This document shows, in pieces, positions 1-64,000 of a stretch of 64,000 nucleotides of DNA. The first letter of the stretch is position 1; every line of letters begins with the position of its first letter. Source of the DNA: Dokdonia pacifica (GTDB lineage: Bacteria > Bacteroidota > Bacteroidia > Flavobacteriales > Flavobacteriaceae). Both the position numbers and the translations under genes were made by a program. Where the stretch lies: positions 248,001 through 312,000 of the forward strand of contig NZ_FZNY01000005.1 of the NCBI RefSeq assembly GCF_900188275.1, read 5' to 3'. A model generated the notes under the pieces. The model was not told the DNA's origin and ran no database searches. It saw nothing but the letters and a program-made list of their open reading frames with translations.

Positions 1-795
1 GTAGATGTTACCGCAAATGAGGAAGTAGCGATGAGTTATGCCCAGTATTTACGCCATAGTATTGCAGTCGTTGCGTGTAATAAAATTGCTTGTGCCAGTA
101 CTATGGAAAATTATAGTGAGTTGAAACGTTTAAGTAAAAAATACAATGCCTCATTCATGTTTGAAACCAATGTAGGCGCTGGACTTCCTATTATAGATAC
201 GCTCAAAAATCTCATCGCATCGGGTGATCGTATTACTAAGATTCAGGCAGTACTTTCTGGTAGTCTCAATTTTGTGTTTAATAATTTCACCTCAGGAAGT
301 AGCTTTCATGATGTGGTACAACAAGCAAAAGCAGAAGGCTATACAGAACCCGATCCGCGTATAGATTTAAGTGGTGTAGATGTGGCTCGAAAAATACTCA
401 TTCTTGCTAGAGAAGCGGGATTGCAACTAGAACTTGAAGACATTACTAACACTCCTTTCTTAACACAGAATAATTTAGAAAGCACTGATGTTTCTCATTT
501 TTTTGAAACCTTAAAAGAAGATGCCTCTCATTTTGAAACCTTAGTGAGTGATGCTACTGCAAAAGGGCATCGTTTAAAATATGTAGCACAGTTAGAAGGT
601 GATAAAGCAAGTGTAGGTTTACAATCGGTGTCAGAAGAAAGTCCGTTTTATCAATTAGAAGGTAAAGATAATATTGTACTTTTCTATACGGAACGATATC
701 CAGATCAGCCATTAATTATCAAAGGTGCTGGTGCTGGTGGTGACGTAACCGCTAGTGGTTTATTTTCAGATATTATAAGACTAAGACAATATTAA
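1..795 (+). CDS. thrA: Bifunctional aspartokinase/homoserine dehydrogenase, C-terminal part (left edge cuts the gene)
   Basis: The reading frame is open from base 1, so this is the 3' end of a longer gene; the ATG at 31 is internal. The 265 visible residues are the homoserine dehydrogenase catalytic domain, which reduces aspartate semialdehyde to homoserine. Diagnostic stretches are NKIACAS, ETNVGAGLPIIDTL, AVLSGSLNFVFN, GYTEPDPRIDLSGVDVARK and the terminal GAGAGGDVTASGLFSDIIRL, all matching the E. coli ThrA/MetL C-terminal half. The aspartokinase half is inferred from the ThrA-like character and lies outside the window. thrB follows after 2 nt, so the two are surely co-transcribed. A stand-alone Hom is less likely because the C-terminal ACT domain of such enzymes is absent. 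Confidence 0.93.
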   Translation, partial: VDVTANEEVAMSYAQYLRHSIAVVACNKIACASTMENYSELKRLSKKYNASFMFETNVGAGLPIIDTLKNLIASGDRITKIQAVLSGSLNFVFNNFTSGSSFHDVVQQAKAEGYTEPDPRIDLSGVDVARKILILAREAGLQLELEDITNTPFLTQNNLESTDVSHFFETLKEDASHFETLVSDATAKGHRLKYVAQLEGDKASVGLQSVSEESPFYQLEGKDNIVLFYTERYPDQPLIIKGAGAGGDVTASGLFSDIIRLRQY

Positions 796-797
796 AC

Positions 798-1760
798 ATG
801 GGAAGGAAAGAACAGGAAAAAGATCTCCGCCTTCGCGGAGATGAAATTAAGATATTTTGTCCCGCAACTGTTGCCAATGTAAACTGTGGATTTGATACGT
901 TAGGTTTTGCACTAGAGGGTATTGGTGATAAGATGGTGTTTCGTAAAGTATCCACTCCAGGAGTTACTATTACTGTGATTACTGGAGAAGAATTACCTAT
1001 GGAAGCACATAACAATGTCGCTGGCGTTGCAGGCAATGCTATGCTTCAGGGGATTCAAGCAGATTTTGGTGTCGAAATAGAAATACATAAGAACATACGA
1101 TCAGGAAGCGGTATTGGTAGTAGTGCAGCTAGTGCTGCAGGAGCCGTTTTTGGAATTAACCAATTACTAGATCATCCAATATCCAATTTAGAACTGACTC
1201 GATACGCCATGAAAGGAGAAGCCTTAGCCAGTGGTAATGAACATGCTGATAATGTAGCCCCATGTATTTATGGAGGTACTACGCTCATTACAGGATATGA
1301 TCCTTTACGAGTGATCTCGCTCCCTCCTATGGAAACGGTATATGTCGGAATTTTACACCCACATATTAAAATTGCCACCAAAGATGCACGCGCTATTCTC
1401 CCAAAAGAGGTACCGCTAAAAGATGCAATTACACAAGCACAACGCCTTGCTGGTTTTGTTGCGAGTCTGTATGAATGGGACAAACAGTTATTTATAGAAA
1501 GTGTACAAGATGTATTAGTAGAACCTCATCGCAAGCAATTGATTCCACATTTTGATACGATAAAAACACTGTCCAAAGAACATGGATGTATGGCGTTTGG
1601 TATTTCTGGAAGTGGCCCTAGTCTTTTTGCGTTCGCTTTCGCGAAAGCGAATATAGAAAGCTATTTAATGGCAAGTAAAGCTTATTATAAACAACAACAT
1701 TTAAAAGTAGATACCTACTCCAGTCAAATAAGCGGTACTGGATGTCAGGTAATACAATAA
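798..1760 (+). CDS. thrB: Homoserine kinase
   Basis: Phosphorylates homoserine to O-phosphohomoserine, the second dedicated step to threonine. It is a GHMP-family kinase: the N-terminal FCPATVANVNCGFDTLGFAL is typical, and the glycine/serine-rich ATP loop SGSGIGSSAASAAG lies near residues 103-116. The C-terminal GISGSGPSLFAFA is the third GHMP motif. The only in-frame ATG is at 798, which gives an N-terminal extension of about 14 residues (MGRKEQEKDLRLRGD) ahead of the usual start of the family. That extension is encoded by a hairpin element (823-842). A copy of the 16-nt palindrome (1634-1649) encodes AFAKA within the C-terminal region. The stop is 5 nt before the preferred start of thrC. 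Confidence 0.96.
   Translation: MGRKEQEKDLRLRGDEIKIFCPATVANVNCGFDTLGFALEGIGDKMVFRKVSTPGVTITVITGEELPMEAHNNVAGVAGNAMLQGIQADFGVEIEIHKNIRSGSGIGSSAASAAGAVFGINQLLDHPISNLELTRYAMKGEALASGNEHADNVAPCIYGGTTLITGYDPLRVISLPPMETVYVGILHPHIKIATKDARAILPKEVPLKDAITQAQRLAGFVASLYEWDKQLFIESVQDVLVEPHRKQLIPHFDTIKTLSKEHGCMAFGISGSGPSLFAFAFAKANIESYLMASKAYYKQQHLKVDTYSSQISGTGCQVIQ
823..842. repeat. Hairpin element inside the thrB 5' coding region
   Basis: Perfect inverted repeat atctccgc-cttc-gcggagat with an 8-bp stem and a 4-nt loop. It lies 25 nt after the thrB ATG and encodes the non-conserved N-terminal residues. It resembles hairpins at 23300-23332 and 33074-33110 (shared pattern gagat-C-C-x-GCC-TT, then GG-x-gatGA), which sit just before other start codons. 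Confidence 0.7.
1634..1649. repeat. 16-nt palindrome copy 1 (in thrB)
   Basis: cgctttcgcgaaagcg, perfect palindrome within thrB, read in frame as AFAKA. Confidence 0.97.
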
Positions 1761-1765
1761 CAACT

Positions 1766-3073
1766 ATGAACTACTACAGTTTAAACAAACAAGCCCCTAA
1801 TGTCACTTTTGATGAAGCAGTGATACGAGGCATTGCACCGGATAAAGGATTGTATTTTCCTGAAGAAATTCCGCGATTACCAGCATCCTTTTGGGATACT
1901 ATAGAACATCTATCTAAAGAAGAAATCGCATGCACAGCCATGAAACCCTTTGTGGGTGATACTATAGATGATGCTTCCTTGCTAGAAATTGTGACAGATG
2001 TATTGTCTTTTGATTTCCCGATTATTGAACTTGAAGATCAAGTGGCAACTTTAGAGTTATTTCATGGTCCCACCATGGCATTTAAAGATGTAGGAGCTCG
2101 GTTTATGGCACGTTGTCTAGGATATTTTTTAAAACAACGCAATCAAAAAGAAGAAGTTACGGTACTGGTAGCCACTAGCGGAGATACGGGAGGTGCCGTT
2201 GCAAGAGGGTTTTATAAAGTGCCCGGTATTAAAGTAATGATTCTCTATCCCTCTGGAAAAGTAAGTGATATTCAAGAAAAACAATTAACAACATTGGGTG
2301 AAAACATCACTGCTTTTGAAGTTGCAGGTACATTTGATGATTGCCAAGCCATGGTAAAACGTGCATTTCTAGATCAGGAGATTACAAACAAACGCCAGCT
2401 TACCTCTGCCAATAGTATTAATGTGGCAAGATGGCTACCCCAATTATTGTATTATCTATTTGCGTATAAAGAGCTAAAAAAGAAAGGAAAACCATTGGTT
2501 TTTTCGGTTCCGAGTGGGAATTTCGGGAATATCTGTGCAGGAATGATGGCACATCATATGGGGATGCCGGTACAGCAATTTGTTGCTGCTGTAAATAGCA
2601 ATACAACCATCCCTCGCTTTATGCAGTCAGGCGTGTATGCTCCTACTCTAACGGTTCCTACTATTAGCAATGCAATGGATGTGAGTGATCCAAGTAATTT
2701 TGTGCGTGTATTACAATTATTTGAAAATGATTTGAGTACGCTTTCGCGAAAGCTAACTTCATATTCTTACTGTGATCAAGTAACGCGTGCAACTGTAAGG
2801 GATGTCTATGAAAATTGTAAATACATTTTAGATCCTCATGGAGCGGTAGGGTATCTAGGATTAAAAGAGTACTTAAAAGGAGATACAGAAGCTTATGGTG
2901 TGTTTTTAGAAACAGCACATCCTGTTAAGTTTTTACCTGCAATTGAACCTATAGTTGGGAAGTATAAAGAATTACCAGATCAAGTTAAAAATCTTGTAAA
3001 AAAGGGGGGAATCACCCAAAAAATTGCAAATTATGAGGAATTAAAGGGGCATTTAACCCTAATAGATTCGTAA
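1766..3073 (+). CDS. thrC: Threonine synthase
   Basis: Pyridoxal-phosphate enzyme that converts O-phosphohomoserine to threonine, the last step of the thrABC pathway. The PLP lysine lies in HGPTMAFKDVG (residue 107 from this start), and ATSGDTGGAVARGFY plus SANSINVARW and SVPSGNFGNICAG are the phosphate- and cofactor-binding motifs seen in E. coli ThrC. The frame is open from an ATG at 1742, which overlaps thrB, but MNYYSLNKQAPNVTFDEAV starting at 1766 matches the family N-terminus and removes the overlap. Palindrome copy 2 at 2740-2753 is read as TLSRKL in a variable region. Length (435 aa) is normal. Confidence 0.96.
   Translation: MNYYSLNKQAPNVTFDEAVIRGIAPDKGLYFPEEIPRLPASFWDTIEHLSKEEIACTAMKPFVGDTIDDASLLEIVTDVLSFDFPIIELEDQVATLELFHGPTMAFKDVGARFMARCLGYFLKQRNQKEEVTVLVATSGDTGGAVARGFYKVPGIKVMILYPSGKVSDIQEKQLTTLGENITAFEVAGTFDDCQAMVKRAFLDQEITNKRQLTSANSINVARWLPQLLYYLFAYKELKKKGKPLVFSVPSGNFGNICAGMMAHHMGMPVQQFVAAVNSNTTIPRFMQSGVYAPTLTVPTISNAMDVSDPSNFVRVLQLFENDLSTLSRKLTSYSYCDQVTRATVRDVYENCKYILDPHGAVGYLGLKEYLKGDTEAYGVFLETAHPVKFLPAIEPIVGKYKELPDQVKNLVKKGGITQKIANYEELKGHLTLIDS
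2740..2753. repeat. Palindrome copy 2 (in thrC)
   Basis: gctttcgcgaaagc within thrC. It is read in the second reading frame used by these elements, giving TLSRKL. Confidence 0.96.
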
Positions 3074-3132
3074 CATTTGATTTAATTTTGTCACTTATAT
3101 ATTGTTAATCCCCAACTAACGAACTATATATT

Positions 3133-3573
3133 ATGCAAAATAATGTTATAGAGTATTCATTTGAAAACACATTTCAGATTGCTCAAAAAAGAACACGGAT
3201 CATTGCTTTTATAATTGATCTTTTTATTTACGCTATAATAGGCATTACTTTAGGCTACTTTTTAGGCGAACCTATAAACGAAATTGGTTTTATGCTTAAA
3301 GGAGGAACTCCCATTTATGTGATGATGCTTCTAGGGTTTCTCCTATGGCCTATTAGTGAAGGTATTTGGGGACAAACCATAGGCAAACGAATATTAAATA
3401 TAAAAGTACTTACAAATCATTACCAATCTATTGATATAACAGCTTCTTTAACACGTTACATATTAGGGTTTATAGATTATGTACTCTTAATAGGATTTAT
3501 AGTTGCTGCAAATAACAAAATGAATAAACGTATCGGGGATATAGCAGCTAATACGATTGTTGTACAAATGTAA
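3133..3573 (+). CDS. RDD family membrane protein
   Basis: A 146-residue integral membrane protein. RTRIIAFIIDLFIYAIIGI contains the Arg and Asp of the RDD signature at the start of the first membrane segment. A second hydrophobic segment (YVMMLLGFLLWPI) and a third (YILGFIDYVLLIGFIVA) follow, with the typical GKRILNIKVL loop between them and NKRIGDIAANTIVV at the end. RDD proteins are widespread; some are linked to sodium or solute transport, but no substrate can be assigned here. It begins 59 nt after thrC on the same strand. A small hairpin (3574-3588) follows the stop. Confidence 0.88.
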   Translation: MQNNVIEYSFENTFQIAQKRTRIIAFIIDLFIYAIIGITLGYFLGEPINEIGFMLKGGTPIYVMMLLGFLLWPISEGIWGQTIGKRILNIKVLTNHYQSIDITASLTRYILGFIDYVLLIGFIVAANNKMNKRIGDIAANTIVVQM

Positions 3574-3632
3574 ATTCTCATAGAGAATAACTAATTTCTT
3601 TAGTAATGATTCATCAAAAAACAACCATCCAT

Positions 3633-3869
3633 ATGAAGACAATGACATGCAAACAATTAGGGGGTGCGTGCGATATGACTTTTCAGGCTAATACATTTGA
3701 GGAAATTGCAGCTATGAGTAAACAACATGGTACTGCAATGTTTGAAGCACAAGATGAAGCACATTTAAAAGCAATGGATGATATGAAAGCCCTTATGAGT
3801 TCTCCTGAATCTATGCAAGCATGGTTTGAAAGTAAGCGAAGAGAATTTGACGCGTTACCTGAAGATTAA
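3633..3869 (+). CDS. DUF1059 family small protein
   Basis: A small soluble protein of 78 residues from the preferred ATG at 3633 (MKTMTCKQLGGACDMTF). The frame is open from an ATG at 3606, but the extra nine residues are not family-like. CKQLGGACDMTFQANTFEEIAAMSKQHG matches the conserved core of the DUF1059 family, with the two cysteines in the C-x5-C spacing. The C-terminal part is charged and helical. The function of the family is unknown. The gene is convergent with the next one. Confidence 0.82.
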   Translation: MKTMTCKQLGGACDMTFQANTFEEIAAMSKQHGTAMFEAQDEAHLKAMDDMKALMSSPESMQAWFESKRREFDALPED

Positions 3870-3875
3870 TACTAA

Positions 3876-3904
3876 AAAACATACGTATTTTACACCTATG
3901 TTTT
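3876..3904. terminator. Possible bidirectional terminator between convergent genes
   Basis: Inverted repeat aaaacata ... tatgtttt with an 8-bp A/T-rich stem and a 13-nt loop, between convergent stops at 3869 and 3937. The stem is weak, so this is tentative. Confidence 0.4.
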
Positions 3905-3936
3905 CTTAAGAACTACTCTATAGAACAAATCATTTT

Positions 3937-4851
3937 CTACTTTTGAACTACGGTCCATTCATAATTAATTTTTCTTTTTAGATATACCGCTAAAGGTTCT
4001 AAGCCTATGGCAGTTCTACGCTGGTCTACATATTCGGGATCTATAATAGGAAAAGGTTCTAAAGTACGCGCTTCATTATACCTAAATTGCATTCCATAAA
4101 TTTGTGGTTGATTCTCATTTACCAGTATACGATCCTGAATCTTAGCATATTCCATACAACTCCCTTCCCCATCTAAACAGGATTGTTTTATTTTTTCTAA
4201 GTATTTCTTTCTAACTGCGTCATCTTCATGATGATTAATCACTAATAGAGGAGCATCTGCTGCTAATTTCCCTACATTAGTATATGTTGGCCAACCATTC
4301 GCATCTAATAATTGAAGCATCGTCTCATAATTTTCTTTTACGATTTCTTGTTTATAAGCCCCTATAGGATAATACCATTGAGGAGGGCTTCCTTCTTTCA
4401 TGAAATGAGATTTTGCTTGATCTATATAATAATCCAATGCTTGATCTTTTATAATAAGTTGTAGTAACTGTCTAGCGTATTCAGGTTGTTTTAAAACGCC
4501 TTGATCCTGTTGATATTTATGCAACTGACTTTCTTCTATTGAAGACCAACGAGGGTCATCAATTAAGGCAAATAAATTGGTGTCTGCCAAAGGCCATAAA
4601 GAGGTGTCATTTTTTAAAGAGAGATTGAGATAATGAAAGGCACTATCTTTTTGAAAGATCAGCGCATACGTAGATGCAAGCTTATACCCCACCTTCTTAT
4701 CCTTAGTCATATTATAATCTTTTGTATACGATTTTATTGCTTCTATTAACTTCCCTGCATGTCGCAAACTATCGGCTTTAGATACCTTAGATTGCGCATT
4801 ACTTACACCGCTAATGCTTAGTATTAAGAATAATGTATATAGTATTTTCAT
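3937..4851 (-). CDS. DUF6624 domain protein, exported
   Basis: A 304-residue protein from the ATG at 4851, which begins a clear signal peptide (MKILYTLFLILSISGVSNAQ). The longer frame from 4878 overlaps the upstream gene and is disfavoured. After the signal, a helical N-terminal part resembles a TPR-like repeat (residues about 25-100). The C-terminal half carries the conserved pattern of the DUF6624 family: LLVINHHEDDAVRKKYL, a GEGSCMEYAKIQDRILV stretch, QIYGMQF and DPEYVDQRRTAIGLEPLAVYL. Its role is unknown. The upstream gene ends 7 nt before the chosen start, so the two form a transcription unit. Confidence 0.8.
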   Translation of the reverse strand: MKILYTLFLILSISGVSNAQSKVSKADSLRHAGKLIEAIKSYTKDYNMTKDKKVGYKLASTYALIFQKDSAFHYLNLSLKNDTSLWPLADTNLFALIDDPRWSSIEESQLHKYQQDQGVLKQPEYARQLLQLIIKDQALDYYIDQAKSHFMKEGSPPQWYYPIGAYKQEIVKENYETMLQLLDANGWPTYTNVGKLAADAPLLVINHHEDDAVRKKYLEKIKQSCLDGEGSCMEYAKIQDRILVNENQPQIYGMQFRYNEARTLEPFPIIDPEYVDQRRTAIGLEPLAVYLKRKINYEWTVVQK

Positions 4852-4858
4852 CTTGGCA

Positions 4859-5236
4859 TTATTTAGAGGAGATTTCATTGAAGATTCCTTTTAGTGTTTT
4901 ACAGCATATAAAGAGGCATAATCCTAAAACAGGAGTTATTAATGCATAAGAAACACCTTGAAAAATGAGATTGGGGGCTATTCCACCTGTTTTTCCTATA
5001 AAATAAAAACTATGCATCAGCCCTAGTAATAGAGACAATATGCTAAGTATCAAAATCCAAAATGCCGCATTATTTATTTTGGTATTATGATACTGTAATA
5101 GATCTATAGTTACTTCTTGCTTTCGCAGGCTTAGTTTTTTAAAAAAGTGAACGATAGCCCATCCACTAAAAATGATAAAGACTATAATAAATTTTAAATC
5201 ACCACTGGTGACAAATTCTGAAAAAGGCATTCTCAT
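4859..5236 (-). CDS. Small membrane protein with MotA/TolQ/ExbB-like segment
   Basis: A 125-residue protein. The frame is open from a TTG at 5266, but ATG codons at 5236 or 5230 (MRMPFSEF) are more likely starts. Three hydrophobic segments are seen: FIIVFIIFSGWAIVHFF, WILILSILSLLLGLMHSF and YALITPVLGLCLFICC. The last two with the GGIAPNLIFQGVSYALITPVLGL linker resemble the MotA/TolQ/ExbB proton-channel domain (GLLGTV...GGIspALitT..GL). This is a by-eye resemblance; no ExbD/TolR partner is adjacent, and the next gene encodes the DUF6624 protein. Confidence 0.7.
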   Translation of the reverse strand: MRMPFSEFVTSGDLKFIIVFIIFSGWAIVHFFKKLSLRKQEVTIDLLQYHNTKINNAAFWILILSILSLLLGLMHSFYFIGKTGGIAPNLIFQGVSYALITPVLGLCLFICCKTLKGIFNEISSK

Positions 5237-5355
5237 AAAGATTCGTTTTAAAAATTGATATCTCAAAAATACTTATGAGTTATTGCGGTTTTATTTTTTT
5301 TCGATAGATCAACAGGTTCCTATAGGTTTTAACCTTTTTTACACCGTGTTTTATA

Positions 5356-5371
5356 CGCTTTCGCGAAAGCG
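5356..5371. repeat. Palindrome copy 3 (intergenic)
   Basis: cgctttcgcgaaagcg. It lies immediately beyond the terminator of the M36 protease gene (minus strand) and upstream of the membrane-protein gene. Confidence 0.97.
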
Positions 5372-5373
5372 CA

Positions 5374-5403
5374 TAAAAAAAGAGGCTACTAAAAAGCAAC
5401 CTC
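5374..5403 (-). terminator. Rho-independent terminator of the M36 protease gene
   Basis: On the minus strand, gaggttgct-tttt-agtagcctc forms a 9-bp stem with two G-T pairs and is followed by a run of eight T. It is 27 nt past the protease stop. Confidence 0.88.
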
Positions 5404-5430
5404 TCTATATTTTATGTAAAACCTATGATG

Positions 5431-8400
5431 TTAATTAACAATAAGTTTTTTTACAATGACTTGATCTTCAAAAACAATCTGCATAAAATAAATGCCGGTA
5501 GAAAGCTTTTGTATATCTAATTGTTTCGTTTCATTAAAGTCTCTTAGAGCTACTTTCTGGACTAATTGTCCATTCGTATTTGAAATAATCATTTCTTGTA
5601 ATTGTTTATTTCCAATATATCCCAACGTAACTATATGAGACGTAGGATTAGGAAAAAGAGTAATTTCATTTTCTTGTACAGTTTCATCATCTGTATTTAG
5701 AAGGTCTCTTTCTTTAAATACTATTATAAATCGATCTGGTTGAATTCCTTTTATCGCGGTAAAGTTATAAGGAGTTTCCTTAAGATTTGTCACCGTATTC
5801 AAAACATTATCAACAAGGTACACTGGTGCTGTTTCAAGATGTATCCCTTCAAAACGTTCTATACTAATGGTATACGTAGCTTCTTCTTCTACAGTAGTAG
5901 AGAAACCTACAGGTATTTCCATTTCATTATCAAAAGCTTCACGCCCTTGAATCGCTAGATATTCGCCATCAAGGTTTGTAAATAATGACAAGAACGTCCC
6001 TAATCTTTTTGTATCATATCCCGCATCATATCCAGCAGTGGCTAGTTCTGTAAATCCAACACCTGTTTGCGATATGGCTTCTTCATATGCACTTGTGGTA
6101 AGATTAAGCCATAGTTTTTCGAATGAAACAGGTTCTTCAGATTCGTTACTTCTAAATCCATCATTATTTCCTGTAACACGCATGGTATTGGTAAATACAA
6201 CAGGGGTATTATTAATCATTTCAGCTTGTTCTGCTTTTATTCCAAATCCTTGACCTGAAGCCATAAATTGACTAGGAGGGGCGCCTCCATTTACAGCAGC
6301 TACGCCCATAAGGGCATTACGGACAGAAATATCATTCATAGAGAAGTTACTCGTACCTGCTCCTGGTAAATCTGATGTAGGGTTTGTAAGATGATCCCAA
6401 TAATACACAGCGCTTACGGCATCATTTGCATTGATAAATGCAGTGACATCTATAGCTGAGGCATATGGATTTCCTAAAATATTATAGTTATTTATAGTCG
6501 CCGGACCGTTATAATTGATAGGAACTGTGATGGTTCCTGAATTTAATGTCCCCGGATTCATTCCATCTTGCGTATAGGTGAGCGTGTACGATCCATCTCC
6601 TACATTAGGTGCTGGTTGTGGAAATACAAGTTGTCCAATACCTGCGGCTGGTAACGCTGTACTACCTGTAACTGGCAATAAGTAATCATTATCATCATCT
6701 AAGAAATTTTCTGCATCTGCAAACTCTGGGAATGCTACTAAGTCTATAGCGTAAGGCACAAAATTACTTGGGATGATACTAAATACTGCTCTTGAGTTTC
6801 CATAAACTCGATCTCTAGCTTCTGCGCTTACTGGGCTACTCATCGCTACAAAATTACGATCGTCTATGGTAGGTGTTATTTTAGCTACGCTAATGCTTCC
6901 GTTATTAATAGTTTGTGCATTTTCATCTATTTGCACTACGCTTCCTTCATTTTCTACAATCAATGTTCCATTTACAGTAATATTTCCTGCTATATTCATA
7001 AAATCTCCTGCTCTGACTGTTACAGTTTCTGTAGCATTAATCTGACACGAACATGCATTAATATCACCCAATACAGCGGTATCATACGTATCATCAATAA
7101 TAGCCATAGAAGTTCCTGTAGGAGCATTATTATCCCAGCTTCCTGCAGTAAATGTAGTTGTATTTAGTGCACTTCCTGTAACTGTTACTTGCGTAGTACA
7201 GGTGTCTGTATTTCCATCACTATCTGTTACCGTTACAGTAACCATATTAGTTCCTATATCCAAACAGGTAAACACGCTTTTACTTAAAGAAGTTTCGATA
7301 GTCCCACAACTATTTAACAAACTAACGGGTCTTCCTCCAAAAGTAGCAGAACCATCGGATGTAAATAGTAATTCTTGCCAATTGCTTTGATCAAGAGCTC
7401 CAGAAAAAGTAGGCATTACATTTGTAATAACAGCCGTAGCTGCTCCAAATCCATTATCATCTGTTCGAACTGTAAATCCAAATATTTGACCAGCAGTTAA
7501 CGATACACTAGAAGATCCGCTTTGCGCTGCTATAGCATCACTAGTTAATTGTGTGTAAGTTGCTAGATCATCTATTACATATCCAAAACTATCAAATCCT
7601 GGATCATCTGCAGTCGTATAATCCCAATCAAAAGTTATGGTAACATCTTCTGTAATTGTAATTGCAAAAACAGAATCACCTTGCGCATTACTTCCATTAT
7701 TACCTCCGACTATAGTCACATTTGTAGGTGCTGAAGGATCAAATAATGCTGTTCCATCTGCTCCTAAGGCTATAGTAGTATTCAGACATGGATTTAATTC
7801 TGGTAATACCTCTGTAACTGTTATAGTGTCTGTATCTGATCCCATAACACCATTACAATCTATAGCAGTATACGTAATAGTATGAACGCCTACTCCAGCT
7901 ACTTCTGGGTCAAACGTAAATGTCGCTCCATTACCGTCATCTATTACACCTGGACCACTATAAGTACCGCCTCCAACTAAACCTCCGGATAACGTTTCTT
8001 GTCCGTTTATTCTACATAAATCACTGGTAGATACATCTAATGTTATTGGTGGCACAAGAAAACCAGCTGTACCATCAGCTCTAAGATTAGAAGATCCTTG
8101 TGTAGCATTAAATCCTAATCCTCTAGCAGCAAATGTTTCCCAGATAAGGCATTGATTATTTCCATTATAGATTAATTGATCTGCCAACAATATTGCATCA
8201 CGACTATCTACAAATCCTGGACTTGCAGGTTGTAATTTAAGTCCTTCTGTAACTAAAGCTAATGATATATTATTACCTCCTGTTCCGTTATATAAATCAG
8301 GATCAAATCCATATTCAGCAATAAGTGCTTGTGTTAAGTCATACAGCATAGTTCCCCATATTTCACCTACAGCATGTGGTGCCACTCCACCTCCATTTCC

Positions 8401-10074
8401 TAGATTAATTAAGCTCTGATAAGTTTGAGGATTTACACCCATATCGTCACTATAAGGAAATGAACGAATTCCATCACCATTGATTCCTTCTCCTACAAGA
8501 AACGTACCTACGCCTCTAGTCCCTGTCGCATTACTACTATTCATGGTATACATATATCCATAATAATCACTCCATCCTTCTCCTTGCTGCTCTTGATTAT
8601 TTAAAGCTCCAGAATTAGCAGCTCCACCTGTAAGACGTGTAGAAATACCATGAGCATATTCATGAACAATTACTAAATTATCATAGGCACCATCTTGATT
8701 TCCGCAAACAAACATTTGCATTCTCGGAGCACTTCCATCGGGTGGTGTTCCAAAATTTGCATTACAAGTTCCCGATCCATCTTGATTATCTCCTATGACA
8801 CTATCACCTCCAGCGCCTCCATTACCATAGTTGTTTTCTTGAAAGTTACCACTTGCTTCATCAAATCCATATTGATAGGTAATGTCATGAATAATATTTG
8901 ACCAATAAAATACATTTGTCACAGCAGCATCTAAAGATGGGTCTGCTGCAGAGTATCTAGGTATGGTTCTTCCTGATCCAGCGTCAAAAACGGTATCATC
9001 AAAAGCAAAGCTAAAATTGAGTCCAGCTCCACCATCAGCTCGAGAGTTTGCATCGACATTATTATCAGCATTTAAATCCAAGTGAGAATCAATATTATTT
9101 CCTCTAGTTGTTGTAAATTCTGATCCTACTACTCCATCAGTATCGTGCCATCCAAAAGGAGATGCTGTTGGGTCTTCAGGATCTGCTACTAATACTCTAT
9201 CTCCATAATAAGGACTTTCTATAGAAACTGGATATACTAAATACGAACCTACAAAAGCTTCTTCTTCTGAAATTTCCATCGCTTTTGTAGTTGAAGCATA
9301 TGTTTCTTCTTCACAAATCTCTTCTTTAAAAGCATTATGTGTATGCTCATTATGTGCATGATCCATATTACAGGATTGCGTAAAGTTATATTTGTCAATA
9401 ATAGTTCCTGTACTGGCATCTACTCTAAAATTCCACCAGTCTGAAGAATTCAATTCTTGAATAGAGATCTCCCATATCATTCTAATCCCATCATTAGGAA
9501 CTAAGTAATACATTTGTTTTGCTGGGATTTCTACTCCTGAGATTCCTCCTTTACTAAAAAGTTTAGAGTGATCCGTACTTTTTGAAGTTATTTCTGTAAG
9601 ATTTGTAACGTTCCCATAATTCATTTGATTTGCAATTGCTTGTATTGCATCTGAGGCAGAAAGCGAAGCTCCACTACTCTTTACTTGTGTATGTACACCA
9701 GAAATAACGTTTGTGTTTTCTTTTACAAATGTTCCATCACTAGCAATGTGTATACTAGATTCGGTTCCTTGTATTTCAATTCCATTAATTGCTTGTCTAT
9801 AATAGATATGATGAACACCACTAATGCGACTTACGTGTTCACTTGTGACTACGTAATCGGCATCTTGATCTGTAAGTTTTTGATCTTGTACTAGTAAAGA
9901 AAGAAAATCACGTACATCACGAGGGTTTTCTTTAGTTAGATCAGTACTACTTACCGTATTAATTGGTATTGAAACTCTTTGTTGGGTAGAAGGAATACTT
10001 CCTTTAGGTCTTTGTTGAGCAATAATTGAATTGCACAACAAAACCAGTCCTAAGACGTATAATTTTTTTTTCAT
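5431..10074 (-). CDS. Secreted M36 (fungalysin) zinc metalloprotease with T9SS sorting domain
   Basis: A 1547-residue exported protease. The signal peptide is MKKKLYVLGLVLLCNSIIAQ. Residues about 50-125 form an FTP/PepSY-type propeptide (GVHHIYYRQAINGIEIQGTESSIHI). The catalytic domain carries HEYAH at 471-475, with E499 in EGWSDYYGYM as the expected third zinc ligand. Beyond about residue 690 come PKD/HYR-like beta-sandwich repeats (TYTAIDCNGVMGSDTDTITV; VTVTDSDGNTDTCTTQVTV) and a long adhesin-like region. The last 75 residues are a type IX secretion sorting domain: ITLFPNPTSHIVTL ... LSTGIYFMQIVFEDQVIVKKLIVN. It likely digests extracellular protein. The gene stands alone, with a terminator right after it, and is divergent from the potassium channel gene. 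Confidence 0.95.
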   Translation of the reverse strand: MKKKLYVLGLVLLCNSIIAQQRPKGSIPSTQQRVSIPINTVSSTDLTKENPRDVRDFLSLLVQDQKLTDQDADYVVTSEHVSRISGVHHIYYRQAINGIEIQGTESSIHIASDGTFVKENTNVISGVHTQVKSSGASLSASDAIQAIANQMNYGNVTNLTEITSKSTDHSKLFSKGGISGVEIPAKQMYYLVPNDGIRMIWEISIQELNSSDWWNFRVDASTGTIIDKYNFTQSCNMDHAHNEHTHNAFKEEICEEETYASTTKAMEISEEEAFVGSYLVYPVSIESPYYGDRVLVADPEDPTASPFGWHDTDGVVGSEFTTTRGNNIDSHLDLNADNNVDANSRADGGAGLNFSFAFDDTVFDAGSGRTIPRYSAADPSLDAAVTNVFYWSNIIHDITYQYGFDEASGNFQENNYGNGGAGGDSVIGDNQDGSGTCNANFGTPPDGSAPRMQMFVCGNQDGAYDNLVIVHEYAHGISTRLTGGAANSGALNNQEQQGEGWSDYYGYMYTMNSSNATGTRGVGTFLVGEGINGDGIRSFPYSDDMGVNPQTYQSLINLGNGGGVAPHAVGEIWGTMLYDLTQALIAEYGFDPDLYNGTGGNNISLALVTEGLKLQPASPGFVDSRDAILLADQLIYNGNNQCLIWETFAARGLGFNATQGSSNLRADGTAGFLVPPITLDVSTSDLCRINGQETLSGGLVGGGTYSGPGVIDDGNGATFTFDPEVAGVGVHTITYTAIDCNGVMGSDTDTITVTEVLPELNPCLNTTIALGADGTALFDPSAPTNVTIVGGNNGSNAQGDSVFAITITEDVTITFDWDYTTADDPGFDSFGYVIDDLATYTQLTSDAIAAQSGSSSVSLTAGQIFGFTVRTDDNGFGAATAVITNVMPTFSGALDQSNWQELLFTSDGSATFGGRPVSLLNSCGTIETSLSKSVFTCLDIGTNMVTVTVTDSDGNTDTCTTQVTVTGSALNTTTFTAGSWDNNAPTGTSMAIIDDTYDTAVLGDINACSCQINATETVTVRAGDFMNIAGNITVNGTLIVENEGSVVQIDENAQTINNGSISVAKITPTIDDRNFVAMSSPVSAEARDRVYGNSRAVFSIIPSNFVPYAIDLVAFPEFADAENFLDDDNDYLLPVTGSTALPAAGIGQLVFPQPAPNVGDGSYTLTYTQDGMNPGTLNSGTITVPINYNGPATINNYNILGNPYASAIDVTAFINANDAVSAVYYWDHLTNPTSDLPGAGTSNFSMNDISVRNALMGVAAVNGGAPPSQFMASGQGFGIKAEQAEMINNTPVVFTNTMRVTGNNDGFRSNESEEPVSFEKLWLNLTTSAYEEAISQTGVGFTELATAGYDAGYDTKRLGTFLSLFTNLDGEYLAIQGREAFDNEMEIPVGFSTTVEEEATYTISIERFEGIHLETAPVYLVDNVLNTVTNLKETPYNFTAIKGIQPDRFIIVFKERDLLNTDDETVQENEITLFPNPTSHIVTLGYIGNKQLQEMIISNTNGQLVQKVALRDFNETKQLDIQKLSTGIYFMQIVFEDQVIVKKLIVN

Positions 10075-10393
10075 TTTTGAGGGGCTTTTAAGAAAAAAAT
10101 TTGTTTAATTTCCGCAAAATACACAAAATCAACGACAAAAAGCACTCTAGATGTTTTATTTTTTTAACAAATTATTCTAATTACCTACAAAACAAGGGTT
10201 AATGGTGTTGTTGTTTGTAAGAAATATACTTACAACAAAGATGGTTTTACAACAACTTCTTCTAGCATGAGCATAATTTGTTTAAAAAAAATCAAATCTT
10301 TAAAAAAGCCTCTTATCCGAGGATTAATTTGATTATTTCTAAATACAATGTTACATACTTTTTATACCTTCATACTATAAATAAAATCAACAC
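10075..10393. other. Divergent intergenic region with nested hairpins
   Basis: A 319-bp, very A/T-rich gap between the M36 protease and Kir channel genes. It must hold both promoters, but I could not place a full TTG-N20-TAnnTTTG pair. Two structures are visible: ttgtaag/cttacaa at 10215-10235, and a nested pair with outer arms aatcaaat (10290-10297) and atttgatt (10327-10334) around an inner cctc-ttatcc-gagg hairpin (10309-10322). Confidence 0.5.
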
Positions 10394-11350
10394 ATGAGTT
10401 CTGAAAAGACCAAAGAAAAATATACCAAGAAAAAATACAATGATCTTGGATTAGGTGTAAAAGAAACTTCTGGAGTATATCGTACCTTAAATAAAGATGG
10501 AACTTTTAATGTTCGGAAAACAAATGTTCCTTTTTTAGAACGAATTAATTTTTTTCATTCCCTAGTCTCCATGCCTTGGCCTCGGTTTCTAGGGCTTATT
10601 CTTATAGGTTATTTTGTCATAAACACCTTATTTGCATCTATTTATATGCTTATAGGTGTAGAGCACCTTACAGGAATGAAAAAAATAGATGCTCCTATGG
10701 AGCAATTTATGGAGGCATTTTTCTTTAGTGCTCAAACCATTACGACACTAGGATATGGACGTGTAGCGCCTGTAGGTCTTATGGCAAATATCGTAGCTGC
10801 CACTGAGTCTATGTTAGGGTTACTCACATTTGCACTAGCAACAGGAATGCTATATGGTCGTTTTTCAAAACCAAAGGCTACTGTAAAATATAGCGACCAT
10901 GGAGTAATGGCTCCTTATAGAGATATTAATGGTTTTATGTTTAGAGTGGTAAATGTAAAGGAGAACCAATTACTAGAAGTTGAAGTTAAAGTATCGCTCT
11001 CGCTAAAAAGAGAAAACTCAGATTTAAGAGATTTCTTTAGTCTAGATTTAGAACGTTCTAAAGTAGTGTTTTTACCTTCTGTATGGACAGTGGTACATCC
11101 TATAAGCAATAAGAGTCCTTTATATGAATTTACTCCTGAAGATCTTGAAGAAAAGGATGCAGAATTTATAGTAACCCTTAAAGCCTTTGATGAATCCTTT
11201 TCACAAACAGTCTATTCGCGCACTTCTTATAAACCTGCTGAAATTAAATGGGGGCAAAAATTTGTATATCTCGTTACTTTTGAAAGTGACAAGATTGCGA
11301 TTGATGTAGAACGTCTAGATGAAACGTATGATGCTGAATTAAATGTATAA
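10394..11350 (+). CDS. Inward-rectifier (Kir/KirBac-type) potassium channel
   Basis: A 318-residue channel subunit expected to form tetramers in the inner membrane. After a basic N-terminal tail there is a first membrane helix (residues about 64-86, FLGLILIGYFVINTLFASIYMLIG). A pore helix with the selectivity filter TITTLGYGR (115-123) follows, then a second membrane helix (about 130-152). The rest is a cytosolic immunoglobulin-like gating domain with KirBac features (MFRVVNVKENQLLEVEVKV; FFSLDLERSKVVFLPSVWTVVHPI). TLGYG marks potassium selectivity. The small PTH2-like gene follows after 30 nt. The family assignment is firm; physiological gating is not visible. Confidence 0.94.
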   Translation: MSSEKTKEKYTKKKYNDLGLGVKETSGVYRTLNKDGTFNVRKTNVPFLERINFFHSLVSMPWPRFLGLILIGYFVINTLFASIYMLIGVEHLTGMKKIDAPMEQFMEAFFFSAQTITTLGYGRVAPVGLMANIVAATESMLGLLTFALATGMLYGRFSKPKATVKYSDHGVMAPYRDINGFMFRVVNVKENQLLEVEVKVSLSLKRENSDLRDFFSLDLERSKVVFLPSVWTVVHPISNKSPLYEFTPEDLEEKDAEFIVTLKAFDESFSQTVYSRTSYKPAEIKWGQKFVYLVTFESDKIAIDVERLDETYDAELNV

Positions 11351-11380
11351 TCCTTTATATAAGCTAAAAACAACTTTATA

Positions 11381-11683
11381 ATGAAAATGTATATTCTTAT
11401 TAAAGATGATATTCCTGAAGGTTTTGCTATACTAGCAGCTGCCCATGCTGCTCTTGCTACCTATCTAAAGTATAAAGAAGATACTGATATGCAAACATGG
11501 ATATCTAGTACATTTTATAAGGTTGTCTGTAAAGTAAATGACAAAGAATTTCAAAAAGCAAAAGAATTTGAAAATCACGTAGTACTTACAGAATCTGCAT
11601 TAGATCATAAGGAAGTTGCTATTGCATTTAAACCTAGAGAAGAATGGCCAAAGCCTTTTAAATTTTACAAGCTGTATAGATAA
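11381..11683 (+). CDS. PTH2-like small protein
   Basis: A 100-residue protein starting MKMYILIKDDIPEGFAILAAAHAALATYLKY. This resembles the N-terminus of type II peptidyl-tRNA hydrolases (archaeal/eukaryotic PTH2: K-M-x-I-V-V-R-x-D ... Q-x-A-H-A-A-L), including the His-Ala-Ala-Leu segment. The central part (FYKVVCKVNDKEFQKAKEFENHVVLTES) also fits that alpha/beta fold. The C-terminus EEWPKPFKFYKLYR diverges from the hydrolases, so enzymatic activity is uncertain. Closeness to the channel gene (30 nt) suggests co-transcription without explaining a link. Confidence 0.62.
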   Translation: MKMYILIKDDIPEGFAILAAAHAALATYLKYKEDTDMQTWISSTFYKVVCKVNDKEFQKAKEFENHVVLTESALDHKEVAIAFKPREEWPKPFKFYKLYR

Positions 11684-11767
11684 GTACATAGGACAACATA
11701 TTTTTAACATAAATACTTTAGAATATCCGTATCTTTCTATCCATCATTTTAATTCTAAACCATTCCT

Positions 11768-13600
11768 ATGAAAAGATATAGTATCTTATCGCTACTTGCT
11801 ATTGTAATGGCAAGTTGTATAATTTCTTGTGCTCAAGATAAAGGGCCCAAAACCACTCCAATATTTGAAAATGGAGAAGCACAAATAGTCCCTGCCTTTG
11901 AAGATTCTGATAGTTGGATACGTCATGACCTATGGGTTGAAACCGATTTTAATACAGACGGTGATGACAAAATGGATCGCATGCATGTCGCTGTTACACG
12001 ACCTCAACAAACCGATACAGAAGGTTTAAAGCTTCCTGTTATTTATGTGAGCAGCCCATACTTTGCAGGAGTTGCCGCAGATACACCAAATTGGAATGTA
12101 GAGCATGAAATTGGCGAAACTGCAGAAGAGCGTTTACATCCAGAAGCAAAACGTACTGGAGAACGCCCTATTATTTCTAATTCTCATATCAAAACATGGG
12201 TACCAAGAGGGTATATTGTAGTACACTCTTCTTCTCCAGGAACTGGGCTTTCACAAGGAGCTCCTACCGTAGGGGGTCCTAATGAATCTTTAGCTCCAAA
12301 AGCGGTTATAGAATGGCTAACAGGAAAAAGAAAAGGATATACATCTCCAGATGGTACAGAAACGGTAGAAGCCTTTTGGTCTACTGGAAAAGTAGGAATG
12401 ACTGGAACATCTTATAATGGTACTATACCACTTGCTGCTGCAACTACTGGTGTAGAAGGATTAGAAGCAATTATTCCTATTGCACCAAACACATCTTACT
12501 ATCACTATTATCGCTCTAACGGGCTCGTGCGTTCTCCTGGCGGGTACCTAGGTGAAGATATTGATGTACTCTATGACTTTATACATAGCGGAGACGAAGC
12601 AAAACGTCCTTACAATAATAAAACAGTACGAGATACTGAAATGAAAAACGGTATGGATCGTGTAACAGGAGATTTTAATGACTTCTGGGCAGGTAGGGAT
12701 TACCTTACTCAAATGAAACCTATGAAAGCAGCTTTACTGATGTCACATGGTTTTAACGATTGGAACGTAATGCCAGAACATAGTTACCGTATTTATGCAC
12801 AAGCTAAAGCACAAGGCATTCCATCTCAGATTTTTTATCACCAAAATGGCCATGGAGGTCCGCCACCTTTAAAAATGCGTAACAGATGGTTTACACGATA
12901 TTTACATGGTATTGAAAATAGTGTAGAAAAGGATGCTCGTTCTTGGATTGTACGTGAAGATGATAAAAGAGATCAACCTACTTCCTATGAAGATTATCCA
13001 AATCCTGAAGCATCAAATGTTACCTTATTCCCAAGTAAAGATGATTCCAGAAAAGGACTTTTGAGTACATCTGAAAATACTAATGAAGTACCCGCGTCAT
13101 TCAAAGATGACTATACCATAAAAGGGGCAGATCATGCGCAAGCAGAAGATTCAAAACATCGTTTATTATATGTAACACCAGAGTTAACTCAAGATGTACA
13201 TATTTCAGGTGTGCCAAAAGTAACCATACGTATCGCGAGTAGTAAACCTGCAGCAAACTTATCTGTATGGCTAGTATCGTTACCTTGGAATGAAGGTGAT
13301 AAAATAAAGATTACTGATAACATTATTACACGCGGATGGGCAGATCCTCAAAATCATAGCTCGATACGTCAAGGAGAGCCTTTAGTTGCAAAGACTTTTT
13401 ACGATGTCACTTTTGATCTCATGCCAGACGATCAGGTGATTCCTAAAGGACAGCAAATAGGATTGATGGTTTTCTCTAGTGATAATGAGTTTACTTTACA
13501 CCCAAAACCAGGTACAGAGCTTACATTAGATCTTAAAGGAACGACACTTTCTCTCCCAGTGGTGGGTGGTGAGGACGCTTTCGCGAAAGCAATAAAATAA
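11768..13600 (+). CDS. S15 / CocE-NonD family peptidase (X-Pro dipeptidyl-peptidase-like), lipoprotein
   Basis: A 610-residue exported serine hydrolase. The N-terminus MKRYSILSLLAIVMASCIISCAQ is a signal with a probable lipobox ending at a cysteine. The catalytic serine lies in GMTGTSYNG (S215). The probable acid is in HGFNDWNVMPEHSY and the histidine in NGHGGPPP. The C-terminal third is the beta-sandwich of the X-Pro dipeptidyl-peptidase family (VPKVTIRIASSKPAANLSVWLV; DVTFDLMPDDQVIPKGQQIGLMVFSSD). Such enzymes cleave X-Pro dipeptides or small esters. The last codons include palindrome copy 4, so the protein ends DAFAKAIK. A strong terminator follows. Confidence 0.92.
   Translation: MKRYSILSLLAIVMASCIISCAQDKGPKTTPIFENGEAQIVPAFEDSDSWIRHDLWVETDFNTDGDDKMDRMHVAVTRPQQTDTEGLKLPVIYVSSPYFAGVAADTPNWNVEHEIGETAEERLHPEAKRTGERPIISNSHIKTWVPRGYIVVHSSSPGTGLSQGAPTVGGPNESLAPKAVIEWLTGKRKGYTSPDGTETVEAFWSTGKVGMTGTSYNGTIPLAAATTGVEGLEAIIPIAPNTSYYHYYRSNGLVRSPGGYLGEDIDVLYDFIHSGDEAKRPYNNKTVRDTEMKNGMDRVTGDFNDFWAGRDYLTQMKPMKAALLMSHGFNDWNVMPEHSYRIYAQAKAQGIPSQIFYHQNGHGGPPPLKMRNRWFTRYLHGIENSVEKDARSWIVREDDKRDQPTSYEDYPNPEASNVTLFPSKDDSRKGLLSTSENTNEVPASFKDDYTIKGADHAQAEDSKHRLLYVTPELTQDVHISGVPKVTIRIASSKPAANLSVWLVSLPWNEGDKIKITDNIITRGWADPQNHSSIRQGEPLVAKTFYDVTFDLMPDDQVIPKGQQIGLMVFSSDNEFTLHPKPGTELTLDLKGTTLSLPVVGGEDAFAKAIK
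13577..13590. repeat. Palindrome copy 4 (end of S15 peptidase gene)
   Basis: gctttcgcgaaagc, in frame as AFAKA, ten bases before the end of the stop codon at 13600. Confidence 0.96.
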
Positions 13601-13618
13601 ACAACCCAATACATCTAG

Positions 13619-13648
13619 AAAAAAGGCACTCATAAGGGTGCCTTTTTT
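13619..13648 (+). terminator. Rho-independent terminator
   Basis: aaaaaaggcac ... gtgcctttttt, an 11-bp stem with an 8-nt loop ending in six T, 19 nt after the S15 peptidase stop. Confidence 0.9.
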
Positions 13649-13719
13649 ATGTATATACCCATTCAACTGTAACAGTTATATAGAAATAGCATCTTTAATA
13701 GTATACAGTAACTATCGCT

Positions 13720-15243
13720 ATGAAACTAACCTTACTTTTTTTCTTTATATCTACATTATCACATACATTACACAGCCAAACTTCGTTACAAGATTTACAA
13801 TTAGAAAACGGAAACTATACGGTAGGTTTTAAACACTATACTGCTGTAGACAGTACACGTACATACACGCCAAAATCTGATATAAATACAACAACGGTAT
13901 TTAGACCCATTCCAATAAGCATATGGTATCCATCTGATGCAATTACTAAAAATGAGCAATCGCTAGCTATTTTAAATTATATGGAAGTTTTAAAAGAAGA
14001 AGAAGAATGGGAGCATCTACCCAATTATTTTCTTTTAGATTGGTTTTATTACAAAAACACACCCACAAATCAAGCACACCTCAAAGAAAAAACAGCTGCA
14101 TTTAAAGAAATACCTTTTGCAAAAGGCACATTTCCAGTCATTATATATGCGCCTAGTTTTCAAGCATCTTCTATAGAAAATTTTGCGCTTTGCGAACTCT
14201 TAGCGAGTCATGGATATATTGTGATAGCAAGTCCAAGTAGAGGGACTACTTCAAAACGGTTTCAAAAACTAGAATTAGCCATAGAAACGCAAGCAAGAGA
14301 TCTTGAGTTTCTAATTAAAGAAATATCACAGTATCCTATCTCAGATACAAATCGTATCGCAACTATGGGATTTAGTCTTGGAGGATTATCCAATGTACTT
14401 ATGCAAATGCGCAATACAACCATAAAAGCCAATATGAGTTTGGATGGTACTATACGATATCGTCCAGATATTATTAAAAAATCACCTTTTTATGATATCA
14501 AGAAAGTATCAGTTCCTTTTATGCATTTAGCACAAAAAGAAATTCCTAAAAATGTTATGCAAGAAAGAAACATGCCTGATTCTTTAAATACTCATTTCAC
14601 ATTTTATGATGATTTAATAGCTAGCGATGCATATAAAATACGCTTACACGATCTATCACATTCATACTTCAGTACATTGGGCGTCCTTTTTCAAGAACGA
14701 GACCCAAAACAAGATAAAAGCGATCCAGAAATTATGGCTTCTTATAAAATTGCTACGTCCTATAGTTTACATTTTTTTAATGCATATCTCAAAGATGATA
14801 CTACCTCTCTAGCCTTTGTAACAAACACCCCAAAAGAAAATCAGATTTCAGATAAGCTTATTACTATTGACTCAAAAAAGGCCAAAAAATCATTGTTTTC
14901 ATTTTATGATTTTTTAGAACAAGCTAAACAACAGCGCTATAAAAATATAGATAGGCTTTATGTTGAATTAAAAAACAAATATCCTACACTTGAGATTCCA
15001 GAAGGGGTACTTAACACCTTAGGATTACAACTTATTTTTGATCCTTCAAAAGCAACTGAAGGTATTGCTGTTTTTAAATTTGCACTCCTACAGTATCCTA
15101 CATCTGCAAACCTATATGATAGCCTAGCCGAAGGGTATTTATATCTAGGAGATATAGAGAATGCGAAAATGAATTTTAAAGAATCATTGGTCTTAAACCC
15201 TAAAAATCAAAATGCAATCACTAGACTTCAACAGTTAGAATAG
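13720..15243 (+). CDS. Exported alpha/beta hydrolase with C-terminal TPR
   Basis: A 507-residue protein with a signal peptide (MKLTLLFFFISTLSHTLHSQ). The middle is an alpha/beta hydrolase resembling platelet-activating-factor acetylhydrolase/dienelactone hydrolase types. FPVIIYAPSFQASSIENFALCELLASHGYIV is the early strand region, the nucleophile elbow is GFSLGG (S219), and the likely histidine is in LHDLSHSYFS. The last 60-70 residues form a tetratricopeptide-like repeat (NLYDSLAEGYLYLGDIENAKMNFKESLVLNPKN). The substrate is unknown. It has its own upstream region after the terminator at 13648. Confidence 0.83.
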   Translation: MKLTLLFFFISTLSHTLHSQTSLQDLQLENGNYTVGFKHYTAVDSTRTYTPKSDINTTTVFRPIPISIWYPSDAITKNEQSLAILNYMEVLKEEEEWEHLPNYFLLDWFYYKNTPTNQAHLKEKTAAFKEIPFAKGTFPVIIYAPSFQASSIENFALCELLASHGYIVIASPSRGTTSKRFQKLELAIETQARDLEFLIKEISQYPISDTNRIATMGFSLGGLSNVLMQMRNTTIKANMSLDGTIRYRPDIIKKSPFYDIKKVSVPFMHLAQKEIPKNVMQERNMPDSLNTHFTFYDDLIASDAYKIRLHDLSHSYFSTLGVLFQERDPKQDKSDPEIMASYKIATSYSLHFFNAYLKDDTTSLAFVTNTPKENQISDKLITIDSKKAKKSLFSFYDFLEQAKQQRYKNIDRLYVELKNKYPTLEIPEGVLNTLGLQLIFDPSKATEGIAVFKFALLQYPTSANLYDSLAEGYLYLGDIENAKMNFKESLVLNPKNQNAITRLQQLE

Positions 15244-15342
15244 TAGTGTTTATAGGTAATTAACAAGATTTTATCGCAGCTTTAACGTAATCTTTTGACA
15301 TGCAACTTCTATATTGTACGCAACTAATTAACATATATCATC

Positions 15343-15990
15343 ATGAATACAATAGTACCAGATTACAGTCGTCGTGACTTTTTAAAGAAATCTTCATTTG
15401 CTGCAGCAGGAACATTAAGCTTAGTTTCTATACCTATGATGGGAGCTTCTTATACGCCAGTACAAGACGAGCTTAATATTGTAGGTCCTAAAACGGGATA
15501 TTCTCCACAAATAGGAACACTCGTTTCTATGATGAACTGGATGCGTAATGTTGTAGAGGGACAAGTAAGAGGTCTTGAACAAGAACAGCTAGATTTTTTA
15601 ATAGATGACAAAGCCAATACCGTAGGTGCTATGTTAATGCATCTAGCCGCAACCGAGCGCTTTTACCAAATCCATACTTTTGAAGGAAAAAATTGGGGAG
15701 ATTGGTCTCGAGAAGACAGTAAACGTTGGAGTACTGCCTCTGGGTTAGGGAACGATGCCCGCAAAAAAATAAAAGGAAATGATCTTCCCTATTACTTAGA
15801 TACGCTTAATGAGGTACGTGCTCATACATTAAATGAATTGAAAAAACGGGATGATGATTGGTTACTTAAAGTTGACAATAATTGGCCTTGGGGACCGACC
15901 AATGCTTATTGTAAATGGTTTCACGTCGTAGAACATGAATCTAATCATAACGGACAAATTAAGTTTATTAAAGCAAGGATGCCTTCCTAA
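15343..15990 (+). CDS. DinB superfamily protein with Tat-type signal
   Basis: A 215-residue protein. The N-terminus carries SRRDFLKKSSFAAAGTLSLVS, a twin-arginine export signal. The mature part is a four-helix DinB-like bundle. Candidate metal-binding histidines are in AMLMHLAATERFYQIHTF and in the C-terminal WFHVVEHESNHNGQIKFIK, where HxxEHExxHxGQ is the classic DinB ending. Members include thiol transferases and proteins of unknown function. No enzymatic role can be assigned from sequence alone. Export through Tat fits a metalloprotein folded before transport. Confidence 0.85.
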   Translation: MNTIVPDYSRRDFLKKSSFAAAGTLSLVSIPMMGASYTPVQDELNIVGPKTGYSPQIGTLVSMMNWMRNVVEGQVRGLEQEQLDFLIDDKANTVGAMLMHLAATERFYQIHTFEGKNWGDWSREDSKRWSTASGLGNDARKKIKGNDLPYYLDTLNEVRAHTLNELKKRDDDWLLKVDNNWPWGPTNAYCKWFHVVEHESNHNGQIKFIKARMPS

Positions 15991-16083
15991 GAACCAATAT
16001 TATAATCATTTATCACAAAATAAATAAGGTGTTGAGTTGAGTATTTCAAATAATTTCTGGTTATTGCCATAAATTTAAAAGCG

Positions 16084-16962
16084 ATGTTCCAAATGCGTTT
16101 ATGCCTTCTAGTATTATTTATAACTCAACCTATCTTTTCACAATCCATTACTCCAGAAGAAGTCATGGGGGCTTGGAAGGTAAATGCAGTATCCATAGCT
16201 CAAAATACAGATGCGCTACCTGAAAAGGTAAGAGAACTAAAAAAAGTTTTTGAAGGGGCTATTTTCAATTTTCAAGGGAATGGAGTTTTTGAAATAGAAT
16301 TACAAAATAAAAGTAGTCAAATAGCCTCTATATTTAAGGAATTTACGGGAACGAATTGGATACTTAAAAACAATAGCATCCACATAGGATATGAAGCCGA
16401 TATCTATAGCTATATGCGAATTCAAATAGAAAAAGGAGCTAAAACACTTTTCAAACTTCCTATGATACAATTGGAAGTCACAAAAACAAAAGATGCAAAA
16501 CCTAAAAAGTTTAAAAAACTAAAAAGTAAATATCCAAAAACAAGAGTTCTTAATTCTCTTAAAAAACCAGTATTCAAAACAAAAGAGTTTGATGAAGGTA
16601 CAGTAATACCCTATTCAGAAGTACAGACGCCTCCTGTAATAGGTGATTGTGAAATTACAGCTGATATTGAAGAGATGAAAAAGTGTACATCACAAAAAGT
16701 ATCTCGTTTTCTAAATAGAAAATTTAATACAGAGATAGCTAATGACATCAATTTTTCAGGAACAGCCGTCACTAAAATAAGATTTATTATTGATGTAGAT
16801 GGCTCCGTTTATAATATTAGTGCAACCTCTACACAACCTGAATTTGCCGAGGAAGGGAAAAGAGTTATTGGTTTATTACCTAATTTCACACCTGGACAAC
16901 ACAATGGAAAACCCGTTGCAGTCTCATATGTATTACCTATGACATTTAAAGTAGTAGAATAA
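16084..16962 (+). CDS. Exported protein with TonB C-terminal-like domain
   Basis: A 292-residue protein with signal peptide MFQMRLCLLVLFITQPIFSQ. Residues about 22-130 look like a lipocalin-type domain (EEVMGAWKVNAVSIAQN; FEGAIFNFQGNGVFEIELQ). The C-terminal 80 residues (TAVTKIRFIIDVDGSVYNISATS ... GQHNGKPVAVSYVLPMTFKVVE) match the TonB C-terminal fold commonly found in Bacteroidota periplasmic proteins. There is no N-terminal TonB membrane anchor or proline-rich linker, so it is not a classical TonB. The next gene begins 4 nt later. Confidence 0.75.
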   Translation: MFQMRLCLLVLFITQPIFSQSITPEEVMGAWKVNAVSIAQNTDALPEKVRELKKVFEGAIFNFQGNGVFEIELQNKSSQIASIFKEFTGTNWILKNNSIHIGYEADIYSYMRIQIEKGAKTLFKLPMIQLEVTKTKDAKPKKFKKLKSKYPKTRVLNSLKKPVFKTKEFDEGTVIPYSEVQTPPVIGDCEITADIEEMKKCTSQKVSRFLNRKFNTEIANDINFSGTAVTKIRFIIDVDGSVYNISATSTQPEFAEEGKRVIGLLPNFTPGQHNGKPVAVSYVLPMTFKVVE

Positions 16963-16966
16963 ACAT

Positions 16967-17305
16967 ATGACTCCCTTAGCAATTATTCAAAAACAACTAG
17001 ACGCCTATAACAATAGAGATATAGAGACCTTTGTTTCTTGTCATGCTCCAGAGGCACAATTATATTCTTTTTCTGAAACAGTACCTTTTGCAAAAGGACA
17101 AGAACAAATAAGAGCTATCTACTCAGAGATATTTGAAAATTCACCTAATTTACACTCAAAACTTATTCATCGAATTGTCATAGGTAATAAAGTAATAGAC
17201 CATGAAGAAATAACCGGTCGAAAAGGAACTGATATACTAGAATTTATAGCTATATATGAGGTGAATGATACTTCTATAGTTAAAGCGCATTTTATACGTA
17301 AGTAA
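16967..17305 (+). CDS. SnoaL-like / NTF2-fold protein
   Basis: A 112-residue soluble protein. IIQKQLDAYNNRDIETFVSCHAPEAQLYSF and AKGQEQIRAIYSEIFENSPNLHSKLIHRIVIGNKVIDHEEITGRKG match the cone-shaped NTF2/SnoaL-like fold of small ligand-binding or isomerase-like proteins. It starts 4 nt after the preceding gene and is very likely co-translated with it. No catalytic residues can be assigned. Confidence 0.82.
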   Translation: MTPLAIIQKQLDAYNNRDIETFVSCHAPEAQLYSFSETVPFAKGQEQIRAIYSEIFENSPNLHSKLIHRIVIGNKVIDHEEITGRKGTDILEFIAIYEVNDTSIVKAHFIRK

Positions 17306-17413
17306 ACTACATTTATAATTACGATATAGCCTGACTATATATTATAATTTGCTTATTACAAATAGATACTCAAAACTTTAGTATATTTAAATTTGATTTT
17401 ATGGATTATTAAT

Positions 17414-18508
17414 ATGCCAAAATCTATACTTATATTTTTTATACTCATATTACAAACTTATTCCTCAATAAGTCAAAATTCGTATGTAGATAGTCTAAAG
17501 CTAAAAGCTGAAAAAGAACCTGATGTACAGAAAAAACTTAAGCATTATATTGATATTTCCAACAATTACTTTCAGAAGCAATTACATTATGACAGTGCAT
17601 TAGTGTATTTGGAAAAAATTAGAACTATCGCTCATAATGAAGGGATAAAAGAAAGAGATATAGAAGCTTTTGCGATAAATAACCAAGCCATTATATATTA
17701 TACCCTAGGTGATAAAGAAAGAGCAGTGACTTATTTTAATGAAGGTTTATCACTCTCAAAAAAACTCAATAAACCAGTTCGTGTTGCTCTCTTATATAAT
17801 AATGTAGGAATGATCCATAAAGAATTAGAGGAATATGACAAAGCTATCACCTATCTTGATTCTGCATTAACAATAGTTAAAACAGACGTTTCCAAAAGAC
17901 TCTTAGGTGTTGTTTACACTAGCCTTGGTGAAACCAATTATGCTATGGGTAATTATAAACAGGCAACACATTACCTAAAAAAAGGAACTCAAAGACTCGA
18001 TAGTTTAAAGCAGCCTTCTAGCGAAGCAGATATTGTTCTGGCAAAATCATACAACGCAGAGAAAAAAATAGATTCAGCTATTATACAAGCTCAAAAGGCA
18101 TTTCAGCAAGCTAAAGAATCTAAAGCTCCTAAGAGTGCCTATGAAAGTAGTGTTCTACTCTCTTCCCTATATTCAGAAACAGGAGATATTCAAAAAGAAA
18201 CATTTTTTCTAAAAACAGCTTTAAGCTATAACGATTCACTTTCGTTAAGTACCAGCCTAGATGATATTGAATTAAAAGAATTAAAGGAACAACAAAGAGA
18301 ACAAGAATTACAATTACAGACTCTAAAAGACAAAGACTTACTTTATAATATATTGTATCTCGTTGGAGCCGCTATACTTATAGTATTAGGAATACTATTA
18401 TTCAAAATACGTAAAAGCGCAAAACTAACTAAAGATATTCATGAGGTGCAAAAAAACTTAATTCAAAGTGAATTAGAGCGCAGGGGAAAGAAACATCAAA
18501 ATCAATGA
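17414..18508 (+). CDS. TPR membrane protein with short cytoplasmic tail
   Basis: A 364-residue protein from the ATG at 17414 (MPKSILIFFILILQTYSSISQ, signal peptide); the frame is open from 17393. Four to six tetratricopeptide repeats follow (NNQAIIYYTLGDKERAVTYFNEGL; LLYNNVGMIHKELEEYDKAITYLDSAL; YTSLGETNYAMGNYKQATHYLKKGT). Then comes a coiled-coil KEQQREQELQLQTLKDKD and one membrane helix (LLYNILYLVGAAILIVLGILLF). In Bacteroidota this architecture normally continues into a histidine kinase or LuxR-type DNA-binding domain. Here only about 34 residues remain. The stop overlaps the convergent HMG-CoA lyase gene by 7 nt. Confidence 0.85.
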   Translation: MPKSILIFFILILQTYSSISQNSYVDSLKLKAEKEPDVQKKLKHYIDISNNYFQKQLHYDSALVYLEKIRTIAHNEGIKERDIEAFAINNQAIIYYTLGDKERAVTYFNEGLSLSKKLNKPVRVALLYNNVGMIHKELEEYDKAITYLDSALTIVKTDVSKRLLGVVYTSLGETNYAMGNYKQATHYLKKGTQRLDSLKQPSSEADIVLAKSYNAEKKIDSAIIQAQKAFQQAKESKAPKSAYESSVLLSSLYSETGDIQKETFFLKTALSYNDSLSLSTSLDDIELKELKEQQREQELQLQTLKDKDLLYNILYLVGAAILIVLGILLFKIRKSAKLTKDIHEVQKNLIQSELERRGKKHQNQ

Positions 18509-19368
18509 TATTTCTGAAACACTTTTAATGCTTCATTATAACTACTCTCAAAAGACATGGTATTAATATTATCCGTAGCTTTTACAGAAGCAAAATAAGA
18601 GATAAGCTTTTCTGTAGGCATGTTTCCTGTAAGTTCATCTTTAGCCATCGGACATCCTCCAAAACCTTGAATAGCACCATCAAAACGACGACATCCAGCA
18701 TTATAGGCTGCATCAACTTTTTCGTGCCATGTAGTGGGTGTGGTATGCAAATGTGCACCAAACTCTATGTCTTGGTACTTTGGAATTAAATTAGAAAACA
18801 AGTAATTGATATTTTCAGGATTAGAAGTACCCACTGTATCAGATAATGAGAGAATTTTCACCCCCATAGCACTTAATTTCTCTGTCCACTCCCCTACAAT
18901 ATCTACATTCCAAGGATCTCCATACGGGTTTCCAAATCCCATTGAGATATACACCACCACTTGTTTATCATTATCATGAGCTAGGTCTAATATTTCTTTA
19001 AGTACCTCAACAGATTGTGCAATGGTTTTATGCGTATTACGCATCTGAAAGTTCTCAGAAATTGAAAAAGGATACCCTAAATAATCTACCATTTGGTGAG
19101 TCACAGCATCTGTAGCACCGCGAACATTTGCAACGATGGTCAATAGCTTGCTCTCTGTTTTTGAAAGATCTAAACGATGTAATACCTCTGCAGAGTCTGT
19201 CATTTGAGGAATCGCCTTGGGTGATACAAAGCTTCCCACATCAATAGTATCAAAGCCACAACGCAACAACGACTGGATGTACTGAACTTTAGCATCCGTA
19301 GGAATCCAATCTTTAATTCCTTGCATCGCGTCACGAGGACATTCTATGATTTTCACCTTGTTATTCAC
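18502..19368 (-). CDS. Hydroxymethylglutaryl-CoA lyase
   Basis: Splits HMG-CoA into acetoacetate and acetyl-CoA at the end of leucine degradation. It is a 288-residue TIM-barrel of the HMGL-like family: ECPRDAMQGIKDWIPTDAKV is the N-terminal signature, and FGAHLHTTPTTWHEKVDAAYNAGCRRFDGAIQGFGGCPMA includes the metal-binding HxH and the catalytic cysteine (C239) of the GGCP loop. The start codon is GTG at 19368; the preceding in-frame codons contain no ATG before a stop. Twenty-three nucleotides separate palindrome copy 5 from the start. The gene is downstream of the LysE-type exporter. Confidence 0.93.
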   Translation of the reverse strand: MNNKVKIIECPRDAMQGIKDWIPTDAKVQYIQSLLRCGFDTIDVGSFVSPKAIPQMTDSAEVLHRLDLSKTESKLLTIVANVRGATDAVTHQMVDYLGYPFSISENFQMRNTHKTIAQSVEVLKEILDLAHDNDKQVVVYISMGFGNPYGDPWNVDIVGEWTEKLSAMGVKILSLSDTVGTSNPENINYLFSNLIPKYQDIEFGAHLHTTPTTWHEKVDAAYNAGCRRFDGAIQGFGGCPMAKDELTGNMPTEKLISYFASVKATDNINTMSFESSYNEALKVFQKYH

Positions 19369-19391
19369 TATGTAAAAATAGGGCTAATTAC

Positions 19392-19405
19392 GCTTTCGCG
19401 AAAGC
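19392..19405. repeat. Palindrome copy 5 (between LysE and HMG-CoA lyase genes)
   Basis: gctttcgcgaaagc, touching the stop codon of the LysE-family gene (TAG at 19405-19407 on the minus strand). Confidence 0.96.
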
Positions 19406-20016
19406 TAAATTAGAATGAAAACCGCAATCCCAATAAAAACAATAATCTGTAACCATTTTAAAACAGTTCCTATTTGATTGCTTTTTTTAAGATATCCAGA
19501 AATACTTCCTGCTAACACAGCAATTCCACCAAAAATGAAAAAAGATTCTATCATAAATAAAATACCTAATACATAAAACTGATACACGGTATTTCCATCT
19601 GGATCCCATAAAAAACCTGGAAAAAAAGCGAGAAAGAAAATAGTGACTTTAGGGTTTAATATATTCATGATCACCCCTTGTTTAAATAAACTCCAATAAC
19701 TCTTCTTTGGAGCACCATCTGTAAGTGATACTCTTGCATCACTTTTAAATACTTTATAAGCGAGGTATAAGAGATAAAATGCTCCTAATAATTTAATGAT
19801 AAAGAAAATAGTAGGTGACGTTGCAATAATTGCTGAAACACCAAAAGCAACAAGTGTCGTATGTACAATACAGCCAGAAATTAAACCTGTTGTAGTTGCT
19901 ATACCTGAAGCACGTCCATTTACAACACTTTGAGTCAATACGTAGATATTATCAGGTCCTGGGGAAAATGCTAATAAAGCCGTGGCTCCTAAAAATGCAA
20001 TGATAGATTCAATCAT
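19405..20016 (-). CDS. LysE/RhtB family amino-acid exporter
   Basis: About 203 residues from the preferred start MIESIIAFLGATALLAFSPGPDN; the frame is open from 20103, but the extra 29 residues are not family-like and overlap the divergent spondin gene. FSPGPDNIYVLTQSVVNGRASGIATTTGLISGC is the LysE/RhtB hallmark (PGP motif plus G-x-x-x-G-x-x-G-x-x-x-G). Six hydrophobic segments are seen, with GAFYLLYLAYKVF and LNPKVTIFFLAFFPGFL as further conserved parts. It likely exports an amino acid or homoserine-type compound from the cytoplasm; the substrate is not visible. Confidence 0.92.
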   Translation of the reverse strand: MIESIIAFLGATALLAFSPGPDNIYVLTQSVVNGRASGIATTTGLISGCIVHTTLVAFGVSAIIATSPTIFFIIKLLGAFYLLYLAYKVFKSDARVSLTDGAPKKSYWSLFKQGVIMNILNPKVTIFFLAFFPGFLWDPDGNTVYQFYVLGILFMIESFFIFGGIAVLAGSISGYLKKSNQIGTVLKWLQIIVFIGIAVFILI

Positions 20017-20076
20017 AGTGTAAAGCTGAGAAAAGTGTATCTTTATTACAAGTTTTCGTCTTAAAAACTTACGGCT

Positions 20077-21012
20077 ATGAAAAAAAGAAAAATAACCATC
20101 CACTGGAGTATTCTGTTATGCATCTTTATGACTACTTCTATAGCTATGTTTGCGCAAGACGGAGGGATTGCAACTTATACGATTTCATTTGATAGCACTT
20201 GGAGTCAAGAAACACATCCGCATCCTACGGGTAATTTACCATCTGTATCACATTGGTCTGATTTAGTAGGGGTATCTCATAATAACCAAGTTACTTTTTT
20301 AGCGATGGGAACTCCTGCTAGTACTGGTGTTCAGAATGTAGCTGAACTTGGAAATAGTACTGTGTTTTTTCAAGAAGTACAGCAAGCAATTACAGAGAAT
20401 ACAGCATATAATGAGTTAGATTTTGGAGATTTAGACACTGCTTCAGGTATGATTCAAGGGCAATTTGAAACACGTCCAGAATTTCCGCTTCTTACTGTGA
20501 TCTCTATGATAGCTCCAAGTCCTGACTGGATGATTGCAGCAAATAGTATCGCATTACAAGATGAAAATGGAACATGGAAAGAAGAAATTGTTATGGATCT
20601 TTTTCCATACGATGCAGGAACAGATAGCGGTATTGATTATACTTCTGAAGATCAAATAACATCACCCGTTGGAGTTATAACAAGTTTAGAAGGTATTTCC
20701 CCTTTTTCTACCCAAAAAATGGGAACACTTACCATTACTTTAGATGGTGTATTAGGCGTTGAAGAACAAGAAATAGTAGACGGATTTTCTATATTCCCAA
20801 ACCCTTCATCTGGTATTATATCAATTGTAAATAGAGATTTAATTACTCAACAGCTTTCTATTTATAATACCCTAGGGCAACTAATGCATAAAACCACTGT
20901 AACTGATGAATTAAAAACCATAGATCTTACACCATTGGGTTCAGGAGTTTACTTTTTACAGCGTAGTTCTCAGGAAGGAAAACTATTTACAGAAAGAATA
21001 GTGATTAAATAA
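20077..21012 (+). CDS. Spondin-domain protein with T9SS sorting signal
   Basis: A 311-residue secreted protein. A signal peptide (ending AMFAQ) leads into a Spondin_N domain: ATYTISFDSTWSQETHPHPT, HWSDLVGVSHNNQVTF, GTPASTGVQNVAELGN and SPDWMIAANSIAL. This domain is a C2-like fold found in extracellular matrix proteins and in many marine Flavobacteriia. The last 75 residues are a type IX sorting domain (FSIFPNPSSGIISIVN ... GSGVYFLQRSSQEGKLFTERIVIK). It is therefore exported and probably surface-attached. The partner or ligand is unknown. Confidence 0.92.
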   Translation: MKKRKITIHWSILLCIFMTTSIAMFAQDGGIATYTISFDSTWSQETHPHPTGNLPSVSHWSDLVGVSHNNQVTFLAMGTPASTGVQNVAELGNSTVFFQEVQQAITENTAYNELDFGDLDTASGMIQGQFETRPEFPLLTVISMIAPSPDWMIAANSIALQDENGTWKEEIVMDLFPYDAGTDSGIDYTSEDQITSPVGVITSLEGISPFSTQKMGTLTITLDGVLGVEEQEIVDGFSIFPNPSSGIISIVNRDLITQQLSIYNTLGQLMHKTTVTDELKTIDLTPLGSGVYFLQRSSQEGKLFTERIVIK

Positions 21013-21024
21013 AGTAGACTTACA

Positions 21025-21186
21025 CTACCACTGACGCTCTTTCCACACTAGAAAAAGTCCTAAAAGAAATAAAAACCCTGCGGCACCTACTTTTACAACT
21101 TGTGGTATAAAGGATGCTAGATCTGGTTTTAAAGAAAATAGCAATACCATAACAGAAGCTAGAAGTACTTTATGAGAATTTCGCAT
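21025..21186 (-). CDS. Small membrane protein (53 aa)
   Basis: A short frame translating as MRNSHKVLLASVMVLLFSL, then KPDLASFIPQVVKVGAAGF, then LFLLGLFLVWKERQW. It has two hydrophobic segments with a basic N-terminus and a charged C-terminus, as expected for a small inner-membrane protein. It fills an otherwise empty gap between the spondin gene and pyrD and lies on the same strand as pyrD, beginning 101 nt after it. I do not recognise a family. Confidence 0.6.
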   Translation of the reverse strand: MRNSHKVLLASVMVLLFSLKPDLASFIPQVVKVGAAGFLFLLGLFLVWKERQW

Positions 21187-21286
21187 AACAAATAATGATA
21201 AAAATAAGTTGAATTTGGTTTAGCTATAGGGTTTAATCGTAAAATAAATCAAACATTACAACCTAAAGCTATTTTTTAAAATAACC

Positions 21287-22318
21287 TTATTGATCTCGTT
21301 TTAGTAGTGCCTTATTAATATTCTTGATTAAGCTCGGGCCTTCATATATAAATCCAGTATATAGCTGTATAAGACTTGCACCTGCATCTAGTTTATCTAA
21401 TGCATCTTGTACCGAATGAATCCCTCCTACTCCAATAATAGGAAATGATTGGTTACTCTTTTCAGAAAGATAGCGTATCACACGTGTCGACTTGTCTGTA
21501 ATCGGTTTTCCACTTAGACCACCGTTTCCAATTTCATCCAAGCGTTCTTTTGTAGCTTTTAACCCTTCTCTAGAAACAGACGTATTACTAGCAATTACCC
21601 CATCTAACTTGGTCTCTTGAACAAGTTCTACAATCTCATCAAGTTGATTGTCATTTAGGTCTGGTGCTATTTTTAAAACAATAGGACGTTGTATCTCATA
21701 CTGCTTATTGGCTTCTTGAACTGCTTGTATCAATTCTACCAGATAGTCTTTATCATTGAGCTTTGCATGACTCGATACATTGGGACAACTTACATTTAGT
21801 ACAAAGTAATCTACATAAGGGTGTAATGCATGAAAACACGTCAAATAATCTGCGGTATAATCTTCAGGTTTAATACCTGTATTCTTACCTATATTACCGC
21901 CTATTAGAACATTTTTATTCTTCTTAAGGCGTTCTACTGCTGCAGCTACCCCACCGTTATTAAAGCCCATTCGATTAATAATCGCCTGATCACTCTTTAA
22001 ACGGAATAAACGCTTTTTAGGATTTCCTATCTGTCCTTTTGGAGTCACTGTACCTATTTCTATAAATCCAAACCCTACATTATCCAGTTCTTGATACAAT
22101 TTGGCATCTTTATCAAAACCAGCTGCAAGTCCCACTGGGTTTTTAAATTTCAATCCAAATACTTCACGTTCTAGAGCTTGGTCCTTTACTTGCCATAAGC
22201 TTCTAAAGAGCCCACCAAAACCTAGTTTGGTCATATTTCTAATAAGAGAGAATGTAAAATAATGGACTTTTTCAGGGTCAAATAAAAAAAGAATAGGTCT
22301 GACAAGAAGTTTATACAT
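21287..22318 (-). CDS. pyrD: Dihydroorotate dehydrogenase, class-2-like (quinone type) with Cys at the active base
   Basis: Oxidises dihydroorotate to orotate in pyrimidine synthesis. The start [21 protein letters not shown] (22318) provides the N-terminal membrane-associated helices of class 2 enzymes; the frame is open up to 22396 but runs through the palindrome. [40 protein letters not shown] and [10 protein letters not shown] are class 2 motifs. FMN and substrate motifs are [26 protein letters not shown] and IIGVGGIHS. The catalytic-base loop is LNVSCPN (C178), where class 2 enzymes usually have Ser. Likely -7 box TACTTTTG at 22347-22340. Confidence 0.95.
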
Positions 22319-22339
22319 AATCGTTATAGATCTTGAGTG

Positions 22340-22347
22340 CAAAAGTA
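22340..22347 (-). promoter_or_regulatory. -7 element of the pyrD promoter
   Basis: TACTTTTG on the minus strand matches the Bacteroidota TAnnTTTG box, 22 nt upstream of the pyrD ATG. No TTG is seen at the -33 position; the palindrome core (22369-22382) covers that place. Confidence 0.55.
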
Positions 22348-22362
22348 ATCGAAAATGGGTAA

Positions 22363-22388
22363 TTTTATGCTTTCGCGAAAGCATAAAA
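22363..22388. repeat. Palindrome copy 6 (26-nt extended, pyrD promoter)
   Basis: A perfect 26-nt palindrome: core gctttcgcgaaagc at 22369-22382, extended by tttta on the left side and the matching taaaa on the right. It lies between divergent pyrD and esterase genes. Confidence 0.97.
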
Positions 22389-22404
22389 AAAATCAACTGT
22401 ATTT

Positions 22405-23247
22405 ATGAAGCTACACTACGCTTTTTTACTACTTTTTTCTACACTATCTCTACAGGGCATTGCACAACAAAACAGTGCGCCTAAGACGCTAGAAACAACA
22501 CCTTTTACTATAGGAGAAACTCGTACGTTTTACTCTGATATACTAAAAGAAAACAGAACGATAAACGTATACCTACCCGCTTCTTATACTGAAAAAAAAG
22601 AAGCTACCTATCCCGTTATTTATCTTCTAGACGGTAGTAAGGATGAAGATTTTATTCATATTGCAGGTATTGTACAATTTGGAAATTTCCCGTGGATTAA
22701 AATGTTACCAGAGTCTATTATTATTGGGATTAGTAATGTAGATAGAAAACGAGATTTCACATACCCAACAACCAATAAAAAGGACAAAGAAGACTTTCCA
22801 ACCACTGGAGGCTCGGAAGCATTTATCTCTTTTTTAGAAAAAGAATTACAGTCATACGTGGCAAACACCTATCGTATTTCGGAAGAACGCACACTTATCG
22901 GGCAGTCATTAGGAGGCCTTTTGGCTACCGAAATCCTTTGGAAAAAACCTACATTATTTTCTAAGTATATTATTGTAAGTCCAAGTTTATGGTGGGATGA
23001 CAATTCATTACTTCCCAAAGAAAGAGTTGCTATTACAAAACCGACAAATGTATATGTAGCTGTTGGAAAAGAAGGTCCCTATATGGAGAGCGCTGCTTTT
23101 AGTTTGATTGGAACTTTAAAAGAAGATAGAAATATCACTTCAAATTTCACCTATTTTGATGGTCAAGACCATTCAAATATTTTACACAAAGCAGTATATG
23201 AAGCTTTTGTACATTTTTACCCAAAAGAAGAAGAGAAAAAAGAATAA
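22405..23247 (+). CDS. Exported esterase (Esterase-D/IroE-like alpha/beta hydrolase)
   Basis: A 280-residue protein with signal peptide MKLHYAFLLLFSTLSLQGIAQ. TFYSDILKENRTINVYLPASY and YPVIYLLDGSKDEDFIHIAG begin the esterase domain (PF00756-like). The nucleophile elbow is GQSLGG (S168), the SPSLWWDDNSLL segment is typical, and the histidine is in FDGQDHSNILHKA. Relatives hydrolyse siderophores, S-formylglutathione or carbohydrate esters; the substrate is not defined here. It is divergent from pyrD, 17 nt from the extended palindrome. Confidence 0.87.
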   Translation: MKLHYAFLLLFSTLSLQGIAQQNSAPKTLETTPFTIGETRTFYSDILKENRTINVYLPASYTEKKEATYPVIYLLDGSKDEDFIHIAGIVQFGNFPWIKMLPESIIIGISNVDRKRDFTYPTTNKKDKEDFPTTGGSEAFISFLEKELQSYVANTYRISEERTLIGQSLGGLLATEILWKKPTLFSKYIIVSPSLWWDDNSLLPKERVAITKPTNVYVAVGKEGPYMESAAFSLIGTLKEDRNITSNFTYFDGQDHSNILHKAVYEAFVHFYPKEEEKKE

Positions 23248-23299
23248 TTTCGCGTAAGCGTAAAAGAAAAAATTAAAAATATAAATCAAGAAGACGGGC

Positions 23300-23332
23300 T
23301 GAGATTCCTGCCTTTTCGGAAATGACATTACT
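23300..23332 (+). repeat. Hairpin element just before the pepT start codon
   Basis: tgagattcctgccttttcgg followed by aaatgacattact, ending on the base before the pepT ATG. It aligns by eye with 33074-33110, which ends the same way before an M20 amidohydrolase. An imperfect attcc/ggaaat stem can form. Confidence 0.65.
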
Positions 23333-24577
23333 ATGATTAACAAACAAGCCTTAATAGACCGTTTTATAAGTTACGTAACGATAGATACAGAAAGTGATCC
23401 AAATAGTGATACCACGCCTAGTACAGAAAAACAATGGGACTTAGCACGCATTCTCGCAGCGCAATTAGAAGCAATGGGAATGCAAGATGTTTCTATAGAT
23501 GATAATGCCTATGTCATGGCTACGCTTCCATCTAATGTATCACACGAAGTACCTACTATTGGTTTTGTCTCTCACTTTGATACCACACCAGATTTTACAG
23601 GAAAAGATGTGAAGCCACAGATTATAGAAAATTATGATGGAGGTGATATTGTTCTTAATGAAGCTCAGAATATCATTTTATCACCCGATTATTTTGATGA
23701 TTTAAAGCAATATCAAGGACAAACGATCATTACCACCGATGGAACTACCTTATTAGGAGCCGATGATAAAGCAGGGATTACAGAGATCATGGAAGCTATG
23801 AAATACCTACTTGCACATCCAGAAATCAAACATGGTCCTGTACGTGTGGGCTTTACTCCAGATGAAGAAATAGGTAGAGGTGCTCATAAATTTGATGTAG
23901 AAAAATTTGGAGCAGCATGGGCATATACCATGGATGGTAGTCAGATTGGAGAGTTAGAATATGAAAACTTTAATGCTGCTGGAGCTGTAGTGACTATAGA
24001 AGGAAAAATTGTACATCCTGGATATGCTAAAGGAAAAATGGTGAATAGTATGTACATCGCTACAGATTACATCAACTCATTACCAAGACTTGAAACTCCA
24101 GAACATACTGAAGACCGTGAAGGATTCTTTCACTTATATAGTATAGAAGGAAGTGTAGATAGTACACGATTAGAGTACATTATTCGTGATCATGATAAAG
24201 GACATTTTGAAGCTCGTAAAGAAATGATGTCAAAACTTGCTACTGAACTTAATACGCAATTGGGTAAAGATCTAATTTCTGTAGTAATTAAAGATCAGTA
24301 TTTCAATATGCGAGAAAAGGTAGAACCTGTAATGCATATTGTAGATATTGCCGAAGAAGCAATGAAATCATTAGACATTAAACCATTAATTAAACCTATA
24401 CGAGGAGGTACAGACGGTTCTCAATTATCATTTATGGGATTGCCTTGTCCTAATATTTTTGCAGGAGGCCATAATTTCCATGGACGCTATGAATATGTTC
24501 CTGTAGAAAGTATGATGCGCGCTGTAGAAGTGATTGTGAAAATTGCAGAAATTACTGCTCAAAAACAATTAAATTAA
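23333..24577 (+). CDS. pepT: Peptidase T (tripeptide aminopeptidase)
   Basis: A 414-residue cytoplasmic M20B zinc peptidase that removes N-terminal residues from tripeptides. The N-terminal RFISYVTIDTESDPNSDTTPSTEKQWDLA is characteristic of PepT. Zinc ligands are in GFVSHFDTTPDF (His/Asp), LLGADDKAGITEIMEA (Asp), and GFTPDEEIGRGAHKFD (Glu pair). GGTDGSQLSFMGLPCPNIFAGGHNFHGRYEYV holds the C-terminal histidine ligand. No signal peptide is present. The start is directly after the hairpin element at 23300-23332, and a strong terminator follows. Confidence 0.96.
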   Translation: MINKQALIDRFISYVTIDTESDPNSDTTPSTEKQWDLARILAAQLEAMGMQDVSIDDNAYVMATLPSNVSHEVPTIGFVSHFDTTPDFTGKDVKPQIIENYDGGDIVLNEAQNIILSPDYFDDLKQYQGQTIITTDGTTLLGADDKAGITEIMEAMKYLLAHPEIKHGPVRVGFTPDEEIGRGAHKFDVEKFGAAWAYTMDGSQIGELEYENFNAAGAVVTIEGKIVHPGYAKGKMVNSMYIATDYINSLPRLETPEHTEDREGFFHLYSIEGSVDSTRLEYIIRDHDKGHFEARKEMMSKLATELNTQLGKDLISVVIKDQYFNMREKVEPVMHIVDIAEEAMKSLDIKPLIKPIRGGTDGSQLSFMGLPCPNIFAGGHNFHGRYEYVPVESMMRAVEVIVKIAEITAQKQLN

Positions 24578-24610
24578 AATATTAATTTAAAAATAACCAC
24601 AATATAAAAA

Positions 24611-24634
24611 GCCACTGTTATTCGTAACAGTGGC
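24611..24634 (+). terminator. Rho-independent terminator of pepT
   Basis: gccactgtta-ttcg-taacagtggc, a perfect 10-bp stem with a tetraloop, followed by tttttata. Confidence 0.93.
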
Positions 24635-24640
24635 TTTTTA

Positions 24641-25037
24641 TATACTTGCAAAAATTGCAGTTTTTTTTAAGTTCTTTTGGTATTTTTTGCAATACAATTA
24701 TAGCACCTATCCTTATATATTTGTCTTAATAGATATAAGGAAATTTATTTTTGTTGATGCTCAATCAAAAATACAAAAACATTAATAAACAGCAATTTAT
24801 ATGTAAATCACTCTAATTATCGTTCATTAGAAAAGAATATTTTTTTGGCATCACTTTTGATTAATGAACACCTATCAAATATCGTTTTAATACTATATCA
24901 ATGAGTTATTTATTAAAATACAGATTGTTAATTTTTGGTTAATCATATTTTATTTAAGCAACCATTTTAAACTTTATGAATCTATAGAATTAATAACGAA
25001 AACTACAACAACACAATTAATTATAAACATCAATCTT
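24641..25037. other. Long A/T-rich leader region, no gene seen
   Basis: About 400 bp without an acceptable reading frame between the pepT terminator and the DUF3575-like gene. I see no clear promoter pair; TTG-N18-TATTTTAT near 24926-24954 is only a weak match. Confidence 0.5.
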
Positions 25038-25610
25038 ATGAAAAAAGCGATCACATTATTAACACTTATCATTTCTACTTTTGCATTTGCTCAAGAAGAC
25101 ACAGAAGAACAACCAGTAAACCTTAATGAAATCAATAATAAAAAACATGAGTTTCGTATCGATGTTCTAGAAAGTCTTGCCTTACCTGCTATAGATGTTA
25201 GCTATGAGTATGTATTAAGTAAATATTCAGGATTAGGAGCTAGTCTTAATGTTAGTTTCCAAGATGAAGAAAATGACTTTAGACAAAATTTTGCCTTTAC
25301 TCCTTATTTTAGACAATACTTTTTTAATAAAAAAGAATATGGAGCAAGAGGCTTTTTTGCCGAAGGGTTATTACAATATGCCACTGGGGATAATGAAAGG
25401 TTTTTTAATTTTGATGATAATACTTTGGATGAAAGAGGAACTTGGAACAAATTTGGAGTTGGAGTCGCTATCGGTCAGAAATGGGTAAGTAGAAATGGCT
25501 TTGTCATAGAATTATCTCTAGGAGGTGGTCGTTATTTAGGTGATAACGATGACGGTTTATCTCCAGATGGATTCTTTAGAGGAGGCGTTTCTTTTGGATA
25601 TAGATTCTAA
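25038..25610 (+). CDS. Outer-membrane beta-barrel protein (DUF3575-like)
   Basis: A 190-residue protein with signal peptide MKKAITLLTLIISTFAFAQ. After an acidic linker, alternating hydrophobic/aromatic strands appear: KHEFRIDVLESLALPAIDVSYEYV, GLGASLNVSF, FAFTPYFRQYFF, GFFAEGLLQYA, KFGVGVAIGQKWV, FVIELSLGGGRYL and the final FFRGGVSFGYRF, which ends in Phe as outer-membrane barrels do. This gives an eight-strand barrel estimate. The pattern fits DUF3575-type proteins. No specific function can be given. It has a long upstream leader and its own terminator. Confidence 0.82.
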   Translation: MKKAITLLTLIISTFAFAQEDTEEQPVNLNEINNKKHEFRIDVLESLALPAIDVSYEYVLSKYSGLGASLNVSFQDEENDFRQNFAFTPYFRQYFFNKKEYGARGFFAEGLLQYATGDNERFFNFDDNTLDERGTWNKFGVGVAIGQKWVSRNGFVIELSLGGGRYLGDNDDGLSPDGFFRGGVSFGYRF

Positions 25611-25641
25611 AAGAAAGTTCACAAACATAAAATTTATTAAA

Positions 25642-25667
25642 AGAGCTGTCTCGTTGTAGACAGCTCT
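25642..25667 (+). terminator. Rho-independent terminator
   Basis: agagctgtct-cgttgt-agacagctct, a 10-bp stem followed by tttttat, 31 nt after the preceding stop. Confidence 0.92.
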
Positions 25668-25911
25668 TTTTATATTTATAGAGTACACATATTTTAAAAA
25701 TCATTAAAAAGCAACAAAATCGTGTACTTAAACTATTGCAGTGTGCATTTCATCGATAAAATGATCATGATATTTATTCTGAATAATCGACGAAATACAC
25801 AAAATTGCCTTTTAAATGTTAAAATTTTGAGTATTTGGTCGAAAAAAGGTGTGCTTTCATCTAGCGTAGCAACTATCATAGTATATTAGTGTCACCCAAA
25901 TCGACAACAAT
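25668..25911. other. Intergenic region before the LRR gene
   Basis: About 240 bp with no reading frame or clear promoter pair; presumably holds the promoter of the leucine-rich repeat gene. Confidence 0.4.
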
Positions 25912-26670
25912 ATGAAAATCTTTACTACCCTAGCTATGGCTATGATGGTATCTTTAAGCACGATTGCTCAGATATCTTCTACAGAAAAACAAGCTTTAAT
26001 AGATTTATATACACAAACTAAAGGTGACACTTGGACCACTTCTTGGGATTTAAATAAATCTCCAGAAAAATGGAATGGTGTTATTATCTTAAATGATAAA
26101 GTAATTGCATTATCACTTACAGATAACAACCTAACAGGAGAGCTTCCAGAAAGTATTGGGGACTTAACTCACTTAAAGGTTTTAAATCTTCACAAAAACA
26201 ATATAGAAGGAAACATTCCTGAAGCTATTACTAATATTAAAGGGTTGAAAGTTTTAAACATGTCTTTCAATAAATTAGAAGGATCACTTCCTTCTAACTT
26301 AACAGACCTTGCTAGCTTAGAATATTTAGATTTGTTCTTTAACAACTTAAGTGGAAAGCTTCCTGAAGATATAGGAACCTTAAGAAACCTAAAGAGAATA
26401 AGCTTATACAGTAATAACTTTGAAGGTCAACTTCCTGCTTCTATAGAGAATCTTGAAAACTTACGTGATATCCAAATCAGTAGTAATCAATTTAACGGAG
26501 AATTACCATCAGGAATCGCTTCTATACCTTCTCTTAAGAGATTAAGCATTTTTGACAATAACTTTTCGGGAGATTTTCCAGAAGTAATTAATACACTAGA
26601 TCTTCAAGAGCTAGCCTACCAAAATAACAAGTTCAATACAACAACAGCTATCGCTGTACGCGATAGATAA
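25912..26670 (+). CDS. Exported leucine-rich repeat protein (plant-type LRR)
   Basis: A 252-residue protein with signal peptide MKIFTTLAMAMMVSLSTIAQ. Residues about 24-60 (STEKQALIDLYTQTKGDTWT ... SPEKWNGVI) match the cap seen before bacterial and plant LRRs. Seven repeats of about 24 residues follow, each with the plant-specific N-x-L-x-G-x-L/I-P pattern (NNLTGELPESIG; NNIEGNIPEAIT; NKLEGSLPSNLT; NNLSGKLPEDIG; NNFEGQLPASIE; NQFNGELPSGIA; NNFSGDFPEVIN). It likely binds protein or glycan outside the inner membrane. No T9SS sorting domain or lipobox is seen. Confidence 0.9.
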   Translation: MKIFTTLAMAMMVSLSTIAQISSTEKQALIDLYTQTKGDTWTTSWDLNKSPEKWNGVIILNDKVIALSLTDNNLTGELPESIGDLTHLKVLNLHKNNIEGNIPEAITNIKGLKVLNMSFNKLEGSLPSNLTDLASLEYLDLFFNNLSGKLPEDIGTLRNLKRISLYSNNFEGQLPASIENLENLRDIQISSNQFNGELPSGIASIPSLKRLSIFDNNFSGDFPEVINTLDLQELAYQNNKFNTTTAIAVRDR

Positions 26671-26735
26671 ATTACTCGCATACTAGTTAATTACAATTAG
26701 TATTTACCCCAAATCTTTTTAGATTTAGTTTTAAG

Positions 26736-26752
26736 AGCCTCCATTGGAGGCT
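26736..26752 (+). terminator. Rho-independent terminator of the LRR gene
   Basis: agcctcc-att-ggaggct, a 7-bp stem with a 3-nt loop, then tttttgctg. Confidence 0.87.
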
Positions 26753-26777
26753 TTTTGCTGTTTTAACAATAGGTGAA

Positions 26778-27395
26778 TTATATTTCTAAACTCCCTTTTC
26801 CTTCTCTTATTAAGATAGGTTCGCCACTAGTAAGATCAATGACTGTAGAAGGAATATTATCTCCATAACCACCATCTACCACAACATCTACTAGCTGCTC
26901 CCATTTTTCAAAGATAAGCTCAGGATCTGTCATATATTCTACCACCTCATCTTCATCATAAATAGAAGTAGATACAATAGGGTTTCCTAACGTATCAATA
27001 ATTGCTTGTGTAATAGCATTATCAGGAACACGTATCCCAACTTCCTTTTTCTTTTTAAAGACGGTAGGTAAATTATTATTCCCAGGTAAGATAAATGTAT
27101 ATGGCCCCGGTAAAGCTCTTTTTAGTAATTTAAATGTAGTTGTATCAATTTGCTTTACATAATCTGAGAGATTACTCAAATCTTTACACACAAAAGAGAA
27201 ATTTGCTTTTGCTAGTTTAACTCCTTTAATTTTAGCTAATCGTTCTAGTGCTCTATTATTGGTAATATCACACCCCAAAGCATATACCGTATCACTTGGA
27301 TAAATAATTAAACCGCCATCCCGAACAATAGAGACAATTCGCTCTATCTCTTTAGGATTAGGGTTTTCTTCATATATTTTAATAAATGCTGCCAT
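26778..27395 (-). CDS. Sua5/YciO/YrdC family protein (threonylcarbamoyl-AMP synthase-like)
   Basis: About 205 residues from the start MAAFIKIYEENPNPKEIERIV; the frame is open to 27470 but that part is encoded by the palindrome and leader. GGLIIYPSDTVYALGCDITNN, KANFSFVCKDLSNLSDYV, LPGPYTFILPG, VGIRVPDN and GNPIVSTSIY follow the YrdC fold with its RNA- and ATP-binding groove. GGYGDNIPSTVIDLTSGEPILIREGKGSLE is the family C-terminus. The likely role is synthesis of threonylcarbamoyl adenylate for the t6A tRNA modification. It could instead be the YciO paralogue, whose role is less clear. Confidence 0.88.
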   Translation of the reverse strand: MAAFIKIYEENPNPKEIERIVSIVRDGGLIIYPSDTVYALGCDITNNRALERLAKIKGVKLAKANFSFVCKDLSNLSDYVKQIDTTTFKLLKRALPGPYTFILPGNNNLPTVFKKKKEVGIRVPDNAITQAIIDTLGNPIVSTSIYDEDEVVEYMTDPELIFEKWEQLVDVVVDGGYGDNIPSTVIDLTSGEPILIREGKGSLEI

Positions 27396-27415
27396 ATACC
27401 TCAATAAGAACGCAG

Positions 27416-27423
27416 TAAAGTTA
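27416..27423 (-). promoter_or_regulatory. Candidate -7 box of the Sua5-family gene
   Basis: TAACTTTA on the minus strand is one base off TAnnTTTG and is 21 nt upstream of the chosen ATG, almost the same spacing as the pyrD box. The palindrome core starts 17 nt farther upstream. Confidence 0.4.
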
Positions 27424-27434
27424 TGTAAAAAAGG

Positions 27435-27458
27435 TATACGCTTTCGCGAAAGCGTATA
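27435..27458. repeat. Palindrome copy 7 (24-nt extended, upstream of Sua5-family gene)
   Basis: Perfect 24-nt palindrome: cgctttcgcgaaagcg flanked by tata on both sides. Confidence 0.97.
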
Positions 27459-27587
27459 AAAATCCCTCATAAGTATATTTTCATCTCATTTTAAAAAAAG
27501 AGGCACGTTAATTGATGCAAAAAAGAAATCGTATACATATACATACGTAATTCATCAATACAAACGTTATACTAAAAAAAACAACCA

Positions 27588-28493
27588 ATGAGATATCTGT
27601 ATATACTCCTAATTGCTATTGGCTTTTCTATTTCATTTTCTAGTTGTTCTTCTTCTGATGATGAAATCACAACTGATGACACAACAATCATAGAACAACC
27701 TACATTAGAAGCCGTTACATTTACCGATGTTTCCTATGGAGCTGATCCGCAGCAAGTGTATGACCTTTATTTACCGGAAGGAAGAACAGCAGAAGCTACC
27801 AAAGTTATTGTACTCATACATGGCGGAGGATGGACTTCTGGAGATAAGAGTGATATGGCAGCTTCGGTGGCATTTGTACAAGCGTTTCATCCTGATCATG
27901 CGATTGTAAATGTAAATTATGTACTTGCAACTGTCTCTGGAACACCAGCATTCCCAAATCAATACTTAGATATTCAAGCGGTGATTAATCAAATCACAAC
28001 ACAAAGCGAGGCCTTACAAATACTACCTGAATTTGGAATGATTGGAACAAGTGCAGGCGCACACCTTGCTATGATGTATGACTATGTGTATGATACTAAT
28101 GATCAAGTGAAATTTGTGATTAACATTGTAGGACCTAGTGATTTTACAGATCCTTTTTATACAAACGATCCTACTTTTAATATTGCATTAAACCTCTTAG
28201 TAGACGAAGATCAATTTCCAGAAGGCACTAATTATGCAGTTGCTAATAGCCCTGCATTACAAGTAACAGCAAATAGCAGTCCTACCCTACTCTTTTATGG
28301 AGATCAAGATCCGCTTGTACCACTTTCTAATGGAATGCAATTAGACAGTCATCTGAATACAGCCAATGTACCGCATCTGTTTACCGTATACCAAGGAGGA
28401 CATGGAAATGATTGGAGTGAAGAGAGTACGTTAGATTTGACACTAAAATCTAGTGAGTATATCAATACATACTTGCCCGTGATTATTCAATAA
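27588..28493 (+). CDS. Lipoprotein alpha/beta hydrolase (carboxylesterase/feruloyl-esterase-like)
   Basis: A 301-residue surface or periplasmic lipoprotein: the signal MRYLYILLIAIGFSISFSSC has a lipobox cysteine followed by SSSDDE, an acidic stretch that in Bacteroidota can act as a surface-export signal. The hydrolase domain shows the oxyanion motif HGGGW, the nucleophile elbow GTSAGAH (S155), an acid in YGDQDPLVP and a histidine in YQGGHGNDW. This resembles BD-FAE/carboxylesterase-type enzymes that remove acyl groups from polysaccharide. Its 3' end overlaps the convergent helicase gene by 11 nt. Confidence 0.88.
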   Translation: MRYLYILLIAIGFSISFSSCSSSDDEITTDDTTIIEQPTLEAVTFTDVSYGADPQQVYDLYLPEGRTAEATKVIVLIHGGGWTSGDKSDMAASVAFVQAFHPDHAIVNVNYVLATVSGTPAFPNQYLDIQAVINQITTQSEALQILPEFGMIGTSAGAHLAMMYDYVYDTNDQVKFVINIVGPSDFTDPFYTNDPTFNIALNLLVDEDQFPEGTNYAVANSPALQVTANSSPTLLFYGDQDPLVPLSNGMQLDSHLNTANVPHLFTVYQGGHGNDWSEESTLDLTLKSSEYINTYLPVIIQ

Positions 28494-30822
28494 TCTTAAG
28501 CTTCGCAAAACGTAATAATAATTTTTTCAGCCCTCCATTTTCGAAATTAATTTCGGCTTTTTGATCTTGTCCTTTTCCTTCAAGCCCCTCTACAATACCA
28601 CGTCCAAAACGGATATGCTCTACGATAGTTCCTCTTTTTAAAGCACCTACTACACTAGAGATAGGAACATCAGATGTATCTGTAGGTTTTATTTTTCTGA
28701 GCTTACGCAATTGATCTCCTGTAGGTGTTCCTACACTTGGCGGTCTACCACTTACTGGTTTCTTTAAGCGCAGTTTACTTTTATCAACATCTCCAAAAAT
28801 ATCGGTATCCATTAAGGGTTTATAACGATAGCTTTGCATAGGTGTTTGGTAATCCAGATACTTATCATCTATTTCTTCAATAAAACGACTAGGCTCTGCA
28901 TCTACCAGTTTTCCCCATCGGTACCTAGATTCTGTATAGGTAAGATACGCTTGCTTTTCGGCTCGGGTCAATGCTACATAAAACAAACGTCGTTCCTCTT
29001 CCAGTTCACTACGCGTATTCATACTCATCGCACTTGGAAAAAGATCTTCTTCCATTCCTACGATATATACAAATGGAAACTCTAATCCTTTTGCTAAGTG
29101 AATGGTCATAAGTGCTACACGATCTTCATCTCCTTTATCATTATCCATATCGGTAGCAAGCGCAACATCTTCTAAAAACTCTGCTAAAGAACCTGTGGTA
29201 TCTGCGAGTTGTTTTTGCTCTTCTACAAAATCACGCATACCATTAAGTAACTCTTCTATATTCTCTATACGAGCGATCCCTTCAGGAGTTCCATCTTTTT
29301 TAAGTTCTTGAACAAGACCTGTTTTTTTAGTCACAGTTTCTGCCACTTCAAAAGCATTTCCACCATCATTTAGAATCTGAAAGCTTTTGATCATGGTCAC
29401 AAAATTGGATAACCTAGTTTGTGTACCTCGGTTGATATTCATAGAAGCACCTAACTGCTCTATTTTCTCCATCACTTCAAAAATAGAACGTCCATAATGC
29501 TTTGCAGCCACAACCAGTTTATCTACTGTGGTACCGCCTATCCCACGTGCAGGATAATTAATCACACGCTTGAGTGCCTCTTCATCTTTAGGGTTAATAA
29601 TTAATCGTAAATACCCTAGTACATCTTTAATCTCTTTACGTTGATAAAAAGAAAGTCCTCCATAAATACGATACGGAATATCACGCTTACGTAAGGCATC
29701 TTCCATTGCACGAGATTGTGCATTGGTACGATATAAAATGGCAAAATCACCATTCATTAATTGGTGATTCATTCTATTTTCAAAAATACTAGAAGCCACA
29801 TAACGTCCTTCTTCTCCATCGGTAGGACTTCTATGTACAATAATTTGCCCGCCATCTTCATTGGCTGTCCAAACTGTTTTATCTAAACGGGTTTTATTTT
29901 TTTCGATTACAGAATTTGCTGCTTCTACAATATTTTTAGAAGATCGGTAATTCTGCTCCAGACGATACATTGCTACATTATCATAATCCTTTTGGAAGTT
30001 CAAAATGTTATTAATGTTTGCGCCTCTAAATGCATATATACTCTGAGAGTCGTCTCCTACCACACAAATATTCTGAAAACGATCTGAAAGGGCTTTTACG
30101 ATTAGATACTGACTATGATTGGTATCTTGGTACTCATCTACCAGGATATATTGAAAACGATTTTGGTACTTAGCCAGTACTTCTGGAAACCTATTTAAAA
30201 GCTCATTGGTACGCAATAACAGATCATCAAAATCCATCGCACCTGCCTTAAAACAACGATCTACATATTCTTTATAAATCTCTCCCATCCGGGGGCGTTT
30301 TGCCATAGCATCTGCCTCTACAAGATCAGGATCATTAAAATACGCACGTACGGTGATTAAACTATTTTTAAAAGACGAGATTCGGTTTTGTACCTGCTTG
30401 TACTTATAAATATCTTTATCCAGTTGCATCTCTTTGATAATAGCACTGATCAATCGTTGAGAATCCTGCGTATCATAAATAGTAAAATTAGAAGGGAAGC
30501 CCAGTTTATCGGCTTCAAAACGAAGGATTTTTGCAAAAATGGAGTGAAACGTTCCCATCCATAAATTCTTTGCCTCACTATTTCCTACAATACCCGCAAT
30601 ACGTTTTTTCATCTCACGTGCTGCCTTATTGGTAAAGGTGAGTGATAATATATTAAATGCATCAATCCCTTGACTCATCAAATAGGCAATACGCATGGTA
30701 AGCACTCGTGTCTTCCCAGACCCTGCTCCTGCAATCACAATAAGTGCCCCATCCTTGTGTAAAGTGGGCGCTCGCTGGGCTTCATTCAAACCCTCAATAT
30801 ATACTTCTAACTTAGAATCCAT
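28483..30822 (-). CDS. pcrA: UvrD/PcrA-type superfamily 1 DNA helicase
   Basis: A 779-residue 3'-5' helicase for repair and displacement of proteins from DNA. The frame opens at a TTG (30834), but the first ATG at 30822 (MDSKLEVYIEGLNEAQ) fits the family. Motifs in order: Q-motif LNEAQRAPTL, Walker A AGAGSGKT, LTFTNKAAREM (Ia), LVDEYQDTN (II), VGDDSQSIYAFRGA (III), LEQNYRSS (IV), VALMTIHLAKGLEFPFVYIVGMEEDLFP (V) and EEERRLFYVALTRA (VI). The C-terminal Tudor-like tail (GTIVEHIRFGRGIVEGLEGKG) is PcrA-like. It faces the repeat block at 30.9 kb. Confidence 0.93.
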   Translation of the reverse strand: MDSKLEVYIEGLNEAQRAPTLHKDGALIVIAGAGSGKTRVLTMRIAYLMSQGIDAFNILSLTFTNKAAREMKKRIAGIVGNSEAKNLWMGTFHSIFAKILRFEADKLGFPSNFTIYDTQDSQRLISAIIKEMQLDKDIYKYKQVQNRISSFKNSLITVRAYFNDPDLVEADAMAKRPRMGEIYKEYVDRCFKAGAMDFDDLLLRTNELLNRFPEVLAKYQNRFQYILVDEYQDTNHSQYLIVKALSDRFQNICVVGDDSQSIYAFRGANINNILNFQKDYDNVAMYRLEQNYRSSKNIVEAANSVIEKNKTRLDKTVWTANEDGGQIIVHRSPTDGEEGRYVASSIFENRMNHQLMNGDFAILYRTNAQSRAMEDALRKRDIPYRIYGGLSFYQRKEIKDVLGYLRLIINPKDEEALKRVINYPARGIGGTTVDKLVVAAKHYGRSIFEVMEKIEQLGASMNINRGTQTRLSNFVTMIKSFQILNDGGNAFEVAETVTKKTGLVQELKKDGTPEGIARIENIEELLNGMRDFVEEQKQLADTTGSLAEFLEDVALATDMDNDKGDEDRVALMTIHLAKGLEFPFVYIVGMEEDLFPSAMSMNTRSELEEERRLFYVALTRAEKQAYLTYTESRYRWGKLVDAEPSRFIEEIDDKYLDYQTPMQSYRYKPLMDTDIFGDVDKSKLRLKKPVSGRPPSVGTPTGDQLRKLRKIKPTDTSDVPISSVVGALKRGTIVEHIRFGRGIVEGLEGKGQDQKAEINFENGGLKKLLLRFAKLKIIE

Positions 30823-30933
30823 AGCTTTTGCCAAAGTACGATATGAAGTGCTATTTTAAAACCAATCTCTTTCCTTTTTATCGCGTTTTTTCAACAATTT
30901 CTCAAAAGAAAAAGATCAGGTTTATGTTTTAAA

Positions 30934-30982
30934 GTTTCAGGTTTCAGGTTTCAGGTTTCAAGTTTCAAAGTTCAAAGTTCAA
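30934..30982. repeat. Seven contiguous heptads, gtttcag type
   Basis: gtttcag three times, gtttcaa twice and agttcaa twice, in perfect 7-nt register. The same heptad in inverse orientation (ctgaaac) recurs in the units to the right. Confidence 0.93.
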
Positions 30983-31114
30983 ATATCGTATTATTCTATT
31001 GTATAGGCGGGACTTCGGTATAATTTTCTTTCTGCCTTTCGGCGAAATCAAATCACTCAGTCGCCTTACTTCCTACTTTAAATTCCAAATCTCAAATTCT
31101 AAACGAAGAACAAC

Positions 31115-31935
31115 GAACAACGAACGACGAACGATGAACGATGAACGATGAACGATGAACCGATAACGAATTTAAAAACAACTTTTAGACCTGAAACCTG
31201 AAACTTTAAACTCCCCATTCAAGAGATACATAGCTATTTTAAAATCTCAAATTCCAAACGACGAACAACGAACCAGTAACGAATTAAAAAACAACATTTA
31301 AACCTGAAACTTTAAACTCAAGATTCCCCATTCAAGAGACGCTTAGTTATTTTAAAATCTCAAATCTCAAATTATAAATCTCAAATTCCAAACAACAAAC
31401 AACGAACGACGAACGACGAACAATGAACCGGTAACGAATTAAAAACAACTTTTAAACCTGAAACTTTAAACTCAAAACTCCCCATTCAAGAGACACATAG
31501 TTATTTTAAAATCTCAAATCTCAAATCTCAAATTCCAAACAACGAACGATGAACGATGAACGATGAACGATGAACCGATAACGAATTTAAAAACAACTTT
31601 TAAACCTGAAACCTGAAACTCCCTATTCAAGAGACGCATAGTTATTTTAAAATCACAAATTATAAATCTCAAATTCCAAACAACAAACAACGAACGACGA
31701 ACATCGAATGATGAACCAGTAACGAATTAAAACAACTTTTAAACCTGAAACTTTAAACTCAAAACTCCCCATTCAAGAGACACATAGTTATTTTAAAATC
31801 TCAAATCTCAAATCTCAAATTCCAAACAACGAACGATGAACGATGAACCGATAACGAATTTAAAAACAACTTTTAAACCTGAAACCTGAAACTCAAGGCT
31901 AAACTCACTACTCAAGAGACGTATAACTATTTCCA
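31115..31935. repeat. Nested heptanucleotide repeat array, six units of about 113-154 bp
   Basis: A gene-free block made of repeated units. Each holds runs of gaacgat/gaacgac heptads, a ctgaaac/cctgaaa pair, the invariant marker attcaagagac (about 31217, 31330, 31484, 31624, 31771, 31911) with a following tagttattttaaaat, and one to three ctcaaat heptads. The longest heptad run is 31115-31160. Unit lengths vary because heptad numbers vary. No open reading frame of note and no recognisable RNA is visible. Confidence 0.88.
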
Positions 31936-31953
31936 AAATAACAGTTATTAAAT

Positions 31954-32001
31954 TTCATCTTCATCTTCATCTTCAATTTCAATTTCGATTTCGATTTCGA
32001 T
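31954..32001. repeat. Hexanucleotide tandem repeat (8 units) upstream of the DsrE-like gene
   Basis: ttcatc three times, ttcaat twice, ttcgat three times, in uninterrupted 6-nt register, ending 36 nt before the ATG at 32038. Confidence 0.92.
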
Positions 32002-32037
32002 AAATTATAAAGTATCTTCACACAGAAGAACTATCTT

Positions 32038-32577
32038 ATGAAAAAACTAATATATATTATATGTTTATTCGCTTTCGCGAAAGCGTACACACAACAACCC
32101 ACATCGCAATCAGGAAAGGTTATCCCAGAATTTGGCAAAACCTATGAAGTGCCGAATCCAGATTTTAAAACCAATACAGATTTGGAATTTAAAGCGGTAT
32201 TCGATGTCGCCAAAGCTCCTGAAGATAGAAGCAAACGTAATCCCTATATCGAAACAATTGCTCGTTTTCTAAACATGCATGAGAAAGCAGGTGTTCCTGT
32301 AAAAAACCTACACGTACGTATGGCAATGCACGGACAAGCCTCTTACGGATTACTCACAAATGAAGCGTATAAAGAGAAGTTTGGGGTAGATAACCCGAAT
32401 ATTGAATTACTCGAAGCGATCGATAAAGCAGGGGTTGATATTATTTTATGCGGACAAACAGCAGGCGCGCGTAATATTACAGAAGATCGTAGACTCCCTC
32501 TTACACAAACCGCACTATCTGCCATGACTATTTTGATACAGTCACAAGGAGAAGGGTATCGATTGATTGCTTTTTAA
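32038..32577 (+). CDS. Exported DsrE-family protein
   Basis: A 179-residue protein whose signal peptide is MKKLIYIICLFAFAKAYTQ; the AFAKA is encoded by palindrome copy 8. The mature part matches the DsrE/DsrF-like fold of sulfur-relay proteins: DLEFKAVFDVAKAP, an N-terminal helix IETIARFLNMHEKAGV, LHVRMAMHGQASYGLL, and VDIILCGQTAGARNI with a cysteine (C138) at the usual active position. Periplasmic DsrE-like proteins may bind thiol or sulfur species; the precise role is unknown. It follows a hexanucleotide repeat and shares a short overlap with the next frame. Confidence 0.85.
   Translation: MKKLIYIICLFAFAKAYTQQPTSQSGKVIPEFGKTYEVPNPDFKTNTDLEFKAVFDVAKAPEDRSKRNPYIETIARFLNMHEKAGVPVKNLHVRMAMHGQASYGLLTNEAYKEKFGVDNPNIELLEAIDKAGVDIILCGQTAGARNITEDRRLPLTQTALSAMTILIQSQGEGYRLIAF
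32070..32085. repeat. Palindrome copy 8 (in DsrE-like signal peptide)
   Basis: cgctttcgcgaaagcg, read as AFAKA at the signal cleavage region. The flanks match those of copy 14 (51677-51692) over 27 nt with a single difference. Confidence 0.97.
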
Positions 32578-32578
32578 T

Positions 32579-33040
32579 ATGCATGTCTATAAAATTATAA
32601 TCTATGCGCTATTCACTTGTTTAGTCACATTGCCTATTCAATCACAAGAAGCAGAAGCAAAAAAACTTATAATACAACTAGATTCTTCTGTTTCTAAAGT
32701 TATCTATCAACCTGATTTTATTTTTTGCGAAACATTATTTGATAGTAAGAAAAAAGTACAGATACAGTACAATTTATATAAAGAGTCCTTAAAAAAGTTT
32801 CATGTGACTGATTCTTGTGAATTCGGAGAATTAGCAGAATATAATTATGAAATAAGACCTAATAAAAAAGTAAAGGGAGGTATAGCTCATACCATATTAT
32901 CATGTATAGCTTATACTAATGAAGATATGAAAGAAATAACTAGCGAAAAGTACCATTACAAATCGGAAGACATTCAGAAATTCTGCTTAGATTTATTCGA
33001 TCGCATACAAGTTGTCAAAAAAACCATATTTTTAGATTAA
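32579..33040 (+). CDS. Hypothetical exported protein
   Basis: A 153-residue protein from MHVYKIIIYALFTCLVTLPIQSQ (signal peptide) at 32579; the frame is open from 32567, overlapping the previous gene by 11 nt. It directly follows the DsrE-like gene. Three cysteines (in FIFCETLF, TDSCEFGE, ILSCIAY) occur in the mature part. I do not recognise a family; the composition is of an ordinary small periplasmic protein. Confidence 0.65.
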   Translation: MHVYKIIIYALFTCLVTLPIQSQEAEAKKLIIQLDSSVSKVIYQPDFIFCETLFDSKKKVQIQYNLYKESLKKFHVTDSCEFGELAEYNYEIRPNKKVKGGIAHTILSCIAYTNEDMKEITSEKYHYKSEDIQKFCLDLFDRIQVVKKTIFLD

Positions 33041-33073
33041 ATAAACATTCCATACAATTCTCAATAACATTCA

Positions 33074-33110
33074 TGAGATTCCCGCCTTAATGGGAATGAA
33101 ATACATTACT
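33074..33110 (+). repeat. Hairpin element just before the first M20 amidohydrolase start codon
   Basis: tgagattcccgccttaatgg followed by gaatgaaatacattact, ending on the base before the ATG at 33111. attccc and gggaat can pair (6 bp). It aligns with 23300-23332 before pepT. Confidence 0.65.
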
Positions 33111-34385
33111 ATGAAAAAACTCCTATTACCACTACTCCTACTCTTTGTAGGAACTACAATTGCACAAACAAGCTTTGATAAAGATGTAGAAGCTGTAAAA
33201 AATAAAGTCATCGAATGGCGACGTGATTTCCATCAAAATCCAGAATTAGGAAATCGCGAATTTAAAACTGCCGAAAAAATTGCAAAGCATTTAGAGTCTC
33301 TTGGTATCGAAGTGCAAACGGGTGTTGCCAAAACGGGTGTTGTAGGTATTTTAAAAGGAGACAATCCTGGAAAAGTCATTGCACTACGTGCAGATATTGA
33401 TGCGCTTCCTGTAACGGAGCGTAATGATTTGGCTTTTAAATCAGAAGTAAAAACTACGTTCTTAGGCGCAGAAACGGGTGTGATGCATGCCTGTGGTCAT
33501 GATACACATACGGCTATCCTTATGGGTGTTGCCGAAGTATTAGCAAAAAACAAAGATAAAATCAACGGAACGGTAAAATTCATTTTCCAACCGTCTGAAG
33601 AAGGACCACCTCCTGGAGAAGAAGGCGGTGCAAAACTAATGGTTAAAGAAGGGGTTTTAGAAAATCCAAAAGTAGATGCCATCTTCGGATTACATATTAA
33701 TAGTGGTACTCCTGTAAATACCATTCGTTACAAACCAGGTGGAACCATGGCGGCGACAGAACGTTTTGTGGTAAATGTAAAAGGAAAACAAACACATGGA
33801 AGTCAGCCGTGGTCTGGTGTAGATCCGATTTATATTTCGGCGAAGATTATAGATGGTTTCCAAAGTATTATCTCTAGAGAAAGTAAATTAACTGATGAAG
33901 CTGCAGTCATTACAATTGGAAAAATCACATCTGGGTTACGTTTTAATATCATTCCTGAAAGTGCAGAGATGATTGGTACTGTGCGTACACTGGATCCTGA
34001 TATGCGTGAGAAGATCATACGTCGTATGGATGAAATGGCGCGTGATATTGCGAAAGCTTATGGTGGCGAGGCGACCATTGATTGGCAAAATATGACCGTA
34101 GTAACGTATAATGATCTTGCTTTAACGGAGCAAATGCTTCCTACATTACGTAAAGTAGGTGGTGCAGAAAATATTCAATTACAGAAAGCAGTGACTGGAG
34201 GAGAGGACTTTTCATTCTTTCAAGAGAAAGTACCTGGGTTCTATTTCTTTTTAGGAGGAATGACTCCTGGAAATACAGCAGCATTTCCGCATCATACACC
34301 AGATTTCTTTATAGACGAATCTGGCTTCCAATTAGGCGTTAAAGCATTAAGTCAGATGTCAATAGATTATTTGAATGGGAAGTAA
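33111..34385 (+). CDS. M20 family amidohydrolase (HipO/IAA-amino-acid hydrolase-like), exported, copy A
   Basis: A 424-residue metallohydrolase starting MKKLLLPLLLLFVGTTIAQ (signal peptide) at 33111; the frame is open from 33090 through the hairpin element. WRRDFHQNPELGNREFKTAEKIA is the family N-terminus, ADIDALPV and MHACGHDTHTAILMG hold metal ligands including the Cys of the M20D group, FQPSEEGPPPGEEGGA carries the Glu pair, and GGEDFSFF...FPHHTPDFFIDE the C-terminal ligands. Expected to cleave N-acyl or amide bonds of amino acids in the periplasm. It is closely related to the gene at 36774-38048. Confidence 0.93.
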   Translation: MKKLLLPLLLLFVGTTIAQTSFDKDVEAVKNKVIEWRRDFHQNPELGNREFKTAEKIAKHLESLGIEVQTGVAKTGVVGILKGDNPGKVIALRADIDALPVTERNDLAFKSEVKTTFLGAETGVMHACGHDTHTAILMGVAEVLAKNKDKINGTVKFIFQPSEEGPPPGEEGGAKLMVKEGVLENPKVDAIFGLHINSGTPVNTIRYKPGGTMAATERFVVNVKGKQTHGSQPWSGVDPIYISAKIIDGFQSIISRESKLTDEAAVITIGKITSGLRFNIIPESAEMIGTVRTLDPDMREKIIRRMDEMARDIAKAYGGEATIDWQNMTVVTYNDLALTEQMLPTLRKVGGAENIQLQKAVTGGEDFSFFQEKVPGFYFFLGGMTPGNTAAFPHHTPDFFIDESGFQLGVKALSQMSIDYLNGK

Positions 34386-34481
34386 ATAGCTACTCAATGG
34401 AGCGGGTGGTTGTTTTCTGTGTCACTATAACATCAAATGCATAATGATTATTTAAATATGAATTAATATAACTCCATATAT

Positions 34482-35063
34482 ATGTTTAATTTTTTCAGAA
34501 AAAAGAAAACGTCTAAAAGAGAGACTAAAAAACATAATGATTTATATACTCAGGCTATGGCAGGAATGTCTGAAGATAAAGAAAACACAAGTGATCTAAA
34601 AACACTTGTTGAAAAAGCAAAAAAAGCAAAAAGTTTAGAAGAAGTTGTTGATCTTTTTTCTGATGCCATTCAAATAGAAAAAGAAAAATCAGAACCAAAT
34701 ACCATCTTTATTTCTGATATATACAATAAACGTGGAGAAATTTACCTAAGCCAAGGAGTTGCTGTATTATCCTCCTCAGATTTTTCACAGGCTATCGAAT
34801 ATAACCCAAAGAATGCTGAAGCTCATAACAATTTAGGAATGTGGTTTACTATTGAACATTTTATACAACCTGATTATAAAAGAGCTTTAGAACATTTTGA
34901 AATGGCAGTGAAATTTAGCTCTAACAGACCAGATATTTTAATGAATAGAGCTATTATGTACATAAGAAATAACCAAAAAGAAGTAGGCAAGAAAGAATTA
35001 GAGAAGTTAATACAAAACGGATACACCGAAGCACAACAAGCTATAGAACGATTTTGTCAATAA
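34482..35063 (+). CDS. TPR-containing cytoplasmic protein
   Basis: A 193-residue protein without signal peptide. It begins with a basic tail (FFRKKKTSKRETKK) and has at least three tetratricopeptide-like repeats (TIFISDIYNKRGEIYLSQG; SSDFSQAIEYNPKNAEAHNNLGMWF; YKRALEHFEMAVKFSSNRPDILMNRAIMYI). It probably mediates protein contacts; no partner is evident. It sits alone between the amidohydrolase and NADase-type-domain genes. Confidence 0.75.
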   Translation: MFNFFRKKKTSKRETKKHNDLYTQAMAGMSEDKENTSDLKTLVEKAKKAKSLEEVVDLFSDAIQIEKEKSEPNTIFISDIYNKRGEIYLSQGVAVLSSSDFSQAIEYNPKNAEAHNNLGMWFTIEHFIQPDYKRALEHFEMAVKFSSNRPDILMNRAIMYIRNNQKEVGKKELEKLIQNGYTEAQQAIERFCQ

Positions 35064-35134
35064 CAATCCAGATTTCTGTTATTAAAAAATTATCCATTTT
35101 TTAATACATTTATAATTCTTCATAAATCATATCT

Positions 35135-35821
35135 ATGAACAAAGCTTTTATCATCATACTTGTAAGTGCATTTCTAACTTTAGTAAACTTCCATACACTA
35201 AAAGCGCAAAACATCAAGACTATAGAAGCTATACAGGAAAAAGATACTGACTTTTTTGACTATGAAGATTATGAGCAAGATAAAAATGGTACTCTTAGAC
35301 CTGTAGGTGATCTCGTTTTTTTAAAAGGATGTAATTGGTATTGTGGCGGTACCGTTAGTACTATAATGGCAACTTCAGAACTAGCTACACAAAGTGATAA
35401 TACCTACACTGCAGAAAACACTCATGATTTTGATCACAATACTGCTTGGATTGAAGGAAAAGAGGATTATGGTATAGGTGAATCTATCACATATAGTATT
35501 GATTTTAGTAAGGATCAATTTTATGAAGGTCAATTAGGTATTAATAAATTGATCATTGCCAATGGATATAAAAAAAGTAAAAAAGCTTGGCAAGCGAACT
35601 CTCGAATTAAAAAACTACGCATGTATGTCAATAACAAATCATATTATGATATCCTATTAAAGGATAGTTTCGAGATACAAACAGTCGCCATAGATAAACT
35701 GATGTTTCCTAAAAATACAGTAACAGAAATCACTTTTGAGATTAGAGAAGTCTATGAAGGTGCTATCTACAAAGACACTGCATTAAGCCTCCTCATGTTT
35801 GATGGTGTTGGGGTGCATTAG
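35135..35821 (+). CDS. Exported protein with NADase-type glycan-binding (discoidin-like) domain
   Basis: A 228-residue protein with a signal peptide (ending LKAQN). From about residue 60 it resembles the NADase-type glycan-binding domain: ENTHDFDHNTAWIEGKEDYGIGESITYSI, INKLIIANGYKKSKKAWQANSRIKKLRMYVNN and a late TEITFEIREVYEG. Such domains are beta-sandwiches that bind sugars. The WYCGG segment adds two cysteines (with KGCNWYCGG). The frame remains open for 66 codons past the TAG; see the feature at 35822. Confidence 0.78.
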   Translation: MNKAFIIILVSAFLTLVNFHTLKAQNIKTIEAIQEKDTDFFDYEDYEQDKNGTLRPVGDLVFLKGCNWYCGGTVSTIMATSELATQSDNTYTAENTHDFDHNTAWIEGKEDYGIGESITYSIDFSKDQFYEGQLGINKLIIANGYKKSKKAWQANSRIKKLRMYVNNKSYYDILLKDSFEIQTVAIDKLMFPKNTVTEITFEIREVYEGAIYKDTALSLLMFDGVGVH

Positions 35822-36022
35822 TATAAGCAATTACTCACTGTTGTTAAAAAGTTTGAAAATGATGTGTACACCCTAGCTAAAACCGTTAGGATTGGTGAAA
35901 TAGATACTCTGCTTAAAAGACTGGTTACAAGTAGCTTGTCAAAAAGCAAATTAACTATAGGTCATATATCTTTACGTTTACATCCTTTTCAAAATACCGT
36001 ATTTCTACCTATTTTAAAATAA
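35822..36022 (+). other. Open frame continuing in phase after a stop codon, possible remnant
   Basis: After the TAG at 35819-35821 the same frame stays open for 66 codons until TAA at 36020-36022 (starts YKQLLTVVKKFENDVYTLAK). It has no ATG and I recognise no family. It could be chance, a degraded reading frame or a 3' portion of a longer ancestor. Confidence 0.3.
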
Positions 36023-36079
36023 TCTATATGCTATATATTATCCTATTGCATTTAAATATTTCTTTTAAAACTATAAGGT

Positions 36080-36640
36080 ATGAGAAAAATAGCTGTTATT
36101 GTGGGTCATAATCAAATAAGCCAAGGAGCTCAATCTATAACTCCAATTGACCGTTCTGAGTTAGATTTCAATTCAGAATTAGCACAAGTCATGTTACAAA
36201 AAGCTAGTGATTTTAATGTAGAAATTAGAGTATTCCATCGAGAACATCAAGGATCTTATCGTAGAGAAATTCTTAAGGTATATGGCGAAGTAAATGAATG
36301 GGATCCAGAATATTCTACCGAATTACATTTTAACTCTTCTGTATTTACAGTATCTGGCAGTGAAGTATTATCAAGTGGTTCTAGAAAATCATTGCGTTTT
36401 GCTAAACTCACTCAAGATGAAATGGTTAATCTATTTGACAGAAAACGAAGTAATCGAGGGGATAGAGGGGTAAAAACTAGAAGACAAGGAAGAGGAGCAC
36501 TCTCTTTATTATCCGGAAATGCGCCAGCTATTATTGTAGAGCCATTTTTTGGCTCTAATAGAGCAGACTGCAGACGCATGAATGAAATTGGAATAGAGAA
36601 TCTCGCAATTGCCTACTTAACAGCGATGAGCAAATTGTAA
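36080..36640 (+). CDS. Amidase_3-like N-acetylmuramoyl-L-alanine amidase
   Basis: A 186-residue protein with a pattern of zinc peptidoglycan amidases of the Amidase_3 type. VIVGHN near the start supplies the first His, LDFNSELAQVMLQKA holds the Glu, STELHFNSS the second His, and PAIIVEPFFGSNRADCRRM the C-terminal Glu. No signal peptide is seen, so it would act in the cytoplasm or need another release route; phage-type endolysins also look like this, but no other phage genes lie near. Activity on peptidoglycan is inferred only from the motifs. Confidence 0.72.
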   Translation: MRKIAVIVGHNQISQGAQSITPIDRSELDFNSELAQVMLQKASDFNVEIRVFHREHQGSYRREILKVYGEVNEWDPEYSTELHFNSSVFTVSGSEVLSSGSRKSLRFAKLTQDEMVNLFDRKRSNRGDRGVKTRRQGRGALSLLSGNAPAIIVEPFFGSNRADCRRMNEIGIENLAIAYLTAMSKL

Positions 36641-36773
36641 ATACCATTAGATAGAAAAGAACAAATTTATAAGAGGAGTCTTGAAATTCTAAAAACACTA
36701 CCCTATACTATCAATTCCTGTAATTAATTCGTATTTTTCAGTCAAATCATTTTTTACAATTCAAACCATATCT

Positions 36774-38048
36774 ATGAAATATACAAAAGCACTCCTTGTA
36801 AGTGGGATTATTTTGGTGTCCGCTTTCGCGAAAGCGCAATCACTAGAAAAAGAAATTAATGCTGTAGAGTCTAAAGTTATTGAGTGGCGTCGAGATTTTC
36901 ACCAAAATCCTGAATTAGGAAATAGAGAATTTCGTACTGCCGAAAAAATAGCAGCGCATTTAAAGTCACTGGGTATTGAAGTACAAACAGGAGTTGCCAT
37001 AACAGGAGTTGTTGGAGTATTAAAAGGAAAACGCGACGGAAAAGTGGTTGCTTTACGTGCAGATATCGATGCTTTACCTGTAGAAGAACGTGTAGACCTG
37101 CCGTTTAAATCGACCGCCAAAGGGACCTATCGTGGTAATGAAGTGCCTGTAATGCACGCATGCGGACATGATACACATATTGCTATTTTAATGGGCGTTG
37201 CAGAGGTATTGGCAAAAAATAATGACTTTGCAGGGACTGTAAAATTTATCTTCCAACCTGCCGAAGAGGGAGCTCCTCCGGGGGAAGAAGGTGGTGCAGA
37301 ACTCATGGTGAAAGAAGGTGTGCTTAAAAACCCTGATGTAGATGCTGTATTTGGATTACACATTGGCGCAGGGCAAGATGTCGGGACTATTGCTTATAAA
37401 CCAGGAGGTATTATGGCGGCCTCACAGAGTTTTGAAATTAATGTAAAAGGGAAACAAAGCCACGGTTCTACTCCATGGACGAGCATTGATCCTATCATGG
37501 CATCTGTAAAAATTATAGATGGGTTACAGACTATTATCTCTCGTGAATCTCCTCTTACTCAAGAAGCTGCAGTACTTTCTATTGGAAAAATCAATGCTGG
37601 AGTACGTAGTAATATTATCCCAGAAAGCGCGCAAATTATAGGGACACTCCGTACATTAGATTATAATATGCAAGCACATATTAATAAGCGTATGCAAGAA
37701 ATGGTGCCTGCAATTGCTGCTGCCTATCGTGCCGAAGCAACTATTGATATTGCAAAAGGATATCCTATTACGTATAATCACCTAGACCTTACGGCACAAA
37801 TGCTTCCGTCTATGGAAAAAGCAGCAGGAAAAGAAAATGTAAAACTGATCAAGGCCATCACAGGTGCAGAAGATTTTTCATTCTTTCAAAAAGAAGTGCC
37901 AGGTGTATATTTCTTCTTAGGGGGTAAAACGCCTGGAGATACTACAGCGGCTCCACATCATACGCCAGATTTTCATATTGACGAAAGCGGCCTCCTATTA
38001 GGTGTAAAGACTTTTGTGCAAATGACTATGGATTATTTAGGGAACTAA
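36774..38048 (+). CDS. M20 family amidohydrolase, exported, copy B
   Basis: A 424-residue paralogue of the protein at 33111-34385, alike by eye over most of its length (WRRDFHQNPELGNREF, ADIDALPV, MHACGHDTHIAILMGVAEVLAKN, FQPAEEGAPPGEEGGAELMVKEGVL). The signal peptide MKYTKALLVSGIILVSAFAKAQS is different from copy A and is encoded in part by palindrome copy 9, the AFAKA lying at the expected cleavage region. Same expected reaction as copy A. The two copies flank TPR, NADase-type and amidase genes, suggesting an old local duplication. Confidence 0.93.
   Translation: MKYTKALLVSGIILVSAFAKAQSLEKEINAVESKVIEWRRDFHQNPELGNREFRTAEKIAAHLKSLGIEVQTGVAITGVVGVLKGKRDGKVVALRADIDALPVEERVDLPFKSTAKGTYRGNEVPVMHACGHDTHIAILMGVAEVLAKNNDFAGTVKFIFQPAEEGAPPGEEGGAELMVKEGVLKNPDVDAVFGLHIGAGQDVGTIAYKPGGIMAASQSFEINVKGKQSHGSTPWTSIDPIMASVKIIDGLQTIISRESPLTQEAAVLSIGKINAGVRSNIIPESAQIIGTLRTLDYNMQAHINKRMQEMVPAIAAAYRAEATIDIAKGYPITYNHLDLTAQMLPSMEKAAGKENVKLIKAITGAEDFSFFQKEVPGVYFFLGGKTPGDTTAAPHHTPDFHIDESGLLLGVKTFVQMTMDYLGN
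36821..36836. repeat. Palindrome copy 9 (in M20 copy B signal peptide)
   Basis: cgctttcgcgaaagcg, read as AFAKA at the signal peptide end (VSAFAKAQS). Confidence 0.97.
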
Positions 38049-38067
38049 AAACGGTGAAAGGGTGGTT

Positions 38068-38110
38068 GTTTAAGAAATTGCGTACTTTTTCTTTACGTAA
38101 TTTCTTAAAC
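38068..38110. terminator. Hairpin after M20 copy B
   Basis: A 17-bp stem with one G-T pair: gtttaagaaattgcgta pairs with tacgtaatttcttaaac around a 9-nt loop, starting 20 nt past the stop. There is no clean T run, so it may be a processing or regulatory structure. Confidence 0.6.
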
Positions 38111-38190
38111 TTTCCGTTACTACTGCTGCAGTACAAATGACGATAGGATTTCGATATACTTCGTTTTTATCAAAGTATGCTATCATCTAG

Positions 38191-38233
38191 AAATAAGTCT
38201 CAGAATAATAGAGTGTTATTCTGAGACTTATTT
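38191..38233. terminator. Long perfect hairpin between genes
   Basis: aaataagtctcagaataa pairs perfectly with ttattctgagacttattt (18 bp) around a 7-nt loop. It probably acts as a terminator or RNA-stability element in front of the gene at 38341. Confidence 0.7.
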
Positions 38234-38340
38234 GTTTACATAAAAATCACTATTCACTATAGTCTAGACAATACTAAAATAAACACTACCATATTTTTAA
38301 GTTATATTTAGTCTTTGTATCGTTACCTGTAAACTAAAAA

Positions 38341-39036
38341 ATGAGAATAATAAAAAATACCCTTTTTCTTATTTTAATATTCATTATTCCGAGTTGCTAC
38401 GCACAAAAAGAAATAAAAGAATATTATTATCAAATCGGAAAAAAGAAAGAAGTCAGCGTTTATAAATACGTTGATAAAAACAATCCGAAGAATATTGAAT
38501 ATTGGAAAGTTACTACTGATCCAAAAACAAATACCATTCTAACAGAATCGTATACAACTGATTTTAGACTTTATAATATTTTTGAGGAACAATTAAACAC
38601 AAAGGGGGCAGAGGTTATTAGATATGCTGACTTTGAACAAAGTGACGACGGGCAAAATATTCGAGTTAATGGAATAATAGTAGATAAAAATGTTTATAAA
38701 TGGGTAGATCATAATAAATACAAATATTCCATAAATTATAAAAGTCCTAGATATGGAAATGGACAAATGATAAAAGCGCGTACAAAAAATAAATATGAAA
38801 ATATTGAAGTATACGGAACTAAATATGCAACGGTAAAGTTTATGGATGAGTACGAAATCAAATATCTTGAAAATGGTCAAAACTATGATTTCTATCAATT
38901 TACGTATTACGCAAAAGGTATTGGAATGGTAAAGTACCAGAGATACCATCCAGATGGAACAACCATCGAATTAGAATTAAAGGATATCCTAACTGAAAAA
39001 GAGTTTTATACCATAAGTAAAAAAAACAGCAAGTAA
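38341..39036 (+). CDS. Hypothetical lipoprotein
   Basis: A 231-residue protein; MRIIKNTLFLILIFIIPSC looks like a lipoprotein signal with the cysteine at residue 19. The mature protein is beta-rich and rich in Tyr and Lys (EYYYQIGKKKEVSVYKYVDK; YEIKYLENGQNYDFYQFTYYAKG). I do not recognise a domain. It lies 48 nt upstream of the DUF2339 gene on the same strand. Confidence 0.65.
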   Translation: MRIIKNTLFLILIFIIPSCYAQKEIKEYYYQIGKKKEVSVYKYVDKNNPKNIEYWKVTTDPKTNTILTESYTTDFRLYNIFEEQLNTKGAEVIRYADFEQSDDGQNIRVNGIIVDKNVYKWVDHNKYKYSINYKSPRYGNGQMIKARTKNKYENIEVYGTKYATVKFMDEYEIKYLENGQNYDFYQFTYYAKGIGMVKYQRYHPDGTTIELELKDILTEKEFYTISKKNSK

Positions 39037-39084
39037 TAAGCATAAAATACAACCCGAAGTGAGTCCATCATTACACTATATTCT

Positions 39085-41508
39085 ATGACAGAAAATCAGC
39101 ATAAGATTAATCAGCTCTTTAGTGCAGTAGAACGACTACTAAAGAAACAAGAATCTATCTCTAGTGACATTACTTTATTGCGTAATGAGATACAGAAAAT
39201 ACAAGATGACGAATTAAAAAATGAAACTAGAAAGGAGTTTCGTCAGGAAGAAGAAAAAACAATTACCCCTTCTCCTTCTGTAAATGAACCTATAAGAGAG
39301 AAAGAAGTTGTTACTCCACCTATTCTTGATCAAACAAAAGAGAAAGAAGAGATTATTTATATGTCTTCTCATGAGAGATTTAAGGAAGAAAAATCAGCAC
39401 AAAAAACTATAGTTTCTAAATCAAAAACTCCTAAGTCTAAAAATGATTTAGAAAAGTTTATAGGGGAAAACTTAATTAATAAAATTGGAATTGCTATTAC
39501 CGTAATTGGTGTTGCCTTAGGAACAAAATACTCTATAGAAAATGACTTAGTGAGTCCACTCACCCGAATCATTCTAGGATATCTTGCCGGTATTGGACTT
39601 TTAGGATTTGGTATTAAACTTAAGAAAAAGTATGAAAATTATAGTGCTGTGCTTGTAAGTGGTGCTATCGCTATTATGTACTTTATTACATTTTCAGCGT
39701 ATAATTTTTATCAGTTAATCCCTCAAACCATGGCATTTGTCTTAATGGTCATATTTACCATTTTTAGTGTCATTGCAGCCATAAATTATAATAAACAGAT
39801 TATAGCACATATTGGTTTAGTGGGGGCTTATGCCATTCCCTTTTTACTGAGTGATGGTTCAGGAAGAGTGGGTGTACTCTATAGTTATATGGCAATTATA
39901 AATATTGGTATACTTATTATTTCTTTTAAAAAATATTGGAAACCACTCTATTATTCATCGTTTGGGCTCACTTGGCTTATTGTATTAGTATGGTTTGCTA
40001 CAGAATATTTAACAGATAAGCACTTTAGTCTAGCTCTTACTTTTATAACGATATTCTTTGTCACCTTTTACCTTACATTCTTAGCATATAAGCTTATTAA
40101 AAATGAGAAGTTTGGCATTGAAAATATCATCTTACTTCTTATTAATTCTTTTATATTTTATGGGCTTGGATATGCTATTTTAAGCGATCATGAAACAGGT
40201 AAAGAACTTGTAGGCTTATTTACACTTTGTAATGCTGTCATCCATTTTATAGTAAGTGTTGTTATTTACCGTAAAAAACTAGCAGACAAAAACTTATTTT
40301 ATCTTATTGCTGGTTTAGTACTTGTCTTTATTACGATTACTATACCTGTACAACTAGATGGAAATTGGGTGACTTTGTTATGGGCTGCCGAAGCTATATT
40401 ATTATTTTGGATAGGGAGAACAAAACAAATTCCTGTTTATGAAAAGCTATCCTATATTGTGATGGCAATTGCTTTTTTAAGTCTCATACAGGATTGGGGT
40501 AATGCATATGATTTTTATGGGTATTCCGAAGAAAAAAACATGCCTATATTTAACATCCACTTCTTCACGTATTTATTCGTTATTGGGGTTTTTGGAGGTA
40601 TTCACTTCTTAAATAACAATAAAAAATACATCCCTGCATTTGGAACTAAAAACCAACTTTCGGCAATCATTTCGTTTGCCATTCCTGCGCTGATTATTTT
40701 TATAAGTTATATCGCTATTCGTTTAGAAATATCTATGTATTGGGATCAGGTATTAGAAAACTCTACCATTTCTTCAAATGATAATAGCACGAACTACTTT
40801 GGGAATCATAAGAATTATAGTATCAAAAGTTTTAAAGCTATATGGATTATTAACTATTCGTTAGTATTCTTCTCCATACTTGCATTTTTGAATCTTAAGA
40901 AGATAAAGAGCAAGTCATTAACCTATATAAGTCTTGGTTTAATGACACTCATGATTTTTGGTTTTTTATTCCGTAGTCTTTATGAGATAAGCGAACTAAG
41001 AGAAACGTATCTCGACCAAACATTATCAGAATACTATCCTAGAGGGTTATTCTATATTGGTATACGGTATGTATCCTTTGTATTTGTAGCTATTACTCTT
41101 TTCTTATGTTATAGAAGTATACGACAAGATTTTGTGCAGAAAAAGCTTGACATCCCTTTTAATATTTTATTACACGTCGCCATACTATGGATTGCAAGTA
41201 GTGAATTAATCCATTGGATGGATATAGGTGAATCTGAACAATCTTATAAACTTGGACTTAGCATTCTCTGGGGAATCTATGCCTTATTATTAATTATACT
41301 AGGTATTTGGAAAAAGAAACAATACTTACGTATTATGGCTATTGTACTATTTGCTATTACACTCATAAAATTATTTGCATACGATATTGCACATCTTAAT
41401 ACCATTTCAAAAACTATAGTCTTTGTATCCTTAGGTGTACTCCTATTGATCATTTCATTTTTATATAATAAATACAAAAACAAGATAGCTAATGAGACTA
41501 CAGATTAA
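39085..41508 (+). CDS. DUF2339 polytopic membrane protein
   Basis: An 807-residue protein. Residues 1-70 form a coiled-coil (KINQLFSAVERLLKKQESISSDITLLRNEIQKIQ), then a charged linker, the conserved DLEKFIGENLINKIGIAITVIGVALGTKYSIENDLVSPLTRIILGYLAGI segment of DUF2339, and about twenty membrane helices to the end. The C-terminal SIWRIYALLLIILG-like part (SILWGIYALLLIILGIWKKKQYLRIMAIVLFAITLIKLFAYDI) is typical. The stop overlaps the DUF3999 gene by 17 nt. The pair DUF2339-DUF3999 is a recurrent gene neighbourhood whose role is unknown. Confidence 0.88.
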   Translation: MTENQHKINQLFSAVERLLKKQESISSDITLLRNEIQKIQDDELKNETRKEFRQEEEKTITPSPSVNEPIREKEVVTPPILDQTKEKEEIIYMSSHERFKEEKSAQKTIVSKSKTPKSKNDLEKFIGENLINKIGIAITVIGVALGTKYSIENDLVSPLTRIILGYLAGIGLLGFGIKLKKKYENYSAVLVSGAIAIMYFITFSAYNFYQLIPQTMAFVLMVIFTIFSVIAAINYNKQIIAHIGLVGAYAIPFLLSDGSGRVGVLYSYMAIINIGILIISFKKYWKPLYYSSFGLTWLIVLVWFATEYLTDKHFSLALTFITIFFVTFYLTFLAYKLIKNEKFGIENIILLLINSFIFYGLGYAILSDHETGKELVGLFTLCNAVIHFIVSVVIYRKKLADKNLFYLIAGLVLVFITITIPVQLDGNWVTLLWAAEAILLFWIGRTKQIPVYEKLSYIVMAIAFLSLIQDWGNAYDFYGYSEEKNMPIFNIHFFTYLFVIGVFGGIHFLNNNKKYIPAFGTKNQLSAIISFAIPALIIFISYIAIRLEISMYWDQVLENSTISSNDNSTNYFGNHKNYSIKSFKAIWIINYSLVFFSILAFLNLKKIKSKSLTYISLGLMTLMIFGFLFRSLYEISELRETYLDQTLSEYYPRGLFYIGIRYVSFVFVAITLFLCYRSIRQDFVQKKLDIPFNILLHVAILWIASSELIHWMDIGESEQSYKLGLSILWGIYALLLIILGIWKKKQYLRIMAIVLFAITLIKLFAYDIAHLNTISKTIVFVSLGVLLLIISFLYNKYKNKIANETTD

Positions 41509-42724
41509 TTTAGTTCTTACGTTCGTATTACTCACGATTTCATCTTCATACGGACAGATGGAGTCTTACGAATATAAACGTGAGTTAATAGGTGTTCAGG
41601 ATCAATGGCACAAGATTGTTATACCTAAAACCATGTTTGGTACGCTTTCGCGAAAGCTTACCGATATTAGAATATATGGTATCACAAAAAACAATGATAC
41701 GATCGAAGCACCATATATACTTCAAAAATTAAAAGATCATACATCTATTAAAAATAATGAGTTCAAGATCATAAATACGTCACATACTGATACTGGATAT
41801 TTCTATACATTTGAAGTTTCTTCAGCAAATCCTGTCAATCAAATGGATTTGGATTTTGGACAGCAAAACTACGACTGGCAACTTCAATTAGAAGGAAGTA
41901 ACAATCAACAAGAATGGTTTACAATTATAGATGACTACCGAATTGTTTCTATTAAAAATGAACTTACTGACTTTACTTTTGACAAATTGAGTTTTCCTAG
42001 TTCTAAATACAACTATTATAGACTACAAGTTGATTCAAAAACAGATCCAGATCTACAAAAAGTGAGTATCCAACAACAAAATATTGTAGAAGGCTCATTA
42101 CAAGATTATGCTATAAAGTATCAAAATTCTTTAGAAAACAAACAAACGAAACAAACAGAAATAAGTATAGAGTTAGAGCATGCAGTACCTGTAAGTTTTT
42201 TAAAAATAACCCCTAATGCAGCTTTTGATTATTATAGACCCGTAAGTATTCAGTATGTATCTGATAGTACTCTTGTAGGGCTAAAGTGGAAATTTCACTT
42301 TAACACATTAACTTCAGGAGTATTAAACTCTAATGGAAATAACGAGTTTAAAGCTGTAAGCACAACAACAAAAAAGCTAAAAATACATATTCATAATCAG
42401 GACAATCAACCGTTAGATATCAATAGTATTCAAGTAAAAGGATACGCACACGAGCTCATTACTCGCATTACAGAACCTGCTACCTATTATCTGACTTATG
42501 GTCATAAAAATGCTAACCAACCTCGTTATGATATTGCGAAATTTAAAGAGTCTATTCCTTCAGAAATTAAAACCATAAAATTGGGAGATGAAATCATTAT
42601 AGAAAAAGCTGAAGCAACAAGTACGTCTCCATTATTTGAGAACAAATTATGGCTTTGGGGTATTATGATCATTTTAATACTCGTTTTAGGAGGATTTTCT
42701 TTTAAAATGATCAAGCAGAAGTAA
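41492..42724 (+). CDS. DUF3999 family protein
   Basis: A 410-residue protein with signal peptide (ending SSYGQ), a large extracytoplasmic beta-rich part and a C-terminal membrane helix (LWLWGIMIILILVLGGFSFKMI). ESYEYKRELIGVQDQWHKIVIPK and FGTLSRKLTDIRIYG match the N-terminal pattern of DUF3999, and YYRLQVDSKTDPDLQKVSIQQ the middle. Palindrome copy 10 encodes TLSRKL near residue 53. The gene overlaps the DUF2339 gene, so translational coupling is likely. Confidence 0.83.
   Translation: MRLQINLVLTFVLLTISSSYGQMESYEYKRELIGVQDQWHKIVIPKTMFGTLSRKLTDIRIYGITKNNDTIEAPYILQKLKDHTSIKNNEFKIINTSHTDTGYFYTFEVSSANPVNQMDLDFGQQNYDWQLQLEGSNNQQEWFTIIDDYRIVSIKNELTDFTFDKLSFPSSKYNYYRLQVDSKTDPDLQKVSIQQQNIVEGSLQDYAIKYQNSLENKQTKQTEISIELEHAVPVSFLKITPNAAFDYYRPVSIQYVSDSTLVGLKWKFHFNTLTSGVLNSNGNNEFKAVSTTTKKLKIHIHNQDNQPLDINSIQVKGYAHELITRITEPATYYLTYGHKNANQPRYDIAKFKESIPSEIKTIKLGDEIIIEKAEATSTSPLFENKLWLWGIMIILILVLGGFSFKMIKQK
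41644..41657. repeat. Palindrome copy 10 (in DUF3999 gene)
   Basis: gctttcgcgaaagc, read as TLSRKL in the same phase as copy 2. Confidence 0.96.
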
Positions 42725-42760
42725 AGAAAATAGCCAGACTCTAAAATAGCTTCATATCCT

Positions 42761-43132
42761 ATGAAAATATCTATAAACAATACATTGATAGACAAAACCG
42801 AAATTCTATCATTGATCAACAACCAAAAAAAGATTTCAGCGATAAAATTGATGAAAGAGCAATTACAAATTGGATTAAAAGAAGCAAAAGACATTGTAGA
42901 TCATCTAGATGAAGACCCTCATTATTATGATGGCAAAAATCATACTATTGATATGATTCCAAGAGAATTATTTAACGATTCAAATGCTATAAAAACTTCT
43001 CAAACCATAAAGAGTCATCAGCAACAAAGAACTCCATTTATCGAAAGAAGAAAAACAGATTCTAAAACCTATATCATATTATTTTTAATTAGCTGTATTA
43101 TCCTATTGACTTACTTATATATAACCAAATAA
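42761..43132 (+). CDS. Ribosomal L7/L12 C-terminal-like domain with C-terminal membrane anchor
   Basis: A 123-residue protein. NNQKKISAIKLMKEQLQIGLKEAKDIVDHL closely follows the C-terminal domain of ribosomal protein L7/L12 (K-K-x-x-A-I-K-x-V-R-E-x-T-G-L-G-L-K-E-A-K-D-L-V). A charged spacer and a final hydrophobic helix SKTYIILFLISCIILLTYLY follow, so the domain faces the cytoplasm and the protein is tail-anchored. It has no ribosomal N-terminal dimerisation domain. It is 36 nt after the DUF3999 gene and likely shares its operon. Confidence 0.82.
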   Translation: MKISINNTLIDKTEILSLINNQKKISAIKLMKEQLQIGLKEAKDIVDHLDEDPHYYDGKNHTIDMIPRELFNDSNAIKTSQTIKSHQQQRTPFIERRKTDSKTYIILFLISCIILLTYLYITK

Positions 43133-43217
43133 GTTAAAATAGATTTATAAGGAATCTTATTATATTTTTTGAACTTCTCAAAGACCATCGTATTTTTAAG
43201 AAAAATTACATTCGCAT

Positions 43218-44798
43218 ATGGATACCATTTTAGACTTCCTAGGTAATATTGCTTGGTGGGGTTGGATACTTATCATTCTTGCTATTATAGCACTACGTGA
43301 TATTTTTCAGCGTAAGCATACAATTCGTCATAACTTCCCGATAGTAGGAAACCTTCGATATATATTTGAAAGCATTGGCCCAGAAATGCGTCAGTATTTT
43401 GTGGCTAATAACAGAGAAGAGCTTCCCTTTAATCGTATAGAACGAGGATGGGTATATGCATCATCTAAAAAAGAAAACAACTACGAAGGCTTCGGAACCG
43501 ATAGAGATATTTATGCCCACCAGCATATATTTATTAATAATGCGATGATGCCATATAAAATAGATGACAATCATCCAAATGCAAAAGACAAGTGTTTTTT
43601 ACCGTGTGCGAAGGTAATTGGAACCTATCACAAGCGAAAAAGACCCTATAGACCGGCTTCTGTTATTAATGTAAGTGCGATGAGTTTTGGTTCGTTGAGT
43701 GCAAAAGCTATAGATTCTTTAAATAGAGGCGTTAAAATTGCAGGTGCTTATCATAATACAGGAGAAGGAGGTCTTTCTCCATATCATAGTAATGGTGGCG
43801 ATGTTGTATTTCATTTTGGAACTGGGTATTTTGGTGTTCGTGCAGCAGACGGAGGTTTTTCTATGGAAAAAATGGTGAAATTAGTAGAAGACAATCCGTT
43901 TATTCGTGCTATCGAAGTAAAATTATCTCAAGGGGCAAAACCTGGAAAAGGAGGGGTTTTACCGGGTGCTAAAATCACACCAGAAATTGCTAAAATACGT
44001 GGTGTCGAAGTGGGTAAAGATGTACTCTCACCTCCTACACATAAAGCTTTTTCAAATGTACCTGAAATGGTTGATTTTATAGAAGAAATTGCTGAAGCAA
44101 CAGGGTTACCTGTAGGTATTAAAGCGGCTATTGGTAAATTAGACCAATGGGAAGAACTGGCAGATATTATGCTAAAAACAGGAAAAGGTCCTGATTTTAT
44201 TACTGTAGATGGTGGTGAAGGTGGTACAGGTGCTGCGCCCCCTAGTTTTGCAGATCATGTTTCTTTACCTTGGGTATATGGGTTTAGTGATCTATATCGT
44301 TTATTTCAAGAAAAAGGACTCTCTGAGCACATTGTATTTATAGGAAGTGGTAAATTAGGATTTCCTGCTAAAGCTGCTATGGCATTTTCTATGGGTGTAG
44401 ATTGTATTAATGTAGCTAGGGAGGCCATGATGAGTATTGGATGCATCCAAGCGCAAATATGTCATACCAATCGTTGTCCAGCTGGTGTTGCCACACAAAG
44501 CAAATGGTTACAAAAAGGAATAGATGTTCCATTAAAATCAGAACGCTTAGCGCAATATTTCAGAACCTTTAAGAAAGAATTTGTAGAAATCACACATGCT
44601 GCTGGTTATGAACATCCATGTCAGTTTAAAATGAGTGATATTGAGATCAATCTAAATGATAATAAAATCTCAACAGAATTAGATAAAACGTACTGTTATG
44701 AAAAAACACCTGTTCCTTTTAATGGCATGCAAGAACTCTATGATTGCCAGTATTTAGGAGGGAAAAATAAAGCTGAAATGGAGAAAGCACATGCATAA
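43218..44798 (+). CDS. FMN-binding glutamate synthase family protein, membrane-anchored
   Basis: A 526-residue protein. The N-terminus has one membrane helix (IAWWGWILIILAIIAL). The rest is the FMN barrel of glutamate synthase large subunit: PASVINVSAMSFGSLSAKAI, AYHNTGEGGLSPYH, IEVKLSQGAKPGKGGVLPG, ITVDGGEGGTGAAPPSFADH, IGSGKLGFPAKAAMAFSMG and the iron-sulfur cysteines in CIQAQICHTNRCPAGVATQ. There is no glutaminase domain, so its substrate is not certain; homologues are described as stand-alone FMN-binding glutamate-synthase-like proteins. It follows the DUF2339 cluster after 85 nt. Confidence 0.92.
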   Translation: MDTILDFLGNIAWWGWILIILAIIALRDIFQRKHTIRHNFPIVGNLRYIFESIGPEMRQYFVANNREELPFNRIERGWVYASSKKENNYEGFGTDRDIYAHQHIFINNAMMPYKIDDNHPNAKDKCFLPCAKVIGTYHKRKRPYRPASVINVSAMSFGSLSAKAIDSLNRGVKIAGAYHNTGEGGLSPYHSNGGDVVFHFGTGYFGVRAADGGFSMEKMVKLVEDNPFIRAIEVKLSQGAKPGKGGVLPGAKITPEIAKIRGVEVGKDVLSPPTHKAFSNVPEMVDFIEEIAEATGLPVGIKAAIGKLDQWEELADIMLKTGKGPDFITVDGGEGGTGAAPPSFADHVSLPWVYGFSDLYRLFQEKGLSEHIVFIGSGKLGFPAKAAMAFSMGVDCINVAREAMMSIGCIQAQICHTNRCPAGVATQSKWLQKGIDVPLKSERLAQYFRTFKKEFVEITHAAGYEHPCQFKMSDIEINLNDNKISTELDKTYCYEKTPVPFNGMQELYDCQYLGGKNKAEMEKAHA

Positions 44799-44816
44799 TT
44801 CATATATTTCTTTATA

Positions 44817-44832
44817 CGCTTTCGCGAAAGCG
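44817..44832. repeat. Palindrome copy 11 (intergenic)
   Basis: cgctttcgcgaaagcg, 18 nt after the glutamate-synthase-like stop. Confidence 0.97.
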
Positions 44833-44883
44833 AGTTCACAAGACTCACTATCTTAGAGAAAACGAAGCCGTAAAGCATAAAAA

Positions 44884-44906
44884 AACCCACTCAATACGAG
44901 TGGGTT
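44884..44906. terminator. Bidirectional terminator between convergent genes
   Basis: aacccactc-aatac-gagtgggtt, a 9-bp stem with T-rich sequence on the right and A-rich on the left, between convergent stops at 44798 and 44929. Confidence 0.88.
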
Positions 44907-44928
44907 CTTCTTTTTATAATAGTATATA

Positions 44929-46743
44929 TTAATCTCTAATGACGTGTAATGATCCGCTTATGGGTTGTATCATTGCTGAGTTATCTGAATACGTACCTGA
45001 GAATGTGATATCTATATAATCCCCTACGGCACCAAAAGCATTTAATTGAAATGTAATATTGATAGGCGCATTATAGTCTATATCAATTTGAGATAATACT
45101 TCATACATTTCCATTTCAAAAGAACCCGGAGGTGCCTGTTGTCCATTACCCCAAGTATACGTTCCTACCGCAGTATCTGAACTACTTATATAGAAAAATT
45201 CATTTCCGTTACTTGCATTCACACTAAAGTTATTCCCGTTATCATAGGTATTTATAGGTGATGTTAAAAAACGTTGCACCCCTTCTGCTTCCCACTCTAT
45301 ATACTCTGACACTGCATTACACGAAGTGATTGTCCCTAATGTTGTTGTAGGTGGTGTAAAAGTGTAATTAATAATTCCGCTTGACTGCTGATTTACAATA
45401 TCTATTGCTTCTAGTGTAAACGTATTGCTTGCAGGGCAGCTAATGAGATTGATATCAAATGTTCCAGCCGTTACAGGCTCATAAAATACACTTCCTCCAT
45501 ACTCTAAAACAACATACCCATTGGTAATTGGATTATTAGAACAGTCATTAAAGTTCCCTATTACCTGTTGTGATGTTGATGATCCTGGATTTACAGAAAT
45601 AGGTCCATAGGTAGTTGGTCCTGCAAAGGGTCCAATTACATCAGAGAAAACAGGATTTCCACATAGATCTACCACTTCTATAGTCATCGTTAACCCAGAA
45701 GGTACTTTTCCACATACTTGCCCGTTTTGATCTGTCACACCAGATCTTGGATACGGTGTATTAGGACTTGTAATAGTTACGGTTGTATTTGCTAAAGCGT
45801 TTCCATTATCATCTAATACTGTTGTACAAAAATCGACTACAGGGAAAGGGGCATCACAATTCCAGAAAGAGAAGTGAGATACTTGTCCTACATACTCATT
45901 TCCTTGCAATACAGCTTCACCATCTTCTATCCAGTATCCGAGTTCATCATTAAAACTCCATAACGGAATAGTAGCTGGTGCGACACCTTGTAATGCTGGA
46001 TCTAAAGGAAAACGCAATTCTGCTGGGTTATTAGGGTCTATATTTAACTCATTACCACTTGTATCACGTAATTCTACAGAGATCATTCCAAATGTTTCAA
46101 GATATGCTTCGTCTCCAGCTGCATCTTCAGCATATAACATTCCTGGCATGACAGCGTCCAAATCGGCAGATGCAGGATCTAAGTAATCTAAGATTACATC
46201 TACAGCACCTGAATAGGCATTTCCATTTTCATCAATATAAGCACCTGGCAAAGCAACGCTAGTTCCATTTCCTAATTGTACGGTTTCTGGCGAACCACTA
46301 TTTACTGTAGCAGTTACATCTGCACTAAGCAACATTATTTTCACACGGTTAATGCCATCGCTAGGACGTAAAGCTCTACCACTCGTTACATACCCCGATG
46401 CCGTTACTCGCAGATATGCAAACTGTTCATTTACAGAAGCATTTTCTGCAGAAAAAATCCCATTATCATCGGTAAAAACTGTCAACGCTCCTACCTTTAC
46501 AAGTGCTCCTTGAATGGCATTATTATTTTCATCTACAACTTGACCAAAAAAATCTCGGTTGACTGCACTTCCAAAAAACTGATCTAGATTCCCCGTATCA
46601 GTTGGATCGTTATTATCATCTATAATCACCGTATCATCAGGTGTATCTGAATTATCATCTGTAAAATTATCATCGCGTTCACAAGAAGTAAATACTAAAG
46701 TGAAAGCAATCATTATCATGGTTAAAATTCTAAGCGTTTTCAT
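44929..46743 (-). CDS. Surface lipoprotein with repeated regulatory-type beta domains, paralogue A
   Basis: A 604-residue lipoprotein. The signal MKTLRILTMIMIAFTLVFTSC ends in a lipobox cysteine and is followed by an acidic ERDDNFTDDNSDTPDD stretch. FFGQVVDENNNAIQGALVKVG and the later VVDFCTTVLDDNGNALANTTVTI are carboxypeptidase-regulatory-like beta sandwiches. A central DVILDYLDPASADLDAVMPGMLYAEDAAG ... FSFWNCDAPFPVVDFC region is shared with the neighbour at 46945-48726. The acidic segment after the lipid cysteine resembles surface export signals in this phylum. The ligand is unknown. Confidence 0.85.
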   Translation of the reverse strand: MKTLRILTMIMIAFTLVFTSCERDDNFTDDNSDTPDDTVIIDDNNDPTDTGNLDQFFGSAVNRDFFGQVVDENNNAIQGALVKVGALTVFTDDNGIFSAENASVNEQFAYLRVTASGYVTSGRALRPSDGINRVKIMLLSADVTATVNSGSPETVQLGNGTSVALPGAYIDENGNAYSGAVDVILDYLDPASADLDAVMPGMLYAEDAAGDEAYLETFGMISVELRDTSGNELNIDPNNPAELRFPLDPALQGVAPATIPLWSFNDELGYWIEDGEAVLQGNEYVGQVSHFSFWNCDAPFPVVDFCTTVLDDNGNALANTTVTITSPNTPYPRSGVTDQNGQVCGKVPSGLTMTIEVVDLCGNPVFSDVIGPFAGPTTYGPISVNPGSSTSQQVIGNFNDCSNNPITNGYVVLEYGGSVFYEPVTAGTFDINLISCPASNTFTLEAIDIVNQQSSGIINYTFTPPTTTLGTITSCNAVSEYIEWEAEGVQRFLTSPINTYDNGNNFSVNASNGNEFFYISSSDTAVGTYTWGNGQQAPPGSFEMEMYEVLSQIDIDYNAPINITFQLNAFGAVGDYIDITFSGTYSDNSAMIQPISGSLHVIRD

Positions 46744-46862
46744 AATTAAAAATTTTGTTGTTACATCCCTATATCAACACCTTTAAAATTTTGTTACCCC
46801 TAAATTTTATTTTTTTTAAAAAAAGTAAACATAAAATAAGTACATGCTATGTAATAAGGTCC

Positions 46863-46890
46863 TTTATACGCTTTCGCGAAAGCGTATAAA
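46863..46890. repeat. Palindrome copy 12 (28-nt extended)
   Basis: Perfect 28-nt palindrome, the longest in the window: cgctttcgcgaaagcg flanked by tttata on the left and its complement on the right. It lies just past the terminator of paralogue B and upstream of paralogue A. Confidence 0.97.
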
Positions 46891-46894
46891 ACAA

Positions 46895-46921
46895 AAACAC
46901 CACTTAGATAAAGTGGTGTTT
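46895..46921 (-). terminator. Terminator of lipoprotein paralogue B
   Basis: aaacaccactt-agata-aagtggtgttt, a perfect 11-bp stem 24 nt after the stop. On the minus strand it is followed by ttttgttttata. Confidence 0.88.
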
Positions 46922-46944
46922 CAATTAAATTATATTGTCTATTT

Positions 46945-48726
46945 CTAATGATCTCTTATTACCTTCATCTCGCCTGTGACACTTTTTAACTCTCCACTAA
47001 GATTTGTGTATGCACCACTAAACTCAAGTTCAATATACTCTCCAATTTCTCCAAATGCTGTCAATTCAAAAACGAGTGTATTCGGTTCTGAAGGATCAAC
47101 TTTCAAATCTTCTAGATATACCTTCAAACCTTCAAAATTATCAGTTGTATCAAAAGTATAAGAACCTAATACCCTATCAGAACTATTAAAATTGTAAACT
47201 ACATGATCTCCATTTACTCTTACCTTATATCCATTATCATCCTCATTACCATACCCAACAATATTTGCAACATAAAAAACTGTTTCTTCTCCAGATATCG
47301 TATAAACAATGAATTCTTGCGACGGAGAACATACAGTGATTTCTCCAAGATTAGTAACAGGAGACTCTATACTAACATCTATCATTCCTGAAGACAATAA
47401 CGTATCAACATCAAAAATTTCGTAAGAAAGCGTGTCAAGTGAAAGACAGTCAAAAAGAACTACATTTAGCTGTCCATTTGTAATCGTACCATAAGAAACT
47501 TCATCTCCTAAATAAAAAATCACATATCCATTAGTAATAGGTTCTTGATTGCAGTTTACTACAGTACCTACTGCAGAAAAAACATGATCATATTGAAGTA
47601 TTGGTGCAGTAACATCAATTGTTGTGTCTTGATTAAAAGGTCCTATGACGCTTTCATAAATAATTTCATCACATTCATTCTCTATCGAAAGATCAAATGA
47701 AAATCCTGCTGGTACTTTACCGCATACTTCTCCATTTAAATCTGTAATCCCTGAACTTTCCCCAGGACTATTAGAAGATGATAATATAACGGTAACATTA
47801 GAAATTGGATCTCCATTCTCATCGGTTACGCCTATACAAAAATCAACAAGACGGAAAGGAGCATCACAATTCCAAAAAGAAAAATGAGTTACCGATCCTA
47901 CATATGCGGTTCCATTAAATACAGCACTTCCTTCTTCTATCCAATAGCCAGCATCTTCATCAAAACTCCAAAGCGGAATGATATCTGGTGCTAAATTATA
48001 AAGACTAGTAGGAACAGGAAACGTTATTTCTGCTGGACTATTAGGGTCTATGTTTATCTTATTTCCTACGCTTCCGCGTAATTCTACAGAGATCATTCCG
48101 TAGGTTTCAAGTGCTGCTTCTTCTCCCTGTATATCTTGGCCATATAACATCCCGGGCATCATCTCGTTAATATGAGGATCTAGAGGGTCTAAGTAATTTG
48201 TAGTTACTCTTACACTACCTGTATAGGAGTCTCCATTTGCATCTATATAAGCTCCTGAAAATACTATGGAAGCTCCATTAGGTAAAGTTACCTGTGCCTC
48301 TTCGCCACTTTGAATAGTCGTTGTAGAGGAGTCACTAAACAACATGATCTTCACACGATTCACACCTTCCGATGGACGTAATGACCGACCGCTTGTCACA
48401 TACCCTGAGGCACTTGCTTTTAAATAGCTAAACTTTTCATGTGTAGAGACATCTCGTAATGAAAAGATCCCATTGATATCTGTTCTTGCTTGTTGATTCC
48501 CTATTTCTATTAATACACCCGGAATAGGATTACTATCTGTATCTACTACTTCTCCAAAAAAGCTTCGGGTCACTTCTTGTCCAAAAAACTGGTCTAGATT
48601 TGCCGAAGTATTAGATACCCCATCAGGTAAAGGACCATTTTGAGGCAGTGTATCATCTAGCTCACAACTAAAGCAGATAAGGCTTAAAATAAAAATAAAG
48701 ATGTACGATTTATAGATTGTTTGCAT
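46945..48726 (-). CDS. Surface lipoprotein, paralogue B
   Basis: A 593-residue lipoprotein (lipobox at LICFSC) with the same plan as the protein at 44929-46743. NLDQFFGQEVTRSFFGEVVDTDSNPIPGVLIEIG, TSGRSLRPSEGVNRVKIMLFSD, NYLDPLDPHINEMMPGMLYGQDIQGEEAALETYGMISVELRG and VTHFSFWNCDAPFRLVDFCIGV align without large gaps. The C-terminal 150 residues diverge more. The two genes are a tandem duplication separated by a terminator and palindrome copy 12, so each has its own unit. Function unknown; a cell-surface binding role is inferred only from the architecture. Confidence 0.85.
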   Translation of the reverse strand: MQTIYKSYIFIFILSLICFSCELDDTLPQNGPLPDGVSNTSANLDQFFGQEVTRSFFGEVVDTDSNPIPGVLIEIGNQQARTDINGIFSLRDVSTHEKFSYLKASASGYVTSGRSLRPSEGVNRVKIMLFSDSSTTTIQSGEEAQVTLPNGASIVFSGAYIDANGDSYTGSVRVTTNYLDPLDPHINEMMPGMLYGQDIQGEEAALETYGMISVELRGSVGNKINIDPNSPAEITFPVPTSLYNLAPDIIPLWSFDEDAGYWIEEGSAVFNGTAYVGSVTHFSFWNCDAPFRLVDFCIGVTDENGDPISNVTVILSSSNSPGESSGITDLNGEVCGKVPAGFSFDLSIENECDEIIYESVIGPFNQDTTIDVTAPILQYDHVFSAVGTVVNCNQEPITNGYVIFYLGDEVSYGTITNGQLNVVLFDCLSLDTLSYEIFDVDTLLSSGMIDVSIESPVTNLGEITVCSPSQEFIVYTISGEETVFYVANIVGYGNEDDNGYKVRVNGDHVVYNFNSSDRVLGSYTFDTTDNFEGLKVYLEDLKVDPSEPNTLVFELTAFGEIGEYIELEFSGAYTNLSGELKSVTGEMKVIRDH

Positions 48727-48998
48727 ATGATTGATTTAGGTATTTATTTATAAAGTAAGAAGTTTAATATCTAGTTCTAGATTACATTCTTTCTTACCCA
48801 TTACAGTAAATTTTATATTCTATTCATAAGACTTTAGCAAATGCTAAGGGTTGCGTGGTATCAAAAAAGTTTTCTGAAATCTCAAAAAATCATCGATAAA
48901 CATTCAAAAATTTACCTTCTATTAAAACAAAGCTTACACACCGACGTTGTAAAACTGTTATAAATCATTTACATTAGTCATCCCAAATTTGTATATCC

Positions 48999-49517
48999 AT
49001 GGAACAAAACTTAGTTAACCTTGCTTTTAATTTGCTCCCTGCGCTTATTGTTGCGGGTATTTCTTATTACTTTTTTAGCCAGTATACCAAAAGTGAAGAA
49101 GGTAGAAGGCGTTTCCTTTTGCATAAGGCTAACCAATCTTCTGCACTACCCCAAAAATTACAGGCTTATGAGCGTTTAACACTATTCTTAGAACGTATTT
49201 CACCTGGAAGTTTGTTGATACGTGTAAAACCATATAGCGATGATAAAAATGAATACGAATCTCTTTTACTTCGCAGCATCGAACAGGAATTTGAGCATAA
49301 CTTAGCACAACAAATCTATGTTACTGAAGAATGCTGGAATGTAGTACGTACTGCAAAAAATGCTACGATTTCTATCATTCGCAAGACCAATATGAGTGGT
49401 AAAATAGATAATAGCGATAAGTTACGTGAGACGATCTTACAAGATCTTATGGATCAACAAGCGCCAAGTGAAGCTGGAATTACGTATATAAAAAGAGAGG
49501 TTGCTGAGCTTATTTAA
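48999..49517 (+). CDS. Conserved hypothetical membrane-anchored protein
   Basis: A 172-residue protein with one N-terminal membrane helix (LAFNLLPALIVAGISYYFF). The helical remainder reads KLQAYERLTLFLERISPGSLLIRVKP, EFEHNLAQQIYVTEECWNVVRTAKNATISIIRK and a charged end. It resembles conserved Bacteroidota proteins (DUF7935-like) of unknown role. It is convergent with the M1 peptidase gene, and the heptad repeat at 49592-49630 lies between them. Confidence 0.75.
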   Translation: MEQNLVNLAFNLLPALIVAGISYYFFSQYTKSEEGRRRFLLHKANQSSALPQKLQAYERLTLFLERISPGSLLIRVKPYSDDKNEYESLLLRSIEQEFEHNLAQQIYVTEECWNVVRTAKNATISIIRKTNMSGKIDNSDKLRETILQDLMDQQAPSEAGITYIKREVAELI

Positions 49518-49591
49518 TGCAAAAGAAAAGAGAGCATAGAATATAGATCGCTTCGCTTTTAGACTTATACATCTACAATTCAACAATTTAA

Positions 49592-49630
49592 GACTTAGGA
49601 CATAGGACTTAGGACTTAGGACTTAGGACT
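49592..49630. repeat. Heptad tandem repeat, gacttag type
   Basis: gacttag, gacatag, then gacttag three times and a partial unit, in exact 7-nt register. It lies 3 nt before the stop of the M1 peptidase gene, between convergent genes. Confidence 0.93.
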
Positions 49631-49633
49631 ATA

Positions 49634-51727
49634 TTATAAGTTTACACGTTCTAAATACGCAAGTTCTTTTTTAGAAAGCAACGGTCTCACACTGTCCATA
49701 ATATCTTTAATGCGGTCTTCTTTTACTAATTGATTTAAAAGGTTTCGAGCGTTTTCTCTAAATCGCCAATTATGATGTGTACATGCTTCTACAAGGTTTT
49801 TAAGACTTGTTCGATCAAATGATTGTATTTGAGATAGGAATTGAAAGGCATTTTCTCGTAATTGAAATGGATAGCCTGCACCTGTATAGGAAACCAATTC
49901 ATCATATCGAGCGCCGGCTTCATCCCCTTTATAATCTTGTGTCGCCAAACTTAAAGTCAGCCATAACGTACGGATATTTCCATCAGAAAAACCAAACTGC
50001 CCATCCATTTGATTAAGTAATGCTTTCATCTTTTCGGCGTTATTATTGGCACGATATAAAAGCCATAATTTCAAAAATGCCTGCTCTCGAGTAACATAAC
50101 TATCATCCCGAAGAAAGCTTTCAAACTGATACTCTAATGGAGGTGGAATTTGCTCTACAGAAGTAGCAATTGCCTGTCGTATCAGGGTGTTTTTGCTGGT
50201 AAATGCTAGTTTATACAACCCGATGCTTTCTCTCAAATTAGTCTCCGCCAGTTGATATACCGCTTCTTGTCCTAAATAATCATTGGGAAGTTTTAAGGTG
50301 TTTTCTAGTGGTCTTAATTTATCTTTTAAAGCAATCGTTCGCAATGCTTGTAATTCAAAATAAGAACGCATAAACGACGATTTCTTTAGGGATTCTAATG
50401 CTTCGGCGGCTTGAAAAGCACTCTGGTTGAGCCAATTCTTTTTATACGTTGTTAAGTCTTGTCCAGAAACCGCTTCTACCTCAGCCATAAAATCATCGGT
50501 GGTGACATTTTTAAACTGATACTTCGTGAGATAATTTTTAACTGCTTTCGCGAAAGCGGACGCCCCCACTGTTTCTTTTAATATATGTAACGCCCAAGCT
50601 CCTTTTTGATAGTAGGTCAAACTACTCCCGCCAGCGGCTACTAATTTTTGACCTTTGCCTTGATCGCTTAATTCTCGTAATTGCTCGGCTGTTTCATAGA
50701 GTTTATAATAAAAGTAATCGTCTCCAAATATTTCGCGTTCGGCGAGTAATGCATAATAGGTCGCAAAGCCTTCCTGAAGCCAGTGGTGTTTACTTCTTGT
50801 GGCAGTTACCAAGTCACCAAACCACTGATGTGCGAGTTCATGTGCATTGACATTTACATAATTACGATCGGTAAATCCGATGCTATCTATTACAAAACTA
50901 TCCGAAAAAATAGTTGTTCCTGTATTTTCCATTCCTGCATACAAAAAGTCTTTTACGGGAACTTGCTTGTAATTTTGCCAAGGATACGATACCTCTATTT
51001 CTTTTTCATAAAAATCAAAAATCTTCTTAGAATATCGGTATGTTGGTTCTGCTAGGAAAGCATCTTCTGGGTAATAATAAAACTCTAATGGAACCCCAGA
51101 AGTAGATGGGAAGGTAGTTTTTTGATAATCACCTATAGCAAGTGCTACCAAATAACTAGACATCGGTTGTTGCATATCAAAACTCCAAACGGTACGACTA
51201 CCAAGTGGCTCTTTTTTGATCATTTTTCCATTAGTAATCACCTGATAAGCTGTGGGTGCAATTACAGAAATATCAAATTCTATTTTATCATTTACATCAT
51301 CAATACTTGGCAACCAATGTGATGTATACTTTCCTTGACCCTGTGTCCATATTTGATCATTCCCATCTTCATTGACAAAATATAAGGTTTGTTTTGGAGT
51401 GGCGGTGTAATCAAATCGTATGGTATATTTTTTTGAAGCTTTAAAATCTCCTGTAAATAGAATATGCTCTTTTTGGGCTGTTACCACTGCGATATCAGAG
51501 CTATCTATAACCGACATGTTTTTTGCATCTAGTCGTACTTCTGTAACATTTTCAAGTGGTTTGAAACTTACCCAAACCTGCCCTTCTATACTTTTAGATT
51601 CATATTGTGGGATTACTACAGCACGAATACTTTGTATATCTACAGTAGCCGTTTGTGGTGTGATCTCTTGTGTATACGCTTTCGCGAAAGCGAACACAGC
51701 AACCATGAAAAGAATAAAATACTTCAT
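49634..51727 (-). CDS. M1 family aminopeptidase, exported
   Basis: A 697-residue zinc metallopeptidase. The signal MKYFILFMVAVFAFAKAYTQ contains AFAKA encoded by palindrome copy 14. The gluzincin site is HELAH (296-300) with E319 in WLQEGFATYY, the HEXXH-x18-E spacing. The exopeptidase motif GxMEN appears as AGMENTGTTIF, where it binds the free amino terminus of the substrate. The C-terminal part is helical, HEAT-like. A second palindrome (copy 13) encodes SAFAKAV in the helical middle region. Substrates are peptides in the periplasm. Confidence 0.94.
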   Translation of the reverse strand: MKYFILFMVAVFAFAKAYTQEITPQTATVDIQSIRAVVIPQYESKSIEGQVWVSFKPLENVTEVRLDAKNMSVIDSSDIAVVTAQKEHILFTGDFKASKKYTIRFDYTATPKQTLYFVNEDGNDQIWTQGQGKYTSHWLPSIDDVNDKIEFDISVIAPTAYQVITNGKMIKKEPLGSRTVWSFDMQQPMSSYLVALAIGDYQKTTFPSTSGVPLEFYYYPEDAFLAEPTYRYSKKIFDFYEKEIEVSYPWQNYKQVPVKDFLYAGMENTGTTIFSDSFVIDSIGFTDRNYVNVNAHELAHQWFGDLVTATRSKHHWLQEGFATYYALLAEREIFGDDYFYYKLYETAEQLRELSDQGKGQKLVAAGGSSLTYYQKGAWALHILKETVGASAFAKAVKNYLTKYQFKNVTTDDFMAEVEAVSGQDLTTYKKNWLNQSAFQAAEALESLKKSSFMRSYFELQALRTIALKDKLRPLENTLKLPNDYLGQEAVYQLAETNLRESIGLYKLAFTSKNTLIRQAIATSVEQIPPPLEYQFESFLRDDSYVTREQAFLKLWLLYRANNNAEKMKALLNQMDGQFGFSDGNIRTLWLTLSLATQDYKGDEAGARYDELVSYTGAGYPFQLRENAFQFLSQIQSFDRTSLKNLVEACTHHNWRFRENARNLLNQLVKEDRIKDIMDSVRPLLSKKELAYLERVNL
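50544..50557. repeat. Palindrome copy 13 (in M1 peptidase gene)
   Basis: gctttcgcgaaagc, read as AFAKA on the minus strand. Confidence 0.96.
51677..51692. repeat. Palindrome copy 14 (in M1 peptidase signal peptide)
   Basis: cgctttcgcgaaagcg, read on the minus strand as AFAKA in FAFAKAYTQ, the same nine residues as in the DsrE-like signal peptide. Confidence 0.97.
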
Positions 51728-51884
51728 AAAAGTAAAAATACAATTATCTCATGGCTTACACGATATCAAAAATGCCTGCTTCTTATTTTTTCACAAGATT
51801 TTAGGACTATGAATCCATCTTATGACGCTCATTGCAAAATCTTGTATATTTAATACCAATTGTATTTTAAAATTATCATCTAGT

Positions 51885-53018
51885 ATGGCCATCCTTGAAA
51901 ATCCTGTTTATGTATTATTAGTGTTATTAGGAATGGTCATTCTATCTGTGTACGCCGCTAAAACGAAATTGGGAAAGAAACTTGGTGTTGCCTTAATTGT
52001 TATTCTTTTTACAGCTGTTATTGCAAATTTGAAACTGATTCCATCTGCGTCAAATTCAATTCCTTTATACAGTGCTATTTTTACATACCTAGCGCCTATT
52101 TCGATATTTTATTTGCTCTTAAATGTAAATCTTACCTCTATTAAAAGAGCTGGAGCTCCCATGATTATTTTATTTTTAATTGGTTCATTAGCCACCACAC
52201 TTGGTATTTTGATCTCTTGGTATGTGATTTCACCTCAACAAGTTTTAGGAGATGATGCCTCGATTATAGCGGGTATGCTTACGGGTACCTATACCGGAGG
52301 TAGTGTTAATTTTAATGCCGTGGCTTTAGAATATAATTTTCAGGAACGAGGCGTTCTATATGCCGGTACAATTGCTATTGATAATGTTGTTACTACCTTA
52401 TGGATTATTGTGACATTAGCCTTTCCAGCAATATTACGTAAGTTTTGGAAAGACAAAAAAATAAGTACTCCAGACAAAACTAGTGATACCGAAGAAAATG
52501 AAACTATAAATTTTCATAGTTTGATGTGGTTGCTGTTCTTAGGACTTGCCGCTTATTTTGTATCAGATCTATTGGCTACCTATGTACCTCAAATTCCTTC
52601 TATGATTACCATTTCTACCTTAGGAATTTTATTAGCTCAAATACCATTTGTTGCAAGGCTTAAAGGGAGTCAGACATTAGGATTGTATTTAGTTTATATT
52701 TTCTTGGCGGTAATTGGAGCATATTGTGAACTCAGTGCTGTCGTTGAACTTAAAACCATCGGACTTACTTTACTTGGTTTTACAGCATTTGCTGTTTTGC
52801 TACACGGTATTTTTAGCATTTTTCTAGGGGGTTTAATATATAAAGATTGGGATATGATTGCCATTGTAAGTCAGGCAAATATTGGTGGTGGTACTACGGC
52901 GATTGCATTGGCAGAAACTTTTAAACGTAAAGAACTATTGCTTCCTGCTATTCTGGTTGGTTCCTTAGGTAATGCAGTGGGTACGTATTTAGGATTTATG
53001 GTTGTATATATATTGTAA
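51885..53018 (+). CDS. DUF819 family membrane protein
   Basis: About 377 residues from MAILENPVYVLLVLLGMVILSV at 51885; the frame is open from 51822. About ten membrane helices are seen, with GMLTGTYTGGSVNFNAVALEYNF and SQANIGGGTTAIALAETFKRKELLLPAILVGSLGNAVGTYLGF as the two conserved polar loops typical of DUF819, related to secondary transporters. The substrate is unknown. Palindrome copy 15 follows the stop by 10 nt. Confidence 0.9.
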   Translation: MAILENPVYVLLVLLGMVILSVYAAKTKLGKKLGVALIVILFTAVIANLKLIPSASNSIPLYSAIFTYLAPISIFYLLLNVNLTSIKRAGAPMIILFLIGSLATTLGILISWYVISPQQVLGDDASIIAGMLTGTYTGGSVNFNAVALEYNFQERGVLYAGTIAIDNVVTTLWIIVTLAFPAILRKFWKDKKISTPDKTSDTEENETINFHSLMWLLFLGLAAYFVSDLLATYVPQIPSMITISTLGILLAQIPFVARLKGSQTLGLYLVYIFLAVIGAYCELSAVVELKTIGLTLLGFTAFAVLLHGIFSIFLGGLIYKDWDMIAIVSQANIGGGTTAIALAETFKRKELLLPAILVGSLGNAVGTYLGFMVVYIL

Positions 53019-53028
53019 TGTTTTGGTG

Positions 53029-53048
53029 TACGCTTTCGCGAAAGCGTA
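53029..53048. repeat. Palindrome copy 15 (20-nt, after the DUF819 gene)
   Basis: Perfect 20-nt palindrome: cgctttcgcgaaagcg flanked by ta on both sides. To the right, the sequence tatacacaa matches the flank inside the M1 peptidase signal peptide. Confidence 0.97.
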
Positions 53049-53109
53049 TACACAAATACTACATGTCTATTGATCACCGTTATACTATCACTAACTCACA
53101 ACTCATCTT

Positions 53110-53931
53110 ATGAAAACCACACTCAAGATTTCTCTTATTGTAGCGTTATATTTTCTTTCTTTCCATCATAGTATCGCACAAGTAACGACTACTACTTCTG
53201 ACATTGCTACTTTTACTACTGTAGAAAAAAACTATCCTGAGAGTAGAATTGACGGTTATAATCTATATGTTCCTAAATCCTGTACATCGCAATCTGATGC
53301 ATATCCAGTAATTGTTTTTTTACAAGGAGGCCTTGGTGTAGGTGGAGATGTAGATGTTATATATGGTTGGGGGTTACCAAAAATGCTCAAAGAACCAGAA
53401 ACAATAGATGCAGATCTTAAAAAACTAGTAACCGATACGTTTGTAGTTATCATGCCGCATATTCAAGAAGGACAATTCTACACTAATGAAAAAGCGATAC
53501 AAAGCATTATAAAAGAGGTAGCTAGCAATCAAAATATTGATACGAAACGTATCTATTTGACAGGACTAAGTAGAGGCGGTCATGGCACTTGGGGACTGGC
53601 AAGCCGAATTCCAGAAACTTTTGCTGCTGTAGCACCAATTTGTGGAGGAAATCACGGAATTTCTGATTATACATCTTTAGCACAGCTTCCTATTTGGAAC
53701 TCCCATAACACAGGAGATCGTAGAGTAAACTATAACAATTCTGAACGTACTATTTCAAGATTAGAATCTGCAGGACTGTCTTTTCACAAAACCAAGAGTA
53801 TTGCAAGTACAGACTATAAAAAATATGATCATATTTTTACAGCGACAGAGAGTGATAGTCATGATGCATGGACAGAAATGTATGCTGATGCGAGTGTATA
53901 CAACTGGTTTTTAAAATATCGTAAAGAGTAA
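53110..53931 (+). CDS. Exported esterase (LpqC/PHB-depolymerase-like)
   Basis: A 273-residue protein with signal peptide MKTTLKISLIVALYFLSFHHSIAQ. YPVIVFLQGGLGVGGDVDV is the oxyanion region, GLSRGGHGTW the nucleophile elbow (S154), and APICGG the strand after it. A likely acid and His come at NSHNTGDRRV and SHDAWTEMY. This follows phospholipase/carboxylesterase or polyhydroxybutyrate-depolymerase-like proteins. The real substrate is not visible. It stands alone upstream of the Coq4-like gene. Confidence 0.85.
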   Translation: MKTTLKISLIVALYFLSFHHSIAQVTTTTSDIATFTTVEKNYPESRIDGYNLYVPKSCTSQSDAYPVIVFLQGGLGVGGDVDVIYGWGLPKMLKEPETIDADLKKLVTDTFVVIMPHIQEGQFYTNEKAIQSIIKEVASNQNIDTKRIYLTGLSRGGHGTWGLASRIPETFAAVAPICGGNHGISDYTSLAQLPIWNSHNTGDRRVNYNNSERTISRLESAGLSFHKTKSIASTDYKKYDHIFTATESDSHDAWTEMYADASVYNWFLKYRKE

Positions 53932-53961
53932 TTATATCAATAAGTCAAAAACAAATCATAA

Positions 53962-54672
53962 ATGAACATATTTCAAAAAATAGCTAGAAAAATAATAAAG
54001 CAATCATTTGATATTTCTGTTTCAACCATTGAGTTTTTTAGTGATATGACTCCTTATGAAAGAAAGGTTTCTAAATTAAGAACCTATAAAAAGGGGACAC
54101 TAGGAAAAGAAATTGCAAATTGTCTAGATGCTCATGATCTAACACTAGTTCCTAAATACGAAAGTCACGATTTAAAACATGTTTTACTCAACTATCAAAT
54201 GACTCCTGAAGATGAGATCCGAATGCAGGCTTTTATGATTGGAAACGGAAATTACTCATTTCCGTCTTTCGCAATTTTTATTTTTGGAGTACTACTCCTT
54301 CCAGAATTAGGGCGTACTTTTTATGCTGACTTCAAAAAAGGAAGAACAACTATACCAATTTCTAAATGGACAATAGAAAAATTTGCTGATAGAAATCTTA
54401 TGGAGTTAAGAAGTACATTAGCTAAACCTACAAGACCAGAAACAGTATTTAATTTGAGAAAAATCACCAAGCTTGGAGCTTTTGCTTCTATAATCGCGGG
54501 TGTTTTTGGGATGATATTTTGTTTACCATTTTTATTTTCATCAAATATGGCTGATTTAGTTGGTGCTGGTTTTCCATTTATTGGAGGAGCAATCCTTTCA
54601 GTTGGAGGTCTTTTAGCATTATCAAATGTATCACAATCAAACAAGTCACAACTAGCACGTTCATCATTTTAA
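53962..54672 (+). CDS. Coq4-like protein with two C-terminal membrane helices
   Basis: A 236-residue protein. HDLKH at 69-73 followed by eleven residues and Glu85 gives the motif HDxxHx11E, the zinc-binding signature of the ubiquinone biosynthesis protein COQ4. Upstream, GTLGKEIANCLDAHDL also fits COQ4. The C-terminal third has two hydrophobic segments (LGAFASIIAGVFGMIFCLPFLF; AGFPFIGGAILSVGGLLALS) that ordinary Coq4 lacks. Flavobacteria use menaquinone, so the role must differ from or parallel that of COQ4. It is 10 nt upstream of the PhzF gene. Confidence 0.68.
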   Translation: MNIFQKIARKIIKQSFDISVSTIEFFSDMTPYERKVSKLRTYKKGTLGKEIANCLDAHDLTLVPKYESHDLKHVLLNYQMTPEDEIRMQAFMIGNGNYSFPSFAIFIFGVLLLPELGRTFYADFKKGRTTIPISKWTIEKFADRNLMELRSTLAKPTRPETVFNLRKITKLGAFASIIAGVFGMIFCLPFLFSSNMADLVGAGFPFIGGAILSVGGLLALSNVSQSNKSQLARSSF

Positions 54673-54682
54673 GTTTTTAAAA

Positions 54683-55471
54683 ATGAAATATAATCTTTAT
54701 CAAATTGATGCATTTACTGATACTATTTTTGGCGGAAATCCAGCATGTGTAGTACCACTTGAAAAATGGTTAGCAGAGGATGTTTTATTAAAAATCGCAA
54801 AAGAAAATGCAGTTGCAGAAACCGCCTTCTTTATAGATCAAGGTGATAAAATTCAATTACGCTGGTTTACTCCTGAAATTGAAATGGACCTATGTGGACA
54901 CGCAACACTTGCTACGGCACATTGCTTAAAAACAATACTCAACTACAAGAAAGATAACATTGTTTTTGATACGCTAAGTGGTGACTTAACTGTTACGGTT
55001 GATAACGATATGTATAAAATGGATTTCCCATCAAGAATGCCTATTACAGATAGTTTACCAGATATCATTACACAATCTTTAAGTATCCAGCCAATGGAGG
55101 TTTTAAAATCAAGAGATTATGTTTTAGTATATAAAAACGAAACAGAAATTAGAAATATTAAAATTGAAAGACATCTCTTTGATCAGATCAATCTTGATCC
55201 AGGTGGTGTAGTTGTAACAGCTATGGGTGACCATTGTGACTTTGTTTCGAGGTTTTTTACTCCACAAGCATCTATTTTAGAAGATCCCGTAACTGGCTCG
55301 GCACACTGCTCATTAATTCCTTTTTGGGCTTCGAGACTTCGTAAAAAAAAGCTGCATGCACAACAAATTTCGGAACGCATGGGACACCTCTTTTGTGAAC
55401 ATAAAGAAGATCGTGTCATCATTAGTGGAAAAGCTAAAACATATGCTATTGGAAATTTCTGGATAGACTAA
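54683..55471 (+). CDS. PhzF family isomerase-like protein
   Basis: A 262-residue protein of the diaminopimelate-epimerase-like PhzF fold. YQIDAFTDTIFGGNPACVVPL starts the family, the catalytic Glu is E46 in ENAVAETAFF, and LRWFTPEIEMDLCGHATLATAH and the C-terminal DPVTGSAHCSLIPFW are further signatures. The substrate is probably a trans-2,3-dihydro acid or similar, but homologues in bacteria without phenazine synthesis are uncharacterised. The gene follows the Coq4-like gene and ends at a strong terminator. Confidence 0.92.
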   Translation: MKYNLYQIDAFTDTIFGGNPACVVPLEKWLAEDVLLKIAKENAVAETAFFIDQGDKIQLRWFTPEIEMDLCGHATLATAHCLKTILNYKKDNIVFDTLSGDLTVTVDNDMYKMDFPSRMPITDSLPDIITQSLSIQPMEVLKSRDYVLVYKNETEIRNIKIERHLFDQINLDPGGVVVTAMGDHCDFVSRFFTPQASILEDPVTGSAHCSLIPFWASRLRKKKLHAQQISERMGHLFCEHKEDRVIISGKAKTYAIGNFWID

Positions 55472-55502
55472 ATAATTTCTTTAGCGTAACTATAAAAACC
55501 AA

Positions 55503-55535
55503 AAAAGAGAAGCTCTTGTAAAGAGCTTCTCTTTT
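55503..55535. terminator. Bidirectional terminator after phzF-like gene
   Basis: aaaagagaagctctt-gta-aagagcttctctttt, a perfect 15-bp stem between convergent stops at 55471 and 55556. Confidence 0.93.
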
Positions 55536-55555
55536 TAAAATGTTATATATACTTT

Positions 55556-55876
55556 CTATCTGTAAGCAATAGCAACGTTTTCTACTCTAAAAGAGGTTAC
55601 ATCTTGCCAGATACCAACTCCAGAAAATACAACTGAATTTGTATGTGTAGCTAACGTAAGTGTTCCTTCAGAATTCATATCTGGAGCAGATAGAGACACC
55701 TTACTTATGAGATTATCTGCATCTAGTTTGTATGTTTCCGTATTGACTACAGTACCTGCTTTCACAAAGTTAACGGTTACACTTGCTGTCTCTCCTTGAA
55801 AGTCTGTTGAAAACTCTAATTGAGTCATTGCTTCTTTTGCTGTTGTTGAATAAATAGTGGATTTTACGATTCCCAT
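55556..55876 (-). CDS. Hypothetical small beta-rich protein
   Basis: About 106 residues from MGIVKSTIYSTTAKEAMTQLEFSTDF at 55876; the frame is open to 55957, but the extra residues look like leader sequence. The protein alternates polar and hydrophobic residues (ASVTVNFVKAGTVVNTETYKLDADNLISKVSLSAP; GTLTLATHTNSVVFSGVG; SFRVENVAIAYR), as a beta sandwich would. No signal peptide or family is recognised. It is convergent with the PhzF gene. Confidence 0.6.
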   Translation of the reverse strand: MGIVKSTIYSTTAKEAMTQLEFSTDFQGETASVTVNFVKAGTVVNTETYKLDADNLISKVSLSAPDMNSEGTLTLATHTNSVVFSGVGIWQDVTSFRVENVAIAYR

Positions 55877-56270
55877 GATAATTGTTTTTAAAAGGTTATT
55901 ATGATTTTGGAGTGTTATTAAGAATTTTAAACGCATAAACGTCTTTATATCAGTCAATTCCTTAACAACACATCAAATATCGAAACACAACATTAGGATT
56001 ACATAGAAAATAGCATAAAGACCAAAATCTTTACAACAAGAGCGATTTTTTATAGCACAAGAATTTTTATAACATACTGATATACTACAAAATATACAGG
56101 ATTCAACATTAAAAAAGCTGAGTTGTTTAAAAACAAGTAGTATAGACAACAAAATCCTAACATTTCCGTGTCTAATAGTATTGTTTAATTGAATTGATTA
56201 TTTTGTGATGGAGGTACTAGTATTTTATTCTCTCTAAAGTAGTTGGTAAAAAACAGATATATATTACAAT
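55877..56270. other. A/T-rich intergenic region
   Basis: About 390 bp between divergent genes at 55876 and 56271. It has no credible reading frame, hairpin or clear promoter pair that I can defend. Confidence 0.5.
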
Positions 56271-56903
56271 TTGAGTGCAAGAAGTAGTCATATCCATTTC
56301 ATTGAAATACTATCAAGTATAGGTGTTTTTATATTCTTAGGGATTTATTTTTATGCGACAACGCGCTACCCAGGAGGCTCTCAAGCTGCTACAGATACTG
56401 TTGGTTTTGATTGGGTCAATAATTATTGGTGCAATTTAATGAATGAAAAAGCCATGAATGGGCAACAAAATCCTGCAAGACCATATGCAATTGCCGGAAT
56501 GGTTATTCTTTGTTTTAGTCTGGCCTTATTCTTCATACAGTTTGCAAAAAAAATAACCACTACGCTATTTTTAAAACGTGTCATTCCATTATTTGGAGGA
56601 ATAGCGATGCTACTAGCTGTTTTTATTTTCACAAAGTATCATGATCTTTTAACGATCATATCTAGCGCATTTGGAGTCATTGCTGTTTTAGGGATTCTTT
56701 GGGAAGTTTATAAGAGTAAAATGATTATTTTTAAAATAGGTGGCTTAGTATGTATTCTATTACTAGTACTAAACAATTATATTTATTACAGTAATTACTG
56801 GATAAAACTCCTGCCACTCATTCAAAAAATTACTTTTGTTTGTGTTCTAACTTGGATTGTAGGTCTTAATTATAAAATGATGAAAATAAATGCTACCTCG
56901 TAG
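56271..56903 (+). CDS. Polytopic membrane protein (DUF998-like)
   Basis: A 210-residue protein with a TTG start; no ATG lies near the start. About six hydrophobic segments are present: IEILSSIGVFIFLGIYFYATT, AIAGMVILCFSLALFFIQFA, VIPLFGGIAMLLAVFIF, DLLTIISSAFGVIAVLGILW, IGGLVCILLLVLNNYIYY and ITFVCVLTWIVGLNYKMM. The pattern resembles DUF998-type proteins of unknown function. It is followed after 37 nt by the HEITH-containing gene. Confidence 0.65.
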   Translation: MSARSSHIHFIEILSSIGVFIFLGIYFYATTRYPGGSQAATDTVGFDWVNNYWCNLMNEKAMNGQQNPARPYAIAGMVILCFSLALFFIQFAKKITTTLFLKRVIPLFGGIAMLLAVFIFTKYHDLLTIISSAFGVIAVLGILWEVYKSKMIIFKIGGLVCILLLVLNNYIYYSNYWIKLLPLIQKITFVCVLTWIVGLNYKMMKINATS

Positions 56904-56940
56904 TCTATAATACCGATACTACTTTTAAAACGTAAATACA

Positions 56941-57708
56941 ATGAAACAAATAGTTCTCACAACATCTATATTGCTATTTAGTTTGATAAGACTACCGTTA
57001 TATGCTCAAGAAGTTGATTCAAAGATTGAAATTCTCCCAGTAACTATACAACAAGAAGCCACTTCCATTTGGAGAACAATAAATGACATTACATTCTTCG
57101 AAAAACAAGGATACACCATACATCTTCCTGACGATCAACAAATAGATTCATTAATTATGAAGTCTAAAAAAGGAACTTTTGGTAATGAAGATTTTGAAAT
57201 TATTTATAACCTTTTAGAAACTAACATATTTGATAAAAGGCATTATATACACGCTATTAAAAAGATACGGGAACAAGAACAACTTATCAATTCTTTACTT
57301 CATCAAATAGAGAGCAAGAAAAAGAATTGGGATTGGAAATTTAATACTTTTAAAACCTATAAAATTATACTCACTCTATATGGAACTGGAGGGAGTTATA
57401 ATGCTGATGAAGGAACAATCACCTTACTAACTACTAAAAAAGGTGATTTTATGAATTATCAAAATCCAGCAAACACCATTATTCATGAAATTACTCATAT
57501 AGGAATGGAATATCCTATCGTTCAAAAACATAAACTTAGCCACGGCAATAAAGAACGTATTGTTGATACCTTTGTATATCTTATGTTTAAAGAAGACCTT
57601 CCAAACTATAAAATCCAACAAATGGGAGATCAAAAAATGGATTCCTACTTAAGCGAACCAAAAAAAATCAATTCATTAGACACTATAATATCTAAATTTT
57701 TCAAATAG
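56941..57708 (+). CDS. Unrecognised exported protein with a gluzincin-like HExxH-x18-E site
   Basis: A 255-residue protein with a signal peptide ending LYAQ. Residues 182-186 are HEITH, preceded by NTII as in many zinc proteases, and E205 follows with 18 residues between, the HExxH-x18-E arrangement of gluzincins. The N-terminal 140 residues show helices (SIWRTINDITFFEKQGYTIH; LINSLLHQIESKKKNWDWKF). I do not recognise the family; M48/M56/M13 and M1 domains are not matched elsewhere. It may be a small metallopeptidase or an inactive relative. Confidence 0.65.
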   Translation: MKQIVLTTSILLFSLIRLPLYAQEVDSKIEILPVTIQQEATSIWRTINDITFFEKQGYTIHLPDDQQIDSLIMKSKKGTFGNEDFEIIYNLLETNIFDKRHYIHAIKKIREQEQLINSLLHQIESKKKNWDWKFNTFKTYKIILTLYGTGGSYNADEGTITLLTTKKGDFMNYQNPANTIIHEITHIGMEYPIVQKHKLSHGNKERIVDTFVYLMFKEDLPNYKIQQMGDQKMDSYLSEPKKINSLDTIISKFFK

Positions 57709-57769
57709 CAATTTATCTAAATAACCCGATTTCTAGTATCAATAAAATATCTAAAACAAAATACTCATT

Positions 57770-58261
57770 ATGAAAAGTACCTTCTTAACACTTTTATTCA
57801 TTTTTAGTATGGGTATTACGCATGCGCAAACACATCGTGAAAAGGAGAAAAAAATCAGATCTGAAGTGAAGGAGCTGTTTAAAAATAAACAAGCAAATTG
57901 TTATGATCAGGTAGATGCTATTACTGACACTCATGGAAAAATAGAGTTTTGGAATATCTGTACATTAGAAAATGGCTATCGAATTTTAAAAATAGAATCG
58001 TATAAAGAAGATACCTATTATCAAGAAATTTATTTTGAGAAAAATCACTCTTTAGTGTATGCTAAAGAAACAGAGAACTATATTCCAAAAAATCATTTTT
58101 TACAAATACCATGGAATTGTGAGTTTTATACAAAAGATGAAAAACTCCTCACTTATATCTCTCATGGACATGGAAAAACAGAAACAGATACTTGGAACCC
58201 TGATGTGATTTTTGATATGTATCGGCAACGTATTTCCGAATTAGAACGTATTAAAAAATAA
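57770..58261 (+). CDS. Hypothetical exported protein
   Basis: A 163-residue protein with signal peptide MKSTFLTLLFIFSMGITHAQ. The mature part is charged and mixed (REKEKKIRSEVKELFKNKQ; YDQVDAITDTHGKIEFWNICTLE; WNCEFYTKDEKLLTYISHGHGK). I do not recognise a domain. It lies 61 nt after the HEITH protein gene on the same strand, possibly in one operon. Confidence 0.65.
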   Translation: MKSTFLTLLFIFSMGITHAQTHREKEKKIRSEVKELFKNKQANCYDQVDAITDTHGKIEFWNICTLENGYRILKIESYKEDTYYQEIYFEKNHSLVYAKETENYIPKNHFLQIPWNCEFYTKDEKLLTYISHGHGKTETDTWNPDVIFDMYRQRISELERIKK

Positions 58262-58420
58262 TCTTATAAGAGAGCATTCTTTTACTCATACAAATATTCA
58301 AAATAGAGAATTACCAAACGTTTTGTAACTTTAGTAAAGTCAAATCTACTTAGAAAACAAAAATCATCTATGTAGATATGATAGAACAAAACAACACTCA
58401 ACTAACCAAAATCACTCATT

Positions 58421-58936
58421 ATGAAATATTTAAAGTATCTAATCATCCTTATTTTAGTGCTTGGAATAGCTTTTATAGCAAAAGGAATGATCACCCCTTC
58501 TATATCTTATGAAACTGAAATTGTCGTAAATAAACCTGTACAAGAATCTTGGGCAGTGATGTCTGATGAATCCAATTTACCCAAATGGATTAGAGGATTT
58601 AAAAAGATAGAACCTATAAGTGGAACCCCTAATACTTTAGGAGCTGTATCTAAAGTCTATATTGAAGAAGAAGGAACAGAAATGATCATGGAAGAAACGA
58701 TTACCGCTTTCAAAGAAAATGAGCATATGGCCATGTCCTTCACTATGGACTTTATGAATATAGATTATGAAATGTTCTTTAAAGATCAAGGTGGCAAAAC
58801 AGTGATTACCACAAAAACAAATACGACAGGTAATAGTATGATAGCAAAATCAATGTTATCATTCATGTCAGATGGAATGGGAAAACAAGAAGATGAAAAT
58901 TTAAATAATCTTAAAAACTTAATTGAAGGGAATTAA
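58421..58936 (+). CDS. SRPBCC/START-like protein, membrane-anchored
   Basis: A 171-residue protein. The N-terminus MKYLKYLIILILVLGIAFIAKG is a membrane anchor or uncleaved signal. The rest is an SRPBCC (polyketide cyclase/START-like) fold with VVNKPVQESWAVMSDESNLPKWIRGFKKIE and late strand TVITTKTNTTGNSMIAKSMLSFM. Such folds bind hydrophobic ligands. The stop overlaps the convergent HxlR gene by 4 nt. Confidence 0.85.
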   Translation: MKYLKYLIILILVLGIAFIAKGMITPSISYETEIVVNKPVQESWAVMSDESNLPKWIRGFKKIEPISGTPNTLGAVSKVYIEEEGTEMIMEETITAFKENEHMAMSFTMDFMNIDYEMFFKDQGGKTVITTKTNTTGNSMIAKSMLSFMSDGMGKQEDENLNNLKNLIEGN

Positions 58937-59268
58937 TCCGAATAATTAGCCACTACATAATCACCCCAATCTGCTACTGCTTTCAATAGCGGGATTAAGG
59001 TTTCTCCAAAATCTGTTAAAGAGTATTCTACCTTTAACGGAGGCTTTGTAGTGTATACTTTTCTTCGTATCACTCCATCCTTCTCCAATGTTTTTAATTG
59101 CAAACTCAATGTGCGCTCAGTAACTGTTTGCATATGCTTACGAAGTTCATTGTAACGCAAAGGCCCATCTATCAAATGAAATAAAATCACAGTTTTCCAC
59201 TTACCGCCTATAATACCCATCGTAATACTAGTACAACATGGGTATTCCTTTCCTTTTATTTTATACAT
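58933..59268 (-). CDS. HxlR-family transcriptional regulator
   Basis: A 111-residue winged-helix regulator. CCTSITMGIIGGKWKTVILFHLIDGPLRYNELRKHMQTVTERTLSLQLKTLEKDGVIRRKVYTTKPPLKVEYSLTDFGETLIPLLKAV follows the HxlR pattern (C-P-x-x-x-x-x-x-x-x-G-G-K-W-x-x-x-I-L ... L-R-F-x-E-L). Cysteines at the start (CC) could sense redox or electrophiles. The gene is divergent from the nitroreductase operon across about 100 bp, where both promoters overlap on one inverted repeat. It most likely controls that operon and itself. Confidence 0.93.
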   Translation of the reverse strand: MYKIKGKEYPCCTSITMGIIGGKWKTVILFHLIDGPLRYNELRKHMQTVTERTLSLQLKTLEKDGVIRRKVYTTKPPLKVEYSLTDFGETLIPLLKAVADWGDYVVANYSD

Positions 59269-59317
59269 AATTTCCTTGTTTTATAAGGGATTAGCCTACT
59301 ATCATTTTTGACCGTTA

Positions 59318-59351
59318 TTGCAAAGTTATACAACTATACTTAGTTTTGCAA
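59318..59351. promoter_or_regulatory. Superimposed divergent promoters on an inverted repeat (hxlR and nitroreductase)
   Basis: Plus strand: TTG at 59318-59320, N20, TAGTTTTG at 59341-59348, 24 nt before the ATG at 59373. Minus strand: TTG at 59351-59349, N20, TAACTTTG at 59328-59321, in front of hxlR. The ttgcaaa ... tttgcaa inverted repeat carries both -33 and -7 elements. Any protein bound to the repeat would cover both promoters. Confidence 0.85.
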
Positions 59352-59372
59352 CTATAAAAAATATAGTACATC

Positions 59373-60032
59373 ATGAATATCACGAAAATAATGAATTGGA
59401 GATACTCAACAAAGAGTTTTGACCCATCTAAAAAAATATCAAAAGAAGACTTTAAACACCTAAAATCATTACTAAGAATGAGTCCTTCTAGTACCAATAT
59501 CCAACCTTGGCACTTTATCATTGCAGACAATGAAAGTGGAAAGGAACGTATTGCTAAAGGTGCAGAAGGTTTTTTTCATTTTAACGAACCTAAAATTAAG
59601 AATGCTTCGCATGTAGTTGTATTTTGTTCTAGAACCAGTGCTGATCAAGACTATATGCAGCATTTATTAGCACAAGAAGATAAAGATGGGCGTTATCCTA
59701 ATGAAGATATTAAACAAGGCATGCACGATGCTAGAAATATCTTTGCAGACATTCATCGCTATGATGTAAAAGACTTTCAACATTGGATGGAAAAACAAGT
59801 CTATTTAAATATGGGAAGTTTCCTATTAGGTGTTGCCGCTATGGGCATTGATGCATTACCCATGGAAGGCGTAGATCTAAAAGCATTAGATGAAGAGTTT
59901 CACTTACGTGAAAAAGGATATACATCCATTGCCGTTATAGCTATTGGATATCGCGATGAAAGTGACTTTAATATCACAAACAAAACCCCTAAATCCAGAC
60001 TTCCTGAAGAAGAAATATTTACGCTATTATAA
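59373..60032 (+). CDS. nfsB: NAD(P)H-dependent nitroreductase (NfsB-type)
   Basis: A 219-residue FMN flavoprotein of the nitroreductase family. NWRYSTKSFDPSKKIS, LLRMSPSSTNIQPWHFIIAD, FADIHRYDVKDFQHWMEKQVYLNMGSFLLGVAAMGIDALPMEG and AVIAIGYRDESDFN resemble E. coli NfsB. It reduces quinones, nitro compounds or similar electrophiles. It is the first gene of an operon with an SDR and an LLM oxidoreductase, divergent from an HxlR regulator, which fits a response to redox-active or quinone compounds. Confidence 0.9.
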   Translation: MNITKIMNWRYSTKSFDPSKKISKEDFKHLKSLLRMSPSSTNIQPWHFIIADNESGKERIAKGAEGFFHFNEPKIKNASHVVVFCSRTSADQDYMQHLLAQEDKDGRYPNEDIKQGMHDARNIFADIHRYDVKDFQHWMEKQVYLNMGSFLLGVAAMGIDALPMEGVDLKALDEEFHLREKGYTSIAVIAIGYRDESDFNITNKTPKSRLPEEEIFTLL

Positions 60033-60040
60033 AACAACAA

Positions 60041-60069
60041 AAGCCTTCCTAACTAAAAGAGGAAGGCTT
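60041..60069 (+). terminator. Hairpin between nitroreductase and SDR genes
   Basis: aagccttcct-aactaaaag-aggaaggctt, a perfect 10-bp stem with a 9-nt loop. No strong T run follows, so it is more likely an attenuating or mRNA-processing hairpin than a full stop. Confidence 0.6.
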
Positions 60070-60085
60070 GTTTATCATAACAAAC

Positions 60086-60901
60086 ATGAGTAAAACAATT
60101 TTAATCACAGGAAGCACAGACGGTATAGGAAAGCTTGCCGCTACTCAATTTGCCACAAATGGACATGTGGTATATCTACATGGAAGAAACGCAGATAAAC
60201 TAGCAGCAACTATTTCTGAGATAAAGACAATTTCCCAAAATAAACAAGTACATGGTTTTATAGCTGACTTTTCAGATCTGAACAGTGTGCATGCGATGAT
60301 ACTTCAAATACAAAATGAAGTGCCAAAACTAGATGTACTTATTAATAATGCTGGAATATTTAAGAGTCCTATATCAAAAAGTAAAGATGACATAGACATT
60401 AGATTTGCAGTCAATTATTTTGCGCCATACATCCTCACTCAACAACTTATCCCCTTATTAGAAAAATCTACACAACCCAGAATCGTCAATCTAAGCTCAG
60501 CGGCACAATCTCCTGTTTCATTAAACGCATTAGTAGGGCAAGAAGAAATCACAACACAAGCTGCCTATGCACAAAGTAAATTGGCGCTCACTATGTGGAA
60601 TACATATCTTGCAATGACGTATAAAAACATAACAAGCATTGCCGTAAACCCTGGTTCCTTATTAAATACCAAAATGGCAAATGAAGCCTATGGACAACAC
60701 TGGTCTCCTGCCGATAAAGGAGCCAATATCCTGTATGATTTAGCGATTACAGAAGCATACATCAAAAACTCTGGCGCCTATTTTGATAATGATAAAGGGG
60801 ATGAAAAAGGACACTTTTCCAATGCGCATCCAGATGCAACAAATCAAGAAAAAATCCAACAACTCATTACTACAACCGATACATTTCTAGCATCATTATA
60901 A
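60086..60901 (+). CDS. Short-chain dehydrogenase/reductase
   Basis: About 271 residues from MSKTILITGSTDGIGKLAATQ at 60086; the frame is open from 60068. TGSTDGIG is the NAD(P) Rossmann loop, NNAG follows in LDVLINNAGIFKSP, and the catalytic SSAAQ...YAQSK (Tyr-x-x-x-Lys) is present. The C-terminal part is NPGSLLNTKMANEAYG. It is a classical SDR; the substrate is not visible. The gene is the second in the HxlR-associated operon. Confidence 0.93.
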   Translation: MSKTILITGSTDGIGKLAATQFATNGHVVYLHGRNADKLAATISEIKTISQNKQVHGFIADFSDLNSVHAMILQIQNEVPKLDVLINNAGIFKSPISKSKDDIDIRFAVNYFAPYILTQQLIPLLEKSTQPRIVNLSSAAQSPVSLNALVGQEEITTQAAYAQSKLALTMWNTYLAMTYKNITSIAVNPGSLLNTKMANEAYGQHWSPADKGANILYDLAITEAYIKNSGAYFDNDKGDEKGHFSNAHPDATNQEKIQQLITTTDTFLASL

Positions 60902-60946
60902 GCAACTACCACAGAACATTTAAATCTCTATGATCGAGTAAGCACT

Positions 60947-61870
60947 ATGCAAACACTTCAAAAAATTGCACAAAAAGGAAAGCTAAGTTTAGGATTAGTT
61001 TTCCCAATTGAATCCTATACAGGCGCTATTCCAAAAATGGAACATCAAGAACAACTTGCCAAAAGAGCGGAAGAGTTAGGTTTTAAAGCGCTATGGTTTA
61101 GAGATGTCCCATTTCATGACCCGCAATTTGGCGATGCAGGGCAAATCTATGACCCTTGGATTTACATGACGCATATCATGAATCAAACCAAGGATATAGC
61201 ATTAGCCACGGGAAGTATCATTTTACCTCTTCGCCATCCTGTACACACTGCCAAATCATTAGCAAGTTTACAAATACTTTCTAAAGGCAGAATCATTTTA
61301 GGCATAGCCTCTGGAGATCGCCCTATCGAGTATCCCGCGTTTCATCAGGACATACAGAAAAAAGGAGCACTCTTTAGAGATAGTTTTGCCTACATAAAAG
61401 CTTTACAAGGAGATTTTCCAAACTATACATCGGAGTATTATGGAACGACCAATGGTGCGATAGACTTACTTCCTAAAAGTTCGCATCAAACACCTTTTCT
61501 GGTAACAGGTCACTCCGGACAATCCTTAGAGTGGATTGCCAAACATGCAGATGGATGGTTGTATTACCCTAGAAATTTCAGTTTTTTACAACAAACTTTA
61601 TATAACTGGAATACAGCTTTAGAAAAGGAACAGCAACCCTGGAAACCCTATATGCAATCTTTATATCTTGATGTATTAGAAAACAACACAACCACACCAC
61701 AAGCTATTCATTTAGGTTTTAAGTCGGGAACAGACTATATCGTCGAACATCTAAAAGCGCTAGAATCCTATGGTGTGAATCATGTGATCATTAATTTAAA
61801 ATATGGCTCAAGACCTGTGGCCACTGTTTTAGAAGAGTTAGGAGAAACTGTGACCCCTCATTTTAAGTAA
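60947..61870 (+). CDS. LLM-class (luciferase-like) flavin-dependent oxidoreductase
   Basis: A 307-residue TIM-barrel oxidoreductase. LSLGLVFPIESY, AEELGFKALWFRDVPFHDPQFGDAGQIYDPW, TGSIILPLRHPVHTAKSLASLQILSKGRIILGIASGDRPIEY and VTGHSGQSLEWIAKHADGWLYYPR match bacterial luciferase-like monooxygenases and FMN/F420-type oxidoreductases. It probably acts on small organic substrates with FMNH2 supplied by a partner such as the nitroreductase. It is the last gene of the operon, and palindrome copy 16 follows after 30 nt. Confidence 0.9.
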   Translation: MQTLQKIAQKGKLSLGLVFPIESYTGAIPKMEHQEQLAKRAEELGFKALWFRDVPFHDPQFGDAGQIYDPWIYMTHIMNQTKDIALATGSIILPLRHPVHTAKSLASLQILSKGRIILGIASGDRPIEYPAFHQDIQKKGALFRDSFAYIKALQGDFPNYTSEYYGTTNGAIDLLPKSSHQTPFLVTGHSGQSLEWIAKHADGWLYYPRNFSFLQQTLYNWNTALEKEQQPWKPYMQSLYLDVLENNTTTPQAIHLGFKSGTDYIVEHLKALESYGVNHVIINLKYGSRPVATVLEELGETVTPHFK

Positions 61871-61900
61871 AAGTTGTGGTATGATAATCATTCATTATAC

Positions 61901-61914
61901 GCTTTCGCGAAAGC
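61901..61914. repeat. Palindrome copy 16 (between the oxidoreductase operon and recG)
   Basis: gctttcgcgaaagc. The left flank is tatac; the right flank atata is one base short of a symmetrical extension. Confidence 0.96.
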
Positions 61915-62002
61915 ATATACTATAATTCTCAACGTTTATTATAACATAAAGTGGTTAAATAAAATTTTCAAATCCTGTATAATTTCATTTAACTTAGCTT
62001 TA

Positions 62003-64000
62003 ATGAATCCCACGTTTCTTCAAACACCTATAGACTACTTAAAAGGCGTTGGCCCAAACAGGGCAGATTTGTTACGTGCAGAATTGGGAATTCATACCTA
62101 TCAAGACCTCATCCATTTATTTCCAAATCGATACATAGACCGAACGCGGTATTATACTATTTCAGAATTAGAACGCAATAGCGCCGATGTGCAAGTAATT
62201 GGAAAAGTAACGAGCCTGAAAATGGTAGAAGGAAAAGGCAGACGACTCGTCGCTACTTTTAAAGATGATGGCGGGGTTATGGAACTCGTTTGGTTTAGAG
62301 GTCAAAAGTGGATTCGTGAAAGTATCAAACTCAATACGACCTATGTGATTTTTGGAAAAACCAATTATTACAACGGGAAATTTTCGATGCCACATCCTGA
62401 AATGGAATTGCTCGCAGACCATAAAAAAAGTTTACGCAGTGCGATGCAACCGGTCTATCCAAGCACCGAAAAATTAAGTAATAAAGGGATCACAAATAAG
62501 GTCGTAAATGCATTGATGCAAACGCTCTTTATAGAAGCAAAAAATCACCTCTATGAGAGCCTTTCAAAACCCATTGTAGAAGCCTTAAAATTAATGTCCA
62601 AAAGAGAGGCCTTATTAAACATTCATTTTCCGCAATCACAAGGAGATTTAGCAAGGGCGCAATACCGCTTAAAATTTGAAGAATTTTTCTATATCCAACT
62701 TCAACTTGCCTTTAAAAATCGGATGCATAAAACCAAAATAAAAGGGTATCCTTTTGAAAAAATTGGAGACAACTTTAATAACTTCTACAACAACCATTTA
62801 CCCTTTGAATTAACCGGAGCGCAAAAAAGAGTATTGAAAGAAATTCGTCACGATTTGGGGTCCAATGCACAAATGAGTCGGCTTTTACAGGGAGATGTAG
62901 GTTCCGGGAAGACAATTGTAGCGCTATTGTCAATGTTAATCGCACTTGACAACGGTTTTCAAGCTTGTTTAATGGCACCAACTGAAATTTTGTCAGTTCA
63001 ACACTATAATGGATTATTAGAATTATGTAAACCACTGAATACCAGAATTTCATTATTAACTGGATCAACTAAAACTTCAAGTAGAAAAATTATTCACGAA
63101 CAACTCGAAAGTGGTGAATTACAGATACTTATTGGCACACATGCATTGCTCGAAGATAAGGTAAAATTTAAAAACTTAGGGCTTGCCGTGATTGATGAAC
63201 AACATCGTTTTGGTGTAAAACAACGCAGTAAATTATGGCATAAAAATGAATTCCCTCCACACGTATTGGTAATGACTGCTACACCTATTCCGCGTACACT
63301 TGCCATGACCGTTTATGGAGACCTTGATGTATCGATTATTGACGAACTTCCACCGGGTAGAAAATCCATAAAAACAGTACATCGATATGACGCAAATAGA
63401 CTCAAAGTTTTTGCCTTTATTCGAGACGAAATTAAGAAGGGAAGACAGGTCTATATTGTGTACCCATTAATCCAAGAATCTGAAGCGATGGATTACAAGG
63501 ATTTGATGGATGGATATGAGAGTATTTCGAGGGAGTTTCCCCTACCCGATTTTCAGATTTCTATCGTTCATGGAAAGATGAAACCTGCCGACAAGGATTA
63601 TGAAATGCAGCGCTTCATTAATGGCGAAACACAAATTATGGTCGCTACTACGGTGATTGAAGTTGGCGTAAATGTTCCCAATGCTTCGGTAATGATTATT
63701 GAAAGTGCAGAGCGTTTTGGATTGAGTCAGTTACATCAATTACGTGGTCGTGTGGGACGAGGAGCCGAGCAGAGCTATTGTATCCTTATGACTAGTTTTA
63801 AGCTCTCTAGCGACTCTAAAACGAGATTAGAGACCATGACACGCACCAATGATGGTTTTGAGATTGCAGAAGTCGATTTGAAGCTTAGAGGCCCTGGAGA
63901 TATCACAGGTACACAACAAAGTGGTGTATTGCATCTTAAAATTGGAGACATCATTCGGGATAATGACATTCTAAAAGTAGCTCGGAGTTACGCATGGGGT
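62003..64000 (+). CDS. recG: ATP-dependent DNA helicase RecG (right edge cuts the gene)
   Basis: Reverses stalled replication forks and resolves branched DNA. The frame from the ATG at 62003 (MNPTFLQTPIDYLKGVGPNRA) is open through 64000, giving 666 residues; RecG is usually about 690-700, so some 30-40 residues are missing. The wedge/OB region is early (VQVIGKVTSLKMVEGKGRRL), Walker A is GDVGSGKT (297-304), motif II is DEQH in VIDEQHRFGV, and MTATPIPRTLAMT, VATTVIEVGVNVPNASVMIIE and QLRGRVGRG are motifs III-VI. The visible end is near the family C-terminus LKLRGPGDITGTQQSG. Confidence 0.95.
   Translation, partial: MNPTFLQTPIDYLKGVGPNRADLLRAELGIHTYQDLIHLFPNRYIDRTRYYTISELERNSADVQVIGKVTSLKMVEGKGRRLVATFKDDGGVMELVWFRGQKWIRESIKLNTTYVIFGKTNYYNGKFSMPHPEMELLADHKKSLRSAMQPVYPSTEKLSNKGITNKVVNALMQTLFIEAKNHLYESLSKPIVEALKLMSKREALLNIHFPQSQGDLARAQYRLKFEEFFYIQLQLAFKNRMHKTKIKGYPFEKIGDNFNNFYNNHLPFELTGAQKRVLKEIRHDLGSNAQMSRLLQGDVGSGKTIVALLSMLIALDNGFQACLMAPTEILSVQHYNGLLELCKPLNTRISLLTGSTKTSSRKIIHEQLESGELQILIGTHALLEDKVKFKNLGLAVIDEQHRFGVKQRSKLWHKNEFPPHVLVMTATPIPRTLAMTVYGDLDVSIIDELPPGRKSIKTVHRYDANRLKVFAFIRDEIKKGRQVYIVYPLIQESEAMDYKDLMDGYESISREFPLPDFQISIVHGKMKPADKDYEMQRFINGETQIMVATTVIEVGVNVPNASVMIIESAERFGLSQLHQLRGRVGRGAEQSYCILMTSFKLSSDSKTRLETMTRTNDGFEIAEVDLKLRGPGDITGTQQSGVLHLKIGDIIRDNDILKVARSYAWG

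Follow-up and report, generated by a model that had tools for sequence, protein, structure and literature searches.

Introduction

At the bio operator of E. coli and at lambda OR, one regulator governs two promoters over shared DNA, although promoter type and geometry at both differ from those of the locus described here. In E. coli, bidirectional promoters have been described in which one stretch of DNA binds RNA polymerase in two mutually exclusive orientations (Warman et al. 2026, PMC12825309). These promoters are reported to yield divergent mRNAs and to serve regulator/target pairs such as soxR/soxS and acrR/acrA, as in our case, and they share a symmetric -10 element, with starts mostly 18 bp (also 10 or 23 bp) apart. 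Competition between the two directions is reported there to appear only when one of them is strongly activated (PMC12825309), which calls for caution in any claim of a switch at the present locus. The RcoLS20 switch of plasmid pLS20 likewise has overlapping divergent regulator and target promoters with two operators, but it differs from this locus in its regulator, in the looping between the operators and in its Bacillus promoters (PMC4207663).

The DUF24 regulators YodB, QsrR, HypR and HxlR are thiol or electrophile sensors of the HxlR family with a conserved N-terminal cysteine (PMC8063818, PMC6798810, PMC7835342), and the targets described for YodB and QsrR are nitroreductases and quinone reductases (PMC8063818, PMC6798810). 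YodB binds the palindrome TACT[7]AGTA (PMC8063818), HxlR of B. subtilis is an activator (PMC7835342), and MhqR, a quinone-responding regulator of the MarR type, binds over the transcription start, from -6 to +12 (PMC6798810). The regulator studied here belongs to the same family and carries the same cysteine, whereas its superposed promoters have no counterpart mentioned in the available portions of the reports on these four regulators (PMC8063818, PMC6798810, PMC7835342).

Here we analysed a 64,000-nt stretch of the Dokdonia pacifica genome (the window) in which an HxlR-family gene and a nitroreductase gene diverge from a 34-bp core. Overlapping divergent promoters are already known; the geometry and promoter type found here differ from those of the systems above. 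No study of this regulator or locus was found in the open-licence literature (subscription papers may exist).

Results

Genes flanking the shared core

The HxlR-family regulator (58933-59268, minus strand, 111 aa) matched PF01638 with E 5.1e-30 and 103.6 bits against a cut-off of 20.8, identifying a winged helix-turn-helix protein, and its profile matched the solved structures of YybR (which we take to be HypR), HxlR, YodB and QsrR. The protein has CysCys at residues 11-12 and Thr at 13. Cys11 was invariant in 12 of 12 aligned HxlR sequences and aligned with the conserved N-terminal cysteine of B. subtilis HxlR, and a C..S motif was present in 101 of the 102 HxlR proteins tallied. This conserved N-terminal cysteine suggests electrophile sensing by HxlR; the Cys11-Lys13 pair described for the formaldehyde-sensing HxlR (PMC7835342) is lacking here, residue 13 being Thr. 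At its 3′ end, the hxlR stop overlaps (58933-58936) the stop of a convergent Polyketide_cyc2-type gene on the plus strand (58421-58936).

On the plus strand, a nitroreductase-family protein of 219 aa (59373-60032; PF00881, E 5.3e-23) is followed by a short-chain dehydrogenase (SDR; 60086-60901; PF00106, E 3.8e-34 in a search run on 60083-60901) and a luciferase-like (LLM) oxidoreductase (60947-61870; PF00296, E 9.6e-38). The SDR starts at the ATG of MSKTILITGS (60086), and the gap separating it from the nitroreductase stop holds a plus-strand hairpin at 60041-60069 (-15.3 kcal/mol, z -4.9), a possible terminator that none of 200 shuffles matched in stability. It was not among the matches of a consensus terminator scan, so it departs from the usual form of stem, loop and T-run. 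The initial annotation had extended the control of the switch over all three oxidoreductases; the HxlR/nitroreductase pair stands, and with the SDR gene lying beyond the hairpin, membership of the SDR and LLM genes in the nitroreductase transcript is uncertain. It may be that the nitroreductase, SDR and LLM genes do not share a transcript, or that the two beyond the hairpin are transcribed at a lower level.

Two predicted promoters superposed on 34 bp

A -33 TTG is an element of Bacteroidota housekeeping promoters. The segment between the two divergent genes, 59318-59351, was confirmed in the window sequence as TTGCAAAGTTATACAACTATACTTAGTTTTGCAA, and a -33 TTG with a -7 TANNTTTG box, in the form TTG-N20-TANNTTTG, is present on both of its strands, bearing out the initial proposal that TTG-N20 promoters of both strands use the same 34 bp. 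The nitroreductase (target) promoter on the plus strand, TTG-N20-TAGTTTTG (59318-59348), recognized from its letters and their conservation, has its -33 TTG at 59318-59320 and its -7 box at 59341-59348. The HxlR promoter on the minus strand, TTG-N20-TAACTTTG (59321-59351), superposed on the target promoter and recognized by the in-register comparison below, has its -33 TTG at 59351-59349 and its -7 box at 59328-59321. In Flavobacterium psychrophilum, for which a -7 consensus is also reported, the -7 box was mapped at -12 to -5 (PMC9723704), and transcript starts are predicted on that basis near 59353 (plus) and near 59316 (minus), some 20 and 48 nt upstream of the respective ATG codons. The shared symmetric -10 of the E. 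coli bidirectional promoters is not found here: the -7 boxes lie apart, at 59321-59328 and 59341-59348, each abuts the -33 element of the other strand, and the predicted divergent starts are 37 bp apart.

The core is partly symmetric, with 10 of 17 paired positions complementary, and the arms mirrored about its centre read TTGCAAA/TTTGCAA. These arms are the junctions of one strand's -7 box with the other strand's -33 element, and all 14 of their 14 letters fall within promoter boxes.

Single promoters of the TTG-N20-TANNTTTG form occurred twice in the window, both times here, against 1.9 expected; counts at this chance level were dropped as evidence. A generic sigma-70 scan gave no site at the core, and its 22 sites in all (23.5 in shuffles) were likewise set aside; its silence at the core is what Bacteroidota promoters would lead one to expect. 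When up to 3 mismatches were allowed over all 18 fixed bases of the superposed pattern, the 64-kb window yielded one match, the actual site with 0 mismatches, against 0.17 expected, and 16 of 100 window shuffles held at least one such match. In the 5.52-Mb genome the pattern occurred once at up to 2 mismatches, with no site for the reversed control, and a Markov estimate gave 0.0016-0.0022 exact matches expected per genome. The core TNGACCGTTNTTG was found in its own genome only here (4 sites for the reversed control), so the module looks local.

Of 397 Flavobacteriaceae genomes, 23 held the exact superposition, with 24 sites altogether against about 0.4-0.5 expected in some 1.3 Gb; in a set of 296 genomes from the phylum, 9 held 11 such sites. 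No reversed-control site was among the matches listed in either set. The two sets hold 34 distinct sites, the window's site being common to both, and 29 of these adjoin an HxlR-type gene (assigned by Pfam at L158, L159 and the window, and by sequence resemblance elsewhere). HxlR is paired with a flavodoxin-like protein at three loci (L152, PF02525; L155 and L160, by resemblance). The remaining exact sites adjoin TetR/SDR genes (L154), a LuxR-type gene (L151), cytochrome/porin genes (L134, L135) and a DUF4286 gene (L150). The LuxR-type (GerE) regulator at L151, together with the TetR/SDR locus, carries the layout beyond HxlR. At L134 and L135, from two genomes of one genus, no regulator gene adjoins the exact superposed promoters, and the divergent genes encode a NapC/NirT-type cytochrome and an alginate-export-type porin (by Pfam at L134 only). 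At L150 the exact site (positions 1217-1250) is flanked by the DUF4286 gene and by an 85-aa gene to which no Pfam family was assigned.

Compact and long loci

Orthologous loci were drawn from the best 30 HxlR-orthologue loci of 118 relatives (62 of the 118 genomes had a match) and from the best 80 named-genome loci of 576 relatives, so that the set leans to close relatives. One locus (L018), its gene interrupted by two stops, was excluded at the outset, and three duplicates (L002, L005, L007) were removed from the resulting 109 upstream regions. Four of the remaining 106 regions (L020, L029, L047, L086) were left out for want of the distal box described below, although L047 and L086 carry ACTAT-N7-ATAGT with 0 and 1 mismatch, and a distant paralogue at 45% identity (L030) was removed. 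The final set comprised 101 loci: 75 compact ones and 26 long ones with a second operator on the hxlR side. Loci were anchored on the distal box (at least 15 of 23 letters), with the target TTG at the end of the anchor pattern, so that the selection itself partly fixes the counts of distal-box letters and target TTG, whereas those of -7 boxes, operators and hxlR boxes are independent of the anchor. The first target gene, classified by simple sequence patterns, was a nitroreductase in 66 loci, MDR-like in 20, an SDR in 6 and other or incomplete in 9; the module thus stays while its target changes.

The target promoter was present in the strict form TTG-N20-TANNTTTG in 96 of the 101 relatives. 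The hxlR -7 box lay in register inside it in 57 of 75 compact loci and in none of the 26 long loci (Fisher p 1.9e-12 on 57/76 versus 0/26, with L030 included and relatives treated as independent). In the long class, where the hxlR-side operator begins 89-106 bp before the target TTG, CAAANNTA followed the target TTG in 0 of 26 loci, and a separate hxlR promoter, CAAANNTA-N20-CAA as read on the plus strand, was found in 25 of 26 beside its own copy of the operator. Since these separate promoters have the same N20 spacer, they identify the minus-strand elements independently. Examples of the full superposed layout are Psychroserpens jangbogonensis (L034) and Flavivirga algicola (L051), and examples of long-class loci with separate promoters are Winogradskyella sediminis (L075) and Saonia flava (L038). 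The minus-strand boxes of the window thereby appear to be a working hxlR promoter, for which the contrast between long and compact loci is the strongest evidence. A test aware of relatedness had too few pairs, 2 on starred branches or 5 when every branch of the best tree was used (median p 0.5); the tree of loci itself is poorly resolved (7 of 97 inner branches starred), and we claim no direction of evolution.

The hxlR -33 TTG was kept in 29 of the 57 superposed loci and lost in 28, compared with 25 of 26 kept at separate promoters (p 3.7e-5); superposition may often leave hxlR with a weak promoter, or its -33 element may be unimportant. Among the 18 of 75 compact loci without an in-register hxlR -7 box, 10 had CAA[AT]NNTA 8 or 11 bases past the start of the target TTG instead, and the promoter overlap may persist out of register in some of them.

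Candidate HxlR operators

Just past the target promoter lies the palindrome ACTATA-AAAAA-TATAGT (59351-59367), a putative operator that spans about -2 to +15 of the target and -35 to -51 of hxlR. Its ACTAT-N7-ATAGT form (up to 1 mismatch) followed the target promoter in 96 of 101 relatives (73 of 75 compact and 23 of 26 long loci), and this proximal palindrome is most likely the HxlR operator. Genome-wide, the motif was no rarer than its reversed control (17 sites versus 41), so these counts were dropped as evidence, and it is the conservation of its position that argues for the operator. Unlike the TACT[7]AGTA of YodB (PMC8063818), the candidate operator reads ACTATA-N5-TATAGT, with ACT and AGT 11 bases apart.

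The exact register of the two promoters can be explained by the operator. In 92 of 101 loci two bases separated it from the target -7 box, and at 25 of 26 separate hxlR promoters it shared one base with the hxlR -33 TTG. Where one operator serves both promoters at these fixed distances, TTTG and CAA must abut; an N20 spacer in each promoter then brings the far ends together as well. The ttgcaaa/tttgcaa repeat would then be a by-product of promoter boxes forced together.

On the other side, just upstream of the target -33 element, a conserved imperfect palindrome, ACTATC-N6-GACCGT, occupies 59298-59315. Its right arm (59310-59315 here) read GACCGT in 91, TACCGT in 4 and GATAGT in 3 of the 101 anchored loci, with three other forms once each. 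Because GATAGT makes the palindrome perfect in those three loci, this distal box is likely a site of HxlR, and it is probably a second, weaker operator. It was separated from the proximal operator by 53 bp in 93 of 97 loci measured and by 52 bp in 4. In the long loci, too, the box lies beside the target -33, a count made among loci chosen for having a box, and its likely point of action is therefore the target promoter. Among box-anchored loci, the degenerate GACCGT (91/101) is far commoner than the GATAGT of the perfect palindrome (3/101).

A further half-site, ACTATA at 59333-59338 on the plus strand, lies inside the spacer of the HxlR promoter, 18 bp before the proximal operator. Of the target promoters with an operator, 58 of 73 in compact loci and 7 of 24 in the long class had the exact hexamer, which was also present at 19 of 26 separate HxlR promoters; the half-site thus accompanies the hxlR promoter and may serve autoregulation. 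An alternating array of AACTA/TAGTT half-sites was also considered and rejected, the comparison retaining ACTATA-N5-TATAGT, the distal box and the middle ACTATA in its place.

Discussion

We consider it probable, on the evidence of sequence and conservation, that 59298-59367 forms one compact control module for a local redox response, in which HxlR acts as a thiol-based repressor, mainly through 59351-59367, combined with polymerase exclusion. Because the shared-core layout recurs in many relatives, it is very probably a working switch. The two predicted housekeeping-sigma promoters lie exactly over one another, each -33 TTG abutting the -7 box of the other, and their complete overlap would admit one polymerase at a time. 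The initial annotation had described divergent superposed promoters used by one polymerase at a time: the superposition is upheld by the comparison of loci, and the exclusion follows from steric reasoning. As conservation suggests, an HxlR dimer on ACTATA-N5-TATAGT would cover the nitroreductase start and keep the gene off, and a second dimer would occupy the weaker distal box on the opposite side. An operator over the start is plausible given that MhqR binds likewise (PMC6798810). By analogy with YodB, QsrR and HypR, an electrophile or quinone would react with the N-terminal cysteine, HxlR would release the DNA and the nitroreductase promoter would be freed; the freed core also faces hxlR, so that the regulator would be remade and the system shut. 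The activating role of B. subtilis HxlR (PMC7835342) makes repression less than certain.

Other readings were weighed against this repressor module. That only the target promoter works, the minus-strand boxes being an AT-rich coincidence and hxlR being read from elsewhere, would agree with the chance-level count of single TTG-N20-TANNTTTG matches, with the frequent loss of the minus-strand -33 and with the 18 of 75 compact loci that have no in-register box. We nevertheless judge it quite improbable: coincidence would hardly put the box in register in 57 of the 75 compact loci yet in no long locus, with the same N20 elsewhere in 25 of the 26 long ones, nor produce 24 exact sites in the family where less than one is expected. 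The initial annotation had HxlR likely binding the ttgcaaa/tttgcaa repeat itself, and this repeat does supply the arms mirrored about the 34-bp centre. Only 29 of the 75 compact loci and no long locus had the repeat, however, compared with 73 and 23 for ACTAT-N7-ATAGT at the target; all 14 letters of the repeat are already accounted for by promoter boxes, and its arms lie 27 bp apart centre to centre, against 11 bp for the TACT[7]AGTA of YodB (PMC8063818). This claim was consequently abandoned, and we now regard it as highly improbable.

A different division of labour would have HxlR select the orientation, activating as well as repressing through dimers on the two flanking sites. The proximal palindrome, centred at about +7, would block the nitroreductase promoter and, at about -43 of hxlR, stand in an activator position, and the distal box would do the reverse from about -46.5 of the target and +10.5 of hxlR. 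Placements in the long loci speak for it, since the distal box stays by the target -33 in all 26, where it is unlikely to serve hxlR, and an operator lies flush upstream of the hxlR -33 in 25 of 26, which suggests a role for each upstream site at the promoter it adjoins. There is precedent as well: B. subtilis HxlR activates (PMC7835342), and RcoLS20 has both roles at its overlapping divergent promoters (PMC4207663). Repression, however, is equally open to an upstream site in contact with the -33 element, and hxlR would be without its downstream block in the long loci. The choice of loci, moreover, partly ensures that long-class members have the distal box, which lowers our estimate slightly; we consider such orientation control unlikely, yet worth entertaining. 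A rather speculative and doubtful extension likens the locus to lambda: with mirror-placed HxlR operators, each dimer would block one direction and help the other, the state of the cysteine would decide between them, and the superposition would have been reached or kept beside TetR, LuxR-type and other HxlR-subfamily regulators as well.

The locus lends itself to the study of promoter competition in nature, away from the -10/-35 promoters of proteobacteria. Orthologous regulators with the same operator have superposed promoters in some species and separate ones in others, and measurements on such matched pairs would show how polymerase exclusion affects induction, noise and shut-off. The analysis also provides a predicted operator for a widespread redox regulator of the Bacteroidota.
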